Of a stretch of DNA of 64,000 nucleotides, positions 1-64,000 are shown piece by piece. The translations under genes were made by a program, and so were the position numbers. Numbering within the stretch: position 1 is the first letter of the stretch; the number at the start of each line of letters is the position of its first letter. The DNA is from Chelatococcus composti (lineage in GTDB: Bacteria; Pseudomonadota; Alphaproteobacteria; Rhizobiales; Beijerinckiaceae): assembly GCF_014201415.1 (NCBI RefSeq), contig NZ_JACHEH010000001.1, positions 186,001-250,000 of the forward strand. Direction: 5' to 3'. Under the pieces are notes generated by a model that was not told the origin of the DNA, searched no databases, and saw only the letters and a list, made by a program, of their open reading frames with translations.

Positions 1-654
<654 letters not shown>

Positions 655-830
655 CCGGCGCCACGGGCGCCGTGTCACCCGCGTGGGGTTGAGGGACAAG
701 GGGTCGCGGACGCAACAGGGCCGCGACCCATCGAAACGAGCGTCGATGTCGGGGGACGCCCCGACGTCCGCATGAGATGCCGGCGGAGACGGGTCGCCCA
801 GGCGGCGCCTCCGCAACCGAGGAGACGGCG
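655..830 (+). other. rpoB-rpoC intercistronic region with hairpins
   Basis: This spacer holds no gene. It contains a perfect 7-base-pair hairpin (GTCGGGG / CCCCGAC, GACG loop, 748-765) whose stem can extend outward with a wobble and two more pairs, and a weaker CATCGA/TCGATG inverted repeat just before it (729-748). There is no T-run, so an intrinsic terminator is unlikely. RNA processing or stabilisation between rpoB and rpoC is the simplest reading, which is an inference. Confidence 0.5.
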
Positions 831-5024
<4,194 letters not shown>

Positions 5025-5046
5025 ATTCTCCAGCGGAGATTTGCCG

Positions 5047-5079
5047 GAGGGCCGCCCTCGTGGCGGCCCTCTTGCTTTG
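5047..5079 (+). terminator. Intrinsic terminator after rpoC
   Basis: A perfect 10-base-pair inverted repeat, GAGGGCCGCC and GGCGGCCCTC, with a five-base loop (5047-5071), is followed by TTGCTTTG. It lies 22 bases after the rpoC stop and probably separates the rpoBC transcript from the rpsL operon, which has its own promoter about 140 bases further on. Confidence 0.85.
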
Positions 5080-5214
5080 CGAAGATGTCGCCGCTCCCGC
5101 CCCGGCCATTGCGATTGTTGCCGGCAAGCGCGCTTCTTCCGCATGGGACCGCGCACTCGGGGTCCGGGGGCCGCCGTTTCGGCCGGAAATCGAAGGCTGC
5201 AAACGAGAAAGGCG

Positions 5215-5243
5215 TTGACGAAGCGCGACTCAAAGGGTAAAAC
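5215..5243 (+). promoter_or_regulatory. Likely sigma-70 promoter of the rpsL (str) operon
   Basis: TTGACG and TAAAAC are separated by exactly 17 bases. Both are good matches to the housekeeping -35 and -10 hexamers. The site is downstream of the rpoC terminator and about 320 bases before rpsL, so the predicted mRNA has a leader of roughly 310 bases. Confidence 0.7.
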
Positions 5244-5249
5244 CCGCGC

Positions 5250-5564
5250 ACTTCCGGCAGGCCGTAGGTCTCTCTGTCCGGGCAGCAGCCCTGACCTTTA
5301 AGTCCTAAACGCTGTCGAATTCAGCACCGACTGGCAACAAGTCAGGCTTGTAGAGTCAGATCAGGAGCATGACCGCGGTCTAACCGTGGTCCTCTGCGGG
5401 CTAACGCGCCGGAGGCAGGCCGCCGAAGGCGCGGATTTGTTTTGCTTGCGGTCGGGCGTTCGCGCCCGTCGCATCTTTAGGAGGGTCGCACGGCTTCTTT
5501 CGGTGCTGTGCGGTTGGAGCAGTCTAGGCAAGCGGCCGAAGGGCCGGAGCGAAGAGAGCGAAGC
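5250..5564 (+). promoter_or_regulatory. Long structured leader of the rpsL operon
   Basis: No protein gene is supported here. Several RNA hairpins can form: GACCGCGG with CCGTGGTC around a five-base loop (5371-5391); CGCGCC with GGCGCG (5405-5433) followed by the T-rich stretch GATTTGTTTTG, which looks like a weak terminator; and CGGGCG-TTCG-CGCCCG (5453-5468) with a stable UUCG loop. AGGAGGG at 5479-5485 resembles a ribosome binding site but has no suitable start codon at normal spacing. The arrangement suggests attenuation or autoregulation by S12 or S7; that is an inference. Confidence 0.5.
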
Positions 5565-5936
5565 ATGCCGACGATCAGCCAGCTGATCCGCAAGCCGCGG
5601 ACGGCGCAGAAGAGCCGGAACAAGGTTCCTGCACTTGAGGCCTGCCCGCAGAAGCGGGGCGTGTGCACGCGCGTCTACACGACGACGCCGAAGAAGCCGA
5701 ACTCGGCGCTGCGTAAGGTTGCCAAGGTGCGCCTGACGAACGGTTTCGAGGTTATCGGCTACATTCCGGGCGAGGGGCACAACCTCCAGGAGCACTCCGT
5801 GGTGATGATCCGCGGCGGCCGCGTCAAGGACCTTCCGGGTGTGCGCTACCACATTCTGCGCGGCGTCCTCGACACGCAGGGCGTCAAGAACCGTAAGCAG
5901 CGCCGTTCGAAGTACGGTGCCAAGCGTCCGAAGTAA
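5565..5936 (+). CDS. rpsL: 30S ribosomal protein S12
   Basis: S12, 123 residues, sits at the decoding centre of the small subunit. The start is the ATG of [12 protein letters not shown], the universal beginning of this family; longer in-frame versions start inside the leader and are not credible. Lys43 in [13 protein letters not shown] and Lys88-Asp89 in [12 protein letters not shown] are the wild-type residues, so the sequence predicts streptomycin sensitivity at this locus; the Asp is also the usual methylthiolation site. It heads the rpsL-rpsG-fusA-tuf operon and is preceded by a promoter and a long structured leader. The site before the ATG (GAAGAGAGCG) is only a moderate ribosome binding site. 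Confidence 0.98.
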
Positions 5937-6446
<510 letters not shown>

Positions 6447-6475
6447 TCGGCGTCAGATCGGACGGAGCTCGTACA

Positions 6476-8551
<2,076 letters not shown>

Positions 8552-8607
8552 ACCTGAAACGAGAACGAGACACGACTGACGTCGAGTTCCTTTGAAGGAG
8601 CCCTACG

Positions 8608-9798
<1,191 letters not shown>

Positions 9799-9866
9799 GC
9801 CAGGCACAAGGCCGCGCGCCGATAAACCGGCGCCGGCCTCTTCGGGGTCGGCCCAAGGGGTCTGTT

Positions 9867-10171
<305 letters not shown>

Positions 10172-10175
<4 letters not shown>

Positions 10176-10193
10176 TGGGCCTTGGCCCATCAG
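10172..10193 (+). promoter_or_regulatory. Perfect inverted repeat across the rpsJ stop codon
   Basis: CTGATGGGCC and GGCCCATCAG form a perfect 10-base-pair repeat with only two bases between the arms, so 8 or 9 pairs can form in RNA. The TGA stop of rpsJ is part of the left arm. No T-run follows. It may act as an mRNA processing or stability element, or a weak attenuator between rpsJ and rplC. Confidence 0.55.
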
Positions 10194-10221
10194 TCTTCCG
10201 AACGCCTTAGAGGATACGCTC

Positions 10222-10944
10222 ATGCGCTCTGGCGTCATTGCAAAGAAGGTCGGCATGACCCGCGTCTTCACCGACGCCGGGGAACATGTTCCGGTCACCG
10301 TCCTGAAGCTCGACAACTGCCAGGTTGTTGCGCACCGGACGTTGGAGAAGAACGGCTACACCGCGCTGCAGGTTGGCGTCGGTACGGCCAAGGTCAAGAA
10401 TGTGTCGAAGGCTGAGCGCGGCCGTTTCGCTGCGGCGAAGGTCGAGCCGAAGAAGAAGCTTGCCGAGTTCCGGGTCTCTCCGGAGCACGTCATTCCTGTC
10501 GGCGCCGAGATCACGGCCGACCATTTCGTCGTCGGCCAGTTCGTCGACGTGACGGGCGTGACGACCGGTAAGGGCTTCGCCGGCGGCATGAAGCGCTGGA
10601 ACTTCGGCGGTCTGCGCGCCTCGCACGGTGTGTCGATCTCGCACCGCTCCATCGGTTCGACGGGTGGTCGTCAGGATCCCGGCAAGACCTTCAAGAACAA
10701 GAAGATGCCCGGTCATCTCGGTACCGAGCGCGTCACGACCCAGAACCTGCGTGTCATCCAGACGGATGCCGAGCGCGGTCTGATCCTGGTGCAGGGCGCG
10801 GTTCCCGGCGTGGCCGGCGGCTGGATCATGGTCCGCGACGCGGTCAAGCGTGCGCTGCCGAAGGAGGCGCCGATCCCGGGTGCCTTCCGCGAGCGCGGCA
10901 ACGGCGAGGCCGCTGCGGCGACCGAAGGTGAGGAGCGCGCGTAA
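10222..10944 (+). CDS. rplC: 50S ribosomal protein L3
   Basis: L3, 240 residues, is an early-binding 23S rRNA protein that reaches toward the peptidyl transferase centre. The ATG of [16 protein letters not shown] is chosen over an upstream in-frame ATG that lies inside rpsJ; GAGGATACG precedes it. The long loop includes [20 protein letters not shown], whose Gln is the residue methylated by PrmB in enterobacteria. The carboxy-terminal tail (about 20 residues rich in Ala, Glu and Gly) is longer than in E. coli, as is common in alphaproteobacteria. The stop overlaps the rplD start (TAATG), so translation is probably coupled. Confidence 0.97.
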
Positions 10945-11564
10945 TGAAGCTCGACGTGACGACGCTCGACGGCGGCAAGGCCGGTTCGATCGAGCTCAAC
11001 GAGGCGATCTTCGGCCTTGAGCCGCGGATTGACCTCATCCATCGCTGCGTGCGCTGGCAGCTCGCCAAGCGGCAGGCCGGTACGCACAAGACGCTCGGCC
11101 GTTCCGACGTGAGCCGGACGACCAAGAAGATGTATCGCCAGAAGGGCACGGGCAACGCCCGTCATGGCGCGGCTTCCGCTCCGCAGTTCCGCGGCGGTGG
11201 CAAGGCCTTCGGTCCCGTCGTGCGCGACCACGCCCACGACCTGCCGAAGCGCGTGCGCCAGCTCGCTCTGCGCCACGCCCTTTCGGCGAAGGCCAAGGAT
11301 GGCGCGATCGTCGTTCTGGAGTCGGCCACGGTGTCCGAGCCCAAGACGAAGGCGCTCAAGGAGCGTTTCGGCAAGCTCGGGCTCACCAACGCGCTGATCG
11401 TCGACGGTGCTGCCGTGGACGGCAATTTCGGCCTGGCGGCCCGCAACATCCCGAACGTGGATGTGCTGCCGGTTCAGGGCATCAACGTCTATGACATCCT
11501 GCGGCGGGACAAGCTGGTCCTGACCAAGGCCGCCGTGGACGCGCTGGAGGCACGCTTCAAATGA
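10944..11564 (+). CDS. rplD: 50S ribosomal protein L4
   Basis: L4, 206 residues, binds 23S rRNA early in assembly and lines the exit tunnel with a long loop. The loop segment [20 protein letters not shown] is present near residue 55-75, followed by [20 protein letters not shown]-like sequence typical of the family. GAGGAG precedes the ATG, which shares one base with the rplC stop. Its own stop overlaps rplW by four bases (ATGA). In E. coli L4 also represses the S10 operon through its leader; no such leader is evident before rpsJ here. Confidence 0.98.
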
Positions 11565-11857
11565 GCATCGATCCGCGCCATTACGACGTCATCGTCGCTC
11601 CGGTGATCACCGAGAAGGCGACCGCTGCGTCCGAGCAGAACAAGGTCGTGTTCAAGGTCGCCCGGAACGCGACGAAGCCGCAGATCAAGGCGGCCGTCGA
11701 GAAACTGTTCGACGTGAAGGTGACGGGCGTCAACACGCTCGTCACGAAGGGCAAGGTCAAGCGCTTCCGCGGTACGGTCGGGCAGCGCTCCGACGTCAAG
11801 AAGGCGATCGTCACCCTCGCCGAGGGCCAGACGATCGACGTGACGACGGGTCTTTGA
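11561..11857 (+). CDS. rplW: 50S ribosomal protein L23
   Basis: L23, 98 residues, lies at the tunnel exit and is the docking site for trigger factor and the signal recognition particle. It begins [19 protein letters not shown], the VxxPxxTEK signature of the family, and has [18 protein letters not shown] in the middle. The ATG overlaps the rplD stop by four bases, so translational coupling is expected. Length is normal. rplB follows after 20 bases. Confidence 0.97.
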
Positions 11858-11877
11858 GCAGGTGAGGGAGTGAGCCG

Positions 11878-12717
11878 ATGGCTCTGAAGACATTCAAACC
11901 GGTCACGCCGGGCCTGCGCCAGCTCGTCATCGTCGACCGTTCGGAGCTCTACAAGGGCAAGCCGGTCAAGGCGCTGACCGAGGGCAAGGTGAGCTCGGGT
12001 GGCCGCAACAACAACGGCCGCGTGACCGTGCGTTTCCGCGGCGGCGGCCACAAGCAGAGCTACCGGCTCGTGGACTTCAAGCGCCGCGCGAAGCTGGGCA
12101 TGTCTGCGACGGTGGAGCGCATCGAGTACGATCCGAACCGTTCGGCCTTCATCGCGCTGGTGAAGTACGAGGACGGCACGCTCTCCTACATCCTTGCGCC
12201 GCAGCGCCTTTCGGCGGGCGACGTGGTGATGTCGGGTGAGCAGGCGGATATCAAGCCCGGCAATGCGCTGCCGCTCGCCAACATTCCGATCGGCACGATC
12301 GTGCACAACGTCGAGTTGAAGATTGGCAAGGGCGGCGCTCTTGCCCGTTCGGCGGGCACCTATGCGCAGATCGTCGGCCGTGACCAGGGCTACGTCATCC
12401 TGCGTCTCAACTCCGGCGAGCAGCGCTTGGTCCATGGCCAGTGCTTCGCCACGGTGGGCGCGGTGTCGAACCCGGACCACATGAACATCTCGATCGGCAA
12501 GGCGGGTCGCTCTCGCTGGCTTGGCCGCCGTCCGCACAACCGTGGTGTCGCGATGAACCCGATCGACCACCCGCACGGTGGTGGTGAGGGTCGCACCTCG
12601 GGCGGTCGTCACCCGGTGACGCCGTGGGGCAAGCCGACGAAGGGCAAGCGGACCCGCTCGAACAAGCGGACTGACGGTCTCATCGTCACGAGCCGCCACC
12701 AGCGGAAGAAGAAATAA
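11878..12717 (+). CDS. rplB: 50S ribosomal protein L2
   Basis: L2, 279 residues, is one of the most conserved large-subunit proteins, needed for subunit association and close to the peptidyl transferase centre. The strongly conserved loop [18 protein letters not shown] is intact and includes the His equivalent to E. coli His229. The carboxy terminus ends in a Lys/Arg-rich tail (HQRKKK). GAGGGAG stands 8 bases before the ATG. It is the fifth gene of the S10 group, between rplW and rpsS. Confidence 0.98.
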
Positions 12718-12727
12718 GGGGCGCGCG

Positions 12728-13006
12728 ATGGCACGTTCGGTTTGGAAGGGCCCGTTCGTCGACGGCTACCTCCTCAAGAAGGCCGAGGCCGCTCGCGGTT
12801 CCGGTCGTTCCGAGGTGATCAAGATCTGGAGCCGTCGCTCCACGATCCTGCCGCAGTTCGTCGGCCTGACGTTCGGGGTCTACAACGGTCAGAAGCATAT
12901 CCCGGTCCTGGTGACCGAGGAGATGGTCGGCCACAAGTTTGGCGAATTCTCTCCGACGCGGACCTTCTACGGGCACGCGGCGGACAAGAAGGCGAAGAGG
13001 AGGTGA
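12728..13006 (+). CDS. rpsS: 30S ribosomal protein S19
   Basis: S19, 92 residues, forms a complex with S13 in the head of the small subunit and contacts A-site tRNA. It begins [18 protein letters not shown] and contains the family signature [19 protein letters not shown] and [13 protein letters not shown]. Ten bases separate it from rplB, and AAGGGGCG serves as ribosome binding site. Its last codons contain the GAGGAGG that starts rplV. Confidence 0.98.
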
Positions 13007-13009
13007 GCC

Positions 13010-13390
13010 ATGGGTAAGCAGTCTGCTGCCCGCGCGCTCAGCGACAACGAGGCCAGGGCGGTGGCGCGCAATCTGCGCGTCTCCCCGCGGAAGCTCAATC
13101 TCGTTGCTGCCCTGATCCGCGGCAAGAAGGTCTCGACCGCGCTCGCCGACCTTGAGTTCAGCCGCAAGCGCATTGCCGTCGACGTGAAGAAGGCGCTTGA
13201 GAGCGCCATCGCCAACGCCGAGAACAACCATGACCTTGATGTGGACGATCTCGTCGTTGCCGAGGCCTACGTCGGCAAGTCGCTTGTCATGAAGCGCTTC
13301 CACGCCCGCGCCCGCGGTCGCGGGGCGCGTATCGAGAAGCCGTTCTCGAACCTGACCATCGTGGTTCGGGAAGTCGCTGCGGAAGCGTGA
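13010..13390 (+). CDS. rplV: 50S ribosomal protein L22
   Basis: L22, 126 residues, binds all six domains of 23S rRNA and extends a beta-hairpin into the exit tunnel. The conserved hairpin is visible as [20 protein letters not shown] near residue 90-108. [21 protein letters not shown] marks the amino-terminal domain. The start is set by GAGGAGG, which overlaps the end of rpsS. No insertion of the kind seen in macrolide-resistant mutants is present in the hairpin tip. Confidence 0.98.
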
Positions 13391-13400
13391 GGAGCAACTG

Positions 13401-14108
13401 ATGGGACAGAAAGTCAACCCGATCGGTCTGCGGCTCGGCATCAACCGGACCTGGGACTCGCGCTGGTTCGCCGACAAGGGTGAGTACGGCAAGCTCCTCC
13501 ACGAGGACCTCGCGATCCGCGCAGCGCTGATGAAGCAGCTGAAGCAGGCCGCGGTGTCGAAGATCGTCATCGAGCGCCCGCACAAGAAGTGCCGGGTCAC
13601 GATCTACTCCGCCCGCCCGGGCGTGGTGATCGGCAAGAAGGGCGCCGACATCGAAAAGCTTCGCAAGATCGTGTCGAAGATGACGGACGCGGACGTGGCG
13701 ATCAATATCGTCGAGGTGCGCAAGCCGGAGATTGACGCGACGCTCGTCGCCGAGTCGATCGCCCAGCAGCTCGAGCGCCGCGTTGCCTTCCGCCGTGCCA
13801 TGAAGCGTGCCGTTCAGTCGGCGATGCGTCTCGGTGCTGAGGGCATCCGCATCAACTGCTCGGGCCGCCTCGGCGGCGCCGAGATCGCCCGGATGGAATG
13901 GTACCGTGAGGGCCGCGTGCCGCTGCACACGCTGCGCGCCGACGTCGACTACGGCACGGCGACTGCGTTCACCACGTACGGCACGTGCGGCATCAAGGTG
14001 TGGATCTTCAAGGGCGAGATCCTCGAACATGATCCGATGGCGCAGGACAAGCGGCTCGCCGATGAAGGCGGGCAGCGTTCCGGCGGCCGTCGCGAGGCCG
14101 CGGCGTAA
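13401..14108 (+). CDS. rpsC: 30S ribosomal protein S3
   Basis: S3, 235 residues, lines the mRNA entry channel. The KH domain is visible with the GXXG-type loop in [17 protein letters not shown] around residue 73-89, and the carboxy-terminal domain with [20 protein letters not shown]. It begins [16 protein letters not shown], the universal start. GAGGAGCAACTG precedes the ATG. A short Gly/Arg/Ala-rich tail ends the protein, as usual in this class. Confidence 0.98.
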
Positions 14109-14135
14109 GGCGGCCGGCGGTCAGGAGGCAGGATA

Positions 14136-14549
14136 ATGCTGCAGCCCAAGAAGACTAAATTCCGCAAGCAGTTCAAGGGGCGCATCCACGGCGTCGCCAA
14201 GGGCGGCACGGAGCTGAATTTCGGCCAGTTCGGCCTCAAGGCCCTGGAGCCGGAGCGCGTTACCGCGCGCCAGATCGAGGCCGCCCGCCGCGCCATCACG
14301 CGTCACATGAAGCGCGCCGGCCGCGTGTGGATCCGGATCTTCCCGGACGTGCCTGTGACCGACAAGCCCGCCGAAGTGCGTATGGGTAAGGGCAAGGGCT
14401 CGCCCGAGTACTGGGCGTGCCGCGTAAAGCCCGGCCGCATCATGTTCGAGCTCGATGGCGTTGCCGAGGATGTGGCCCGCGAGGCTCTGCGTCTCGGCGC
14501 CGCGAAGCTGCCGATCAAGACGCGCTTCGTCCAGCGTATTGCCGAGTGA
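14136..14549 (+). CDS. rplP: 50S ribosomal protein L16
   Basis: L16, 137 residues, contacts A-site tRNA and is needed for late 50S assembly. It begins [19 protein letters not shown] and contains [20 protein letters not shown] and the conserved [20 protein letters not shown] segment, which includes the Arg hydroxylated in some bacteria. AGGAGGCAGGATA gives a strong ribosome binding site. It sits between rpsC and rpmC as in almost all bacteria. Confidence 0.98.
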
Positions 14550-14560
14550 GGGAGCGGGAG

Positions 14561-14773
14561 ATGAAGACGAAGCAGCGACTCGCCGACCTCAAGGCCATGA
14601 CGCTCGATCAGCTCCAGGACGAGCTCGTGAAGCTGAAGAAGGAACAGTTCAATCTTCGCTTCCAGCGTGCTACGGGGCAGCTTGAGAACACCGCCCGCGT
14701 TGCCGAGGTTCGCAAGGACATCGCGCGCGTGCGCACGTTGCAGCGGGCCAAGCTCGCTGAAGCGAAGGCTTGA
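14561..14773 (+). CDS. rpmC: 50S ribosomal protein L29
   Basis: L29, 70 residues, is a two-helix protein near the tunnel exit beside L23. The true start is the ATG of [19 protein letters not shown], after GGAGCGGGAG; a much longer in-frame extension overlaps rplP and is rejected. The second helix carries [20 protein letters not shown], the family signature. The overall length is slightly above the 63-67 residues common elsewhere because of an Ala/Lys/Glu tail. Confidence 0.96.
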
Positions 14774-14783
14774 GGAGGCGACT

Positions 14784-15026
14784 ATGCCGAAACGTGTACT
14801 GCAGGGCGTCGTCGTCAGCGACAAGCAGGACAAGACTGTCGTGGTGAAGGTGGAGCGCCGGTTCACGCACCCGCTCTTCAAGAAGACGGTGCGCCGGACG
14901 AAGCACTACCACGCCCACGACGAGAACAACCAGTACAAGGTTGGCGACATCGTCTGGATCGAGGAATCCCGGCCGTTGTCGAAGCTGAAGACCTGGGTCG
15001 TCCGCGAGGCGGTGGCCAAGGCCTGA
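14784..15026 (+). CDS. rpsQ: 30S ribosomal protein S17
   Basis: S17, 80 residues, is a primary 16S rRNA binding protein with an OB fold. It begins [20 protein letters not shown] and contains [22 protein letters not shown], typical of the family. GAGGAGGCG precedes the ATG; the longer in-frame form reaching back into rpmC is rejected. It closes the S10 gene group; an unusually long structured gap of about 220 bases follows. Confidence 0.97.
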
Positions 15027-15245
15027 CGATCGGAGCGGGCAGGTGGGCACCGTCCTCCGCCCGGTCCACAAAGATCTGGCGCAATCTGCGTTTCCGGACG
15101 TCCGCCCCCCTTTCGTCGGGGCGGACATTCGGTTATGGAGCGTGCGCTATTGCGTAGGCGAGGGGACGGGAGATCCCCGTCAGGCGTAGTCCGGCAGGCC
15201 GGGGCCGAGCCGGAAACCGCTTGAGACAGAGAAAGGATCGTTGCC
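15027..15245 (+). promoter_or_regulatory. Structured gap between the S10 and spc gene groups
   Basis: The spacer lies exactly where separate S10 and spc operons meet in enterobacteria. It holds a perfect 9-base-pair hairpin, GTCCGCCCC and GGGGCGGAC with a nine-base loop (15100-15126), followed by ATTCGGTT, and a second one, GACGGG and CCCGTC (15165-15181). Neither is followed by a clean T-run. No gene is visible. A partial terminator or a processing site is likely, and an internal promoter for rplN could be present, though no convincing -35/-10 pair was found. Confidence 0.5.
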
Positions 15246-15614
15246 ATGATCCAGATGCAAACCAATCTCGACGTCGCCGACAACTCCGGCGCACGTCGCG
15301 TGATGTGCATCAAGGTTCTGGGTGGGTCGAAGCGTAAGTATGCGAGCGTCGGCGACATCATCGTCGTCTCGGTGAAGGAAGCCATCCCGCGCGGGCGCGT
15401 GAAGAAGGGCGACGTCATGAAGGCTGTCGTCGTGCGCACCGCCAAGGACATCCGCCGCCCCGACGGGTCGGTCATCCGCTTCGACCGTAACGCGGCCGTT
15501 CTGATCAACAACCAGAAGGAGCCGGTGGGCACCCGTATCTTCGGCCCCGTGCCGCGTGAGCTGCGCGCGAAGAACCACATGAAGATCATTTCGCTGGCGC
15601 CCGAGGTGCTGTGA
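15246..15614 (+). CDS. rplN: 50S ribosomal protein L14
   Basis: L14, 122 residues, binds 23S rRNA and forms an intersubunit bridge with 16S rRNA; RsfS also docks on it to silence ribosomes. It begins [20 protein letters not shown], the universal start, and contains [20 protein letters not shown] and the [19 protein letters not shown] segment. AAAGGA at normal distance sets the start. It begins the spc gene group after the long structured gap, and its stop overlaps the rplX start (TGATG). Confidence 0.98.
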
Positions 15615-15931
15615 TGGCTGCGAAGATCAAGAAGGGCGACAAGGTCGTCGTGCTCGCCGGCCGCGACAAGGGCCGCACCGGCGAGGTCGTCCGCGTTCTG
15701 CCGAAGGAGGAGCGCGCGCTCGTCCGTGGCATTAACATCGTCAAGCGCCATCAGCGTCAGACGGCGAATCAGGAGGGCGGCATCATCTCCAAGGAGCTGC
15801 CGATTCACCTGTCCAACCTCGCCGTGGCCGATCCCAAGGACGGCAAGCCGACCCGTGTCGGTTTCAAGGTGCTCGAGGACGGGCGCAAGGTTCGGTTCGC
15901 CAAGCGCTCGGGAGATCTGATCGATGGCTGA
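15614..15931 (+). CDS. rplX: 50S ribosomal protein L24
   Basis: L24, 105 residues, is an assembly initiator of the large subunit and contains a KOW motif, here [20 protein letters not shown] near residue 8-27. The ATG overlapping the rplN stop is preferred; a GTG one codon upstream is also possible and would add one residue. Its last eight bases overlap the rplE start. Coupled translation across rplN-rplX-rplE is likely. Confidence 0.96.
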
Positions 15932-16499
15932 GACGGCGAAGATTGACGCGGCCTCCTACACGCCGCGGTTGAAGAAGCATTATGAAGAGGTCGTGCGGCC
16001 GAAGCTCATCGAGGAGTTCGGCTACAAGAACCCGATGCAGGTTCCGGCCATCGAGAAGATCGTGATCAACATGGGCGTCGGCGAGTCGGTCAACGACTCC
16101 AAGAAGGCGTCCGTGGCGGCCGAGGATCTCGCCCTCATCGCCGGCCAGAAGCCGGTGATCACCCGGGCCCGCAAGGCCATTGCGGGCTTCAAGGTGCGTG
16201 AGAACATGCCGCTCGGCTGCAAGGTCACCCTGCGCAAGGCCCGCATGTATGAGTTCATCGACCGGCTCATCACGGTGGCCCTGCCGCGCGTGCGTGACTT
16301 CCGCGGTCTCAACCCCAAGTCGTTCGACGGTCGTGGCAACTTTGCCCTCGGCATCAAGGAGCACCTGGTGTTCCCCGAGATCAACTACGACAAGACCGAG
16401 CAGATCTGGGGCATGGACATCATCGTCTGCACGACGGCCAAGACCGACGAGGAGGCGCGTGCTCTCCTCAAGCACTTCAACTTCCCGTTCCGGCAGTGA
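15924..16499 (+). CDS. rplE: 50S ribosomal protein L5
   Basis: L5, 191 residues, binds 5S rRNA and contacts P-site tRNA. Typical segments are visible: [26 protein letters not shown], and the [19 protein letters not shown] stretch, followed by [20 protein letters not shown]. The protein is about ten residues longer at the amino terminus than the E. coli form, which is usual in this class. GGAGATCTG in the end of rplX serves as ribosome binding site, and the two genes overlap by eight bases. Confidence 0.98.
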
Positions 16500-16536
16500 G
16501 AGCCATTTCTCTCAAACGCGGACACCGGAGATAGAC

Positions 16537-16842
16537 ATGGCGAAGAAGAGTTCAATCGAGAAGAACAAGCGGCGCGAGCGGCTTGTGAAGAAGTATGCGG
16601 GGCGGCGCGCGCGCCTGCTCGCCATCGCCAACGACGAGACGAAGTCGATGGAGGAGCGCTTCGAGGCGCGCCTGAAGCTGGCGGAGCTCCCGCGCAACGC
16701 GAATCCCACGCGCCTTCGCAATCGCTGCGAGGTGACGGGGCGTCCGCGCGCTTACTACCGCAAGCTCAAGATGTCGCGTGTCGCGCTGCGCGAGCTTGGG
16801 TCCAAGGGGCTGATCCCCGGCCTGGTCAAGTCGAGCTGGTAA
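16537..16842 (+). CDS. rpsN: 30S ribosomal protein S14 (zinc-free type)
   Basis: S14, 101 residues, lies in the head of the small subunit. It contains [21 protein letters not shown], the family signature, but only one Cys, so it is the long form without a zinc ribbon (C-minus type). The ATG follows CCGGAG; the longer frame reaching back into rplE is only a read-through of a shifted frame and is rejected. It lies 37 bases after rplE and 10 before rpsH, in the standard order. Confidence 0.97.
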
Positions 16843-16852
16843 GGAGGCCCCC

Positions 16853-17251
16853 ATGGCAATCAATGATCCGCTCGGCGATATGCTGACCCGCATCCGCAAC
16901 GCGCAGATGCGCCGCCGCAGCAAGGTGACCACGCCTGGTTCCAAGCTGCGTGCGCGCGTTCTCGACGTGTTGCAGGCCGAGGGCTACATCCGTGGCTATT
17001 CGACGACCGAGTACGGCAACGGCCGTACGGAGTTCGAGATCGAGCTGAAGTACTACGACGGCGAGCCGGTCATCCGCTCGATCGAGCGTGTGTCCAAGCC
17101 CGGCCGTCGCGTCTATGCCTCGGTCGAAACCATGCCGCGCGTGGCCGATGGCCTCGGCATCACCATTCTCTCGACGCCGCGTGGGGTTATGGCCGACCAC
17201 CTGGCGCGCGAGGCGAACGTGGGCGGCGAAGTGCTCTGCAAGGTCTTCTGA
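16853..17251 (+). CDS. rpsH: 30S ribosomal protein S8
   Basis: S8, 132 residues, is a primary binder of the central domain of 16S rRNA. It begins [18 protein letters not shown] and ends with the conserved [20 protein letters not shown] and [19 protein letters not shown] stands just before the ATG. In E. coli S8 represses the spc operon by binding a hairpin around the start of rplE; the overlap of rplX and rplE here leaves no such spacer, so this mode of control is doubtful in this organism (inference). Confidence 0.98.
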
Positions 17252-17287
17252 TCTTCAGGGCACGGACAAGAACCACGGAGAGGCCAA

Positions 17288-17821
17288 ATGTCTCGTATCG
17301 GTAAGAAGCCTGTTGTGGTGCCGTCCGGCGTGACGGCCAACGTCGATGGCCAGACGGTGAAGGTGAAGGGCGCCAAGGGCGAGCTCGCCTTCATCGTTCC
17401 CGACGACGTCGTCGTCGCCCTGGAGGATGGGGCTATCAAGGTCCAGCCGCGCGACGATTCCAAGCGCGCACGTGCCCTGTGGGGCATGTCGCGGTCGCAG
17501 CTTGCGAACATTATCGAGGGCGTGTCGAAGGGCTTCGAGAAGAAGCTCGAGATTAACGGCGTCGGTTACAAGGCGGCCGTTGCCGGCAAGGTGCTGAAGC
17601 TGTCGCTCGGCTACAGCCACGACATCGACTTCGAGATTCCGCAGGGCATCACGATCGCGACGCCGAAGCCGACGGAGATCGTCGTTGGCGGCATCGACAA
17701 GCAGAAGGTCGGTCAGACCGCTTCGGAGATCCGCAAGTTGCGCGGCCCCGAGCCCTACAAGGGCAAGGGCGTGAAGTATGTGGATGAGTTCATCTTCCGC
17801 AAGGAAGGCAAGAAGAAGTAA
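17288..17821 (+). CDS. rplF: 50S ribosomal protein L6
   Basis: L6, 177 residues, has two related RNA-binding halves and sits near the factor-binding stalk base. It begins [18 protein letters not shown] and carries the signature [24 protein letters not shown] at the end (cited in part: [12 protein letters not shown]). The middle contains [11 protein letters not shown]-like sequence as [14 protein letters not shown]. The ATG follows GGAGAGGCCAA. It is located between rpsH and rplR. Confidence 0.98.
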
Positions 17822-17833
17822 GGAGCGGATGAG

Positions 17834-18196
17834 ATGGGCAAGCACCTCAACGCGACCGAGCGCCGCCAGGCGCGCGTGCGTCGCGCGATCCGCGCCGCCG
17901 CCAACGGCCGCCCTCGGCTGAGCGTTTTCCGGTCGTCGAAGCAGATCTACGCGCAGATCATCGACGACAAGGCCGGCCGCACGTTGGTTTCGGCCTCGAC
18001 GCTCGAGAAGGAGATGCGTGAGAAGCTGAGGACGGGAGCGACGGTCGAGGCCGCCGCTGCCGTCGGCAAGCTGATCGCCGAGCGTGCCGTCAAGGCCGGC
18101 GTGAAGGACGTCGTGTTCGACCGTGGCCGGTACATCTACCACGGCCGCGTGAAGGCTCTGGCCGAGGCGGCCCGCGAGGGTGGCCTCAACTTCTGA
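17834..18196 (+). CDS. rplR: 50S ribosomal protein L18
   Basis: L18, 120 residues, binds 5S rRNA together with L5. The sequence has [18 protein letters not shown] near residue 29-46, [13 protein letters not shown], and the carboxy-terminal [26 protein letters not shown] (cited in part), all typical. It is 12 bases after rplF with AAGGAGCGGATGAG as ribosome binding site. A 232-base gap with two strong inverted repeats separates it from rpsE, where these genes are normally only a few bases apart. Confidence 0.98.
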
Positions 18197-18214
18197 GCCG
18201 CAGATTCAAGGGGC

Positions 18215-18243
18215 GGGCGGAGCGTCAGGACGACGCTTCGCCC
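18215..18243 (+). terminator. Terminator-like hairpin after rplR
   Basis: GGGCGGAGCGTC and GACGCTTCGCCC form a 12-base-pair stem with one G-T wobble around AGGAC, 18 bases after the rplR stop. It is followed by GTTTCCGTC, a poor T-run. It could give partial termination or protect the 3' end of the upstream message. Confidence 0.5.
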
Positions 18244-18263
18244 GTTTCCGTCGCCTGAGCGGC

Positions 18264-18305
18264 CTCTGAAACGCAAAGGTGCGCAGCCGCTTTTGCGTTT
18301 CAGAG
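18264..18305. repeat. Perfect 14-bp inverted repeat between rplR and rpsE
   Basis: CTCTGAAACGCAAA and its exact reverse complement TTTGCGTTTCAGAG flank a 14-base loop. The arms are much more AT-rich than the surrounding genes. No known protein site or RNA family is recognised in it. It could be a bidirectional terminator, a dispersed palindromic repeat, or the structure that splits the spc group into two transcripts. Confidence 0.6.
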
Positions 18306-18428
18306 TCTGGTTGGGCTCTTGTCATCGGCCCTTGCGCATTGCATGTGTGTCCCACATCGCAGGCACGAGTCAGCCGTAGGTGGCATGTTTTGCGAGCGGA
18401 GCCGCCCCGCGTCAGTTGAGAAGAAGAT

Positions 18429-18992
18429 ATGGCTAGAGAACGTCAATCGCGTGAGCGCGAGGAGCGCGACAGCGAGTTCGTGGATCGCCTGGTCCACATC
18501 AATCGCGTCGCCAAGGTTGTAAAGGGCGGTCGCCGCTTCGGCTTCGCCGCCCTCGTCGTCGTCGGTGACCAGAAGGGTCGCGTGGGTTTCGGCCACGGCA
18601 AGGCCCGCGAGGTGCCGGAGGCCATTCGGAAGGCCACGGATGCCGCCAAGCGCAGCATGATCCGCGTGCCGCTGAAGGAAGGTCGCACCCTGCATCACGA
18701 CGTCGCCGGGCGCTGGGGCGCCGGCCGCGTGATTCTGCGTGCCGCCCCGCCCGGTACCGGCATCATCGCCGGCGGCCCCATGCGTGCCGTTTTCGAGACG
18801 CTCGGCATGCACGATGTCGTCGCGAAGTCGCTCGGCTCGTCGAACCCGTACAACCTCGTGCGGGCCACCTTCGACGCGCTGAAGCGCGAGGACAGCCCGC
18901 GTGCGGTCGCTGCCCGCCGCGGCGTCAAGGTGTCCACCCTCCAGGCCCGTCGTCGCGATGGCGATGCCGAGGCCGCTGGCGCCGACGCGTGA
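18429..18992 (+). CDS. rpsE: 30S ribosomal protein S5
   Basis: S5, 187 residues, helps decoding accuracy and is the spectinomycin-contact protein. The amino-terminal double-stranded RNA binding domain has [19 protein letters not shown] with the spectinomycin loop region, and the second domain has [18 protein letters not shown] and [27 protein letters not shown] precedes the ATG. The gene follows an unusually long gap with two inverted repeats, so it may have its own promoter. The tail is long and rich in Ala, Arg and Asp. Confidence 0.98.
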
Positions 18993-19006
18993 GAGGAGGG
19001 CAGGTG

Positions 19007-19207
19007 ATGACCGCGAAGAAGACCGGCAAGACCATCACCGTCGAGCAGATCGGCAGCCCGGTGCGCCGTCCCGGCGTGCAGCGCAAGACGCTGATCGGCC
19101 TCGGCCTCAACAAGCTCCATCGCCGCTCGACCCTCGAGGACACGCCCGCCGTGCGCGGCATGATCGCGAGCGTCAAGCACCTCGTGCGCGTCGTCGACGA
19201 GCAGTGA
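19007..19207 (+). CDS. rpmD: 50S ribosomal protein L30
   Basis: L30, 66 residues, is a small large-subunit protein with a ferredoxin-like fold. It contains [20 protein letters not shown] and [20 protein letters not shown], which are diagnostic. The start is the ATG of MTAKKTGK after GAGAGGAGGG; an ATG six codons upstream overlaps rpsE and lacks a binding site. It lies 14 bases after rpsE and 13 bases before rplO, the standard order. Confidence 0.96.
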
Positions 19208-19220
19208 GGAGGGAAGACCC

Positions 19221-19697
19221 ATGAAACTCACTGACATTCGCGATAACCAGGGCGCGACCAAGAAGCGCATGCGTATCGGCCGGGGCATCGGCTCGGGCAA
19301 GGGCAAGACCGGCGGGCGTGGCGTCAAGGGCCAGACCTCTCGCTCGGGCGTCCGCATCAAGGGCTTCGAGGGTGGCCAGATGCCGCTCTACCGGCGCTTG
19401 CCGAAGCGCGGCTTCTGGAACCCCTTCTCGCGTGATCTCAACGAGGTCAACGTGGGCCGGATCCAGGCGGCGATCGATGCGGGCAAGCTCGACGCCTCCG
19501 CCCCGGTCACGGTCGAGGCGCTCGTCGCAGCCGGCGTCTGCGCCCGCGCGCGCGACGGCGTGAAGATCCTGGGCCAGGGCGAACTCACCGCCAAGCTGGT
19601 GTTTGAGGTTGCGGGCGCTTCCAAAAGCGCCATCTCGGCCATCGAGAAGGCCGGTGGTTCGGTGAAGATTCTCTCGCAGCCCGTGGCGGAAGCGTGA
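19221..19697 (+). CDS. rplO: 50S ribosomal protein L15
   Basis: L15, 158 residues, is a late assembly protein with a long basic extension. It begins [20 protein letters not shown] and has the Gly-rich [19 protein letters not shown] stretch near residue 20-38, then [29 protein letters not shown] precedes the ATG. It is followed by an 85-base gap with a hairpin and then secY, as in most bacteria. Confidence 0.98.
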
Positions 19698-19721
19698 GCT
19701 GGATCCCACTTTAGCAAGGTG

Positions 19722-19749
19722 CGGCGGCTGGAGACTTCTCCGGCCGCCG
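19722..19749 (+). promoter_or_regulatory. Hairpin in the rplO-secY gap
   Basis: CGGCGG (19722-19727) and CCGCCG (19744-19749) pair around an inner GGAGA/TCTCC repeat, giving a long imperfect stem between rplO and secY. No T-run follows, so it is more likely an mRNA processing or differential-expression element than a full terminator. Confidence 0.4.
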
Positions 19750-19782
19750 TGTCCGTGAGGGGATCGTAGGGGAAAAAGCGAC

Positions 19783-21117
19783 ATGGCATCGGCAGCTGAA
19801 CAGCTCGCAGCGAATCTGAATTTCGGGGCCTTGGCCAAGGCCGAGGAACTCAAGAAGCGGATCTGGTTCACGCTTGCCGCCCTCGTCGTCTACCGTCTCG
19901 GCACCTACATCCCGCTGCCGGGGATCGATCCCAACGCCGTCGCGGACATCTTCCGGCAGGCGCAGGCCGGTGTGCTCGGCCTCTTCAACATGTTCGCCGG
20001 TGGCGCGGTGGGCCGCATGGCCATCTTCGCGCTCAACATCATGCCGTACATCTCGGCATCGATCATCGTGCAGCTTCTGACGAGCGTCGTGCCGTCGCTC
20101 GAGGCCCTCAAGAAGGAGGGTGAGCAGGGCCGCAAGGTGATCAACCAGTACACGCGGTATCTGACCGTCGTCCTTGCCGTCTTCCAGGCCTACGGCATCG
20201 CGATCGGCCTTGAGAGTTCGGGCAATGTCGTGCTCGAGCCCGGCATGTTTTTCCGCATCTCGACGGTGATCACGCTGACGGGCGGCACCATGTTTCTGAT
20301 GTGGCTGGGCGAGCAGATCACCTCGCGCGGTATCGGCAACGGCACCTCGCTCATCATCTTCGCCGGTATTGTCGCCGAGCTGCCATCGGCTGTCGTCGGC
20401 ACGCTGGAGCTTGGCCGGCAGGGCGCGGTCTCGACGGGCCTCATCCTCGGCGTGCTCGTGATGGCGGTTGCCGTCATCGCCTTCATCGTTTTCATGGAGC
20501 GCGCCCAGCGTCGGCTGCTGATCAACTATCCGAAGCGGCAGGTCGGCAACCGGATGTATGAGGGGCAGACGTCGTTCCTGCCTCTCAAGCTCAACACTGC
20601 CGGCGTCATTCCACCGATCTTCGCGTCCTCGCTGCTGCTGCTGCCGACGACCGTCGCGACCTTCACGCAGGACCAGGGCACCGGTTTTCTCGCGACCCTC
20701 TCCGCCTACATCGGCCATGGCCGGCCGCTGTACATGGTCCTTTACGTCGCGCTGATCATCTTCTTCGCATTCTTTTACACGGCCATCGTCTTCAATCCGG
20801 CGGAGACCGCCGACAATCTCAAGAAGCACGGTGGCTTCATTCCGGGCATCCGTCCGGGCGAGCGCACCGCTGAGTATATCGACACGGTCCTGACGCGCAT
20901 CACGGTGATCGGCGCGGCCTATCTGGCGCTGATCTGCCTCATTCCGGAGATTCTCATCTCCTATGCCGCATTGCCGTTCTATTTCGGTGGCACATCGCTC
21001 CTGATCGTTGTTAGCGTGACCATGGATACGGTCGCGCAGGTGCATGGGCATCTTCTCGCTCACCAGTACGAAGGGCTGGTGAAGAAGGCCAAGTTGCGGG
21101 GGGCAAGGCGCAAATGA
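19783..21117 (+). CDS. secY: Protein translocase subunit SecY
   Basis: SecY, 444 residues, is the channel-forming subunit of the Sec translocon in the inner membrane. Ten hydrophobic segments can be followed along the sequence, from [20 protein letters not shown] near residue 28 to the last near residue 385-405. Family motifs include the plug-region [34 protein letters not shown], and the cytosolic loop with [20 protein letters not shown]. The ATG follows a GGGGAAAAAGCG stretch. Its stop overlaps the adk start by four bases, so the two are probably translated together. Confidence 0.98.
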
Positions 21118-21698
21118 GGCTCATTCTGTTGGGGCCACCAGGGGCAGGCAAGGGGACGCAGGCCAAGCGGCTGGTGGCGCGCTACGGCATTCCGCAACTT
21201 TCAACGGGCGACATGCTGCGCGCCGCCGTCGAGGCCGGCACGCCGATCGGCCTGAAGGCGCGGGCGGTGATGGACGCCGGGCAGCTCGTTTCCGACGACA
21301 TCGTCATCGGCATTGTCGCCGAGCGTCTGGAGCAGCCGGACGCCCGCAAGGGCTTCATCCTTGATGGCTTCCCGCGCACCGTGGCGCAGGCCAAGGCGCT
21401 CGATGCGCTGCTCGAGAGCAAGGGCCTCAAGCTCGACGCGGTGGTCGAGCTCAAGGTCAACCAGGAAGAGCTCGTCGGCCGTATCGTGAAGCGGGCGGAG
21501 GAGGCGAGAGCCCGCGGCGAGCCCGTGCGCAAGGACGACGACCCGGAGATCTTCAAGACCCGGCTTGATGCCTACAACCGCGATACTGCCGTCGTTGCGC
21601 CCTACTATGCCGAGCGGGGCCAGCTCTCCGTGATTGACGGCATGCAGGACATCGAGAAGGTTTCGGCGGACATCGAGCGCGTGCTCGACGGCGCGTGA
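21114..21698 (+). CDS. adk: Adenylate kinase (short type)
   Basis: Adenylate kinase interconverts AMP, ATP and two ADP in the cytosol. It has 194 residues. The P-loop [14 protein letters not shown] starts at residue 7, the AMP-binding region has [10 protein letters not shown], and [10 protein letters not shown] is the core signature. The LID between RIVKR and [15 protein letters not shown] is short, with no Cys, so this is the short form without a zinc-binding LID, the usual one in alphaproteobacteria. The ATG overlaps the end of secY. Placement between secY and rpsM is the class-typical order; infA and map are absent here. Confidence 0.98.
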
Positions 21699-21717
21699 AG
21701 AGAGTTTCGTGGGCGGG

Positions 21718-21746
21718 TTGACTTTGCCGTCACAAGGCGGTAGTGG
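21718..21746 (+). promoter_or_regulatory. Possible promoter before rpsM
   Basis: TTGACT and TAGTGG are separated by 17 bases in the 198-base gap between adk and rpsM. The -35 element is good and the -10 is weak. A promoter here would let the alpha gene group (rpsM-rpsK-rpoA-rplQ) be transcribed separately from the spc group. Confidence 0.5.
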
Positions 21747-21896
21747 ACGCCCCCTACGTTCAAGAGCGATGCTGCTTCCTCTGCGTGAGGAGGCGGTGTC
21801 GCTTGTCTTATTGAACGCCTGCAAGGGCCGGGCTCCACCGGACGCAGGTAAAACCACACCCGGTCGGGCTTTCCGGCCGGCCACATGGAGACGGCA

Positions 21897-22265
21897 ATGG
21901 CCCGTATCGCTGGTGTAAATATCCCGACGAACAAGCGCGTCGTCATCGCGCTGCAGTACATCCATGGCATCGGCCCGAAGAACGCGGGCGAGATCTGCCA
22001 GAAGGTCGGCATCCCGCCGGAGCGTCGCGTCAACGAGCTGACCGACCAGGAGGTGCTGCAGATTCGTGAGACGATCGACCGCGACTATCTCGTCGAGGGT
22101 GATCTGCGCCGCGAAGTGTCGATGAACATCAAGCGGCTCATGGATCTTGGCTGCTACCGCGGCCTGCGCCATCGCCGCAACCTGCCGGTCCGTGGCCAGC
22201 GCACGCATACGAACGCGCGCACCCGCAAGGGGAAGGCTAAGCCGATCGCCGGCAAGAAGAAGTAA
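21897..22265 (+). CDS. rpsM: 30S ribosomal protein S13
   Basis: S13, 122 residues, lies in the head of the small subunit and contacts P-site tRNA and L5. It begins [20 protein letters not shown] and carries the signature [20 protein letters not shown] near residue 85-105. The ATG follows TGGAGACGGCA; a form starting four codons earlier is less likely because it would lie on the binding site. A basic Lys-rich tail ends the protein. It is the first gene of the alpha group. Confidence 0.97.
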
Positions 22266-22364
22266 TGTTGCGGGTCCGCCTCGTGCGGGCTCGTGTCGTG
22301 CGTCCCTCCGGGGACATCATCCCGAGCGCCTGGCATGACGGGCGCGCTTGAAGGATCCTGACGA

Positions 22365-22754
22365 ATGGCAAGAGAAGCCACCCGCGTTCGCCGCCGTGAA
22401 CGCAAGAACATCGTGTCGGGCGTCGCTCACGTGAACGCCTCGTTCAACAACACGATGATCACCATCACCGACGCGCAGGGCAACACGATCTCGTGGTCGT
22501 CCGCTGGCGCCATGGGCTTCAAGGGCTCGCGCAAGTCGACCCCCTATGCGGCCCAGGTCGCTGCCGAGGATGCCGCGCGCAAGGCGGCCGAGCACGGCAT
22601 GCGCACGCTCGAGGTCGAGGTTTCCGGTCCGGGTTCGGGCCGTGAGTCTGCCCTGCGCGCGCTTCAGGCTGCGGGTTTCACGATCACGTCGATCCGGGAC
22701 GTGACGCCGATCCCGCACAACGGCTGCCGCCCGCGCAAGCGCCGGCGCGTCTGA
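22365..22754 (+). CDS. rpsK: 30S ribosomal protein S11
   Basis: S11, 129 residues, forms the platform of the small subunit next to the mRNA exit. It contains [20 protein letters not shown] and the signature [20 protein letters not shown], followed by [18 protein letters not shown] at the end; the Asn-Gly in this tail is the known isoaspartate site in other bacteria. AAGGATCCTGACG precedes the ATG. It lies 99 bases after rpsM and 94 bases before rpoA. Confidence 0.98.
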
Positions 22755-22848
22755 TGCCCGCCGGTGCGGCCCCTGCGGCCGCGCCGCGCCCGTAGCGGGC
22801 AGGCCACCGTGCCCCGCCCGACGTTTGAGACACGCATGAGGTGCGGTC

Positions 22849-23865
22849 GTGATCCAGAAGAACTGGCAAGAGCTCATCAAGCCGAGCAAGCTCGAGGTGT
22901 CGCCCGGTGACGATGCCAGGCGCGTGGCGACGATTGTCGCCGAGCCGCTGGAGCGCGGTTTCGGCCTGACGCTCGGCAACGCGCTTCGGCGCGTGCTGCT
23001 GTCGTCGCTGCAGGGCGCGGCGGTGACGGCCGTGCACATCGATGGCGTCCTGCATGAATTCTCGTCCATCCCCGGTGTGCGGGAGGACGTGACGGACATC
23101 GTGCTCAACATCAAGACCATCGCGGTCAAGATGCAGGGCGACGGTCCCAAGCGCATGACGCTGCGCAAGCAGGGCCCCGGCGTGGTGACGGCGGGCGACA
23201 TTGCGACGGTTGGCGACGTGGAGATCCTCAACCCCGAGCTGCCGCTGTGCACGCTCGACGACGGGGCTGAGATCCGCATGGAGTTTACCGTTAACACGGG
23301 CAAGGGCTACGTGGCGGCCGAGCATAACCGGCCGGAGGATGCGCCGATCGGCCTCATCGCCGTCGACAGCCTCTACAGCCCCGTCAAGAAGGTGTCGTAC
23401 CGCGTGGAGAACACGCGCGAGGGCCAGATCCTCGACTACGACAAGCTCACGATGACGGTGGAGACGAATGGCGCGGTGACTCCGGAGGACGCGGTGGCCT
23501 ATGCTGCCCGCATCCTCCAGGACCAGCTGGCGGTGTTCGTCAACTTCGAGGAGCCCCGCCGCGAGGAGACGGCCGTCTCCACGCCGCAGCTGCCCTTCAA
23601 CCCGGCGCTGCTCAAGAAGGTGGACGAACTCGAGCTCTCCGTTCGTTCGGCCAACTGCCTCAAGAACGACAACATCGTCTACATCGGCGACCTCATCCAG
23701 AAGACGGAAGCCGAGATGCTGCGCACGCCGAACTTCGGCCGCAAGTCGCTCAACGAGATCAAGGAAGTGCTCGCCTCCATGGGGCTGCACCTCGGCATGG
23801 AAGTGAGCGGCTGGCCGCCGGACAACATCGAAGAGCTCGCCAAGCGCTTCGAAGAGCACTACTGA
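22849..23865 (+). CDS. rpoA: RNA polymerase alpha subunit
   Basis: Alpha subunit, 338 residues, starting with GTG ([16 protein letters not shown]), the usual beginning in this class; a nearby upstream ATG is out of frame. The amino-terminal domain for dimerisation and assembly includes [15 protein letters not shown] near residue 43-57 and ends near residue 235. The carboxy-terminal domain, about residue 255-325, carries the DNA- and activator-contact helices: [20 protein letters not shown] and the [14 protein letters not shown] helix. It is located between rpsK and rplQ in the alpha group. All key regions are intact. Confidence 0.98.
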
Positions 23866-23989
23866 GTTTCGGCCCGGCGGTCCGCTGCCGGGCTTCTGCG
23901 CGGCGGTGAACGCCAGCCGCGTCCGACCGACAGAAGCAACAAGAGACGGCCGTACCTTGGCACGGCGGCCGTAAGATAAGGAGAGAGCC

Positions 23990-24415
23990 ATGCGTCACGG
24001 TTACGCGCATCGTCGTTTCAACCGCACGTCCGAGCACCGCAAGGCGATGTTCGCCAACATGGCCTGCGCGCTGATCAAGCACGAGCAGATCATCACCACG
24101 CTGCCGAAGGCGAAGGATCTGCGCCCGGTGGTCGAGAAGCTCGTCACCCTCGGCAAGCGGGGCGACCTGCACGCCCGTCGTCAGGCGATCGCGCAGATCC
24201 GTGACGTCGCGCTGGTCAGGAAGCTCTTCGACGTGCTCGCCCCGCGCTACAAGGACCGCAACGGCGGCTACACCCGCGTGCTGAAGGCGGGCTTCCGCTA
24301 TGGCGACAACGCTCCGATGGCCGTGATCGAGTTCGTCGATCGCGATGTCGACGCCAAGGGCCAGGACTCGGGTCCGACGCAGAAGGAAGAGGTGATCGAG
24401 GCGGGCGAGAAGTAA
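23990..24415 (+). CDS. rplQ: 50S ribosomal protein L17
   Basis: L17, 141 residues, lies near the tunnel exit. It begins [20 protein letters not shown] and contains [20 protein letters not shown] and the [20 protein letters not shown] segment, all diagnostic. GGAGAGAGCC precedes the ATG. The acidic tail of about 20 residues is longer than in E. coli, as in relatives. It is the last gene of the ribosomal array and is followed at once by a strong terminator. Confidence 0.98.
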
Positions 24416-24437
24416 GCCTCGCGTCATCGGCATCAGG

Positions 24438-24466
24438 AGGGCGGCTTCGGCCGCCCTTTTGTTTTG
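24438..24466 (+). terminator. Strong intrinsic terminator after rplQ
   Basis: AGGGCGGC-TTCG-GCCGCCCT is an 8-base-pair stem with a UUCG tetraloop, followed by TTTGTTTTG. It lies 22 bases after the rplQ stop and ends the ribosomal protein transcript. Confidence 0.92.
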
Positions 24467-24607
24467 GGCCGTCGGGCTCCCGCGCAAACGTGACGGGGGC
24501 AGACGGATCGCGAAGAGCGGCCCCGCTTTGCGCGCAATCGCTTGGGAAACTATATCTGCCACGGAAACCTTTCGATCCGTCCACGGCAGCACAGCGAGAC
24601 ACCATCG

Positions 24608-26011
24608 ATGCACCGTTTGCTTGTCATTCCCGCCCTTGTCTCGGCCCTCGTGGCAGCGGGGCCGGCGCCGGCGCAGGAGCGCCAGGTGCCCGCCGACAGG
24701 GCACAGGTGCAGCTCTCGCTCGCGCCAGTCGTCAAGCGGGCGGCGCCGAGCGTCGTCAACGTCTACGGCGCGCGCGTTGAGAAGCGGCCGTCCAATCCCT
24801 TCTTCGATGACCCGTTCTTCCGCCGCTTCTTCGGCGACAACGGCTTCGGCGTGCCGCGCGAGCGGGTGCAGCGCTCGCTCGGCTCGGGCGTGATCGTCGA
24901 CCCATCCGGCCTTGTCGTCACCAACAACCATGTCATCGAGGGTATGACGGAGGTGAAGGTGGCGCTGGCCGACCGGCGCGAGTTCGCGGCCGAGATCGTG
25001 CTGCGCGACCCGCGGACGGACCTCGCCGTGCTTCGCATCGCGGAGAAGGGGCCGTTCCCGGCGCTCAGCTTCGGCGATTCCGACGGGCTGGAGGTCGGCG
25101 ACTTCGTCATCGCCATTGGCAACCCGTTTGGCGTGGGACAGACGGTGACGCAGGGAATCGTCTCGGCGCTTGCCCGCACCCAGGTCGGCATCAGCGACTT
25201 CCAGTCGTTCATCCAGACGGATGCCGCGATCAACCCCGGCAACTCGGGCGGGGCGCTCGTCAACATGCGGGGCGAGCTCGTCGGCATCAATACGGCGATC
25301 TTCTCCCGTTCCGGCGGCAGCCACGGCATCGGTTTCGCCATTCCCTCGGCCATGGTGCGCGTCGTCGTCGAATCGGCGCGCAACGGCGGGGCGGCCGTGC
25401 GTCGGCCCTGGTTTGGTGCGCGGCTTCAGCAGGTCACCAGCGATATCGCGGAGAGCCTCGGCCTGCCGCGCCCGGCGGGTGCGCTCGTTGCCTCGGTGGA
25501 TGAGCGCGGGCCGGCGGCAAAGGCGGGGCTGCGGCGCGGCGACCTCATCACTGCCGTCGGCGGGCAGCAGATCGACGATCCGGATGCGTTCGGCTACCGC
25601 TTCGCGACGCGGCCGATCGGCGGCACTGTACCGGTGACAGTGCTGCGCGGCGGCAGGGAGATCACCCTGACGGTCGCGCTCTCCACCGCGCCGGAGGATC
25701 CGCCCCGCGATCCGGTGAAGATCGGCGGACGCACGCCCCTGACGGGCATCACGGCGATCAATCTTTCTCCGGCGGTTATCGAGGAGTTCTATCTCGAGGA
25801 TGCGGACAGCGGCGTCGTCGTGGCGGAGCTCGTGGAAGGCAGCCCGGCGGCGCAGTTCGGCTTCCAGAAGGGCGACATCATTCTGGCCGTCAACGGCGTG
25901 CGGATCGAGACATCCCGCGATCTCGCGCAGGCGACGAACCGGCGCACCCGCTACTGGGAGCTGACAATCAATCGCAAGGGCCAGGTGTTCACCACCGTGC
26001 TCGGGGGCTGA
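24608..26011 (+). CDS. Periplasmic HtrA/Deg-type serine protease
   Basis: Do-like protease that degrades or refolds damaged proteins in the periplasm. With the ATG chosen here it has 467 residues and starts with a signal peptide of about 22 residues (hydrophobic core LLVIPALVSALVAAG, cleavage after APAQ). A start 22 codons upstream would bury that signal and is less likely. The catalytic triad is His108 (VTNNHVIEG), Asp138 (RTDLAVLRI) and Ser213 (GNSGGALV). Two PDZ domains follow, around residues 265-350 and 375-460, so it is DegP/DegQ-like rather than DegS-like. It lies directly after the ribosomal cluster and 8 bases before rarA, as in many rhizobial genomes. No metal or heat-shock promoter was recognised. 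Confidence 0.95.
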   Translation: MHRLLVIPALVSALVAAGPAPAQERQVPADRAQVQLSLAPVVKRAAPSVVNVYGARVEKRPSNPFFDDPFFRRFFGDNGFGVPRERVQRSLGSGVIVDPSGLVVTNNHVIEGMTEVKVALADRREFAAEIVLRDPRTDLAVLRIAEKGPFPALSFGDSDGLEVGDFVIAIGNPFGVGQTVTQGIVSALARTQVGISDFQSFIQTDAAINPGNSGGALVNMRGELVGINTAIFSRSGGSHGIGFAIPSAMVRVVVESARNGGAAVRRPWFGARLQQVTSDIAESLGLPRPAGALVASVDERGPAAKAGLRRGDLITAVGGQQIDDPDAFGYRFATRPIGGTVPVTVLRGGREITLTVALSTAPEDPPRDPVKIGGRTPLTGITAINLSPAVIEEFYLEDADSGVVVAELVEGSPAAQFGFQKGDIILAVNGVRIETSRDLAQATNRRTRYWELTINRKGQVFTTVLGG

Positions 26012-26019
26012 GCGGGGCC

Positions 26020-27327
26020 ATGAGCGATCTCTTCGGGGCTGCGGGGCTGGACAGGCAGGCGCCGCGGCCGCTTGCCGACCGGCTGCGGCCGCAGCGCCTA
26101 GCCGACGTTGTGGGGCAGGACCATCTCGTGGGGCCGGACGGGGCTCTGACGCGTCTCCTGCGGTCCGGATCTGTGGGCTCGCTCATCTTCTGGGGGCCGC
26201 CGGGCACCGGCAAGACGACGGTCGCGCGGCTGCTCGCTGGCGAGACGAAGCTCGTCTTCGAGCCGATGTCGGCCATCTTCTCCGGCGTGGCAGATCTCAA
26301 GAAGGCCTTCGATACGGCGCGCGGCCGCCGGGCGGCGGGGCAGGGCACCCTGCTCTTCGTCGACGAGATCCACCGCTTCAACCGGGCGCAGCTCGACGCC
26401 TTCCTGCCGGTGATGGAGGACGGCACCATCACGCTCGTCGGGGCGACGACGGAAAATCCCTCCTTCGCGCTGAACGCCGCCCTCCTCTCCCGCGCTCGGG
26501 TGATGACCTTCAAGGCGCTCGACGACGAGGCGCTCCTGAAGCTCCTCGCAAGGGCGGAGGAGATTGAGGGTAGGCCCCTGCCGCTCGACGAGGGGGCGCG
26601 GCTGTCGCTCGTGCGCATGGCCGACGGGGACGGGCGCGCCTCCCTGACCTTGGCGGAGGAGGTCTGGCGCGCGGCGGGCGAGGGTGAGGTCTTCGATGCC
26701 GCCAAGCTGCAGGAGATCGTGCAGCGGCGGGCGCCCATCTACGACAAGTCGCAGGATGGGCACTACAACCTCATCTCCGCCCTGCACAAGACGATCCGCG
26801 GCTCGGACCCGGACGCTGCGCTCTATTATCTCGCCCGCATGCTGGACGCCGGCGAGGACCCGCTGTTCATCGCGCGCCGGCTGGTGCGCATGGCGGTGGA
26901 GGACATCGGCCTCGCCGATCCGCAGGCCCTCGTGGTCGCCAACGCGGCGAAGGAGGCCTACGACTTCCTCGGCTCGCCGGAGGGGGAGCTGGCCCTGGCG
27001 CAGGCCGCGATCTATCTCGCCACGGCCCCGAAGTCGAACGCCGCCTATGTGGCCTTCAAGGCCGCGAGCCGCGTTGCCAAGGAGGCGGGCTCGCTCATGC
27101 CGCCGATGACCATCCTCAATGCGCCGACGCGCTTCATGAAGAACGAGGGCTACGGCCAGGGATACCGCTATGACCACGATGAGCCCGATGCCTTCTCGGG
27201 ACAGGACTACTGGCCGGAGAAGCTCGGGCGCCAGCACTTCTACGAGCCCGTGGAGCGCGGCTTCGAACGCGAGATTCGCAAGCGGCTGGACTGGTGGGAG
27301 AAGCTGAGGGCCGAGCGGCGGCGGTGA
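26020..27327 (+). CDS. rarA: Replication-associated recombination protein A (AAA+ ATPase)
   Basis: RarA (MgsA) acts at stalled replication forks. It has 435 residues. The AAA+ module shows Walker A GPPGTGKTTVA at residues 59-69, Walker B LLFVDEIHRF near residue 113-122 and sensor 1 VGATTENPSF. The carboxy-terminal tetramerisation domain includes SKSNAAYVAFKAA-type sequence as PKSNAAYVAFKAAS and the RYDHDEPDAFSGQDYWPE segment. The gene begins 8 bases after the protease gene stop, so they are likely cotranscribed. Length and all ATPase motifs are normal. Confidence 0.96.
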   Translation: MSDLFGAAGLDRQAPRPLADRLRPQRLADVVGQDHLVGPDGALTRLLRSGSVGSLIFWGPPGTGKTTVARLLAGETKLVFEPMSAIFSGVADLKKAFDTARGRRAAGQGTLLFVDEIHRFNRAQLDAFLPVMEDGTITLVGATTENPSFALNAALLSRARVMTFKALDDEALLKLLARAEEIEGRPLPLDEGARLSLVRMADGDGRASLTLAEEVWRAAGEGEVFDAAKLQEIVQRRAPIYDKSQDGHYNLISALHKTIRGSDPDAALYYLARMLDAGEDPLFIARRLVRMAVEDIGLADPQALVVANAAKEAYDFLGSPEGELALAQAAIYLATAPKSNAAYVAFKAASRVAKEAGSLMPPMTILNAPTRFMKNEGYGQGYRYDHDEPDAFSGQDYWPEKLGRQHFYEPVERGFEREIRKRLDWWEKLRAERRR

Positions 27328-27400
27328 CTTTCGCTGCCGAAAAGGCTATCGACGGGGCCGGGCGCGACGTCCCGGGCCCGGCTGTCATTCGGAGCATAGC

Positions 27401-28666
27401 ATGAAGCACACGAGATCCGGCTCCGGCGGCTCAGGCCCGCGCGCCGGTGCGCCCACGCGGAGCGGCCGCAGGCCGGGACGTGCCGGGCAGCAGGCGGCTC
27501 AGGGCGCAGGCAAGGCCAAAGGCGCGGGCAAGGGGCCCGCGCGCAGCGTGCGCGGTCTCGATGGCACCAAGGCGACGCCTGCCAAGGCCCCGCGCGCGGC
27601 TGCGCTTGCGGCCCCGCCCGGGGCCGGGACGAAGGCTGCCGCCAAGGCAGCAGCGACCGAGACGCTCGTGACCGGCGTCCAGACCCTGATCGTTGCACCC
27701 GACGAGGCGGGCATGCGCCTCGACCGCTTTCTTGTCGCCCGCTTTCCGCAGCTCGCCTTCACCCACATCCAGCGCATCGTGCGCAAGGGCGAGCTGCGCG
27801 TCGACATGAAGCGCGCCAAGCCGAACGACCGGCTCGAGGCAGGCCAGAGCGTGCGCGTGCCGCCACTCAGGCTCGAGGAGAATAAGCCTGCCGCCCGCAC
27901 GCCGGCGAAGGACCAGAGCGACGCGGCTTTCCTCAAGTCCATCACGCTCTACGAGGACAAGGACGTCCTCGTGCTCAACAAGCCCATGGGGCTCGCCGTG
28001 CAGGGCGGTTCCGGCACCACGCGCCATGTCGACGGTATGCTGGAGGCCCTGCGTGACGCCGACGGGCAGAAGCCGCGCCTCGTGCACCGGCTCGACAAGG
28101 ACACGGCCGGCTGCCTCGTCGTCGCCAAGACGCGCTTTGCTGCGACGACGCTCGCCAAGTCATTCCGCTCGCGCTCGGCCCGCAAGATCTACTGGGCGCT
28201 CGTCGCCGGCGTGCCGAGGGTTCGGCAGGGGCGCATCTCGACCTATCTCGCGAAGGAGGAGGCGGGCGACGGCGACGCCCGCATGCGCGTCGCCCAGCAC
28301 GGGGAGGAGGGCGCGAGCCACGCCGTGACCTATTACGCCGTGGTGGATACGGCGGCGCAGAAGCTCGCCTGGCTCTCGCTGAAGCCGGTGACGGGCCGCA
28401 CGCACCAGCTGCGCGCGCACACGGCGCATATCGGCCACCCCATCGTCGGCGATCCGAAATATTTCAACGTCGAGAACTGGGAGCTGCCGGGCGGCATCCA
28501 GAACCGCCTGCACCTGCTGGCGCGGCGCATCGTCATTCCGCATCCGCGCACGGGCAAGCCCATCGACGTGACGGCGCCGCTGCCGCCGCACATGCAGCAG
28601 TCGTGGAACCTGCTCGGCTTCGACACGAGCGGCTACGATCCGATTGTCGAGGCACCGGAGGACTAG
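27401..28666 (+). CDS. RluA-family 23S rRNA pseudouridine synthase, RluC-like
   Basis: Pseudouridine synthase predicted to modify 23S rRNA uridines. It has 421 residues, longer than the usual 310-330, because residues 1 to about 95 form a low-complexity extension of Ala, Gly, Lys, Arg and Pro. An S4 RNA-binding domain follows (MRLDRFLVARFPQL near residue 106-120, RIVRKGELRVD), then the catalytic domain with the signature RLVHRLDKDTAGCLV, where Asp232 is the nucleophile, and later GRTHQLRAHTAHIGHPIVGD. GGAG precedes the ATG. The stop lies two bases before the next gene. RluC-like is the best assignment; RluD cannot be excluded. Confidence 0.92.
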   Translation: MKHTRSGSGGSGPRAGAPTRSGRRPGRAGQQAAQGAGKAKGAGKGPARSVRGLDGTKATPAKAPRAAALAAPPGAGTKAAAKAAATETLVTGVQTLIVAPDEAGMRLDRFLVARFPQLAFTHIQRIVRKGELRVDMKRAKPNDRLEAGQSVRVPPLRLEENKPAARTPAKDQSDAAFLKSITLYEDKDVLVLNKPMGLAVQGGSGTTRHVDGMLEALRDADGQKPRLVHRLDKDTAGCLVVAKTRFAATTLAKSFRSRSARKIYWALVAGVPRVRQGRISTYLAKEEAGDGDARMRVAQHGEEGASHAVTYYAVVDTAAQKLAWLSLKPVTGRTHQLRAHTAHIGHPIVGDPKYFNVENWELPGGIQNRLHLLARRIVIPHPRTGKPIDVTAPLPPHMQQSWNLLGFDTSGYDPIVEAPED

Positions 28667-28668
28667 GA

Positions 28669-29349
28669 GTGCGCTTCCTCGTCTTCGACATAGACGGCAC
28701 GCTGGTGGACAGCCAGAACCTGCTCGTTGCCGCGCAGGAGGCGACCTTTGCGGCCCACGGCCTGCCGCCGCCGAGCCGGGAGCGGGTGCTGTCGGTGGTC
28801 GGCCTGTCGTTGGCGGAGACCTTTCGGGTGCTGGCCGGGCCGGAGGGCCCGCATGCCGCGCTGGAGGCGACCTATCGCGCCACCTTTGCGCGGCTCGTTG
28901 CCGAGCCGTCCCTGGCCTCGCAGCTCTTTCCGGGCGTCGATGCCCTGCTGCGTGATCTTGCGGCGCGGGACAATCATTTCCTCGGCATTGCCACCGGCAA
29001 GTCGCAGCGCGGCGTGCGGCGGCTGTTCGAGGCCCACGGCTGGCATACGCTGTTCGCGAGCGTACAAACCGCGGACGATGCGCCGTCGAAGCCTCATCCG
29101 GCCATGCTGGAGCAGGCGATGGGAGAGGTGGGGGCGACGCCTGGGCAGACCGTCATGATCGGTGACAGCACCTTCGACATGCAGATGGCGCGGGCGGCGG
29201 GCTGCCGCGCCGTTGGCGTCGCCTGGGGCTACTGCAAGGTCGATGCCCTGCGGGCGGCTGGCGCGCAGCTGATTGTGGAGTCGGTTGAGGAACTTGCGGC
29301 TGTTCTTGCTGAAACCGATTCAACCGTGGGCCTCGGCGCGGTGCCCTGA
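28669..29349 (+). CDS. HAD-family hydrolase, phosphoglycolate phosphatase-like
   Basis: Haloacid dehalogenase superfamily phosphatase, 226 residues. Motif I is FDIDGTLVDSQ with Asp7 as nucleophile and Asp9 as acid/base; a small cap domain follows, and motif IV is MIGDSTFDMQMARAAG. The start is a GTG placed after GGAGGACTAGGA, two bases past the stop of the pseudouridine synthase gene; longer in-frame forms overlap that gene. It is annotated in relatives as a HAD-IA hydrolase. The substrate is not evident; a role in phosphoglycolate or nucleotide clean-up is only an inference from family membership. The gene is followed by ATP12 after 99 bases. Confidence 0.88.
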   Translation: MRFLVFDIDGTLVDSQNLLVAAQEATFAAHGLPPPSRERVLSVVGLSLAETFRVLAGPEGPHAALEATYRATFARLVAEPSLASQLFPGVDALLRDLAARDNHFLGIATGKSQRGVRRLFEAHGWHTLFASVQTADDAPSKPHPAMLEQAMGEVGATPGQTVMIGDSTFDMQMARAAGCRAVGVAWGYCKVDALRAAGAQLIVESVEELAAVLAETDSTVGLGAVP

Positions 29350-29448
29350 CTGGCGGCTGCAGCGCCGATTCCGCTTTCGACTCGAAGCCATTGACGGCGA
29401 ATCGTTTCCGCCGTCGCCGCGGGGGCCTCTTCATGCTAAGGACGCGCC

Positions 29449-30240
29449 ATGCGTGACGAACTGACCATCGACTGGTTCCCGAAGGAAGGCGAGGCCGTGC
29501 GCGACCCCATGCGGGCGGCCCAGCAGTCCATGAAGGCGCACCTGCCGCGCCGCTTCTACAAGGAAGCGGCGGTGGAGGAGCGCGCGGAGGGCTTCGTTCT
29601 GCTGCTCGACGGGCGTCCGGCCCGCACCCCGGGCAAGGCCCTGCTGGCCCTGCCGACGCAGGCGGCGGGCGAGGCCGTGGCGGCGGAATGGGCCGCACAG
29701 GGGGAGCACATCGATCCGGCCGCGATGCCGCTCACGCGCATCGCCAATTCGGCCATCGACGGGGTGTCGCGGGAGATGGAGGCGGTGGCGGCCGATGTCG
29801 TCAAATACGCCGGTTCGGACCTGCTATGTTACCGCGCCGAGGGGCCGGAGCGCCTCGTCGCGCGTCAGCAGCAGATCTGGGATCCCATTCTCGCCTGGGT
29901 GCGGGAGGCGCTTGGGGCGCGCTTTGTGCTGGCCGAGGGAGTGATGTTTGTGGCCCAGCCCGAGGCCTCGCTCGCGGCCGTGGCTGCGGCTGTTGCCCGC
30001 TTCGACCGCCCGATGGCGCTCGCCGCGCTGCACGTGCTGACGACGCTGAGCGGCTCGGCGCTCATTGCGCTCGCCGTTGCGCTGGACCACCTGACGCCGG
30101 AGGCCGCGTGGCTCGCGGCGCATGTCGACGAGGACGTGCAGATGGAGATCTGGGGTGAGGACCAGGAGGCCCTTGAGCGTCGGGCGGCGCGCTGGCGTGA
30201 GTTTGCCGCTGCCGCGCAGATGCTGCGGGCCCTCGCTTGA
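29449..30240 (+). CDS. ATP12-type F1-ATPase assembly chaperone
   Basis: Homologue of mitochondrial ATP12, which binds the F1 alpha subunit during assembly of ATP synthase. It has 263 residues. Family features are RRFYKEAAVEE near residue 35, LLLDGRPARTPGKALLALP, AAEWAAQGEHIDPAAMPLTR, and the late WGEDQEALERRAARWREF helix. AAGGACGCGCC precedes the ATG. The presence of this gene is characteristic of alphaproteobacteria. Its stop codon touches a set of inverted repeats that lead into pccB, so expression of the two genes may be linked. Confidence 0.93.
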   Translation: MRDELTIDWFPKEGEAVRDPMRAAQQSMKAHLPRRFYKEAAVEERAEGFVLLLDGRPARTPGKALLALPTQAAGEAVAAEWAAQGEHIDPAAMPLTRIANSAIDGVSREMEAVAADVVKYAGSDLLCYRAEGPERLVARQQQIWDPILAWVREALGARFVLAEGVMFVAQPEASLAAVAAAVARFDRPMALAALHVLTTLSGSALIALAVALDHLTPEAAWLAAHVDEDVQMEIWGEDQEALERRAARWREFAAAAQMLRALA

Positions 30241-30352
30241 CAGGAACCTGCCGCATCCGGGCTTGCGCCTATCCGCCTACCGTATCGGTTCCTGCGGCCC
30301 GGCCGGCGTGTTAAGCACGCAGCAAGAGGGAACCGACCGAGGGATAGGCGCA
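30241..30352 (+). promoter_or_regulatory. Nested inverted repeats enclosing the pccB ribosome binding site
   Basis: TGCGCCTATCC (30264-30274) is the exact reverse complement of GGATAGGCGCA (30342-30352), which includes part of the pccB ribosome binding site and the A of its ATG. Inside lie CGGTTCC (30286-30292) with GGAACCG (30329-30335), and GCGTG-TTAAG-CACGC (30306-30320). In addition CAGGAACC (30241-30248), directly after the upstream stop codon, is the exact complement of GGTTCCTG (30287-30294), so two alternative foldings compete for the same bases. The layout is that of a translational switch or a coupling device. No riboswitch class is recognised. Part of it could also be a DNA operator or promoter. 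Confidence 0.6.
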
Positions 30353-31884
30353 TGAAGGACATCCTCGAGAAGCTCGAAGAGCGGCGCGCCGGTGCGCGCA
30401 TCGGCGGCGGCGAGAAGCGCATCGCGGCCCAGCATGCGCGCGGCAAGCTGACGGCGCGCGAGCGCATCGAGCTGCTGCTCGACAAGGGCTCCTTCGAGGA
30501 GTTCGACATGTTCGTCGAGCATCGGTGCGTCGACTTTGGCATGGAGGGGACGAAGTTTCCCGGCGACGGTGTCGTCACCGGCTGGGGCACCATCAACGGC
30601 CGCACCGTCTTCGTCTTTGCCAAGGACTTCACCGTCTTCGGCGGCTCGCTATCGGAGACGCACGCGCAGAAGATCACCAAGATCCAGGACATGGCGGTGA
30701 AGATGCGCGCGCCGATCATCGGCCTGTTCGACGCCGGCGGCGCCCGCATCCAGGAGGGGGTCGCGGCTCTCGGCGGCTATGGCGAGGTATTCAAGCGCAA
30801 CGTCATTGCCTCGGGCGTCATCCCGCAGATTTCGGTGATTATGGGCCCGTGCGCCGGCGGCGACGTCTACTCGCCGGCCATGACCGATTTCATCTTCATG
30901 GTGCGCGACACCAGCTACATGTTCGTGACCGGGCCGGATGTGGTGAAGACGGTAACCAACGAGACCGTCACCGCGGAGGAGCTGGGCGGCGCCAAGGTAC
31001 ACACGACGAAATCCTCCGTCGCCGACGGCGCGTGGGACAACGACGTGGAGGCCTTGCTGCAGGTCCGCCGGCTGATGGACTTCCTGCCGTCCAACAACAC
31101 CGAGGGCGTGCCGGAATGGCCGACCGACGACCCGGCGGACCGGGTGGAGATGTCACTCGACACGCTCGTGCCGGACAACCCGAACAAGCCCTATGACATG
31201 AAGGAACTCGTCCTGAAGGTTGCGGACGAAGGAGATTTCTTCGAGATTCAAGAGGCTTATGCCAAGAATATCATAACGGGATTCATCCGGCTTGAAGGCC
31301 GCACGGTTGGTGTCGTGGCCAACCAGCCGATGGTGCTCGCCGGCGTGCTCGATGCTGATGCCTCGCGCAAGGCGGCGCGGTTCGTGCGCTTCTGCGATGC
31401 CTTCGAGATCCCGATCCTCACCTTTGTCGATGTGCCCGGCTTCCTGCCCGGCACGGCGCAGGAGTATGGCGGCCTCATCAAGCACGGCGCCAAGCTGCTC
31501 TACGCCTATTCGGAAGCCACGGTGCCGCTCGTCACGGTCATCACGCGCAAGGCTTTTGGCGGCGCCTATGACGTCATGGCGTCGAAGCACGTCGGCGGCG
31601 ACGTGAACTACGCCTGGCCGACGGCGCAGATCGCCGTGATGGGGGCCAAGGGCGCGGTGGAGATCATCTTCCGCCAGGATATCGGCGATGCGGAGAAGAT
31701 CGCGGCACGCACGAAGCAGTACGAGGACCGCTTCATGTCACCCTTCGTCGCCGCCGAGCGCGGCTATATCGACGAAGTGATCATGCCGCACTCGACGCGC
31801 CGGCGCGTGGCGCGCGCCTTCGCCATGCTGCGCACCAAGAAGGCCGAGCGGCCCTGGCGCAAGCACGACAATATCCCGCTTTAG
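30352..31884 (+). CDS. pccB: Propionyl/acyl-CoA carboxylase beta (carboxyltransferase) subunit
   Basis: Carboxyltransferase subunit that moves the carboxyl group from carboxybiotin to propionyl-CoA (or a related acyl-CoA), giving methylmalonyl-CoA. It has 510 residues, the usual PccB length. Two crotonase-like halves are visible: the first with [17 protein letters not shown] and the acyl-CoA-binding [16 protein letters not shown], the second with [19 protein letters not shown] and [18 protein letters not shown]. The ATG follows GAGGGATAGGCGC, which is part of a strong inverted repeat. The biotin-carrying partner is encoded by pccA about 5 kb downstream. PHA synthase further on hints that propionyl-CoA metabolism and storage are both active, which is an inference. 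Confidence 0.95.
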
Positions 31885-31951
31885 GAGGCGGGCGTTGCGG
31901 CTTCGGGGCGGCGGAGACGCCGGCCCCTGCGGGAACTGACGGGCGCGGAGG

Positions 31952-33157
31952 CTAGCGCCCGTCGATCTCCTCCACCGTGCCGAGTGCCGGCTTCTCCACC
32001 TTTCGCAGCTCGCGCCCGATGCGCTCGACGGCGCGGAACACGCGCACGAAGTTGCGCGAGGCGATGCCGGCAATGGCGTCCTCCGACCAGCCGCGGCGGA
32101 TAAGCTCGGCCAGGAGGTGGGGGAAGCGGCTCGCATTCTCCAGTCCCTGCGGCGTCGGGCCGCCGAAGAAGTCGGAGCCGATGCCGACGTGCCGGATACC
32201 GGCCTTGTCGGCGATATACTCGATGTGATCGCACAGCTGCTCCAGCGTGCCGCGTGGCCAGGGGCCCGCCTCGCGCGTGCGCGCCGCCACGGCGTCGTCC
32301 ACGGAGATGTCGTGGCGCCCCTTGCCGAACTCGTCCTTCAGCGGGCGCATCCAGTCGCGCGACTGTTGGCTGATGAAATCCGGCACGAAGGTGGCCATGA
32401 CGATGCCACCGTTGGTCCTGAGGCGGGCCAGCACGTCGTCCGGCACGTTGCGCGGATGGTCACACAGGGCGAAGGCATTGGAGTGGGAGAAGACGACCGG
32501 CGCGCGCGAGATGTCCAGCACCTGCCGCATGACATCGTGCGAGACATGGGCGCAGTCGACGATCATGCCGAGGCGGTTGAGCTCCCGCACGACGGCGCGG
32601 CCGAAGGCCGTGAGGCCGCCGTGGCGCGGCGCGTCGGTGGCGGAATCGACCCAGTCCAGCGTCTCGTTGTGGCAGAGCGTCATCAGCCGCGCGCCGGCGG
32701 CGTGCCAGACGCGCAGGGGCGCCAGGCTGTTCTCGAGGCCGACGCCGCCTTCCACGGCGATGAAGGAGGCAATCTTGCCGAGCTTCTTGGCCTTGGCGAT
32801 GTCGCTGGCCTTCGTTGCCGGCATGAAGACGTCGGGGTGCGCTTCCTGAATGCGCAGGATGGTGTCGATCTGCTCCAGAGTCGTGCGGCCCGGATGGGGC
32901 ACATAGGTGGGGATGAAGGCCGCCCAGAACTGGGCACTGACGCGGCCGGCGCGCAGGCGGGGAATGTCGGTGTCACCGTCCTGGTGCTCACGCGTCAGGT
33001 CATATGCCAGGACATCGCCGCGGACCGTGGGATCCTGGCGGATCACCCACGGCAGGTCGTTGTGGCCGTCGACCAGCGGCAGCGTTTCCAGAAGACGAAG
33101 TGCCTTGTCGAGAGCGTCGTCGCGCGTCGGCGACTTGCGAGCCGCAGCCTTTGCCAA
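31952..33157 (-). CDS. Membrane dipeptidase family (peptidase M19)
   Basis: Zinc dipeptidase of the renal dipeptidase family, about 401 residues. The first metal motif is DGHNDLPWV (His and Asp), followed by FIAVEGG with the bridging Glu, TLCHNETLDW, and the later His ligands in VSHDVMRQVLD and VFSHSNAFALCDHPRN. GIGSDFFGG near the end is the usual substrate-site Asp. The start is uncertain: a TTG preceded by GAGGGGGAAGAA is preferred here, and a TTG 15 codons upstream has no binding site. No signal peptide or lipid anchor is visible, so a cytosolic enzyme is possible. It is convergent with pccB and its substrate is unknown. Confidence 0.88.
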   Translation of the reverse strand: MAKAAARKSPTRDDALDKALRLLETLPLVDGHNDLPWVIRQDPTVRGDVLAYDLTREHQDGDTDIPRLRAGRVSAQFWAAFIPTYVPHPGRTTLEQIDTILRIQEAHPDVFMPATKASDIAKAKKLGKIASFIAVEGGVGLENSLAPLRVWHAAGARLMTLCHNETLDWVDSATDAPRHGGLTAFGRAVVRELNRLGMIVDCAHVSHDVMRQVLDISRAPVVFSHSNAFALCDHPRNVPDDVLARLRTNGGIVMATFVPDFISQQSRDWMRPLKDEFGKGRHDISVDDAVAARTREAGPWPRGTLEQLCDHIEYIADKAGIRHVGIGSDFFGGPTPQGLENASRFPHLLAELIRRGWSEDAIAGIASRNFVRVFRAVERIGRELRKVEKPALGTVEEIDGR

Positions 33158-33298
33158 TTCTTCTTCCCCCTCGTTGGAGCCGGCCCCGAGGCCGGCCGCC
33201 AAACACTCGGACCCCCGACGGCGCTTGGCAAGCGACTGCGGGGCGGAGCTGCCGGGCGAGCCCTGCAGAAGATGCGGAGGCCGGCCCGAGTGGGGCTG

Positions 33299-33904
33299 TC
33301 AGCCGGCCTGCGCCAGCCAGTCTGTAGCGATGTCGAGATCGGCCCGCGTCAGGCTGTGTCCTGCCGGCAGTACTTCGTGCCGCACGGTGGCGCCGGCCCC
33401 GCGCAGCAGGCCCGCGAGTCGGGTGGCGTCCTCCGCGGGAATCATCGGATCGGCCGAGCCGGACAGGATCAGCACGGGCTTGCCGCCGAGGTCCGGCAGC
33501 TCGTCCGGAACGAGCGGCGTCATGGCCCTCAGAAGAACGGCGCCGGCGAGCGTCTGCGGTGCGAGCAGCATCATCGCCGCGGCGATGTTCGCGCCGTTCG
33601 AGAAGCCGAGGGCCAGCGGCTGCGCTATGCCGTAGCGCTCGCGCGCTTCGTCGACGAAGGCGGCCAGCTCGGCCGCGCGCAGCTTGATGTCCTCCACGTC
33701 GAACCGGCCTTCGCCGAAGCGGCGGAAGAAGCGGGGCATGCCGTTCTCCAGCACCTTGCCGCGCGGGGAAAGAAGCGCCGCCTCCGGAGCCAGCCTGCGC
33801 CCCAGCGGCACGAGATCGTGCTCGTCGCCGCCGGTGCCGTGCAGAAGGAGAAGGGGACGGCGCTGGTCGCTGCCAGCCTCGTAATGGTGGATGAAATCGG
33901 CCAT
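33299..33904 (-). CDS. Alpha/beta hydrolase, MhqD-like carboxylesterase/phospholipase
   Basis: Small esterase of the carboxylesterase/phospholipase family, 201 residues from the ATG of MADFIHHYEAG. The oxyanion region is LLLHGTGGDEHDLVPLG, the nucleophile elbow is GFSNGANIAA, and the acid and base are expected at GSADPMIP and AGHSL. The gene follows the ring-cleaving dioxygenase gene in the same direction after a 60-base spacer that holds a perfect 10-base-pair hairpin. Such dioxygenase-hydrolase pairs (MhqO/MhqD, MhqE/MhqD) act in detoxification of quinones in Firmicutes. The same function here is an inference from the pairing. Confidence 0.88.
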   Translation of the reverse strand: MADFIHHYEAGSDQRRPLLLLHGTGGDEHDLVPLGRRLAPEAALLSPRGKVLENGMPRFFRRFGEGRFDVEDIKLRAAELAAFVDEARERYGIAQPLALGFSNGANIAAAMMLLAPQTLAGAVLLRAMTPLVPDELPDLGGKPVLILSGSADPMIPAEDATRLAGLLRGAGATVRHEVLPAGHSLTRADLDIATDWLAQAG

Positions 33905-33916
33905 TGCACATGTCCT

Positions 33917-33943
33917 GCCGTGCCCGAGGGGGGCGGGCACGGC
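33917..33943 (-). promoter_or_regulatory. Intercistronic hairpin between dioxygenase and hydrolase genes
   Basis: GCCGTGCCCG and CGGGCACGGC form a perfect 10-base-pair stem around a seven-base loop in the 60-base gap, just upstream of the ribosome binding site of the hydrolase gene. There is no T-run on the coding strand. It is likely to affect mRNA stability or the relative output of the two genes. Confidence 0.6.
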
Positions 33944-33964
33944 TCACGGGGTTGAGAAACCTGC

Positions 33965-34897
33965 TCAGTCGAGCAGGGGCAGGGCGGCTTCGATCCGCTC
34001 CCGGTCCTTCTCGTAGAAGGGCGGCAGCTTGAGCGACGTGCCGAGCGCATCGCGCGGCTCGTCGATGGCGAAGCCTGGGTCGTCGGTGGCGATCTCGAAA
34101 ATCACGCCGCCGGGCTCGCGGAAGTAGATGGAGCGGAAATAGTTGCGCTCCTTCTGCTCCGTCGTCGCGATGCCGAACTTCTCGCGCAGCGCCTTCGCCA
34201 TTGCTGCCTGGTCCGCATCGCTCGCGGCGCGGAAGGCGATGTGATGCACCGATCCCGCGCCCAGCGTGCCGGGCAGGAAGCCGCCGGCAATTCTGAGGTC
34301 CACATAGGCGCCGACGTCGGCCTCGCCGCGGTAGCGGATGATGTTCTCCGTGCGGGCTCCCTGCACGAAGCCGAAGACCTGGGTGAGGACCGCGGCCGTC
34401 GGCTCTGGCCTGTCGACAAGCAATGTCACGCCGGCAAAGCCGCGTACGGCGGCCTCGGCCGGGACATCCGCCGTCGTCCAGGCATGCGAGCCGGCGAGGC
34501 CGGACGTGCCGACGAGCGCAAGGCGCGTGCCGTCCGGATCGCGAAAGGGAAGGACCGTGCGTTCGAAACGCCGCGTCGGGGCCTCGTGGGTGACGCCATG
34601 GGACACGAAGCGCTCCATCCAGAAGCCGAGCGCCTCCTCCGGCACGCGAAAGGCGACTTCCAGCGTCTGGCCGACGCCGGGCCGCCCCGGTGCCACGTGC
34701 GACCAGGGGAAGAAGGTGAGAATGGTCCCGGGGGAGCCCACCTCGTCACCGAAATAGAAGTGGTAGGTGCTGGGGTCGTCGAAGTTTACCGTCTTTTTGA
34801 CGAAGCGCAGCCCGATGACCCGCGTGTAGAAGTCGAGGTTGCGCCGCGGATCGCTGGCGATCGCGGTGACGTGGTGGATGCCTGCCGAACGTGCCAT
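33965..34897 (-). CDS. Ring-cleaving dioxygenase, MhqO/glyoxalase family
   Basis: Vicinal-oxygen-chelate dioxygenase of 310 residues from the ATG of MARSAGIHHVTAIASD, which follows GGGAGCAGAGCC. Two glyoxalase-type modules are seen. The probable metal ligands are His in GIHHVTA, His in SVHHIAFRA and Glu in GVIFEIATDDPG. The family includes hydroquinone-specific extradiol dioxygenases. It is paired with an MhqD-like esterase on the same strand. An inverted repeat (ACCTCT and AGAGGT) about 90 bases upstream may be the operator of a regulator that is not in this window. Confidence 0.9.
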   Translation of the reverse strand: MARSAGIHHVTAIASDPRRNLDFYTRVIGLRFVKKTVNFDDPSTYHFYFGDEVGSPGTILTFFPWSHVAPGRPGVGQTLEVAFRVPEEALGFWMERFVSHGVTHEAPTRRFERTVLPFRDPDGTRLALVGTSGLAGSHAWTTADVPAEAAVRGFAGVTLLVDRPEPTAAVLTQVFGFVQGARTENIIRYRGEADVGAYVDLRIAGGFLPGTLGAGSVHHIAFRAASDADQAAMAKALREKFGIATTEQKERNYFRSIYFREPGGVIFEIATDDPGFAIDEPRDALGTSLKLPPFYEKDRERIEAALPLLD

Positions 34898-34982
34898 GGC
34901 TCTGCTCCCTGGCGCCTGTTGCCGATCTTGCTGCCAGATGGCGATGGCGGCGCATATTCCCAGTCGCGCAAACCGCTTTTGC

Positions 34983-35000
34983 ACCTCTACAAGCAGAGGT
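34983..35000. promoter_or_regulatory. Inverted repeat upstream of the dioxygenase gene
   Basis: ACCTCT-ACAAGC-AGAGGT is a dyad with six-base arms and a six-base spacer, 86 bases before the dioxygenase start in the divergent region toward the 151-residue protein gene. Size and position suit a dimeric repressor of the MarR or TetR type, but no regulator is encoded nearby. Confidence 0.4.
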
Positions 35001-35188
35001 CGCCCTCATGATGGCGAAAGTTGCGCCGGCGATGGTGATGGTCCGTCAACCACGCCCCGTCAACAACGCTTAACCTGAACGAAGATTCACGATTGGCCGT
35101 TAAGAACTTGGCGAGTGGTTGGGCGCAGGATCGTTCGCGACAGGAAGCAATCACACCGGCGCAAATAATGCCGGGGAGGCGTCGAACA

Positions 35189-35644
35189 ATGACCAACAAG
35201 AACTTCTTCCGTTTCGTCGACGAGATTCTCGATCGTCAGTGCATTACTGCAAAGGATGTGGCGCATCTCCAGCGTGATATCTTGCCGGATGGCATCACGT
35301 GCCGTGAGGAAGCCGATGTGCTCATCGCGCTCGACCGTGCCGTGAAGCACCAGGACGCGTCCTTCGCCGATTGCCTCGTGGCGATGCTCGTCGATTTCGT
35401 GGTGTGGGGCGAGCGCCCCACGGGCATCGTGCGCGGCGAGGATGCTCACTGGCTCGTCACTTCCCTTGGCGCCGGCGGCGGGCCCACCGTCAACGCCCTG
35501 CGCGTCGGGATGGAAATCGTGCGCGAGGCCCAGCAGGTGGACGAGGTGCTGCTCGCCTTCCTGCTGCGTGGCCAGGGCAACCGCCTGCGCCGGGCGCTGG
35601 GCGAGCCGGCCAGGCCCATGCCGCGCCGCTTCGCCGCAGCCTGA
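35189..35644 (+). CDS. Protein of unknown function, 151 residues
   Basis: I do not recognise a named family. The protein starts MTNKNFFRFVDEILD after GGGGAGGCG; in-frame ATGs 7 and 32 codons earlier are possible but less well placed. It is soluble and mostly helical in appearance, with DVAHLQRDILPDGI, EEADVLIALDRAVK and FADCLVAMLVDFVVWG, and ends in a basic Arg/Pro/Ala tail. There are no metal-binding clusters or membrane segments. The upstream region contains an imperfect direct repeat, GTCAACNACGC, at 35045 and 35059. It is followed by the MgtC/DUF4010 gene after 56 bases. The composition matches its neighbours, so it looks like a genuine resident gene. Confidence 0.75.
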   Translation: MTNKNFFRFVDEILDRQCITAKDVAHLQRDILPDGITCREEADVLIALDRAVKHQDASFADCLVAMLVDFVVWGERPTGIVRGEDAHWLVTSLGAGGGPTVNALRVGMEIVREAQQVDEVLLAFLLRGQGNRLRRALGEPARPMPRRFAAA

Positions 35645-35700
35645 GGCGCGTGCGCAACATTTGTCTTTACAATCCATGCGGGTAATGACGCAGTCTGCGC

Positions 35701-36990
35701 ATGGACCTGCACGATCTCTTCTACAGGCTCGCGGTGTCCCTCGCCGTGGGCCTTCTCGTTGGCGTCGAGCGGCACTGGCGCGAGCGCGACGCGCCGGCTG
35801 GCAGCCGCACCGCGGGCGTGCGCACTCATGCGCTGTTCGGCTTCTTCGGCGGCATCACGGCCGCCATGGCGCAGGCGCTGGCACCGCAGAACGAACCCGT
35901 GGCGGCCATCGTGGTTGTCAGCGCGCTCGCCGTCCTCTCGGCCGCGCTCATCACGTTCAAGCGGCGTGAGGCCGAGGCCGACGACAACTTCAGCGTCACG
36001 GGCGTCGTCGTCGGGCAGGTGACTTTCGTGCTGGGAGCGCTCGCCGTTCTCGGTGAGCCATCATTCGCTGGGGCAGCCGCCGTCGTGATGACGGCGCTGC
36101 TGGCGAGCCGCGAGGTGCTTCACACACTGCTGCGGCGCATGCGCTGGAGCGAGCTGCGCTCGGCGATCGTCCTCGCGGCCATGACCTTCGTGGCGCTGCC
36201 GCTCATTCCCGACGAGCCGCTGCCGCAGCTCATGGGGCTCAACCCGGCGCGTGTGTGGCTGCTCGCCATCATCCTCGCCGGTGTCTCCTTCCTCGGCTAC
36301 GTGGCGGAGCAGCTGTTCGGCACCCGGCACGGCCGCCTCGTCGCGGGGGCCACGGGCGGGCTGGTGTCTTCCACAGCGGTGGCGCTGGCCAACGCCCGGC
36401 TGGCCCGCGCGGGAGAACCGGCGTTGCCGCTCGCCGCCGGGGCGCTGGCGGCGGGGGCGGTGTCGTTCCTCCGCACTGCCGTCATCGTGACGGCCGCTGC
36501 GCCGCAGCTAGGCCGGCTGCTGGTGCCAGGCCTGGGGCTTGCGGCGGCCACGCTCGCATTCGGGGCGTGGCTGCTCGCGCGGCGGGACGAGGCGACGGGG
36601 CCATCGGCCGTTCCCGAGGGTGGCAGCCCGTTCGAGCTCGTCGAGGTGCTGAAGCTCGCCGCGCTTCTCGCCATTGTGAGGGTGGTCGGGGATCTCGCGG
36701 GTGAGCATCTCGGCGCCGTGGGCGTCTACGCCGTCGCCGCCGTCTCCGGCCTTGCTGATGTCGATGCGGTGTCGCTCGCCGTCTCCAGCCTCGTGCCTGA
36801 CAGGCTCACCCTTGACGCTGGCGCCGCGGCCATCGCCATTGCCACGGGCAGCAACACGGTTGCGAAATGCATCTATGCCGCCACGCTCGGCGGAACGGCC
36901 TATGCCGCCCGCTTCAGCCTCGTGTCCCTCGTCGGGCTCGCGGCACTTGCCGCGGGGCTTCTGGCCGCCTCTGCGCAAATGCCCGGATGA
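35701..36990 (+). CDS. MgtC/SapB and DUF4010 membrane protein
   Basis: Integral inner membrane protein of 429 residues. The amino-terminal MgtC/SapB-like part has LAVGLLVGVERHWRERD, then GVRTHALFGFFGG, typical of the family. The carboxy-terminal two thirds match the DUF4010 type, with many hydrophobic segments (about 11 in all) and GATGGLVSSTAVALANARLA near residue 218-237. The ribosome binding site is weak. Function is unknown; MgtC proteins are linked to magnesium limitation and virulence in other bacteria, but this fusion class has no established role. No magnesium-sensing leader is visible. Confidence 0.85.
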   Translation: MDLHDLFYRLAVSLAVGLLVGVERHWRERDAPAGSRTAGVRTHALFGFFGGITAAMAQALAPQNEPVAAIVVVSALAVLSAALITFKRREAEADDNFSVTGVVVGQVTFVLGALAVLGEPSFAGAAAVVMTALLASREVLHTLLRRMRWSELRSAIVLAAMTFVALPLIPDEPLPQLMGLNPARVWLLAIILAGVSFLGYVAEQLFGTRHGRLVAGATGGLVSSTAVALANARLARAGEPALPLAAGALAAGAVSFLRTAVIVTAAAPQLGRLLVPGLGLAAATLAFGAWLLARRDEATGPSAVPEGGSPFELVEVLKLAALLAIVRVVGDLAGEHLGAVGVYAVAAVSGLADVDAVSLAVSSLVPDRLTLDAGAAAIAIATGSNTVAKCIYAATLGGTAYAARFSLVSLVGLAALAAGLLAASAQMPG

Positions 36991-37072
36991 ACATCCACCT
37001 TTCGCCGCAATTGTCCCCCCCTGCGCTCTCGTCTAGAAGCGTGAGGGGGAAACGGTCAGCGGGGAAGCGCCT

Positions 37073-39076
37073 ATGTTCTCGAAGATCCTGATTGCCAACC
37101 GCGGCGAGATCGCCTGCCGGATCATCAAGACGGCGCGTCGCATGGGCATCAGGACCGTGGCGGTATTCTCCGAGGCGGACAGGGACGCCCTTCACGTCGA
37201 GATGGCGGACGAAGCCGTCTTCGTCGGCCCGGCGCCTGCCGCCCAGTCCTATCTCGTCATCGAGAAGATCATCGAGGCCTGCCTGCAGACGGGGGCGGAG
37301 GCGGTGCATCCCGGCTACGGCTTCCTCTCCGAGCGCGCGGCCTTCGCCGAGGCGCTGGCAGCCGCGGGGATCGTCTTCATCGGGCCGAACCCCAAGGCCA
37401 TCGAGGCCATGGGCGACAAGATCGAATCGAAAAAGTTCGCCAATGCCGCCAAGGTCTCGACCGTTCCGGGCTTCCTCGGCGTCATCGAGAGCCCCGAGCA
37501 GGCGGTGAGGATCGCTGACGAGATCGGCTATCCGGTAATGATCAAGGCTTCGGCGGGCGGAGGCGGCAAGGGCATGCGCATCGCCTATTCCGCTGCCGAG
37601 GTGGCGGAGGGCTTCGCCCGCGCCCGCTCCGAGGCGGCCTCGTCCTTCGGCGACGACCGTGTGTTCGTGGAAAAGTTCATCACCGATCCGCGCCACATCG
37701 AGATCCAGGTCATAGGCGACAAGCACGGCAACGTGGTCTATCTCGGCGAGCGCGAATGCTCGATCCAGCGCCGCAACCAGAAAGTCATCGAGGAGGCGCC
37801 ATCGCCTCTGCTCGACGAGGCGACGCGCAGGAAGATGGGCGAGCAGGCGGTGGCGCTTGCGAAGGCCGTGAACTACGATTCGGCCGGCACCGTCGAGTTC
37901 GTGGCGGGGCAAGACCGCTCCTTCTACTTCCTCGAGATGAACACCCGCCTGCAGGTGGAGCATCCGGTGACGGAGATGATCACCGGCATCGACCTCGTAG
38001 AGGAGATGATCCGCATCGCCGCCGGGGAGAAGCTGCGCTTTACGCAGGATGACATCCGGCTCGACGGCTGGGCCATCGAGAGCCGCATCTATGCCGAGGA
38101 TCCGACACGCGGCTTCCTGCCCTCGACCGGCAGGCTCGTCACCTACCGCCCGCCGGCCGAGGGCGAGGACGACGGGGCCCGGGTGCGCAACGACTCCGGC
38201 GTTGTGGAAGGGGGCGAGATCTCCATCTACTACGACCCGATGATCGCGAAGCTCATCACGCACGCGCCAACCCGCGCGGCTGCCATCGAGGCCCAGCAGA
38301 GGGCGCTCGATGCCTTCGCCATCGACGGAATCCGCCACAACATCCCCTTCCTCTCGGCGCTGATGGCCCATCCGCGCTGGCAGGAAGGGCGCCTCTCGAC
38401 CGGCTTCATCGCCGAGGAGTTCCCCGACGGTTTCGCCATGCCGAAGCCGGAGGGGGAAGTCGCGATACGCCTCGCGGCGGTGGCGGCGGCCGTCGACCAT
38501 CTGCTCAACGAGCGCAAGCGGCGGATCTCGGGCCAGATGCGCTCGGCGCGGCCCGTCCGATTCGAGCGCGAGCGGGTGGTGATGTTGGGCCGCGAGGCCT
38601 TAGAGATCACTGTCGACGACAGCGACGGGCATCTCGCTCTCGTCTTCGCAGACGGGCGCAGGGTCTCGGTCGAATCATCCTGGCGGCCGGGCCAGCCGGT
38701 GTGGCAGGGCCGGGTCGACGGCAAGACGATCGCAGTGCAGGTGCGGCCGATCCTCAACGGGGTGGCGCTTGCCCACGCCGGAACAGCCGCGGAGGCGCGC
38801 GTCTACACCCGGCGCGAGGCCGAGCTTGCCGCCTTGATGCCGGAGAAGGTCGCTGCCGACACGTCGAAGCAGCTGCTGTGCCCCATGCCCGGCCTTGTGA
38901 AGGCCATCGCTGTCGCCGAAGGCCAGGAAGTGAAGGCTGGCGAGACGCTCGCCATCGTTGAGGCGATGAAGATGGAGAACGTGCTGAAGGCCGAGCGCGA
39001 CGGCATGGTGTCGAAAATCCACGCCAAGGAGGGCGACAGCCTCGCGGTGGACGCGGTGATCCTGGAGTTTGCCTGA
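37073..39076 (+). CDS. pccA: Propionyl/acetyl-CoA carboxylase alpha subunit (biotin carboxylase + carrier)
   Basis: Biotin-dependent subunit, 667 residues, that carboxylates its own biotin with ATP and bicarbonate and works with PccB. It begins MFSKILIANRGEIACRII. The biotin carboxylase domain (1 to about 450) shows the glycine-rich ASAGGGGKGMRI, ERECSIQRRNQK and EMNTRLQVEHPVTE. A linker domain follows, and the carboxy-terminal biotinyl domain carries EAMKMEN with Lys633 as the biotin site. The ATG follows GCGGGGAAGCG. It is separated from pccB by about 5 kb containing genes on both strands, so the two subunits are not in one operon. Confidence 0.95.
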   Translation: MFSKILIANRGEIACRIIKTARRMGIRTVAVFSEADRDALHVEMADEAVFVGPAPAAQSYLVIEKIIEACLQTGAEAVHPGYGFLSERAAFAEALAAAGIVFIGPNPKAIEAMGDKIESKKFANAAKVSTVPGFLGVIESPEQAVRIADEIGYPVMIKASAGGGGKGMRIAYSAAEVAEGFARARSEAASSFGDDRVFVEKFITDPRHIEIQVIGDKHGNVVYLGERECSIQRRNQKVIEEAPSPLLDEATRRKMGEQAVALAKAVNYDSAGTVEFVAGQDRSFYFLEMNTRLQVEHPVTEMITGIDLVEEMIRIAAGEKLRFTQDDIRLDGWAIESRIYAEDPTRGFLPSTGRLVTYRPPAEGEDDGARVRNDSGVVEGGEISIYYDPMIAKLITHAPTRAAAIEAQQRALDAFAIDGIRHNIPFLSALMAHPRWQEGRLSTGFIAEEFPDGFAMPKPEGEVAIRLAAVAAAVDHLLNERKRRISGQMRSARPVRFERERVVMLGREALEITVDDSDGHLALVFADGRRVSVESSWRPGQPVWQGRVDGKTIAVQVRPILNGVALAHAGTAAEARVYTRREAELAALMPEKVAADTSKQLLCPMPGLVKAIAVAEGQEVKAGETLAIVEAMKMENVLKAERDGMVSKIHAKEGDSLAVDAVILEFA

Positions 39077-39162
39077 GCTGCGCCGGTGAGGCAGTCAGGC
39101 GACGGGGCTTCCGCGGCAGCGTCCTCGTGCTAGGCTGCCGCGAGCCTTTGTCGAGTTGAGCC

Positions 39163-39465
39163 ATGACTTCCCGCATCATCGTCCGTGCCTTCATCAGGGG
39201 CCGCGTGCAGGGTGTCGGCTACCGGGCCTGGACGCAGCGCGAGGCGCAGGCGCGGGGGCTCGCCGGCTGGGTGCGCAACCGGCGCGAGGGTTTTGTCGAG
39301 GTTGTCCTCGCCGGGCCGGCGGGAGCGGTGGAGGCGATGCTCGTTGCCTGTGGCACCGGGCCGTCCGGCGCGAGAGTCGAGGCTGTCGAGCGCTGCGACG
39401 AAACGGAGAGCGCGCTCGTGCCCGCAGGCGCCGCAGAGGGCTTCACGGTGCTGCCGACGGTCTAG
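39163..39465 (+). CDS. acyP: Acylphosphatase
   Basis: Acylphosphatase, 100 residues, hydrolyses acyl-phosphate bonds. The signature RAFIRGRVQGVGYRAWTQ contains the phosphate-binding loop and catalytic Arg, followed by GLAGWVRNRREGFVEVVLAG with the catalytic Asn. The ATG is preceded by a weak site. It is 86 bases after pccA in the same direction and convergent with the TlpA-like gene, with only 10 bases between the stops. The protein is slightly longer than the usual 90 residues because of an extra carboxy-terminal segment. Confidence 0.93.
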   Translation: MTSRIIVRAFIRGRVQGVGYRAWTQREAQARGLAGWVRNRREGFVEVVLAGPAGAVEAMLVACGTGPSGARVEAVERCDETESALVPAGAAEGFTVLPTV

Positions 39466-39475
39466 CGGCGAAAGG

Positions 39476-40057
39476 TCAGGCCGTGAAGGCGGCGAGGAAT
39501 GCCTCGGCCTCCGGCTGCAGCCAGTCCACCGCGCCCGAGATGTAGCCGACGATGTCCCCTTGCCGGTCGACGACATAGGTGATGGGCATACCGTAGAGGG
39601 CGAAGGGGGCGCCCTTGCGGTTGCCGGCGTCGGAATAGGCGACGTCTCCCTCGGGATCGATGAAGACCGGCAGCTTTTCGATGCCGTAGCGCTTGAGGAA
39701 AGGCGCGACGGCGCTCGCGCCGTCCCTGTCGAAGGAGATGGCAGCGACGTTGATGCGGCGGGCATCGCGTCTTCGCGCGAAGGCCTCCAGGCGCGGCATC
39801 TCCTCCCGGCACGGCGGGCACCAGCTCGCCCAGAAATTGAGGACATGGACTCGTCCGTCCGGTGCGAGCCGGTGGCGACGCCCCCGGACGTCGGTGAGGG
39901 TGAGCGCCGGCATTTGCCGGCGCGGCTCGAGCCACACGAACTGACTGGAGCTCTGGCGCAGCGCAGGAGTGGCCTGCGCCGGCCGTGCCGGAAGGGCGAG
40001 GACGGTGGCGAGGCTGCCGATGAAGGTGCGGCGGGAGAGGGGACATGAACGCATCAT
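39476..40057 (-). CDS. TlpA-like thioredoxin-fold protein with Tat signal
   Basis: Periplasmic thiol-disulfide oxidoreductase of the TlpA/ResA family, 193 residues from the chosen ATG. The amino terminus has a twin-arginine motif, SRRTFIGSL, followed by a hydrophobic stretch and a likely cleavage site after PAQA, so export by Tat is predicted. The redox motif is NFWASWCPPC with Cys80 and Cys83, and the cis-Pro loop is YGMPITYVVD. A second ATG one codon later is equally possible. Such proteins reduce apocytochromes or copper-centre precursors; the partner cannot be told from the neighbours. Confidence 0.9.
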   Translation of the reverse strand: MMRSCPLSRRTFIGSLATVLALPARPAQATPALRQSSSQFVWLEPRRQMPALTLTDVRGRRHRLAPDGRVHVLNFWASWCPPCREEMPRLEAFARRRDARRINVAAISFDRDGASAVAPFLKRYGIEKLPVFIDPEGDVAYSDAGNRKGAPFALYGMPITYVVDRQGDIVGYISGAVDWLQPEAEAFLAAFTA

Positions 40058-40190
40058 CGCCCGCCCATAGCCCCGCTGTGTCGCCCTGCCAATGGCGCCG
40101 CGCCCTGATGTGAGGCATTCGCCGCCGGGTCCGCGCTTGAAGAGCCGTCGGCGCCGGCTATCCTGCGGAAGGACGCTGCGAGGAGACGCT

Positions 40191-41153
40191 GTGAGCCGCA
40201 ACGATTCGATCCGTCCGCGCCCGACGGACAACGCCTTTCTTGGCCCGCTCGAGGGTGGCTCGCTGGAGCCGACCTATTCGGGGGCGCTGTCCTTCATGCG
40301 GCGGCGCTACAGCCGTGATCTCTCAGTGGCGGATGTCGTCGTCTGGGGCGTGCCGTTCGACTGCGCGACGTCCAATCGGCCGGGAGCGCGTTTTGGGCCG
40401 CAGGCCCTGCGCCGCGCCTCGGCTATCTTCGACGGCGATCCGCAGTTCCCGTCGGGGCTCGACCCCTTCGAGGCGCTCACGGTGATCGACTGGGGCGACT
40501 GCTCCTTCGACTATCGCCGGCTCGACCAGGTGCATGGCCTCATCGAGGCGCAGGCGGCGGAGATCATCGCCGCAGGCTGCCATCTGGTGACGCTCGGCGG
40601 CGACCATTCCATCACCCTGCCGCTCCTGCGCGCGCATGTGGCAGAGCACGGGCCGCTGGCGCTGGTGCAGTTCGACGCCCATCAGGACACGTGGGAGGAT
40701 GACGCGGAGGGGATCTCGCACGGCACCTTCGTCACGCGCGCCGAGATGGAAGGGCTCATCGACTGCTCGCGCTCCATCCAGATCGGCATCCGCACCGTGG
40801 CGCCGGACGATTTCGGCATCGCTATCGTCGATGCCTACGAGGCGCGCGGGCTGGGCGTTGCCGGCATCGCCCAGCGCATCCGCGAGCGGGTGGGTGATGC
40901 GCCGGCCTATCTGTCGTTCGACATCGATGCGCTCGACCCCGCCTTTGCGCCGGGCACGGGCACGCCGGTGGCCGGTGGCCTCTCCAGCGCCGAGGCGCTG
41001 ATGGTACTGTGGAGCCTGCGGGACATCGACTGGCGCGGCATGGATATCGTGGAAGTGGCGCCGGCCTATGACCATGCCGACATCACCGCCATCGCCGGGG
41101 CCACGGTGGTGCAGCACTACCTGCAGATCCTCGCCGAGCGGACGCGGGGGTGA
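40191..41153 (+). CDS. speB: Agmatinase (ureohydrolase family)
   Basis: Ureohydrolase that is expected to split agmatine into putrescine and urea, 320 residues. The start is a GTG after GAGGAGACGCT. Manganese ligands are in GGDHS (His139), QFDAHQDTWED (Asp162, His164, Asp166) and SFDIDALDPAFAPG (Asp244, Asp246). The LDPAFAPGTGTPVAGG loop fits agmatinase rather than arginase, but other guanidino substrates cannot be ruled out. It lies immediately upstream of the argC attenuator region and is transcribed in the same direction, which groups two arginine-related genes. Confidence 0.88.
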   Translation: MSRNDSIRPRPTDNAFLGPLEGGSLEPTYSGALSFMRRRYSRDLSVADVVVWGVPFDCATSNRPGARFGPQALRRASAIFDGDPQFPSGLDPFEALTVIDWGDCSFDYRRLDQVHGLIEAQAAEIIAAGCHLVTLGGDHSITLPLLRAHVAEHGPLALVQFDAHQDTWEDDAEGISHGTFVTRAEMEGLIDCSRSIQIGIRTVAPDDFGIAIVDAYEARGLGVAGIAQRIRERVGDAPAYLSFDIDALDPAFAPGTGTPVAGGLSSAEALMVLWSLRDIDWRGMDIVEVAPAYDHADITAIAGATVVQHYLQILAERTRG

Positions 41154-41167
41154 GGGTGCGGGATTCA

Positions 41168-41196
41168 TTGACACGGCAGCCGCTTTCCCGGATAAC
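41168..41196 (+). promoter_or_regulatory. Promoter of the argC leader
   Basis: TTGACA, a perfect -35 element, is followed after 17 bases by GATAAC as -10. Transcription would begin about 7 bases later, at or next to the A of an ATG at 41204. It lies 14 bases after the agmatinase stop. Confidence 0.65.
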
Positions 41197-41203
41197 GGCG
41201 TCC

Positions 41204-41269
41204 ATGATCATCGCTGCTTACAGCACGCTGAACCGACGCCGCCGCGCTGCCCCTGCGCGCGTGCGATGA
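41204..41269 (+). CDS. Candidate arginine leader peptide of argC
   Basis: A 21-codon open frame starts with ATG right at the predicted transcription start, so the message may be leaderless. Residues 11-14 are four consecutive Arg (CGA CGC CGC CGC), with further Arg at 19 and 21, six of 21 in total, and the frame ends with TGA. It is followed 25 bases later by an intrinsic terminator and then by argC. The layout matches leader peptides for amino-acid biosynthesis genes, where a stalled ribosome alters RNA folding. GCACGC (41223-41228) can pair with GCGTGC (41259-41264), and GCGCG at 41255-41261 with CGCGC in the terminator arm (41297-41301). Translation of this frame is unproven. Confidence 0.6.
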   Translation: MIIAAYSTLNRRRRAAPARVR

Positions 41270-41293
41270 TGCGACCTCGCCTGTCGTGATCCG

Positions 41294-41320
41294 AGCCGCG
41301 CCCCGCAGCGCGGCTTTTTT
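41294..41320 (+). terminator. Intrinsic terminator (attenuator) before argC
   Basis: AGCCGCGC and GCGCGGCT form a perfect 8-base-pair stem around CCCGCA, ending in a run of six T. It lies between the Arg-rich leader frame and argC, 78 bases before the argC start, so it would stop transcription before the structural gene unless an alternative structure forms. Confidence 0.85.
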
Positions 41321-41397
41321 GATGCAATTTTGTCCCCATCCTCTGCTACCACCGGCGCGCGTGAACGCCATCGCCCGGACAATCGTCAGGAGCCGTC

Positions 41398-42375
41398 ATG
41401 AACGACACCTCGCTTCTCAACCCCGCGCGGTCCAGCTCTTCCGGCGCGCGGGCGCCACGCGTCTTCATCGACGGCGAGGCCGGCACCACGGGGCTTGGCA
41501 TCCGTGAGCGCCTTGCGGCGCTGCCGCAGATCGAGCTGAGGTCCATTGCGCCCGAGCTGCGCAAGGACGTGGAGGCGAAGAAGAAGCTGCTCGCCGAGGT
41601 CGACCTTGTCGTCCTCTGCCTGCCGGACGCAGCCGCCAAGGAGACGGTGGCGCTCGTCGACGCGCTGGGCGAGGCGGGCCCGCGCGTGCTCGACGCGAGC
41701 ACCGCCCACCGGGTCGCGCCGGGCTGGGTCTACGGCTTTGCCGAGATGGCGCCGGGGCAGGGTGGAGCCATCGCCAAGGCCCGGCGCGTGGCCAACCCCG
41801 GCTGCTATCCGACGGGTGCCATCGCGCTGCTGAGGCCGCTCGTCGACGCCGGCCTCGTGCCCGCGGACTATCCCGTCACCATCAACGCGGTCAGCGGCTA
41901 TTCCGGTGGCGGGCGCACGATGATCGAGGCCTACGAGGCGGGCACTGCGCCTTCCTTCGAACTCTACGGCCTCGGCCTCGAGCACAAGCACCTGCCTGAG
42001 TTGCAGGCCTACTGCGGCCTCACGCGCCGGCCGATTTTTGTGCCGTCGGTCGGCAACTTCCGCCAGGGCATGCTGGTGTCGATCCCGCTGCATCTCGATA
42101 CCCTGCCAGACAAGCCGACGGGGGCCGACCTGCAGGCGGTGCTCGCCGCCCGCTATGCGGTGAGCGAGCTGGTCTCCGTCGTGCCGCAGGACGACGCGAG
42201 CGTGACGGCCGGCAGGCTGGAGGCAGAGGCCCTCAACGACACCGACCGGCTGGAGCTGAGGGTCTATGCCAATGAGGCGCGGCGGCAGGCGGTGCTCGTC
42301 GCCCGGCTCGACAATCTCGGCAAGGGCGCCTCGGGGGCAGCGGTGCAGAACATCCGCCTGATGCTCGGCGTCTGA
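41398..42375 (+). CDS. argC: N-acetyl-gamma-glutamyl-phosphate reductase
   Basis: ArgC reduces N-acetylglutamyl-phosphate to the semialdehyde in arginine synthesis. It has 325 residues. The NADPH-binding start is [18 protein letters not shown], the catalytic Cys is Cys136 in [11 protein letters not shown], and the substrate loop is [12 protein letters not shown]. The motif pattern and length place it in the shorter (type 2) AGPR class common in alphaproteobacteria. CAGGAGCCGTC precedes the ATG. It is preceded by a probable attenuator and followed by a bidirectional terminator, so it forms a single-gene transcript. Confidence 0.95.
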
Positions 42376-42395
42376 CCTTCGCTCAACGCAAGAAA

Positions 42396-42419
42396 AAGGG
42401 CGGGCAAGTGCCCGCCCTT
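42396..42419. terminator. Bidirectional terminator between argC and the FAH-family gene
   Basis: AAGGGCGGGC-AAGT-GCCCGCCCTT is a perfect 10-base-pair stem. On the minus strand it is followed by TTTTTCTT, a clear T-run, so it efficiently ends the minus-strand gene; on the plus strand the trailing sequence is poorer and termination of argC may be partial. Confidence 0.88.
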
Positions 42420-42441
42420 GAAGCGCAAACTTGGCCGAGGT

Positions 42442-43290
42442 TCAGCCCGGATAGGCGCGCACCTGCTGCCGCTGCGTGCCGAGACCCTCGATGCCCAGCT
42501 CGACGACCTCGCCACCCTTGAGGAAGCGCGGCGGCTTCATGCCCATGCCGACGCCGGGAGGCGTGCCGGTCGTGATGACGTCGCCCGGCTCGAGCTTCAT
42601 GAACTGCGAGATGTAGGAAACGAGGTAGGGGACAGAGAAGATCATGGTCTTCGTCGAGCCGTCCTGCATGCGCTCGCCGTTCACGTCGAGCCACATGGAC
42701 AGGTTCTGCACGTCCTTGATCTCGTCCGTCGTGACGAGCCAGGGGCCGAGGGGGCCGAAGGTCGGGCAGCCCTTGCCCTTGGCCCACTGCCCGCCGCGTT
42801 CGAGCTGGTAGGCGCGCTCGGAAACGTCGTTGCAGACGCAGTAGCCGGCGACGTAGTTCAGCGCGTCCTTCTCCTCGACATAGGAGGCTTCCTCGCCGAT
42901 GACAACGGCGAGCTCGACCTCCCAGTCGGTCTTCTCCGAGCCGCGCGGCACGACGATGTCGTCGTTGGGGCCGACGATGCAGGAAGGGGCCTTGTTGAAG
43001 AGAATCGGCTCGCTCGGGATCGGCGAATTCGTCTCGGCCGCGTGATCAGCGTAGTTCAGGCCCACCGCGATGAAGTTGCGCACGTTGCCGACGCAGGGGC
43101 CGAGGCGCGTGCCGGCCGGCACGGCGGGAAGGGTCTTCGGATCGACGGCGGCGATGCGCGCGAGCGAGGCCTTGGTGAGCGCCTTGCCGGCGAGATCGGG
43201 AACGATTCCGGAGATGTCGCGGATCGTGCCCTCGGCGTCGACGATGCCCGGCTTTTCCGCGCCCGGATTGCCGTAGCGCACCAACTTCAT
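42442..43290 (-). CDS. Fumarylacetoacetate hydrolase family protein
   Basis: Metal-dependent enzyme of the FAH family, 282 residues, of the kind annotated as ureidoglycolate lyase or 2-hydroxyhepta-2,4-diene-1,7-dioate isomerase. It begins MKLVRYGNPGAEKPGIVD. The core has VGLNYADHAAE, the acidic metal ligands in DWEVELAVVIG, then CNDVSERAYQLE with the third, and GDVITTGTPPGVGMG. GGAGGATACCCC gives a strong ribosome binding site. A perfect TTGAAACGTTTCAA palindrome stands just upstream, so a LacI-type repressor probably controls it. The substrate cannot be fixed from sequence. Confidence 0.9.
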   Translation of the reverse strand: MKLVRYGNPGAEKPGIVDAEGTIRDISGIVPDLAGKALTKASLARIAAVDPKTLPAVPAGTRLGPCVGNVRNFIAVGLNYADHAAETNSPIPSEPILFNKAPSCIVGPNDDIVVPRGSEKTDWEVELAVVIGEEASYVEEKDALNYVAGYCVCNDVSERAYQLERGGQWAKGKGCPTFGPLGPWLVTTDEIKDVQNLSMWLDVNGERMQDGSTKTMIFSVPYLVSYISQFMKLEPGDVITTGTPPGVGMGMKPPRFLKGGEVVELGIEGLGTQRQQVRAYPG

Positions 43291-43304
43291 GGGGTATCCT
43301 CCGA

Positions 43305-43318
43305 TTGAAACGTTTCAA
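43305..43318. promoter_or_regulatory. LacI-type operator before the FAH-family gene
   Basis: TTGAAACGTTTCAA is a perfect 14-base palindrome with a central CG, matching the TGAAACGTTTCA pattern bound by many LacI-family repressors of sugar-acid pathways. It lies 15 bases before the start codon of the minus-strand gene. No LacI-family gene is in the window. Confidence 0.65.
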
Positions 43319-43728
43319 GAGCGGCGGAGTGTGCTGCCGTGTGCCGAGGACTGCAAGCCGGATCGGCGCAGAGCCGGTGCGCGCAGCACTAAACCGGAGC
43401 CTGTTGCACCAATGTCACATCTCGCGAAAAGTCGCCAGTCGCCGGCTTTTTCCGCTCACGAGAAGGATCTGTGGGCAGATGGAAAAACCGACATGGTTTC
43501 GATATAAACTGTCATTATCGAAACTGGATTGATGTTGTGCGGTGCAGCAACCAGCCTGTTTTGGTGAGTTTTCGTTGCTGTTTTCGCTGAAATGTCAGCG
43601 GTACATTTGTATATTCATATGTATGCCAACACATTGATTGTTCCACTTTGCCTTGGCAGCATGCGACTCAAGGGCGCTCCGCAAAGTAACCGACGCCTCA
43701 GTTGAAGTTATTGGTCGGGGGAACATCC
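43319..43728. other. AT-rich divergent region before the FadL-type gene
   Basis: No gene is visible in this 410-base stretch. The half near the porin gene is AT-rich compared with the rest of the window. It holds a perfect 9-base-pair dyad, GTTTCGATA and TATCGAAAC, with an 11-base spacer (43496-43524), and a small GCTGA/TCAGC hairpin (43586-43599). A well-spaced sigma-70 promoter was not found with confidence. Confidence 0.5.
43496..43524. promoter_or_regulatory. Perfect 9-bp dyad upstream of the FadL-type gene
   Basis: GTTTCGATA (43496-43504) and TATCGAAAC (43516-43524) are exact reverse complements with 11 bases between them, so the half-site centres are two helical turns apart, which suits a dimeric regulator. 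The site is about 205 bases upstream of the porin gene. Confidence 0.45.
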
Positions 43729-45035
43729 ATGAGGGATTATCATAAATTTCTTGCGTGGGTGGCGGTTGGTTCAGTTTCATTGATCGTTGCTGGCACCGAT
43801 GCCCACGCGGGCTCCTTTGCCATAAGGGAGCAGAGCGCAACGGGGCAGGGCGCCTCGTTCGCCGGTGTCGCGGCGGGCTCGGCTGGCCTCTCCTCGATGT
43901 TCTGGAACCCGGCCACGATCACCATGAGCCCGGGCTTCCGTTTCGAAGGGCATGCGACGGTCATCTTCCCGGAAGCGAAGATCAATCCGGACCTGCCGAC
44001 GCTCGGCCTTGTCGGGGCCCTCGGCGGCACGCCCGTCGGCTCAGGCAATATCGGCCAGACAGCCTTCGTGCCCGCCGCCTATGCGGGCTATCAGGTGACC
44101 GACCGTCTCTGGCTCGGCGTGTCGGTGAACTCGCCCTTCGGCTTCATCACCAAGGCCGAGCAGAACTGGGCGGGCCAGACCTACGGGCGCTCGTCGAAGG
44201 CGTTCTCCGTCAACGTCACGCCGACCATCGGCTACAAGGTCACCGACTGGCTGTCGATCGGTGTCGGGCTGCAGGTCCAGTATTTCGACGTGACACTGAA
44301 GCGCGCCCTTGGCGTCTCGCCGCTGGCGCCGGCGCCATTCTGGAGGGGGACGCCTATGGCGTCGGCTACACGCTCGGTCTCACGCTGACACCGTTCGAGG
44401 GCACCGAGATCGGCCTTGGCTTTCGTTCGTCGATCCGCCACCAGCTCGAGGGCAATCTCATCCTGGGGCCGGGGACGATCCTTCCGGTCAAGGCCAACGT
44501 GAATCTGCCCGAGGTGGTCTCCGTCGGCATCTCGCAGCGCCTGTCGCCGCAGTGGAAGGTGATGGCGGGCGTCGAGTGGACCAACTGGAGCAGGCTCAAC
44601 GTCGTGCCTGTCACCAGCGCGGCCACCGGTCTGGCGGTGACGGCACTGCCCTTCAGCTACCGGGACGGTTGGTTCGCTTCCGTCGGTGCGGAATACCAGG
44701 TCAACGAGCAGCTCGCGCTGCGCGCCGGCCTCGGCTACGAATGGTCACCCATCACCGACCGCACGCGCGACGTTCGCATCCCCGACAACGACCGCTTCTG
44801 GGCGTCGATCGGTGCCACGTATCAGTGGAATGATCAGCTGTCCTTCGACATCGGCTACACCCACATCTTCGTCAAGGACACGGACATCCGCCTCGTGCCC
44901 GGCAATCCACAGTTCTCGGCGCTGCCCTTCGTCGCCGAGTCGAAGCCGACGGTCGACATCGTCTCCGTGGCGCTCAAATACCGGTGGGACAAGCCGGAGC
45001 GACCGATCCCGGCGCCCGTCGTGCGCAAGTACTGA
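43729..45035 (+). pseudogene. OmpP1/FadL-family outer membrane transporter, frameshifted
   Basis: Long-chain fatty acid or aromatic hydrocarbon transporter of the FadL family, about 435 residues if restored. The start is MRDYHKFLAWVAVG after GGGGGAAC, with a signal peptide cleaved near AHAG. The conserved amino-terminal plug sequence SFAIREQSATGQGASFAG and MFWNPATITM is in the first frame. The frame is lost near 44330 within a GGCGCC-GGCGCC repeat; one missing base would restore ...PLAPGAILEGDAYGVG. The second part then continues intact to VALKYRWDKPERP at the end. Because both parts are otherwise undamaged, the shift is either very recent or a sequencing or assembly error in a GC-rich repeat. 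Confidence 0.88.
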
Positions 45036-45085
45036 CCTTGCCCTTCCGCGGCCGGCCGGGGCGGTCGCAGTTTCCGGAACTCAAA

Positions 45086-45108
45086 GGCCGGCGGGATGAC
45101 CGCCGGCC
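45086..45108. terminator. Bidirectional hairpin terminator between FadL-type gene and phaC
   Basis: GGCCGGCGG-GATGA-CCGCCGGCC is a perfect 9-base-pair stem between two convergent genes, with AAA on the left and TCTTG on the right, so it can serve both transcripts although the T-runs are short. Confidence 0.75.
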
Positions 45109-45128
45109 TCTTGCGTGGGTGTTCCGTT

Positions 45129-46931
45129 TCAGGCGCGCATCTTCACATAGGTGCCGGGGGCGTCGCACAGGGGCTCGAGTGGCCCCGCAGCCGGGTCGCG
45201 CGCCTTGACCCGCTCCGGGTTCTGGGCGGCGATCCAGTCGATCCAGTCCGGCCACCATGAGCCGGGCACTTCCTGCGCCTCCTTCAGCCAGTCCTCCAGC
45301 TCGCCGCGCGGCTTGCCATTGACCCAGTGCTGGTACTTGGATTTGGCCGGCGGGTTGATGACGCCGGCGATGTGGCCCGAGCCTGCGAGCACGAAGCGGA
45401 TGCGCCCGCCGAAGAGCTGCGAGCCGAGAAACACCGAGCGGGCGGGGGCGATGTGATCCTCGCGCGTGGCCAGATGATAGGTCGGGATGGTGACATCCGG
45501 CAGTTCCAGCCGCGTGTTGCCGAAGGTCATGCGGCCCCTGGCGAGATTATTCTTCAGGTAGCACTCGCGCATGTAGAACGAGTGGTTGGCCGCCGGCATC
45601 CGGGTCGAATCGGAGTTCCAGTAGAGCAGGTCAAACGGCATCGGCGAGATGCCGCGCACGTAGTTGTTGACCACGTAGGGCCAGATGAGGTCGTTCGGCC
45701 GCAGCATGTTGAAGGCGGCGGCCATGCGCGAGCCTTCCAGATAGCCGCGCTTCGCCATCTCTTCTTCGATGGCCCTGATCTGCTCCTCGTCGACGAAGAC
45801 CTTGAGGTCGCCTGCGTGGGTGAAGTCCACCTGCGTGGTGAGGAAGGTGGCGGACGCGATGCGCTCGTCGCCGTTTGCGGCCATATAGGCGAGCGTGGCC
45901 GCCAGCAGCGTGCCGCCCACGCAGTAGCCAACGGCGGACACCTCCTCCTCGCCCGTGTTGCGGGTGATGGCGTCAAGGGCGGCAAAGATGCCCTCGCGCA
46001 TGTAGTCCTCGAAGCTTTTCCCGGCCAACCGTTCGTCGGGATTGACCCAGGAGATGCAGAACACCGTCAGGCCCTGGTCCACCGCCCAGCGGATGAAGGA
46101 TTTGTCCGGCGTGAGATCGAGGATGTAGTACTTGTTGATCCACGGCGGCACGATGAGGAGCGGCCGCCGCAGCACCTTCTCGGTCGTCGGGCTGTACTGG
46201 AGCAGCTCGATGAGATCGTTGCGGAAGATGACCTTGCCGGGCGTGTTGGCCAGATTGACACCCACCTCGAACTTGGTCGGGTCAGACTGGCGCACCTTGA
46301 GTTGCCCGCCGCCGGCCTCGATGTCCTCGGCCAGCATCTGCATGCCGCGCACCAGGTTGGCGCCGTTCTCGCGCAGGGTAGTGCGGATGAGCTCCGGGTT
46401 GGTGGCGATGAAATTGGACGGCGCGAGCGCGCTGGCGATCTGGCGCACGTAGAACTGCGCCTTGTGGCGGGTGTGCTCGTCGAGCCCCTCGGCCTGGGAC
46501 GCAAGCCGGTCTGCCCAGTCGACCGTCAGCAGGTAGGCCTGCTTGATGAAGTCGAAGAGCGGGTTTTCGTCCCACTCTGGGTCGGCGAAGCGCCGGTCCT
46601 TCGGATCGGGTTTGATCACCGGCTCGGCTTGTTCGCCCTGCATGCGCTTGAGCGTCGCTGCCCACAGCTCGATGAAGCGGGAGGTGAGGGAGGACTGGGC
46701 CTCGATCGCCTTCTGCGGATCGGACATCCACTTCTCGGCCACGTGGCCAAGCGTCTTGACGATCTCGCCGACCTCGTCGGCCGCTCCGCCCTTGGCGCGG
46801 CCTTCCTCGAAAGGCTTGAGATAGGCTACCGCCACCCGGCCGGCCTCCTCGACGAACCGGGCCATGTTGCGCGACAGGGCCTCGAAATCCGGCATCGGCG
46901 CATCGGGGCGCCGGTCGGCCTGATCAGTCAT
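45129..46931 (-). CDS. phaC: Class I poly(3-hydroxyalkanoate) synthase
   Basis: PhaC polymerises (R)-3-hydroxyacyl-CoA into polyester granules. It has 600 residues from the ATG that follows GGCGGAGGGCGC; in-frame ATGs up to 22 codons upstream have no binding site. The lipase-like box is [12 protein letters not shown] with the catalytic Cys337; the Asp is expected in the [15 protein letters not shown] region and the His in [14 protein letters not shown]. The amino-terminal domain includes [14 protein letters not shown]. Length fits the single-subunit class I type. phaA, phaB and phasin genes are not in the window. The divergent gene encodes a small lipoprotein. Confidence 0.95.
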
Positions 46932-47007
46932 GCGCCCTCCGCCTCTGTCGTCGACGGCATCTCGATCCGTTCCCTTTTCGCTCATATTAACCGACAATCC
47001 GTGACAT

Positions 47008-47031
47008 GGGCATCATTGACGGGCATCAATG
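47008..47031. promoter_or_regulatory. Repeats in the phaC-lipoprotein divergent region
   Basis: GGGCATCA occurs twice (47008-47015 and 47021-47028), and CATTGA-CGGGCA-TCAATG (47014-47031) is a perfect six-base dyad in the same place. The position between two divergent starts suits an operator. It does not match the PhaR site that I know (CTGC-N3/4-GCAG). Confidence 0.4.
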
Positions 47032-47096
47032 CCGGCCTCAACAGCGCACATCGTATGAGAGACTTGTTGCAGATGGTCCTTTCACAAGAGTTCATA

Positions 47097-47456
47097 ATGA
47101 GGAGACGTTCGCTGCGAAGCATTGAGCGGAGCCGCGCGTGCCGTCTCCTGCCTGCGCTGCTAACGCTTGCCCTGGCAGCCTGCACGAGCGGTGGCGAGGC
47201 TGTGCGGAGCATCGCCGTCGCCACCGGGCTTCGCGCCGAGACGCCCCAGGCGGCCGAGTTCGTCACCCAGTCGCGGCCCGAGAACCTTGACTACATGCCC
47301 ATCGGCGTGCAGCCACCGGAACGTGCCACGCGGCCGCGCGACGCCAAGGGGACGGAGCAGCTCAAGCAGGAGTTGGAAGCACGGCGACGGGCAAACGAGG
47401 CCGCCGCGGCCGAGGCGAGGTCCCTGTCGTCCGCGCCGGCGCAGGGAGCGCAATGA
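47097..47456 (+). CDS. Small lipoprotein of unknown function
   Basis: Predicted lipoprotein of 119 residues. The amino terminus is basic (MRRRSLRSIERSR), then hydrophobic LLPALLTLALAAC ending in a lipobox Cys at residue 30. The mature part includes FVTQSRPENLDYMPIGVQ, a segment I associate with a conserved rhizobial lipoprotein, and ends in a Glu/Arg/Ala-rich likely helical region. AAGAG precedes the ATG; two earlier in-frame ATGs are possible. It is divergent from phaC and 120 bases upstream of the aminotransferase gene. Function is unknown. Confidence 0.8.
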   Translation: MRRRSLRSIERSRACRLLPALLTLALAACTSGGEAVRSIAVATGLRAETPQAAEFVTQSRPENLDYMPIGVQPPERATRPRDAKGTEQLKQELEARRRANEAAAAEARSLSSAPAQGAQ

Positions 47457-47576
47457 GGCGGCTGTCTTGCCGCAGGCGCGAAAAAACGTTCCGCCTTTGG
47501 CAAGCCGGGTGCTAAATCAGGGCTGCCGCGCCGGAAGGATCGAGACGCGTGGCCCGATTCAGGGACTTGAGTAGCC

Positions 47577-48794
47577 ATGACCGATTTTCACCGCATCAAG
47601 CGTCTGCCGCCTTATGTCTTCGAGCAGGTGAACCGGATCAAGGCCGCTGCCCGAGCTAACGGGGCCGACATCATCGACCTGGGCATGGGCAATCCCGATC
47701 TGCCGGCGCCGCGTCATGTCATCGAAAAACTGGTTGAGACCGCCGGCAAGCCGCGTACCGACCGTTACTCCGCCTCCAAGGGGATCAGCGGGCTGCGCCG
47801 TGCGCAGGCGGGCTATTATGAGCGCCGCTTCGGCGTGAAGCTCGACCCGGAAACCCAGGTCGTCGCCACGCTCGGCTCGAAGGAGGGCTTCGCCAACATG
47901 GCGCAGGCCATCACCGGGCCCGGCGATGTCGTGCTCGTTCCCAACCCGAGCTATCCGATCCATGCCTTCGGCTTCCTGATGGCCGGCGGCGTGATCAGGT
48001 CCGTCCCGGCGGAGCCGACGCCGGCCTTCTTCCCCGCGCTGGAGCGCGCGGTGGTCCACTCCATCCCCAAGCCCATCGCGGTCGTCGTCTGCTATCCGTC
48101 GAACCCGACGGCCTATGTGGCGTCGCTCGACTTCTACAAGGACCTCGTGGCCTTCGCGAAGAAGCACGAGCTCATTGTCCTGTCGGATCTCGCCTATGCC
48201 GAGGTCTATTTCGACGGGGAGCCGCCGCCGTCGGTGCTGCAGGTGCCCGGCGCCATGGATGTGACGGTCGAGTTCACCTCGATGTCGAAGACCTATTCCA
48301 TGGCCGGCTGGCGCATCGGCTTCGCGGTGGGCAACGAGCGGCTGCTGGCGGCGCTTGCGCGTGTGAAGTCCTATCTCGACTATGGTGCCTACACCCCCGT
48401 GCAGGTGGCCGCGACGGCGGCCCTTAACGGGCCGGACGACTGCATCGTCGAGATGCGCGACACCTATCGCCGGCGCCGTGACGCGCTGGTCGAATCCTTT
48501 GGCCGGGCGGGCTGGCCCATTCCCGTGCCGCGCGCCTCGATGTTCGCCTGGGTGCCGATTCCGGAGCAATTCCGCAGCCTCGGCAGCCTTGAGTTCTCCA
48601 AGCTGCTCGTCGAGAAGGCTGATGTCGCGGTTGCGCCGGGCATCGGCTTCGGCGAGTACGGCGACGACTATGTGCGTATCGCCCTTGTGGAGAATGAGCA
48701 GCGCATCCGGCAGGCCGCGCGCAACATCCGCCGCTTCCTTGAAACGGCAGACAAAACGTTGCACAACGTGGTCCCGCTCGCGGCCCGGCGCTGA
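47577..48794 (+). CDS. Class I aminotransferase, AlaC/LL-diaminopimelate aminotransferase-like
   Basis: PLP-dependent aminotransferase of fold type I, 405 residues. It contains IIDLGMGNPDLPAP, YSASKGISGLRRAQAGYY, NPSYPIHAFGF, and the Schiff-base lysine in TSMSKTYSMAGWRIGF. This pattern is that of proteins labelled LL-diaminopimelate aminotransferase or the glutamate-pyruvate aminotransferase AlaC. Placement directly before homoserine dehydrogenase (50 bases) is conserved in relatives and suggests a role in amino acid supply from aspartate or pyruvate, but the true substrate is undecided. Confidence 0.9.
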   Translation: MTDFHRIKRLPPYVFEQVNRIKAAARANGADIIDLGMGNPDLPAPRHVIEKLVETAGKPRTDRYSASKGISGLRRAQAGYYERRFGVKLDPETQVVATLGSKEGFANMAQAITGPGDVVLVPNPSYPIHAFGFLMAGGVIRSVPAEPTPAFFPALERAVVHSIPKPIAVVVCYPSNPTAYVASLDFYKDLVAFAKKHELIVLSDLAYAEVYFDGEPPPSVLQVPGAMDVTVEFTSMSKTYSMAGWRIGFAVGNERLLAALARVKSYLDYGAYTPVQVAATAALNGPDDCIVEMRDTYRRRRDALVESFGRAGWPIPVPRASMFAWVPIPEQFRSLGSLEFSKLLVEKADVAVAPGIGFGEYGDDYVRIALVENEQRIRQAARNIRRFLETADKTLHNVVPLAARR

Positions 48795-48844
48795 GCCGCC
48801 GGCCGCACCGGATCCTGCCTTCGTTCCCGCGAGACTGGTTCACC

Positions 48845-50167
48845 ATGTCGCATGAATTCAGGGTCGGCGTCGCCGGCCTCGGCACGGTCGGCGCTTCCGC
48901 CGTGCGCATGCTTGCCCGCCAGGACGAGCAGCTTTTCGCCCGTCTCGGACGTCGGGTGAGGGTGACCGCCGTGTCCGCGCGCAACCGCTCGCGCGACCGC
49001 GGCCTCGATCTCGCGGCGCTCACGTGGTTCGACGATCCGGTCGCGCTCGCCCGCAGCGGTGATATCGACTGTTTCGTCGAACTCATCGGCGGAGAGGATG
49101 GCCCCGCGCTCGAGGCCGTCACCGCGGCGCTGGAAGCGGGCAGGCATGTCGTCACCGCCAACAAGGCACTGCTGGCGCGGCACGGTGTGAAGCTCGCCGC
49201 GCTCGCCGAGAAGAAGGGCGTTTCGCTCGCCTTCGAGGCGTCGGTCGCCGGCGGTATCCCCATTATCAAGACGCTGCGCGAGGCCCTCGGCGGCAACACC
49301 ATCAGCCGCGTCTACGGCATCCTCAACGGTACCTGCAACTACATCCTCTCGCGCATGGAGGCTGAGGGCCTGTCTTTCGAGGAATGCCTCAGGGACGCGC
49401 AGCGGATGGGCTATGCCGAGGCGGACCCGACCTTTGACATCGGCGGGTTCGACACGGCGCACAAGCTGTCCATCCTGACGAGCCTCGCCTTCGGCACGGA
49501 GATCGACGCCGAGGCGATCTATGTCGAGGGCATCTCCTCCATCAGCCCCATCGACATCCGGATGGCCAACGAGCTCGGCTATCGAATCAAGCTTCTCGGC
49601 GTCGCCGAGCGGACGAAGACCGGCATCGAGCAGCGCGTGCATCCCACGATGGTGCCGAAATCCTCGGCCATCGCGCAGGTGATGGGCGTGACAAACGCCG
49701 TGACGATCGACGCCGACGCCGTGCGCGAGCTCACACTCGTCGGTCCGGGGGCGGGGGGCGACGCGACCGCCTCGGCCGTCGTCGCGGACATCTGCGACCT
49801 TGCCGCGGGCAAGGCCGGGCCACCCTTCGGCGTGCCTGTCGCGATGCTGCGCAAGCCCGAGCGCGCGAAGATGCGGCTGCACACCGGGGGCTATTACGTG
49901 CGCCTGACAGCCTACGACAGGCCGGGCGCTGCCGCGTCCATTGTCACCCGCATGGCGGAGGCTGACATTTCGCTGGAGAGCATCGTCCAGCACCGGTCGG
50001 AGGATGCCGCCCAGCGCGACCCCTCCGGGCGCTCGGGGGCGCCGGTGCCGGTGGTGCTCATCACCTATGCGACGACGGAGGCCGCCATCCGAAAGGCGGT
50101 GGACAAGGTCATCGGCGACGGGCATGTCGCCGAGGCGCCACAAGTCATCCGTATTGAACGGGAGTAG
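48845..50167 (+). CDS. hom: Homoserine dehydrogenase
   Basis: Hom reduces aspartate semialdehyde to homoserine for threonine and methionine synthesis. It has 440 residues. The NAD(P)-binding motif is VAGLGTVGASAVRML, the catalytic domain has GILNGTCNYILSRM and AEADPTFDIGGFDTAHKL with the active-site Lys and Asp, and the carboxy-terminal ACT domain (YYVRLTAYDRPGAAASIVTR from about residue 350) predicts feedback control, commonly by threonine. The ribosome binding site is weak. It follows the aminotransferase gene and precedes glpX, as in many Hyphomicrobiales. Confidence 0.96.
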   Translation: MSHEFRVGVAGLGTVGASAVRMLARQDEQLFARLGRRVRVTAVSARNRSRDRGLDLAALTWFDDPVALARSGDIDCFVELIGGEDGPALEAVTAALEAGRHVVTANKALLARHGVKLAALAEKKGVSLAFEASVAGGIPIIKTLREALGGNTISRVYGILNGTCNYILSRMEAEGLSFEECLRDAQRMGYAEADPTFDIGGFDTAHKLSILTSLAFGTEIDAEAIYVEGISSISPIDIRMANELGYRIKLLGVAERTKTGIEQRVHPTMVPKSSAIAQVMGVTNAVTIDADAVRELTLVGPGAGGDATASAVVADICDLAAGKAGPPFGVPVAMLRKPERAKMRLHTGGYYVRLTAYDRPGAAASIVTRMAEADISLESIVQHRSEDAAQRDPSGRSGAPVPVVLITYATTEAAIRKAVDKVIGDGHVAEAPQVIRIERE

Positions 50168-50268
50168 GCGGCTGCAGACACTGTCGCTAGACGACCCGCA
50201 CCTTCGAGTGATCCAGTCGGCCGGTCCGGCCCGGCGATCCTAACGGCCTTTAGGGAGATCCGACCGCG

Positions 50269-51264
50269 ATGAGCGAGATTACCGTCAAGCCGAACCAGCT
50301 GATCGAACGCATCCTCACGCTGGAGCTCGTGCGCGTGACCGAGCGTGCCGCCGTGGCCGCTGCGCGGTGGCGCGGGCGTGGCAACGAGAAGGCCGCGGAC
50401 CAGGCCGCGGTTGACGCCATGCGCCGCGAGCTCAACCGCCTGCCGATCGACGGCACGGTCGTGATCGGCGAGGGTGAGCGCGACGAGGCGCCGATGCTGT
50501 TCATCGGCGAGAAGGTCGGCAACACCAAGGGGCCGAAGGTCGATATCGCGGTCGATCCGCTGGAGGGCACGACGCTCTGCGCCAAGGACATGCCCGGCTC
50601 CATCACCGTGATGGCCATGGCCGAGGCCGGCACGCTGCTCGGCGCGCCGGACGTCTACATGCAGAAGATCGCGATCGGCCCCGGCTATCCGGAGGGTGTG
50701 GTCGATCTCGATGCCTCGCCCGAGGACAACATCCACGCGCTCGCCAAGGCCAAGGGCGTGAAGCCGAACGAGATCAACGTGCTGATGCTCGATCGGCCGC
50801 GCCACGCCGACATGATTGCGGCCGTGCGCAAGACCGGTGCCGGCATCCGCCTGATCACCGACGGTGACGTCGCCGGCGTCATCTTCACGGCCAACCCTGA
50901 GGAGACCGGCATCGACATGTATCTCGGCATCGGCGCCGCTCCCGAGGGCGTGCTCGCCGCAGGCGCGCTGCGCTGTGTCGGTGGCCAGATGCAGGCCCGC
51001 CTCATCCTCGACACGCCCGAGAAGCTCGACCGCGCGGCCAAGATGGGCGTCACCGACCCCAACAAGAAGTACCAGCTGCTCGACCTCGCCTCGGGCGACG
51101 TCATCGTCGCGGCGACTGGCGTGACCAACGGTGCGCTTCTTTCGGGCGTGCGCTTCCACAAGGACATCATCGAGACGGAGACGGTGGTCTACCGCTCGGC
51201 CACGGGCACCGTGCGGCGCATCAAGGCGGAGCACCGGGAGCTCGCCAAGTTCCACCTCGAGTGA
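50269..51264 (+). CDS. glpX: Class II fructose-1,6-bisphosphatase
   Basis: GlpX dephosphorylates fructose 1,6-bisphosphate in gluconeogenesis. It has 331 residues. Metal and substrate motifs are GEGERDEAPMLFIGE, VDPLEGTTLCAKDMPGS and the later ITDGDVAGVIF and GIGAAPEGVLAAGAL segments. AGGGAGATCCG is before the ATG. The gene lies 101 bases after hom. In some relatives the enzyme also hydrolyses sedoheptulose 1,7-bisphosphate; there is no Calvin-cycle gene here to support that role. Confidence 0.96.
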   Translation: MSEITVKPNQLIERILTLELVRVTERAAVAAARWRGRGNEKAADQAAVDAMRRELNRLPIDGTVVIGEGERDEAPMLFIGEKVGNTKGPKVDIAVDPLEGTTLCAKDMPGSITVMAMAEAGTLLGAPDVYMQKIAIGPGYPEGVVDLDASPEDNIHALAKAKGVKPNEINVLMLDRPRHADMIAAVRKTGAGIRLITDGDVAGVIFTANPEETGIDMYLGIGAAPEGVLAAGALRCVGGQMQARLILDTPEKLDRAAKMGVTDPNKKYQLLDLASGDVIVAATGVTNGALLSGVRFHKDIIETETVVYRSATGTVRRIKAEHRELAKFHLE

Positions 51265-51314
51265 CCGTTCGCCGGGGCGATTGACGCGACGCTCGCCGGA
51301 AGGGGGGAGGCAGC

Positions 51315-51770
51315 ATGCGCGAGGATGCGATTGTCGTGCGGCCGCTCACGGCCGCGGACCGGGCGGCCTGGGAGCCTCTGTGGCAAGGCTATCAGGCCTT
51401 CTATTGCATCTCCCTGCCGCCGGAGGTGTCGGACGGCACTTTCGCGCGCATGCTTGATCCCGCCGAGCCGATCCATGGCCTCGGCGCATTCGTCGACGGC
51501 GAGCTTGCGGCCATCGCACATTATATCTTCCACGCCACGACCTGGAGCCTGGCCCCGCGCTGCTACCTCAACGATCTCTTCACCGCCGAGGCCCACCGCG
51601 GCCGTGGGCTCGCGCGGCGCCTCATCGAGGCGGTCTACGAGGCAGCGCGGTCGGCCGGGGCGGACCGTGTCTACTGGCTCACGCACAAGGACAACGCGAC
51701 CGCGCGGGCGCTCTACGACCGCGTGGCGGAAGACGTGGGCTTCGTCCAGTACCGCAAGCTTCTTCCGTGA
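51315..51770 (+). CDS. GNAT family N-acetyltransferase
   Basis: Acetyltransferase of the GNAT superfamily, 151 residues. The acetyl-CoA-binding motif A is visible as HRGRGLARRLIEAVYEAA near residue 94-111, preceded by CYLNDLFTAE (beta-4) and followed by VYWLTHKDNATARALYDRVA. GAAGGGGGGAGGCAGC gives a strong ribosome binding site. It lies between glpX and recJ in the same direction and may share their transcript. The substrate is unknown. Confidence 0.9.
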   Translation: MREDAIVVRPLTAADRAAWEPLWQGYQAFYCISLPPEVSDGTFARMLDPAEPIHGLGAFVDGELAAIAHYIFHATTWSLAPRCYLNDLFTAEAHRGRGLARRLIEAVYEAARSAGADRVYWLTHKDNATARALYDRVAEDVGFVQYRKLLP

Positions 51771-51838
51771 TCTGTCTTTTCCCGGCGCTGCTACCCTGAA
51801 GCGGTTGGCCCGGCCCAGGCGGCGTGAATAATCGGGCC

Positions 51839-53716
51839 ATGAGCGAATCATCCCTCGCGCGGACCCTTGATTCTCACGACGCGCTTCCGGCCCTCGCCCG
51901 TGCCGCGCCGCGCCCCTTCCTCGGCGTCACACGTTCGGCCCTCGGGCGCATGTGGCGCGACAGGTGCGACGAGGCGCAGGCGCTGCAGGCCCTTGCCATG
52001 GTCCAGCAGTACGGTCTGCCCGACATGGTGGCCCGCGTGCTCGCCGCACGCGGCGTCGCGCCGGGCGAGGCCCTCGCATTCCTCGAGCCGCGCCTGCGCG
52101 ACCTCATGCCCGATCCCTCCGTGCTGCGTGACATGGACGCGGCTGTGGCGCGGCTCGTCGTTGCGGTGAAGCGGTGTGAGCAGATCGCGATCTTCGGCGA
52201 TTACGACGTGGACGGCGCCTGCTCGGCGGCTCTCCTCGGCGGTTTCCTTGGCCGCTGCGGCGTGCCTTATGTCATCCACATTCCCGACCGGCTGACGGAG
52301 GGCTACGGGCCCAACATGGCGGCCGTCAGCGCGCTGCGCGAGGCGGGGGCGCGCCTTCTCGTCACGGTGGACTGCGGCACCGCGAGCCATGCGGTCTTCG
52401 CCCATGCGCGCGAGCTGGGCATGGACGTGGTCGTCATCGACCACCACCAGGCGCCGGCGGAGCTGCCTGTCGTCGAGGCGCTCGTCAACCCGAACCGGCA
52501 GGACGACCTCTCCGGCCTCGGGCATCTGGCGGCGGCGGGCGTGGTCTTCCTCGTCCTCGTGGCGCTCAACCGGGCACTGCGGGAGGCTGGCTTCTGGCGG
52601 GCTGACCGGCCGCAGCCCGATCTTCTCGCCGAGCTCGACCTCGTGGCGCTGGCGACGGTGGCCGACGTCGTGCCGCTCCGGGGCCTCAACCGGGCCTTCG
52701 TGCGCCAGGGGCTCGCCGTCATGCGCCGGCGCGGCCGGCCCGGGTTGACCGCGCTGATGGACACGGCCGCCCTCTCGGGTCCTCCCGAGGCATGGCACCT
52801 CGGCTTCCTGCTGGGGCCGCGCATCAATGCCGGCGGGCGCATCGGCGATGCTGCGCTCGGCGCCCGGTTGCTGCTGACGTTCGACGAGGCGGTGGCGCGG
52901 GCGACCGCCACGGAGCTCGACCGCCTCAACAAGGAGCGTCAGGCCATCGAGCTCGTCGCCGTTGAGGAGGCGATGGCGCAGGCCGACATGGCTCTGTCCG
53001 CCGATCCGGACCGGGCGGTGCTTGTCGTCCACGCGCCGGATTGGCACCCCGGCGTCGTTGGCCTCGTCGCCGCCCGGGTGAAGGAGCGTTTCCAGAAGCC
53101 GACCTTTGCCTTTGCTGCCAACGGCGAGGGCGGGCTCACCGGCTCGGGCCGCTCCATCCCCGGCGTCGATCTCGGCGCGGCGGTGCGCCGGCTCGTCGAG
53201 GCGGGGCAGGTGGCAAAGGGTGGCGGTCACGCCATGGCCGCTGGCGTGACGCTCGCCGACGGCAATCTCGCCGCCTTCGCCGAGGCCATCGACGCCCTGC
53301 TGCGCGACAGTGTTGCCGTGGCGGGGGCGGACACGGCGCTCCTCATCGACGGCGCCATGACCGCGGCCTCGGCGACGACAGAGCTGATGGCGCGACTCAA
53401 CGGGGCAGGGCCCTTCGGCTCCGGTCATCCCGAGCCTGTCTTCGCCTTCCCCAACCATATCCTCACCGAGGCGGCGGTGGTCGGCAACGGCCATGTGCGC
53501 CTGCGGCTGCGCGCCGGCGATGGCAGCCAGGTAGGCGGCATCGCCTTTCGCGCCGCGGACCAGCCGCTCGGCCGTGCGCTCCTGGCATCGCGCGGCGAGC
53601 GCGTCCACGCCGCCGGCAGCCTCGCCGTTGACCGATGGGGCGGGGCGGAGCGTGTCGACGTGCGCGTCGCGGATGTGGCACCGGCGACCCCCGGCAAGGC
53701 TGTGGACGGGCGCTGA
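51839..53716 (+). CDS. recJ: Single-stranded-DNA-specific exonuclease RecJ
   Basis: RecJ degrades single-stranded DNA 5' to 3' in recombination and repair. It has 625 residues from the ATG; a GTG five codons earlier, with AGG upstream, is an alternative start. DHH-family motifs are present: IFGDYDVDGACSAALL near residue 118, TVDCGTAS, VIDHHQAPAELP, and the DHHA1 part with GSGRSIPGVDLG and KGGGHAMAAGVTLA. An OB-fold domain ends the protein. It is the last gene before tRNA-Glu. Confidence 0.95.
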   Translation: MSESSLARTLDSHDALPALARAAPRPFLGVTRSALGRMWRDRCDEAQALQALAMVQQYGLPDMVARVLAARGVAPGEALAFLEPRLRDLMPDPSVLRDMDAAVARLVVAVKRCEQIAIFGDYDVDGACSAALLGGFLGRCGVPYVIHIPDRLTEGYGPNMAAVSALREAGARLLVTVDCGTASHAVFAHARELGMDVVVIDHHQAPAELPVVEALVNPNRQDDLSGLGHLAAAGVVFLVLVALNRALREAGFWRADRPQPDLLAELDLVALATVADVVPLRGLNRAFVRQGLAVMRRRGRPGLTALMDTAALSGPPEAWHLGFLLGPRINAGGRIGDAALGARLLLTFDEAVARATATELDRLNKERQAIELVAVEEAMAQADMALSADPDRAVLVVHAPDWHPGVVGLVAARVKERFQKPTFAFAANGEGGLTGSGRSIPGVDLGAAVRRLVEAGQVAKGGGHAMAAGVTLADGNLAAFAEAIDALLRDSVAVAGADTALLIDGAMTAASATTELMARLNGAGPFGSGHPEPVFAFPNHILTEAAVVGNGHVRLRLRAGDGSQVGGIAFRAADQPLGRALLASRGERVHAAGSLAVDRWGGAERVDVRVADVAPATPGKAVDGR

Positions 53717-53743
53717 TCCTTTGGTCTTCGCCAGCGGTTGCGC

Positions 53744-53772
53744 TTGCCGCGGTGGGAGATACGCTCTATATG
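53744..53772 (+). promoter_or_regulatory. Promoter of tRNA-Glu
   Basis: TTGCCG and TATATG are separated by exactly 17 bases, and the -10 element ends 30 bases before the first base of the tRNA. It lies just after the recJ stop. Confidence 0.65.
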
Positions 53773-53802
53773 TCGCGCCGCTGCTTCGCCCCGCGAAGCT
53801 CT

Positions 53803-53878
53803 GCGCCCATCGTCTAGCGGTCTAGGACGTCGCCCTTTCACGGCGAAAACAGGGGTTCGAGTCCCCTTGGGCGCGCCA
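53803..53878 (+). tRNA. tRNA-Glu (anticodon TTC)
   Basis: The cloverleaf is complete: acceptor GCGCCCA pairs with TGGGCGC, anticodon loop CTTTCAC with anticodon TTC (Glu, GAA/GAG codons), T arm AGGGG-TTCGAGT-CCCCT, and an encoded CCA end. It is followed by a GC-rich stretch with hairpins and then by an AT-rich region leading to an outer membrane protein gene. Confidence 0.97.
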
Positions 53879-54359
53879 CCGCTTCTCTCCCAAGAAATCA
53901 GTCCTCATTGCTGCGGCCGACGCGCGAAGGCGCGCCGCAGCGGGTTTGCTGTGCCGGCGAGCAGCCCAGGACGGGCTGCGTCGGGAGAGCGGGCCGACCG
54001 GACCGGTCCAAGCATCCCTCGCTGCACACGCCCTGGTGCCGCCGCGCAGCGGACGGCCGGTGCGCTTTCATGAGGGCGTCGTGCCGGGGCGCGCCCGCCA
54101 ATCCGGATCACGGCGGTCGCCTGGCATCAGCCGCGCTCAATCCAATGGAATTGGCTTAATAAATCAGGAAGATATATCGCGTGTTTCATTTCCATATCCC
54201 GTGTAGGTTGCAGATCATTGAGACGGTTGTATGCAATCTTTTCATAGAAATTCAAGCAGGTGAATAAAATTGTATTCTTCAATTATGGGTTGTGTGTATT
54301 GCTTTGCGTGGATTGGTGATGAACAATATTTGCGTCCCGATCCGATGTATGGGGGGGCA
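53879..54359 (+). other. Non-coding stretch after tRNA-Glu; hairpins then AT-rich promoter region
   Basis: No gene is supported. The first part is GC-rich with hairpins: CTGCGG...CCGCAG enclosing CGCGC-GAAG-GCGCG (53911-53940), and GCAGCCC-AGGAC-GGGCTGC (53961-53979). From about 54135 the base composition falls sharply to AT-rich up to the outer membrane protein gene, with CCAAT-GGA-ATTGG (54142-54154). A short open frame starting at 54270 is an extension of that gene without a binding site. Confidence 0.55.
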
Positions 54360-55115
54360 ATGAGTCGATTCGGTTTGGTGGGCATTATTTTAATCGCAGG
54401 AGTAAGTGCTTCTTCTGCGGCAGATCTTATGCGGCCAGCTCCTGCGGTTCCGACGGCTTTCGACTGGACCGGAGCGTATGTCGGTCTTCACTTGGGGTAT
54501 GGCTGGGGAGATTCCGATTTCGTCGATTCGGAATACAACGGTGCTCCGCCCTACTTTCCAGTGGTCAACTGGAGCGTCGATTCCGACGGTTGGCTGGGAG
54601 GTGCCCAGGCTGGCTACAACTTTCAGCATGGGGCCGCGGTTTTCGGTGTCGAAGGCGAGATAGGCTACCTCAATCTCAGGGGCACGAAGGTCCAGCCGGG
54701 TCTGGATCCCTATGGCTTCCCATACGATGGCTACGGCAAGGTGCGGGGAGGCTGGTACGGGGCGATCAGCGCGCGCCTAGGGTACGCGCTGGACCGTACG
54801 CTGATCTATGTGAAGGGCGGTGCCGTCTATTCCGGCGCAAAGCTGGGCTTCCTGGATACCTGCACAGAGGATCCCTGCGGTAATACGACGATCTCCATCT
54901 CAAAGAAGGTGGAGTGGGGTTACCTGCTTGGCGCCGGTGTCGAGCACGCCTGGACCGACAATCTGACGGCCAAGATCGAATACGCCTACATGGATTTCGG
55001 CCGCAGCACGATCCACGGCCTCGGATACGTCGGCGGTTGGAACGCTGTTCCTTTCAATATCCGCTCCGATCTTTCGGTGCACAGCGTCAGACTAGGCATC
55101 AACTACAAGTTCTGA
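54360..55115 (+). CDS. Small outer membrane beta-barrel protein, RopB/Omp25-like
   Basis: Outer membrane protein of 251 residues. The start follows a GGGGGGG stretch and gives a signal peptide MSRFGLVGIILIAGVSASSA with cleavage before ADL. The mature protein begins with DWTGAYVGLHLGYGWG, has alternating strands such as LGGAQAGYNFQ, VFGVEGEIGYLN and KIEYAYMDFG, and ends with SVRLGINYKF, a typical outer-membrane insertion signal with terminal Phe. The family (Omp25/Omp31/RopB-like, eight strands) is common in Rhizobiales. The upstream region is unusually AT-rich. Its last 11 bases, CAAGTTCTGAT, are repeated 15 bases downstream. Confidence 0.92.
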   Translation: MSRFGLVGIILIAGVSASSAADLMRPAPAVPTAFDWTGAYVGLHLGYGWGDSDFVDSEYNGAPPYFPVVNWSVDSDGWLGGAQAGYNFQHGAAVFGVEGEIGYLNLRGTKVQPGLDPYGFPYDGYGKVRGGWYGAISARLGYALDRTLIYVKGGAVYSGAKLGFLDTCTEDPCGNTTISISKKVEWGYLLGAGVEHAWTDNLTAKIEYAYMDFGRSTIHGLGYVGGWNAVPFNIRSDLSVHSVRLGINYKF

Positions 55116-55223
55116 TTGCCCAAGTTCTGATCGTCGCAGCTGTGCGCCGGCCAAGGCCGTCGCACCCGTTTGGGGTATCCTTCGGCATCCGGCAATTCTG
55201 CGACGGATGCGACGGAGGTTCCC

Positions 55224-56033
55224 GTGAAAGCGCTGCGTTTCGCCCTCAACCACATGGTGGCGCCCCGGCGCGACTTCGCCGGCTTCTTTGCGCTGGCGCG
55301 CGAGATCGGCATCGATGCGGTCGAGATCCGCAATGACCTTGCTGGCATTGCCATTGCGGATGGCACGCCACCGGTGGCGGTGCGCGCTGCCGCGGAGGCG
55401 GCGGGGCTGACGATCCTGTCGGTCAACGCGCTGCAGCGGTTCAACGACTGGACGACGCAACGGGCGGCCGAGGCGAGGGCGCTTGCCGACTACGCCGCCG
55501 CCTGCGGGGCACGTGGGCTCGTGCTGGTGCCGGTCTGTGATGGAACACCGGGTGACGAGGCAAGGCTCGAAGAGGCGCTCGCCGCCCTGAAGCCGTTGCT
55601 GATGCAGCGCGGCCTTACCGGCCTCGTCGAGCCGCTGGGCTTTACCTTCTCCTCGCTGCGGGCGAAGGCCGAGGCCGCGGCGGCGATCGCGGCGGTCGAC
55701 GGGGAGGGCGTATTTCTCCTCGTGCACGACACCTTCCATCATCACCTCGCGCAAGAGTCTGAGTTCTTTCCGTCGCTGACCGGCCTTGTGCACATCTCGG
55801 GTGTTGTGGACGAGGCCGTTTCCGTCGCCGACATGCGCGACCCGCACCGTGTCCTGGTCACGGCAGGCGACCGGCTCGACAATGTCGGGCAGATTGCGGC
55901 GCTTCTTGCAGGCGGCTATCGGGGCGCCCTGTCATTCGAGCCCTTCTCCCCGGCCGTCCACGATCTTGCCGACCCGGCCTCCGCGCTGCACGAGAGCATG
56001 GCGTTCATCGCAGGTCGCACGGGCATCTCCTGA
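55224..56033 (+). CDS. TIM-barrel isomerase, 2-keto-myo-inositol isomerase-like
   Basis: Sugar isomerase/epimerase of the AP endonuclease 2 TIM-barrel superfamily, 269 residues. The start is a GTG after GGAGGTTCCC. The sequence MKALRFALNHMVAPRRDF and AVEIRNDLAGIAIADGTPP resembles inosose (2-keto-myo-inositol) isomerases. Probable metal ligands are the Glu in GLVEPLGF, the Asp and His in LLVHDTFHHHLA, and the late Glu in ALSFEPFSP. There are no other inositol genes nearby, so the substrate assignment is tentative. Confidence 0.82.
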   Translation: MKALRFALNHMVAPRRDFAGFFALAREIGIDAVEIRNDLAGIAIADGTPPVAVRAAAEAAGLTILSVNALQRFNDWTTQRAAEARALADYAAACGARGLVLVPVCDGTPGDEARLEEALAALKPLLMQRGLTGLVEPLGFTFSSLRAKAEAAAAIAAVDGEGVFLLVHDTFHHHLAQESEFFPSLTGLVHISGVVDEAVSVADMRDPHRVLVTAGDRLDNVGQIAALLAGGYRGALSFEPFSPAVHDLADPASALHESMAFIAGRTGIS

Positions 56034-56130
56034 TGCTATTCAGTAGAATTCTTCCAGATTGCAATCTTCTTTGGAATTGATCTGAATTATTGGCCGTGGA
56101 TTGGATGTATTGTTTAGTGTTGCTTGATGA

Positions 56131-56136
56131 TATAAT
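56131..56136 (+). promoter_or_regulatory. Consensus -10 element before hutX
   Basis: TATAAT occurs 58 bases before the hutX start in an AT-rich leader. The best -35 candidate (TTGTTT, 56110-56115) is only 15 bases away, so activator dependence is possible. No clear Irr or RirA box was recognised. Confidence 0.45.
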
Positions 56137-56193
56137 GGATACGCGAGGCTTTTGGCCTTCATCCATCTAGAAAATCGACGGCAGGGGATTGAT

Positions 56194-56745
56194 ATGGCTG
56201 CAGAAGGGCAGGGGACTGCGGGAGCCGGCGGACGGGCGGCGCTGGCCGCGCGTTTCGCAACCAACCTCGACGGTGTGATTGAGAATCTGGCCCAGGAATA
56301 TGGGCTAAGCCCGCTAGAGGCGACGCGGTTGCTGCCGCCGCATGCCTGTCGCTGGGCTGCCCCGGAGCGCTTCGGCGAGATCATGGAGGATCTGACCGGC
56401 TGGGGGGCCGTCCTCTTCCTCGTCCACACGCCGTCCGCGATCGTCGAAGTCAAGGCGCCCGTTCCGCCGGGGACGTTCGCGCGCGGCTATTACAACCTGC
56501 ACGGCGACAGCCCGCTTGGCGGACATCTCAAGGCCGAGCGCTGCGTGGCCATCGGTTTCGTCAGGCGTCCCTTCATGGGCCGCGAGTCGGCGTCCATCCA
56601 GTTCTTCGACTGCGACGGCGCCAGCATGTTCAAGGTCTTCGTCTCGCGCGGCGCGGACCGGACGCTCGATGCCGGGCAGCTCGAGCGCTTCGAGGCGTTG
56701 GCCTCCCGCGTGACGGAAGCGGCCCCCGCCCCGGCGGCGCAGTAA
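56194..56745 (+). CDS. hutX: Cytosolic heme utilisation carrier HutX/HuvX family
   Basis: HutX-type protein that binds heme in the cytosol and passes it to a heme oxygenase (HutZ/HugZ). It has 183 residues from an ATG after AGGGGATTGAT; the ATG 14 codons upstream is less likely. Diagnostic stretches are VLFLVHTPSAIVEVKAPVPP, GTFARGYYNLHGDSPLGGHL and FVRRPFMGRESASIQFFDC, followed by MFKVFVSRG. No heme receptor, ABC transporter or HutZ gene lies beside it here, so it is a stand-alone copy. The leader is AT-rich with a consensus -10 box. Confidence 0.88.
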   Translation: MAAEGQGTAGAGGRAALAARFATNLDGVIENLAQEYGLSPLEATRLLPPHACRWAAPERFGEIMEDLTGWGAVLFLVHTPSAIVEVKAPVPPGTFARGYYNLHGDSPLGGHLKAERCVAIGFVRRPFMGRESASIQFFDCDGASMFKVFVSRGADRTLDAGQLERFEALASRVTEAAPAPAAQ

Positions 56746-56755
56746 GCTCCGGCGC

Positions 56756-56785
56756 GTCGGCTGCCGGCTGATGCCGGCCGCCGAC
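56756..56785 (+). terminator. Long hairpin after hutX
   Basis: GTCGGC-T-GCCGGC and GCCGGC-C-GCCGAC pair around TGAT with a single mismatch, 11 bases after the hutX stop. There is no T-run, so it is at best a Rho-aided or stability hairpin. Confidence 0.5.
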
Positions 56786-56997
56786 CCGCCAACCGTTTCA
56801 CATGCCGCGCCTCCTGTGGGTCCGCGGATGCATCTCGTCGTCCATCCCGACAATGGGGACAGTGCGGACAAGCGGGGCGACGGACGAAACCTGCCCGCCG
56901 TACGGACTTCAGGTCCGCGCCTGTACGCCGAGGCATTCCGCGGCATCACCTGACCAGGCGTCGCTCTGGTTCAGGGCATATCGCGCCGAGCGGCGCG

Positions 56998-57309
56998 TCA
57001 GGCGTCGGCTTCGTCGTCGTCGATCGGCACGAGAAAGAGCACGTCGAGTCCTTCTTCTTCGCCGTCGAGGGTTTCGTCCTCGTCGAAGGGCTCCGCCTCG
57101 TCCTCCATCATGAGGTCGAAGGTCTCGGATTCCTCTTCGCTCGCCGGACGCAAGTTGAGCGGCGCGATGCCGTCCCACAGGGGCTCGCCGTCGCTCGTCA
57201 TCTGCCGGAGGTCGTTCCTGAAGGCCTCCTGGTTGAAGACCGCGCGGGCCTGCTCCTCGTCGGCGTCTATCACGGCGACCGCCTTGCGGCCGATTTCCAA
57301 TGTATACAT
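56998..57309 (-). CDS. Acidic protein of unknown function, 103 residues
   Basis: No family is recognised. The protein begins MYTLEIGRKAVAVIDADEEQ after GAAGGACC at normal spacing. The amino-terminal half looks like a small compact domain (AVIDADEEQARAVFNQEAF, DGIAPLNLRPAS), while the second half is extremely acidic, with clusters such as EEESE, EDEAEPFDEDE and DGEEEG before LDVLFLVPIDDDEADA. There are no Cys, signal or membrane segments. It is on the minus strand between two plus-strand genes, with its own spacer on both sides. A nucleic-acid mimic or a binding tail for a basic partner is conceivable but unsupported. Confidence 0.78.
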   Translation of the reverse strand: MYTLEIGRKAVAVIDADEEQARAVFNQEAFRNDLRQMTSDGEPLWDGIAPLNLRPASEEESETFDLMMEDEAEPFDEDETLDGEEEGLDVLFLVPIDDDEADA

Positions 57310-57621
57310 GTGAGGTCCTTCAGTTGATGAAGCGGTGCAAAACTTCTGCGCCGTTCCGGCTGCGGCTGTAGCGCGTCCTGGCCAACGGCACCAGCGCCAT
57401 CTCAGCGAATATCTGTGTCGGATGCGTGGCGGGCAGGGCGCCGGAGACGGTGCGTCCGGTCATTGCCAAAATGAACGGCAGTGCTTTGAATACTATAGCG
57501 GCAATATCGCCGCTTCTCATGCCCGGTGATTCGAGGAGGCAACAGACCGGCGCTGCTTCAGCTGACCTTCAAAGCGCGTGTTGCGTATCTTTATCCAACA
57601 ACCAGAGGCCGGAGAGGGACG
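57310..57621 (+). other. Intergenic region between the acidic protein and DUF2853 genes
   Basis: No convincing gene was found in this divergent region. A 66-codon frame on the minus strand and one of similar length on the plus strand lack ribosome binding sites. AGCGGC-AATATC-GCCGCT (57497-57514) is a perfect six-base dyad. TTCAAA and TTATCC are 17 bases apart shortly before the DUF2853 gene and may be its promoter. Confidence 0.4.
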
Positions 57622-57936
57622 ATGTCGGATCAACTCGCCGATGTTCGTAAGTATGCGAAGAAGCCTATCAACGAAGCAGCGCTGGCAGGGCTCGCCAAAA
57701 CCTACCAGCTTGTGCTCAGCAAGCCGGACAGCCGCTATGTCGCCTGCTCCGATCCAGAGGAATGCGCCCGCATCCGCGAAAATTTCCTGAAGAAGAAGCT
57801 GGGGCTGACGAGCGGCGATCTCGACGGCGCCATCAAGGCCGTCTGCCAGACGATGAAGGACGACCGCACCAAGTCGCGCCTGACCTTCTACTATCTTCTG
57901 GCCGAGCACTTCGACAAGCTGGACGTCTTCGCCTGA
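57622..57936 (+). CDS. DUF2853 family protein
   Basis: Small cytosolic protein of 104 residues that matches the DUF2853 family: MSDQLADVRKYAKKPINEAA at the start, then DSRYVACSDPEECARIRENF and KSRLTFYYLLAEHFDKL at the end. The ATG follows GGAGAGGGACG; a longer frame reaching upstream has no binding site. Function of the family is unknown. It is followed by a bidirectional terminator shared with the convergent glycine-zipper lipoprotein gene. Confidence 0.88.
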   Translation: MSDQLADVRKYAKKPINEAALAGLAKTYQLVLSKPDSRYVACSDPEECARIRENFLKKKLGLTSGDLDGAIKAVCQTMKDDRTKSRLTFYYLLAEHFDKLDVFA

Positions 57937-57960
57937 GCGGCGGCAGGCTGCGCAAAGAGA

Positions 57961-57984
57961 AAGGCCGGCGGGAACGCCGGCCTT
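57961..57984. terminator. Bidirectional terminator between DUF2853 and lipoprotein genes
   Basis: AAGGCCGGCG-GGAA-CGCCGGCCTT is a perfect 10-base-pair stem between two convergent genes. Short A and T tracts flank it (AGAGAAA on the left, TTCGCTT on the right). Confidence 0.82.
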
Positions 57985-58003
57985 CGCTTAGTGCTCGACC
58001 GCC

Positions 58004-58264
58004 TCAGCAGTCGCGGTAGCGGCGGCCCCGGTAGTAGTAGGTCTGGCACTGGGGCGCGGTCGCTGCGCCGATCATGGCACCGCCCGCGGCGCCGATGGCG
58101 CCGCCGACCAGCGCGCCGCCGGCCGTCCCGGTGGCAAGGCCGCCGACGAGGGCGCCGGCACCGCCGCCAATGAGGGCGCCGCCGACCGCGCGGTCACCCG
58201 GGTTGCTGGTGTTGCAGGCGGCGAGACCGAAGGCCAGTGCGCCCAGAAGAACGATCTTTTTCAT
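58004..58264 (-). CDS. Glycine-zipper lipoprotein
   Basis: Small lipoprotein of 86 residues. The signal is MKKIVLLGALAFGLAAC with the lipobox Cys at residue 17. The mature part is a run of glycine-zipper repeats (GGALIGGGAGALVGG, TGTAGGALVGGAIGAAGG) that could insert in or associate with a membrane, followed by a Tyr/Arg-rich tail with two Cys (PQCQTYYYRGRRYRDC). Proteins of this type are often linked to envelope integrity. The start is the ATG at the signal peptide. Confidence 0.87.
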   Translation of the reverse strand: MKKIVLLGALAFGLAACNTSNPGDRAVGGALIGGGAGALVGGLATGTAGGALVGGAIGAAGGAMIGAATAPQCQTYYYRGRRYRDC

Positions 58265-58399
58265 GAACGGGCCCCTCGAAAGGAACGAGCGAATCCGGGC
58301 GCAGCGCGCCCTGCGCTCCCCTCATACGTGCCCGGCGCAGGAAAGCAAATAGCCTTTGCGCACCGGATGTGGCGACCGCCGGCAGGAATGCGAGGGAAA

Positions 58400-58476
58400 T
58401 GGCGACCCCTGCAGGGCTCGAACCTGCGACCTAGTGCTTAGAAGGCACTTGCTCTATCCAGCTGAGCTAAGGGGCC
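58400..58476 (-). tRNA. tRNA-Arg (anticodon TCT)
   Basis: On the minus strand the cloverleaf is complete: acceptor GGCCCCT with AGGGGTC (one G-T pair), D arm TTAGCTCAGCTGGATAGAGC, anticodon stem AGTGC/GCACT with loop CTTCTAA and anticodon TCT (AGA/AGG codons), T arm with GTTCGAG, and an encoded CCA. It lies 21 bases after the NDUFS4-like gene in the same direction, so cotranscription is likely. Confidence 0.97.
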
Positions 58477-58497
58477 GTGCGTTGCCCGCCGCGCGCC

Positions 58498-58803
58498 TCA
58501 GTGTGTCCAGGGCATCACGCGGTTGAACTTGAAGTTGTCCGCATAGGAGATGATACGGCGCTTGGGCGCAAGCGGCTGCTCGACCCGGTAGGGGATGCCG
58601 TTACGGCGCGCGTAGGCCTCGGCTTCCTCGCGGCTGTCGAAGGAGAGCCTGAGCTGCTGGCGCATGTCCGACGAGCTCGTCCAGCCCATCAGTGGCTCGA
58701 CCTCACGCGGCTTCTCCGGCTCGAACTCGAGCAGCCAGCGCTTGGTCTTGGCGGTGCCGGACTGCATAGCCGTCTTGGTCGGCTTGTAGATGCGGGCGAT
58801 CAT
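58498..58803 (-). CDS. Complex I accessory subunit, NDUFS4-like (ETC complex I family)
   Basis: Homologue of the mitochondrial complex I accessory subunit NDUFS4, 101 residues. It begins MIARIYKPTKTAMQSGTAKT and has WLLEFEPEKPREVEPLMGWT, LSFDSREEAEAYARRNGIPY and a final NFKFNRVMPWTH, all typical. The gene is a hallmark of alphaproteobacteria. A longer frame reaching into the tRNA-Pro region is rejected. It is flanked by tRNA-Pro upstream and tRNA-Arg downstream, all on the minus strand, and may be cotranscribed with both. Confidence 0.93.
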   Translation of the reverse strand: MIARIYKPTKTAMQSGTAKTKRWLLEFEPEKPREVEPLMGWTSSSDMRQQLRLSFDSREEAEAYARRNGIPYRVEQPLAPKRRIISYADNFKFNRVMPWTH

Positions 58804-58888
58804 CGTTCGGTCGCGACTTCCTTTGGGATCAGGCTCCAACCGCGCCGGAAGCGGCCGAGGCCGCTTGCCGGAACGGTTGCCGACATGA

Positions 58889-58965
58889 TGGTCGGGGCAG
58901 CAGGATTTGAACCTGCGACCCTCTGCTCCCAAAGCAGATGCGCTACCAGGCTGCGCTATGCCCCG
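58889..58965 (-). tRNA. tRNA-Pro (anticodon TGG)
   Basis: Minus-strand cloverleaf: acceptor CGGGGCA with TGCCCCG, D arm AGCGCAGCCTGGTAGCGC, anticodon stem TCTGC/GCAGA with loop TTTGGGA and anticodon TGG, T arm GCAGG-TTCAAAT-CCTGC and an encoded CCA. It lies 85 bases before the NDUFS4-like gene and has its own promoter. Confidence 0.97.
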
Positions 58966-58986
58966 GACCGGTCCATGTCCAAGGTT

Positions 58987-59015
58987 TTCCTAGTGTTTCC
59001 CGCCGGCGAAGGCAA
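58987..59015 (-). promoter_or_regulatory. Promoter of tRNA-Pro
   Basis: On the minus strand TTGCCT and TAGGAA are separated by exactly 17 bases; the -10 element ends 21 bases before the first base of the tRNA. Confidence 0.6.
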
Positions 59016-59277
59016 GGGCATCGCGCGCAGAATTGGAATGGAACGGAGCCAGAGTGCACAATTCGGGATCAAAATTCCCGGAGGAGCTCCCGAAGTGATT
59101 CCTCCCCTGGGCGCTGCCCCCTAGCGGCGCGCGGCACGAGCCGAGCGTGTGCTGCGGGCAATCGGTCACGGCGATGCTGCCTATGGATCGGCCTGCGCCG
59201 GTCTCGCGGCCAGCCCTGTCGTCCGCAGGCCCCGAGTGCGGCGTTCGTCCTGGTGTCACTGCCGGCGCAGGCAGGCC
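59016..59277. other. Spacer between tRNA-Pro promoter and autotransporter gene
   Basis: No gene or strong hairpin with a T-run was found. The autotransporter gene ends at the right side on the minus strand, so its terminator must be here, but only weak structure (CTGCC...GGCAG type) is visible. Confidence 0.4.
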
Positions 59278-62136
59278 TCACCACGCGCTGCGCAGGCCGA
59301 GCCTGGCGTCGACTCGGTAGTTCCCGCCGCGACCGGAGAGATTCGTGGCCGCGTTGACCTCCCCATAGAGCGAGAAGGCATCGTCGTCGAAGTTGTAGGA
59401 ACCGCCGAGTCCGAGGCCAGCCCATGTCCGTGGCTCGTCGTTCGCGAGCCGCACGCCGGAGCCCTTGGCTGACACGCCTTCGAGAAACTCCTGATAGACG
59501 TTGGCGATGGCATGCAGGCTGAGGCGTCGCAGGAGGCGGGACGGGCTTGTCCACTGCCGCTCGTGCTGCAGGGCAAGGCCGATGCGGGCCTGCAGGCTGT
59601 TGCGGCGGTCATCGCTGACGACGGCTCCGAAGGGGTCGGTGAACCGGTCGTAATGAACGCCCGCCCAGGTCAGCTGCGCCTGGGGCACGAGGCCGAGGGT
59701 GGCGCCGAGAGGAAATCGCTGCCCGAGTTCGAGGCTCATGGCGTGGCCGAAGCCCATGACGCCGTTCTTGAGGGCGCGATTGAGCGTGTGGGACTGCAGG
59801 TCCGTCTCGAGGCGCGACAGACTCGCCTGGGCATCGGCATAGAAGCCACCGCTGCTGTACCAGGTAGCCGTGCCGCCGAAGCCGAAGGCGGTGGTTTCGT
59901 TGCGCCCCCGCCCGAAGGGCGAGGAAATTTCGGCGAACGCCTGCCCGTAGTGCAGGCTGAGGCCGCCGACGAGGGTTCCGGCCGCGCTCTGGAAGGTGAG
60001 AAAGTCGAGGCCAACCTCGCCGCGCCCCTGGCGCTGTTCGAGGCGGGCGTCAGTGGTGACGAAGCCGCCCCTGAGGCGCAGGAACTCGCCGTCGACTCGG
60101 CCCCAGAAGCCGCTGCCTTCTGTAAAGGCTGTATCGGCGGGGGCGGTACTGTTCCTGTCAGCCCCCTTGGCCTGCCACGACCGGTTGCCGACGCGCTGCT
60201 GCAGGGTGGGGCGCCTCATGAGGCCCAGCGCAACGCGCGGCATCGTCTCGTAGAGCGGCACGCCCGGGTGATAGATGCGCTCCGGCATCGGGGGAGCCTC
60301 GGGTTCCGGGCTGCTGCCGTCCGACAGCAGATAGGAGCGCAGGTACCAGTCGCCGTCGGCGGGATCGCTGATGCCGTTCTTCCTCAGGACATAGCCGTAG
60401 AGACCGGCGCCGACCGCCGGCTCGCCATTGTAGAGGAAGTCCCCCACCAGAGAGAACGTGCCGTTGGAGGCGCCCCAGACATCGACGATCTTGATGCCCT
60501 CGACGGTCTGTGCGCCGCTCCCGCCGACGTTCTGGACGACCACTCTGGTCAGGCCGGAAGTGTCGCCCTGGATCACGAGCATGTCCGTGGGCGAGGCGTC
60601 GCCGCCGAGGACGGTTTCGATGTGCAGCTCGCCGCCGTCGCCCACGTAGTTGCCTGCAACGGTCAGCACGCCGATGGAATTGCCCGGCGCCACGACACCC
60701 CGGTTGGTCAGGTCACCAACGATGCCGATGCCTTGAAGGCGGCCGGCGCTTTCGACATTCATCGTGCCGCCGAGCCTTCCGTCGATGCGCAGGCTCCCCC
60801 CGTGGACGGTGGTCGTGCCGGAGAACGCCGAGCTGTCCGGCGCCGTGAACTGGGTGTAGCCGGCATGATGATCGATCCGTCCGTTCCCGTGGACGACCGG
60901 CGCGAACAGGTATGGCCCATCAGCCAGCGTCGTCGTGTGGTTGAAGACGAGTGTCGCGTCGCCGTTGCCGAAGTAGATGCTGCCGGTGTCGAGGTTCCCG
61001 GATTCAGCCGGGCTGTCGCCCGCAGCGGCCCCGATGTTGATGACGCCGTGGGTGCTCGCTCCGATCCCGATGCCGACCTCTCCCAGCGTCCGGAGCGTGC
61101 CGCCGCGCAGCAGCGTCAGGAAGCCGGAACCGTAGGTGTAGCCGACGGCCGTGTCCCCAGCGACCGTGACTTCCGCTTCCCGGTCGATGGTCATCGTCGC
61201 CTGCGAGCCCGACATCCAGCCCATCAGCAGATTGTCGCCGATGTCGAGCGTCGCGCGGTCGTCGACGAGGACGCCGACGCGTCCAAATTCGCCGATCCGT
61301 CCGGCGCCGGTCGTCGTGATGGCTGATCCCGGTCCCGTCAGCGTGAGGGAAGTATACTGGTAGTTGCTGCCGAGTTGCAGCAGGCCACGGCTGCTGGGGC
61401 TGCCACCGACGCCGACGATCGAGATCTTGCCGCCGTTGCTGACCTCGATGGTGGCATCGCCGGTCATTCCCGCGGCCGACAGGTCGCGCCCGGTGATGGA
61501 AAGTTCCGATCCTGGTCCATCGACTGTGAGGGAGCCGGAGCCCTGGGTATTCGCGAGCGAGACGTTGTAGACACTGACCTTGCCGCCGTTCGCGATGAGG
61601 ACATGCCCGTCGCCGTTGGGCTGCCCGCCGATGGTCAGGTGATTGTTGCCCAAAATGCTGAGCTGGGCGCCGGGGCCTGAAACGGTCAGCCAGCCATAGT
61701 CAGAGGCGCCGACTTCGATCGAATTGCTGACCGTGACGCTGGAGGAGAAGATGCCGAGGCCGCTGGTGGGTGCGAGGACGATGCGGCCCAAGGTGAAGAC
61801 CGAGTTGTCGGCTATGTGTAACTCGGATGAAGCGGAGGCACTTCCGATATTGAGCGCAGTGCCCTGGAAAGTTATTCCCGATGCGATGACAGGAAGCGGT
61901 CCGGTGTCGATCCAAATGTTGACGGAGTTTGTCGCTCCCGAAACGGGTGGTGAACCACCTTCCCAGTTTTCTCCATCACTCCATTGGTCAGATATTCCGC
62001 CTTTCCATGTATATGTCTGGGCATGTGAGGGACATGGGAATAGAATTAAGAGAAATATTCCCAGTCTTCTCCAATCGTGATGCGTGCATAACGCGTTGCT
62101 CTTGACGGATCGGGTGAGAGGTTCGATATCGCGCAT
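59278..62136 (-). CDS. Autotransporter with outer membrane beta-barrel domain
   Basis: Type V secreted surface protein, 952 residues from an ATG after GGGAGGATGTCGC (an ATG six codons upstream lacks a binding site). An extended signal peptide of about 41 residues has LGIFLLILFPCPSHAQ. The passenger (about 42-650) starts with TYTWKGGISDQWSDGENWEG and consists of repeated beta-helix units with phrases such as LTVSGPGAQLSI, LTVDGPGSELSI and LTLTGPGSAITT. A linker rich in Pro/Glu leads to the 270-residue barrel domain (GFWGRVDGEFLRL onward), which ends LGLRSAW with a terminal Trp. No protease or adhesin motif (RGD, catalytic triad) is evident. The upstream region is AT-rich, unlike the gene. Confidence 0.93.
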   Translation of the reverse strand: MRDIEPLTRSVKSNALCTHHDWRRLGIFLLILFPCPSHAQTYTWKGGISDQWSDGENWEGGSPPVSGATNSVNIWIDTGPLPVIASGITFQGTALNIGSASASSELHIADNSVFTLGRIVLAPTSGLGIFSSSVTVSNSIEVGASDYGWLTVSGPGAQLSILGNNHLTIGGQPNGDGHVLIANGGKVSVYNVSLANTQGSGSLTVDGPGSELSITGRDLSAAGMTGDATIEVSNGGKISIVGVGGSPSSRGLLQLGSNYQYTSLTLTGPGSAITTTGAGRIGEFGRVGVLVDDRATLDIGDNLLMGWMSGSQATMTIDREAEVTVAGDTAVGYTYGSGFLTLLRGGTLRTLGEVGIGIGASTHGVINIGAAAGDSPAESGNLDTGSIYFGNGDATLVFNHTTTLADGPYLFAPVVHGNGRIDHHAGYTQFTAPDSSAFSGTTTVHGGSLRIDGRLGGTMNVESAGRLQGIGIVGDLTNRGVVAPGNSIGVLTVAGNYVGDGGELHIETVLGGDASPTDMLVIQGDTSGLTRVVVQNVGGSGAQTVEGIKIVDVWGASNGTFSLVGDFLYNGEPAVGAGLYGYVLRKNGISDPADGDWYLRSYLLSDGSSPEPEAPPMPERIYHPGVPLYETMPRVALGLMRRPTLQQRVGNRSWQAKGADRNSTAPADTAFTEGSGFWGRVDGEFLRLRGGFVTTDARLEQRQGRGEVGLDFLTFQSAAGTLVGGLSLHYGQAFAEISSPFGRGRNETTAFGFGGTATWYSSGGFYADAQASLSRLETDLQSHTLNRALKNGVMGFGHAMSLELGQRFPLGATLGLVPQAQLTWAGVHYDRFTDPFGAVVSDDRRNSLQARIGLALQHERQWTSPSRLLRRLSLHAIANVYQEFLEGVSAKGSGVRLANDEPRTWAGLGLGGSYNFDDDAFSLYGEVNAATNLSGRGGNYRVDARLGLRSAW

Positions 62137-62699
62137 GCGACATCCTCCCTTCATGTCACAGACGCAAAATATCCATTTATGATATGTAGAATGATTTTTT
62201 GTTTATGAGTTGTGCATTATTTCGTATATGGCTATGCAACATTGTTGTTTTCACGCATGTTGGAGTGATTCGCGATAACGATGATTTCGAATACTATTCG
62301 GTTGTCTCGTTTATGGATGGCAACCTGCGCGTGTACTTTCTAGGGGCGCGGAAGGGGGCAGAATTTCCGGTGGGTAACCCGTCGTAGCGGGGCTCGGAGC
62401 GGAGTAATTCATTCGCCGAGCCGGCTGCCGGCCGGCCCTGTGGCGAGGCTCGCGATGCGGTTGACGGCGATTTGCAGGGACGTGTTCCCGGCGCCCGAGC
62501 CCCCGTTCGTGGCGAGGGGGCGACAAAACCCTGCGGTGTTCCGTTGCCAGTCTGGAGGGGCGCTTCATGCGGATTCGGCGCCACTGCCCCCGAGGTGCGG
62601 GCGGGCAGTCATCACAGGGCCAGCGACGGGCGAGGGGGCGGGACAAGCTGCCCAGAAATTGTGAGGGGAGGGCGCTGGCGCCCTCCACCGGGGCAGGCC
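62137..62699. other. Non-coding region between autotransporter and cold-shock genes
   Basis: The 200 bases next to the autotransporter start are strongly AT-rich and should hold its promoter; GTTGTGCAT...ATGCAAC (about 62209-62240) is an imperfect dyad there. A 62-codon plus-strand frame at 62199 has no binding site and is not credible. The remaining 300 bases are GC-rich without an identifiable gene; a remnant of an older gene is possible but nothing recognisable remains. Confidence 0.45.
62667..62686 (-). terminator. Hairpin after the cold-shock gene
   Basis: GGAGGGCG-CTGG-CGCCCTCC is a perfect 8-base-pair stem 14 bases past the stop of the minus-strand cold-shock gene, followed on that strand by CCTCACAATTTC. 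The T-run is weak. Confidence 0.6.
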
Positions 62700-62909
62700 T
62701 CAGGCGGCCTGGAGGTTGCCAGCCGAGGTCTTGCCGGTGCGGCGGTCCGTCTCGAGCTCGTAGGAGATCTTCTGGCCTTCGTTCAGACCGCGCAGGCCGG
62801 CGCGCTCCACGGCGCTAATGTGGACGAAAACGTCCTTGCCGCCGTCATCCGGCTGAATGAAACCATAACCTTTCTGCTCGTTGAACCACTTCACGGTGCC
62901 GGTGCTCAT
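62700..62909 (-). CDS. cspA: Cold-shock protein, CspA family
   Basis: Single cold-shock domain protein of 69 residues that binds single-stranded RNA and DNA. It has the RNP1 motif KGYGFIQPDD and RNP2 DVFVHISAV, after MSTGTVKWFNEQ. GAAGGATACGACAAA precedes the ATG; the much longer in-frame extension upstream is not coding. The predicted promoter implies a 5' leader of about 145 bases, typical of cold-inducible csp genes whose leaders act as thermosensors. Whether this copy is cold induced cannot be told from the sequence. Confidence 0.96.
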   Translation of the reverse strand: MSTGTVKWFNEQKGYGFIQPDDGGKDVFVHISAVERAGLRGLNEGQKISYELETDRRTGKTSAGNLQAA

Positions 62910-63260
62910 TTTGTCGTATCCTTCGTCTTCAGGTTGCACGCGGGCGCGCGCCGCCAAGCGGGCGAGCGCCATTGTCGTCGCAGATTTTGGGGAAGAAGTA
63001 GGTAGGTGCGCCTGACTGCGAGGCGTGACAGACCAATATTCCGGCCAAATCCCGATAAATTTACGATAGGGCCCAATTGTGGTGGATGCAAGGCGATCTG
63101 CCCCGGCGCTGCAGGAAGTTGTGCGAAGGGCGTCAAGACGGCCCATTGCCGGCTGCGGACGCCGCCGCTAAAACGGCGCTCGTTCGGGCGTAGCGGGCGA
63201 GCGCGGAGCATTTGGCGCCGGATTACGGCGCCGGACGGGATTTCCGGAACAGGCGAGAGC
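62910..63260. other. cspA leader and divergent promoter region
   Basis: This region contains the 5' leader of cspA (minus strand), its promoter, and the upstream region of the glycosyltransferase gene. GGCGCCG-GATTA-CGGCGCC (63214-63232) is a perfect 7-base-pair hairpin 28 bases before the glycosyltransferase start. No gene is seen. Confidence 0.5.
63063..63091 (-). promoter_or_regulatory. Promoter of cspA
   Basis: On the minus strand TTGCAT and TATCGT are separated by exactly 17 bases. Transcription would begin near 63056, giving a leader of about 145 bases before the cspA start. Confidence 0.6.
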
Positions 63261-64000
63261 ATGGCCTTGATCGGTGAAAGCACGGCGCCGGCCAGTGCGC
63301 AGAAGGAGGGCGTCGTGTCGGGGAGCGACTGGGCCCGGCGGCTCCTGGCGACGCTGAGCGCAAGCCACCTGCGCGCGCTCGTCGTGCTCGTCCTCCTGTC
63401 GTGTGCTGCCTTCGCCCCGGGCTTTGTCTCCCTCCAGCCGATGGACCGCGACGAGCCGCGCTTCGCGCAGGCGAGCAAGCAGATGCTCGAGAGCGGCGAT
63501 TTCGTCGACATCCGCTTCCAGGACGAGGCCCGCCACAAGAAGCCCGTCGGCATCTACTGGCTGCAGAGTGCGGTCGTTGCCGGGGCCGAGGCGCTGGGCG
63601 TCGAGAACGCGCGCACGACCATTGCCTTTTACCGCATTCCCTCCTTCCTGGGAGCGGTGGCGACGGTGCTGCTGACCTACTGGGCTGCGCTCGCCTTCGT
63701 CTCGCCGGGCGGTGCGCTGCTTGCCGGTGCCTTCATGGCCGCCTCCATCCTCCTCGGTGTCGAGGCGCGGCTCGCCAAGACCGACGCGGTGCTGACGGCC
63801 ACCACCGTCGTGATGTTCGGCGCCCTCGCGCGGCTCTATCTCTGGCGCGACAGGATCATCTCGACCAGTACCATCGCCGCCTTCTGGGCAGCCTTCGCCC
63901 TCTCCATCCTCGTCAAGGGCCCCATCGGGCCGATGGTGGTCGGTCTCGCCGGCGCGGGTCTGTCGGTCCGCGACCGCTCGGCCGGCTGGCTCAAGGGGCT
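63261..64000 (+). CDS. ArnT/PMT-type glycosyltransferase family 39, 5' part only
   Basis: Membrane glycosyltransferase that uses a polyprenyl-phosphate sugar donor, cut off by the end of the window after about 246 codons. The frame is open from the ATG at the start to the last base. A hydrophobic segment (LRALVVLVLLSCAAFAPGFV) precedes the family motif MDRDEPRFAQASKQMLESGD, where the acidic pair is the catalytic loop, then RFQDEARHKKPVGIYWLQ. Further membrane segments follow (FLGAVATVLLTYWAALAFV and others). A GTG at 63312 after GGAGGGCGTC is an alternative start. The family includes lipid A modifying ArnT; the exact acceptor is unknown. Confidence 0.85.
   Translation, partial: MALIGESTAPASAQKEGVVSGSDWARRLLATLSASHLRALVVLVLLSCAAFAPGFVSLQPMDRDEPRFAQASKQMLESGDFVDIRFQDEARHKKPVGIYWLQSAVVAGAEALGVENARTTIAFYRIPSFLGAVATVLLTYWAALAFVSPGGALLAGAFMAASILLGVEARLAKTDAVLTATTVVMFGALARLYLWRDRIISTSTIAAFWAAFALSILVKGPIGPMVVGLAGAGLSVRDRSAGWLKG

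Follow-up and report, generated by a model that had tools for sequence, protein, structure and literature searches.

The classical ribosome-mediated transcription attenuators are those of trp, his, leu, ilv, thr, and phe. Similar to these, the leader that lies upstream of argC in Chelatococcus composti has a short ORF in which end-product codons form a run, and between this ORF and the biosynthetic gene it has an intrinsic terminator, with an antiterminator as the predicted alternative fold. It departs from them in that arginine would be the amino acid sensed, the 1:2 helix is unsupported in the window (the whole stretch of 64,000 nucleotides that was analyzed, i.e., positions 186,001 to 250,000 of contig NZ_JACHEH010000001.1), the rare codon CGA is obligate, and the leader precedes non-orthologous genes of one pathway. 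The mechanism proposed here is classical; the amino acid, the codon choice, and the spread look new.

Passages of PMC10117765 describe the trp attenuator of Sinorhizobium meliloti as leaderless, with a transcript that begins at the AUG of the leader ORF. Like this trpL leader (rnTrpL/peTrpL), the argC leader belongs to an alphaproteobacterium, and its transcript is predicted from promoter spacing to start at the leader AUG; in contrast, S. meliloti trpL concerns tryptophan and trpE, and its released RNA and peptide have functions reported in the same passages. The uORFC-8-2 motif before cysS in Rhodobacterales, for which a section of PMC8632094 proposes ribosome-mediated attenuation, likewise comes from alphaproteobacteria and has a leader ORF in which regulatory codons stand in tandem, together with a terminator; however, its amino acid is cysteine and its gene encodes cysteinyl-tRNA synthetase. 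According to an excerpt of PMC13009471, the rbfL leader peptide of Staphylococcus aureus also has rare Arg codons in its leader ORF and senses arginine shortage, but it controls the translation of a biofilm regulator and not termination before an arg gene. The speF leader of Salmonella, as portrayed in part of PMC6386406, adopts alternative mRNA conformations at low versus high arginine; it differs from the argC leader in serving polyamine synthesis, i.e., another gene in another group of organisms. Searches of open-licence PMC papers showed no arginine leader attenuator for arg genes; the sequence-only reading of this locus had held that an arginine version before argC might be new.

Anatomy of the leader in the window

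All features of the locus lie on the plus strand, and every coordinate given in the sequence-only reading is correct upon re-reading. The promoter (41168-41196) consists of TTGACA (41168-41173), a 17-nt spacer, and GATAAC (41191-41196), and its predicted start falls at or beside the leader ATG (41204-41206), which is located 8 nt past the last base of the -10 hexamer. The leader ORF (41204-41269), as read from the sequence and from relatives, encodes the 21-residue peptide MIIAAYSTLNRRRRAAPARVR without a predicted 5' UTR and ends in the stop codon TGA (41267-41269). Six Arg codons are present in the whole ORF, and the putative regulatory codons are CGA CGC CGC CGC (41234-41245). The proposed 5' side of the antiterminator, strand 2 (GCGCGCG, 41255-41261), lies within the last codons and pairs with 41297-41301 in the folds of the window. 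The complementarity of GCGCG near the end of the ORF to CGCGC (41297-41301) and that of GCACGC (41223-41228) to GCGTGC (41259-41264), both pointed out in the sequence-only reading, are present in the sequence. In the RNA fold of the window leader, a small hairpin around and after the stop codon (41268-41291) is contained within the antiterminator. The intrinsic terminator (41294-41320), recognized in the sequence and in the aligned leaders, has an 8-bp stem (41294-41301 and 41308-41315) that includes a closing A-U pair, a 6-nt loop, and six T's (41315-41320), and its 5' arm is also strand 3.

The ATG of the downstream gene is at 41398, 78 nt beyond the T run. This gene (41398-42375), argC also in the sequence-only reading, matches the TIGR01851 type (type 2) of N-acetyl-gamma-glutamyl-phosphate reductase with 406.6 bits against a cut-off of 229.85. 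The upstream neighbor (40200-41153; the predicted start is approximate) is a speB-like agmatinase (NF002564, 427.2 bits; TIGR01230, 213 bits). None of the Rfam families matches the window leader at the gathering score; the best match below threshold at the leader is RF02837 anti-hemB (24.7 versus 49.5 bits, E = 7.8e-4 in a 321-base search), and this family was not among the matches at E ≤ 1 in 11 loci, including one of identical sequence (L001).

Distribution, downstream genes, and codon choice

The argC set comprises 110 loci, i.e., 80 from the genome collection and 30 from the own genome and its relatives, with some genomes represented twice because two collections were used; argC is on the expected strand in every locus. 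In a first screen, a locus had to have an ORF that begins with ATG and contains an Arg run, with a T run past its stop; 38 loci passed, and 32 were left once L045, L055, L080, L105, and L107 had been removed as doubtful and L091 as a duplicate of L015. The subsequent addition of L004, L055 (with its proper start), and L095 via the covariance model R1, described below, gave 35 of 110 loci that carry the same leader element, and 74 of the 110 have no leader in this form. The leader-bearing loci include Bosea, Microvirga, one Bradyrhizobium, and several MAGs; none of the Methylobacterium argC loci among the 110 passed the leader screen. In one Rhizobiales MAG (L012), a tRNA-Sec gene (3520-3610) is located just downstream of argC.

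Since the MAFFT alignment A1 misplaced the Arg run in the Bosea rows, alignment A2 begins at the first Arg codon. There is free variation in the N-terminal codons, and the Arg run, the GC-rich segment near the ORF end, the terminal CGATGA, and the terminator are largely kept. The sequence-only reading had looked to such an alignment for a conserved Arg run, stop, and terminator with covarying bases between them; the conservation was found, whereas covariation was slight, the antiterminator core and, in A2, the GCGCG region of strand 2 being near-invariant.

To gauge how often such an element arises by chance, we scanned both strands of L003-L111 and of the window, 1,124,338 bases in total. A site had to have an ATG preceded by TTGAC at a distance of 33-40 nt, a short ORF (10-32 aa), and, 25-75 nt past the stop, a T4 run; Arg was not required. 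The scan returned 43 ORF rows at 40 sites, namely, 35 argC leaders of this type (one from the duplicate genome L091), 1 other Arg-run leader (L019), and 4 unrelated sites; the control is the remainder of the same DNA because the loci were chosen for holding argC. Judged by this comparison of sequences, the occurrence of the leader element before argC is not due to chance. One of the four unrelated sites, at 62135 of the window, combines promoter-like spacing with a short ORF and a T run but lacks an Arg run.

The covariance model R1 was built only from the segment past the N-terminal codons and thus contains no promoter, ATG, or N-terminal codons. It was run on 397 genomes of the order. With the training set left aside, each of its 13 best matches (E ≤ 6.4e-7) has an in-frame ATG that TTGAC precedes by 35-39 nt, and 9 of the 13 have no alternative in-frame ATG. 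At E ≤ 0.01, R1 matched 114 of the 397 genomes, a figure that overstates the spread because only 23 of 51 inspected match places (30 + 21) are leaders; the remainder resemble ordinary terminators or chance. Weak R1 matches were therefore not accepted as leaders, being mixed with ordinary terminators behind other genes. A second model, R2, matched 15 of 385 genomes of the class at E ≤ 0.001, and inspection identified leaders in the own genome and in four further genomes outside the order (G435, G516, G518, and G545).

Altogether, 58 distinct leaders were compiled (32 and 26 further; L004 was left out, and closely related genomes are included). TTGAC lies 35-39 nt from the in-frame ATG in all 58 and 35-37 nt from it in 56. 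More than one in-frame ATG occurs in 24 of the 58, and there the one fitting the promoter spacing was chosen, in a few cases by hand; with this choice, promoter spacing predicts a transcript start at the leader AUG in 58/58.

The genes behind the 58 leaders are argC type 2 (43), argC type 1 (12), argD (2), and a Rid-family gene (1). In 12 genomes of genus g52, the leader precedes the argC of the other type (TIGR01850), the product of which is 28-31% identical to the ArgC of the window. Family models were run on L118 (argD), L121 (argC type 1), L169 (argD; the locus ends within the ORF), and L119, and the gene calls for the remaining leaders are based on ArgC similarity or on where the ORF starts. 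That one kind of leader stands before unrelated enzymes of the arginine pathway is, more than any other finding, what points to a role in arginine synthesis. Outside g52, argC type 1 was discarded as a leader target: 85 of 114 genomes matched, and an Arg ORF with promoter spacing or a T run was upstream in 0 of the 30 loci examined. In the own genome, argG, argJ, and the best argD match were likewise rejected as further attenuator targets, their upstream regions having no such leader. The Rid-family gene, which is followed by an ACT_7 domain gene, is in L119; its Arg leader (1442-1544, minus strand) resembles those of argC in type and does not precede a known arg gene.

An Arg run is found in 58/58 leaders (RCR was counted as a run in L055 and L095), and CGA is within the longest run in all of them, including L094, whose ORF also has an earlier RAR. 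The 175 Arg-run codons of these leaders include 66 CGA, 4 CGG, and no AGG; CGA accounts for 2.4% of the 1220 Arg codons in 43 ORFs of the window, which were called by length and GC3. As stated in a part of PMC3711424, one inosine tRNA reads CGU, CGC, and CGA in most bacteria. The obligate CGA probably marks a codon that is presumably translated slowly by the inosine tRNA-Arg, which serves CGC and CGU as well. The fixed CGACG may have a reason in RNA structure.

Other candidate leaders were also noted. A second, different Arg-run ORF that looks leaderless (e.g., MLNALTTAKARRRIPAAWVDARV) lies approximately 855-895 nt upstream of argC in L005, L019, L022, and L044, which belong to Rhodopseudomonas and Bradyrhizobium; in L005 it precedes an FMN_bind_2 gene (PF04299), which is itself before argC, and the Rhodopseudomonas loci of this class have a hairpin past the stop with no T run. 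In L185 (approximately 1450-1590), the short ORF MISATAATYFWYFSYPTVPAEAGVRAI, with a YFWYF run, is followed by a GC stem, seven T's, and a DAHP synthase gene (PF00793); judging from its sequence, this leader looks like an aromatic amino acid attenuator.

Predicted folds of the terminator and antiterminator

The folds were calculated at equilibrium, ignoring the order of RNA synthesis. In the 32 leaders, the median predicted probability of the terminator is 0.055 with Arg1 in the A site, 0.18 at Arg2, 0.54 at Arg3, 1.0 at the stop (above 0.5 in 31/32), and 0.84 without a ribosome; when the stretch from the stalled ribosome to the terminator is shuffled, the median is 0.80. In the 26 further leaders, the median at the Arg1 stall is 0.43 versus 0.87 for shuffles, and the terminator exceeds 0.5 in 26/26 with the ribosome at the stop. 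The 2:3 antiterminator that the sequence-only reading proposed is thus supported in these models against shuffles (0.06 versus 0.80 when rounded, in the 32 leaders), clearly in the 32 leaders and more weakly in the 26; in 9/32 and 12/26 leaders, in which the terminator remains above 0.5 at Arg1, the antiterminator effect is not shown.

For the window itself, the predicted terminator probability is 0.01 at Arg1 (shuffle mean, 0.71), 0.93 at Arg2, 0.96 at Arg3, 1.0 at the stop, and 0.03 without a ribosome. In these predictions, the antiterminator is thus released by a ribosome stalled at the CGA, the first Arg codon, and at no later Arg codon. The ribosome-free leader is also expected to antiterminate, in part through pairing of the Arg-codon segment with the 3' arm of the terminator. 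In the nearest relatives of the window, L083 and L084, the terminator stays at 0.99 and 0.93, respectively, when the ribosome is stalled. In L029, the terminator and the ORF end both depart from the usual sequence and still pair with each other; its terminator probability is 1.00 at the Arg1 stall.

RNAalifold lends support to the terminator in its consensus, and covariation there is scant; within the stem, one pair changes from GC to AU in 11 of the 32 aligned leaders and a second pair changes in one sequence. Covariation cannot prove the antiterminator, since its core is almost all G-C and hardly variable. A 1:2 protector helix belongs to the classical scheme, and some attenuators are without one. 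The 1:2 helix that the sequence-only reading had drawn across the Arg codons is not supported in the window, where 5.5 pairs are expected versus 12.6 in shuffled leaders; across the 32 leaders, the median is 10.2 expected pairs versus 7.4 in shuffles, and the mean fraction of shuffles that equal or exceed the real leader is 0.37. We therefore rejected the helix as proposed, as it is weaker than shuffles in the window and weakly supported elsewhere.

Proposed mode of action and arginine regulation

The best explanation of the element, as the sequence-only reading had suggested, is a leaderless arginine leader-peptide attenuator; conservation extends to the distance from promoter to ATG, the Arg run, the stop, and the terminator around variable N-terminal codons, and the element is also found before argC type 1 and argD. 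From this anatomy, conservation, and association with arg genes, together with the fold models, we infer the start site, the stalling, the termination, and the arginine response, and we place the probability that the element is a ribosome-mediated transcription attenuator of argC sensing arginyl-tRNA at roughly 0.9. The first transcribed base would be the A of the leader ATG, which would let a ribosome load at once on the leaderless message. With charged tRNA-Arg plentiful, the ribosome would pass CGA-CGC-CGC-CGC, reach TGA, and cover strand 2 (GCGCG); the 5' arm CCGCGC would then pair with GCGCGG, and transcription would terminate at the T run after approximately 117 nt. With charged tRNA-Arg short, the ribosome would stall on the Arg run and leave strand 2 free to pair with the 5' arm of the terminator, and the polymerase would continue into argC.

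A ribosome on the leader might instead act on translation by changing access to the ribosome-binding site of argC. A translation-acting leader peptide that senses arginine is known in rbfL (in the excerpt of PMC13009471), and the hairpin without a T run in the second leader class of Rhodopseudomonas would suit such control; however, the stem of the window is followed by six T's and lies 78 nt before argC, and a T run is part of the element in the aligned leaders; we regard translational control as very unlikely. SpeFL and the fungal arginine attenuator peptide are nascent-peptide sensors, and a peptide of that kind, rich in Arg, could stall the ribosome on free arginine or ornithine and not via tRNA charging. 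In favor of such a sensor, Bosea, Microvirga, and the window share the C-terminus AAPARxR, but other lineages end differently (ILIQR, SARA, and SPSGA), while the Arg run, CGA, and the segment complementary to the terminator arm persist; we regard this reading as very unlikely. That the stem-loop is a plain terminator of the agmatinase gene, which is co-directional and ends at 41153, approximately 140 nt ahead of the stem, and that the small ORF is a chance frame in GC-rich DNA is just as unlikely and was rejected, since a SpeB match is upstream in only 13/32 loci within the stretch examined (L040 has little upstream DNA), the promoter spacing and CGA run are conserved, and the same element precedes an argC of another family and argD, even though R1 also matches ordinary terminators behind other genes.

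A broader version of the attenuator reading, which we consider doubtful, is that of a portable arginine sensor in a large part of the Alphaproteobacteria that lacks ArgR; by moving or by arising several times, it would have come to lie before argC type 2, argC type 1, and argD, with the obligate CGA tuned to the charge of the inosine tRNA-Arg and with the released RNA or Arg-rich peptide acting in trans in the manner of rnTrpL/peTrpL. According to the theory of selective charging, as set out in a portion of PMC1183508, regulatory codons are expected to use the isoacceptor that loses its charge first, and the theory predicts the best sensor among synonymous codons; the obligate CGA is a natural test of it.

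The ArgR domain (PF01316) has no match in the own genome (G000); as a control, it matches in 9 of 14 genomes, above the cut-off in 8. A comparative study (PMC5343134, in the part concerned) describes ArgR as conserved in gammaproteobacteria and absent from other classes. The leader would extend ribosome-mediated attenuation to one more amino acid, arginine, and, if conserved, an arginine attenuator would fill part of the gap in alphaproteobacterial arg regulation that is left by the absence of ArgR.
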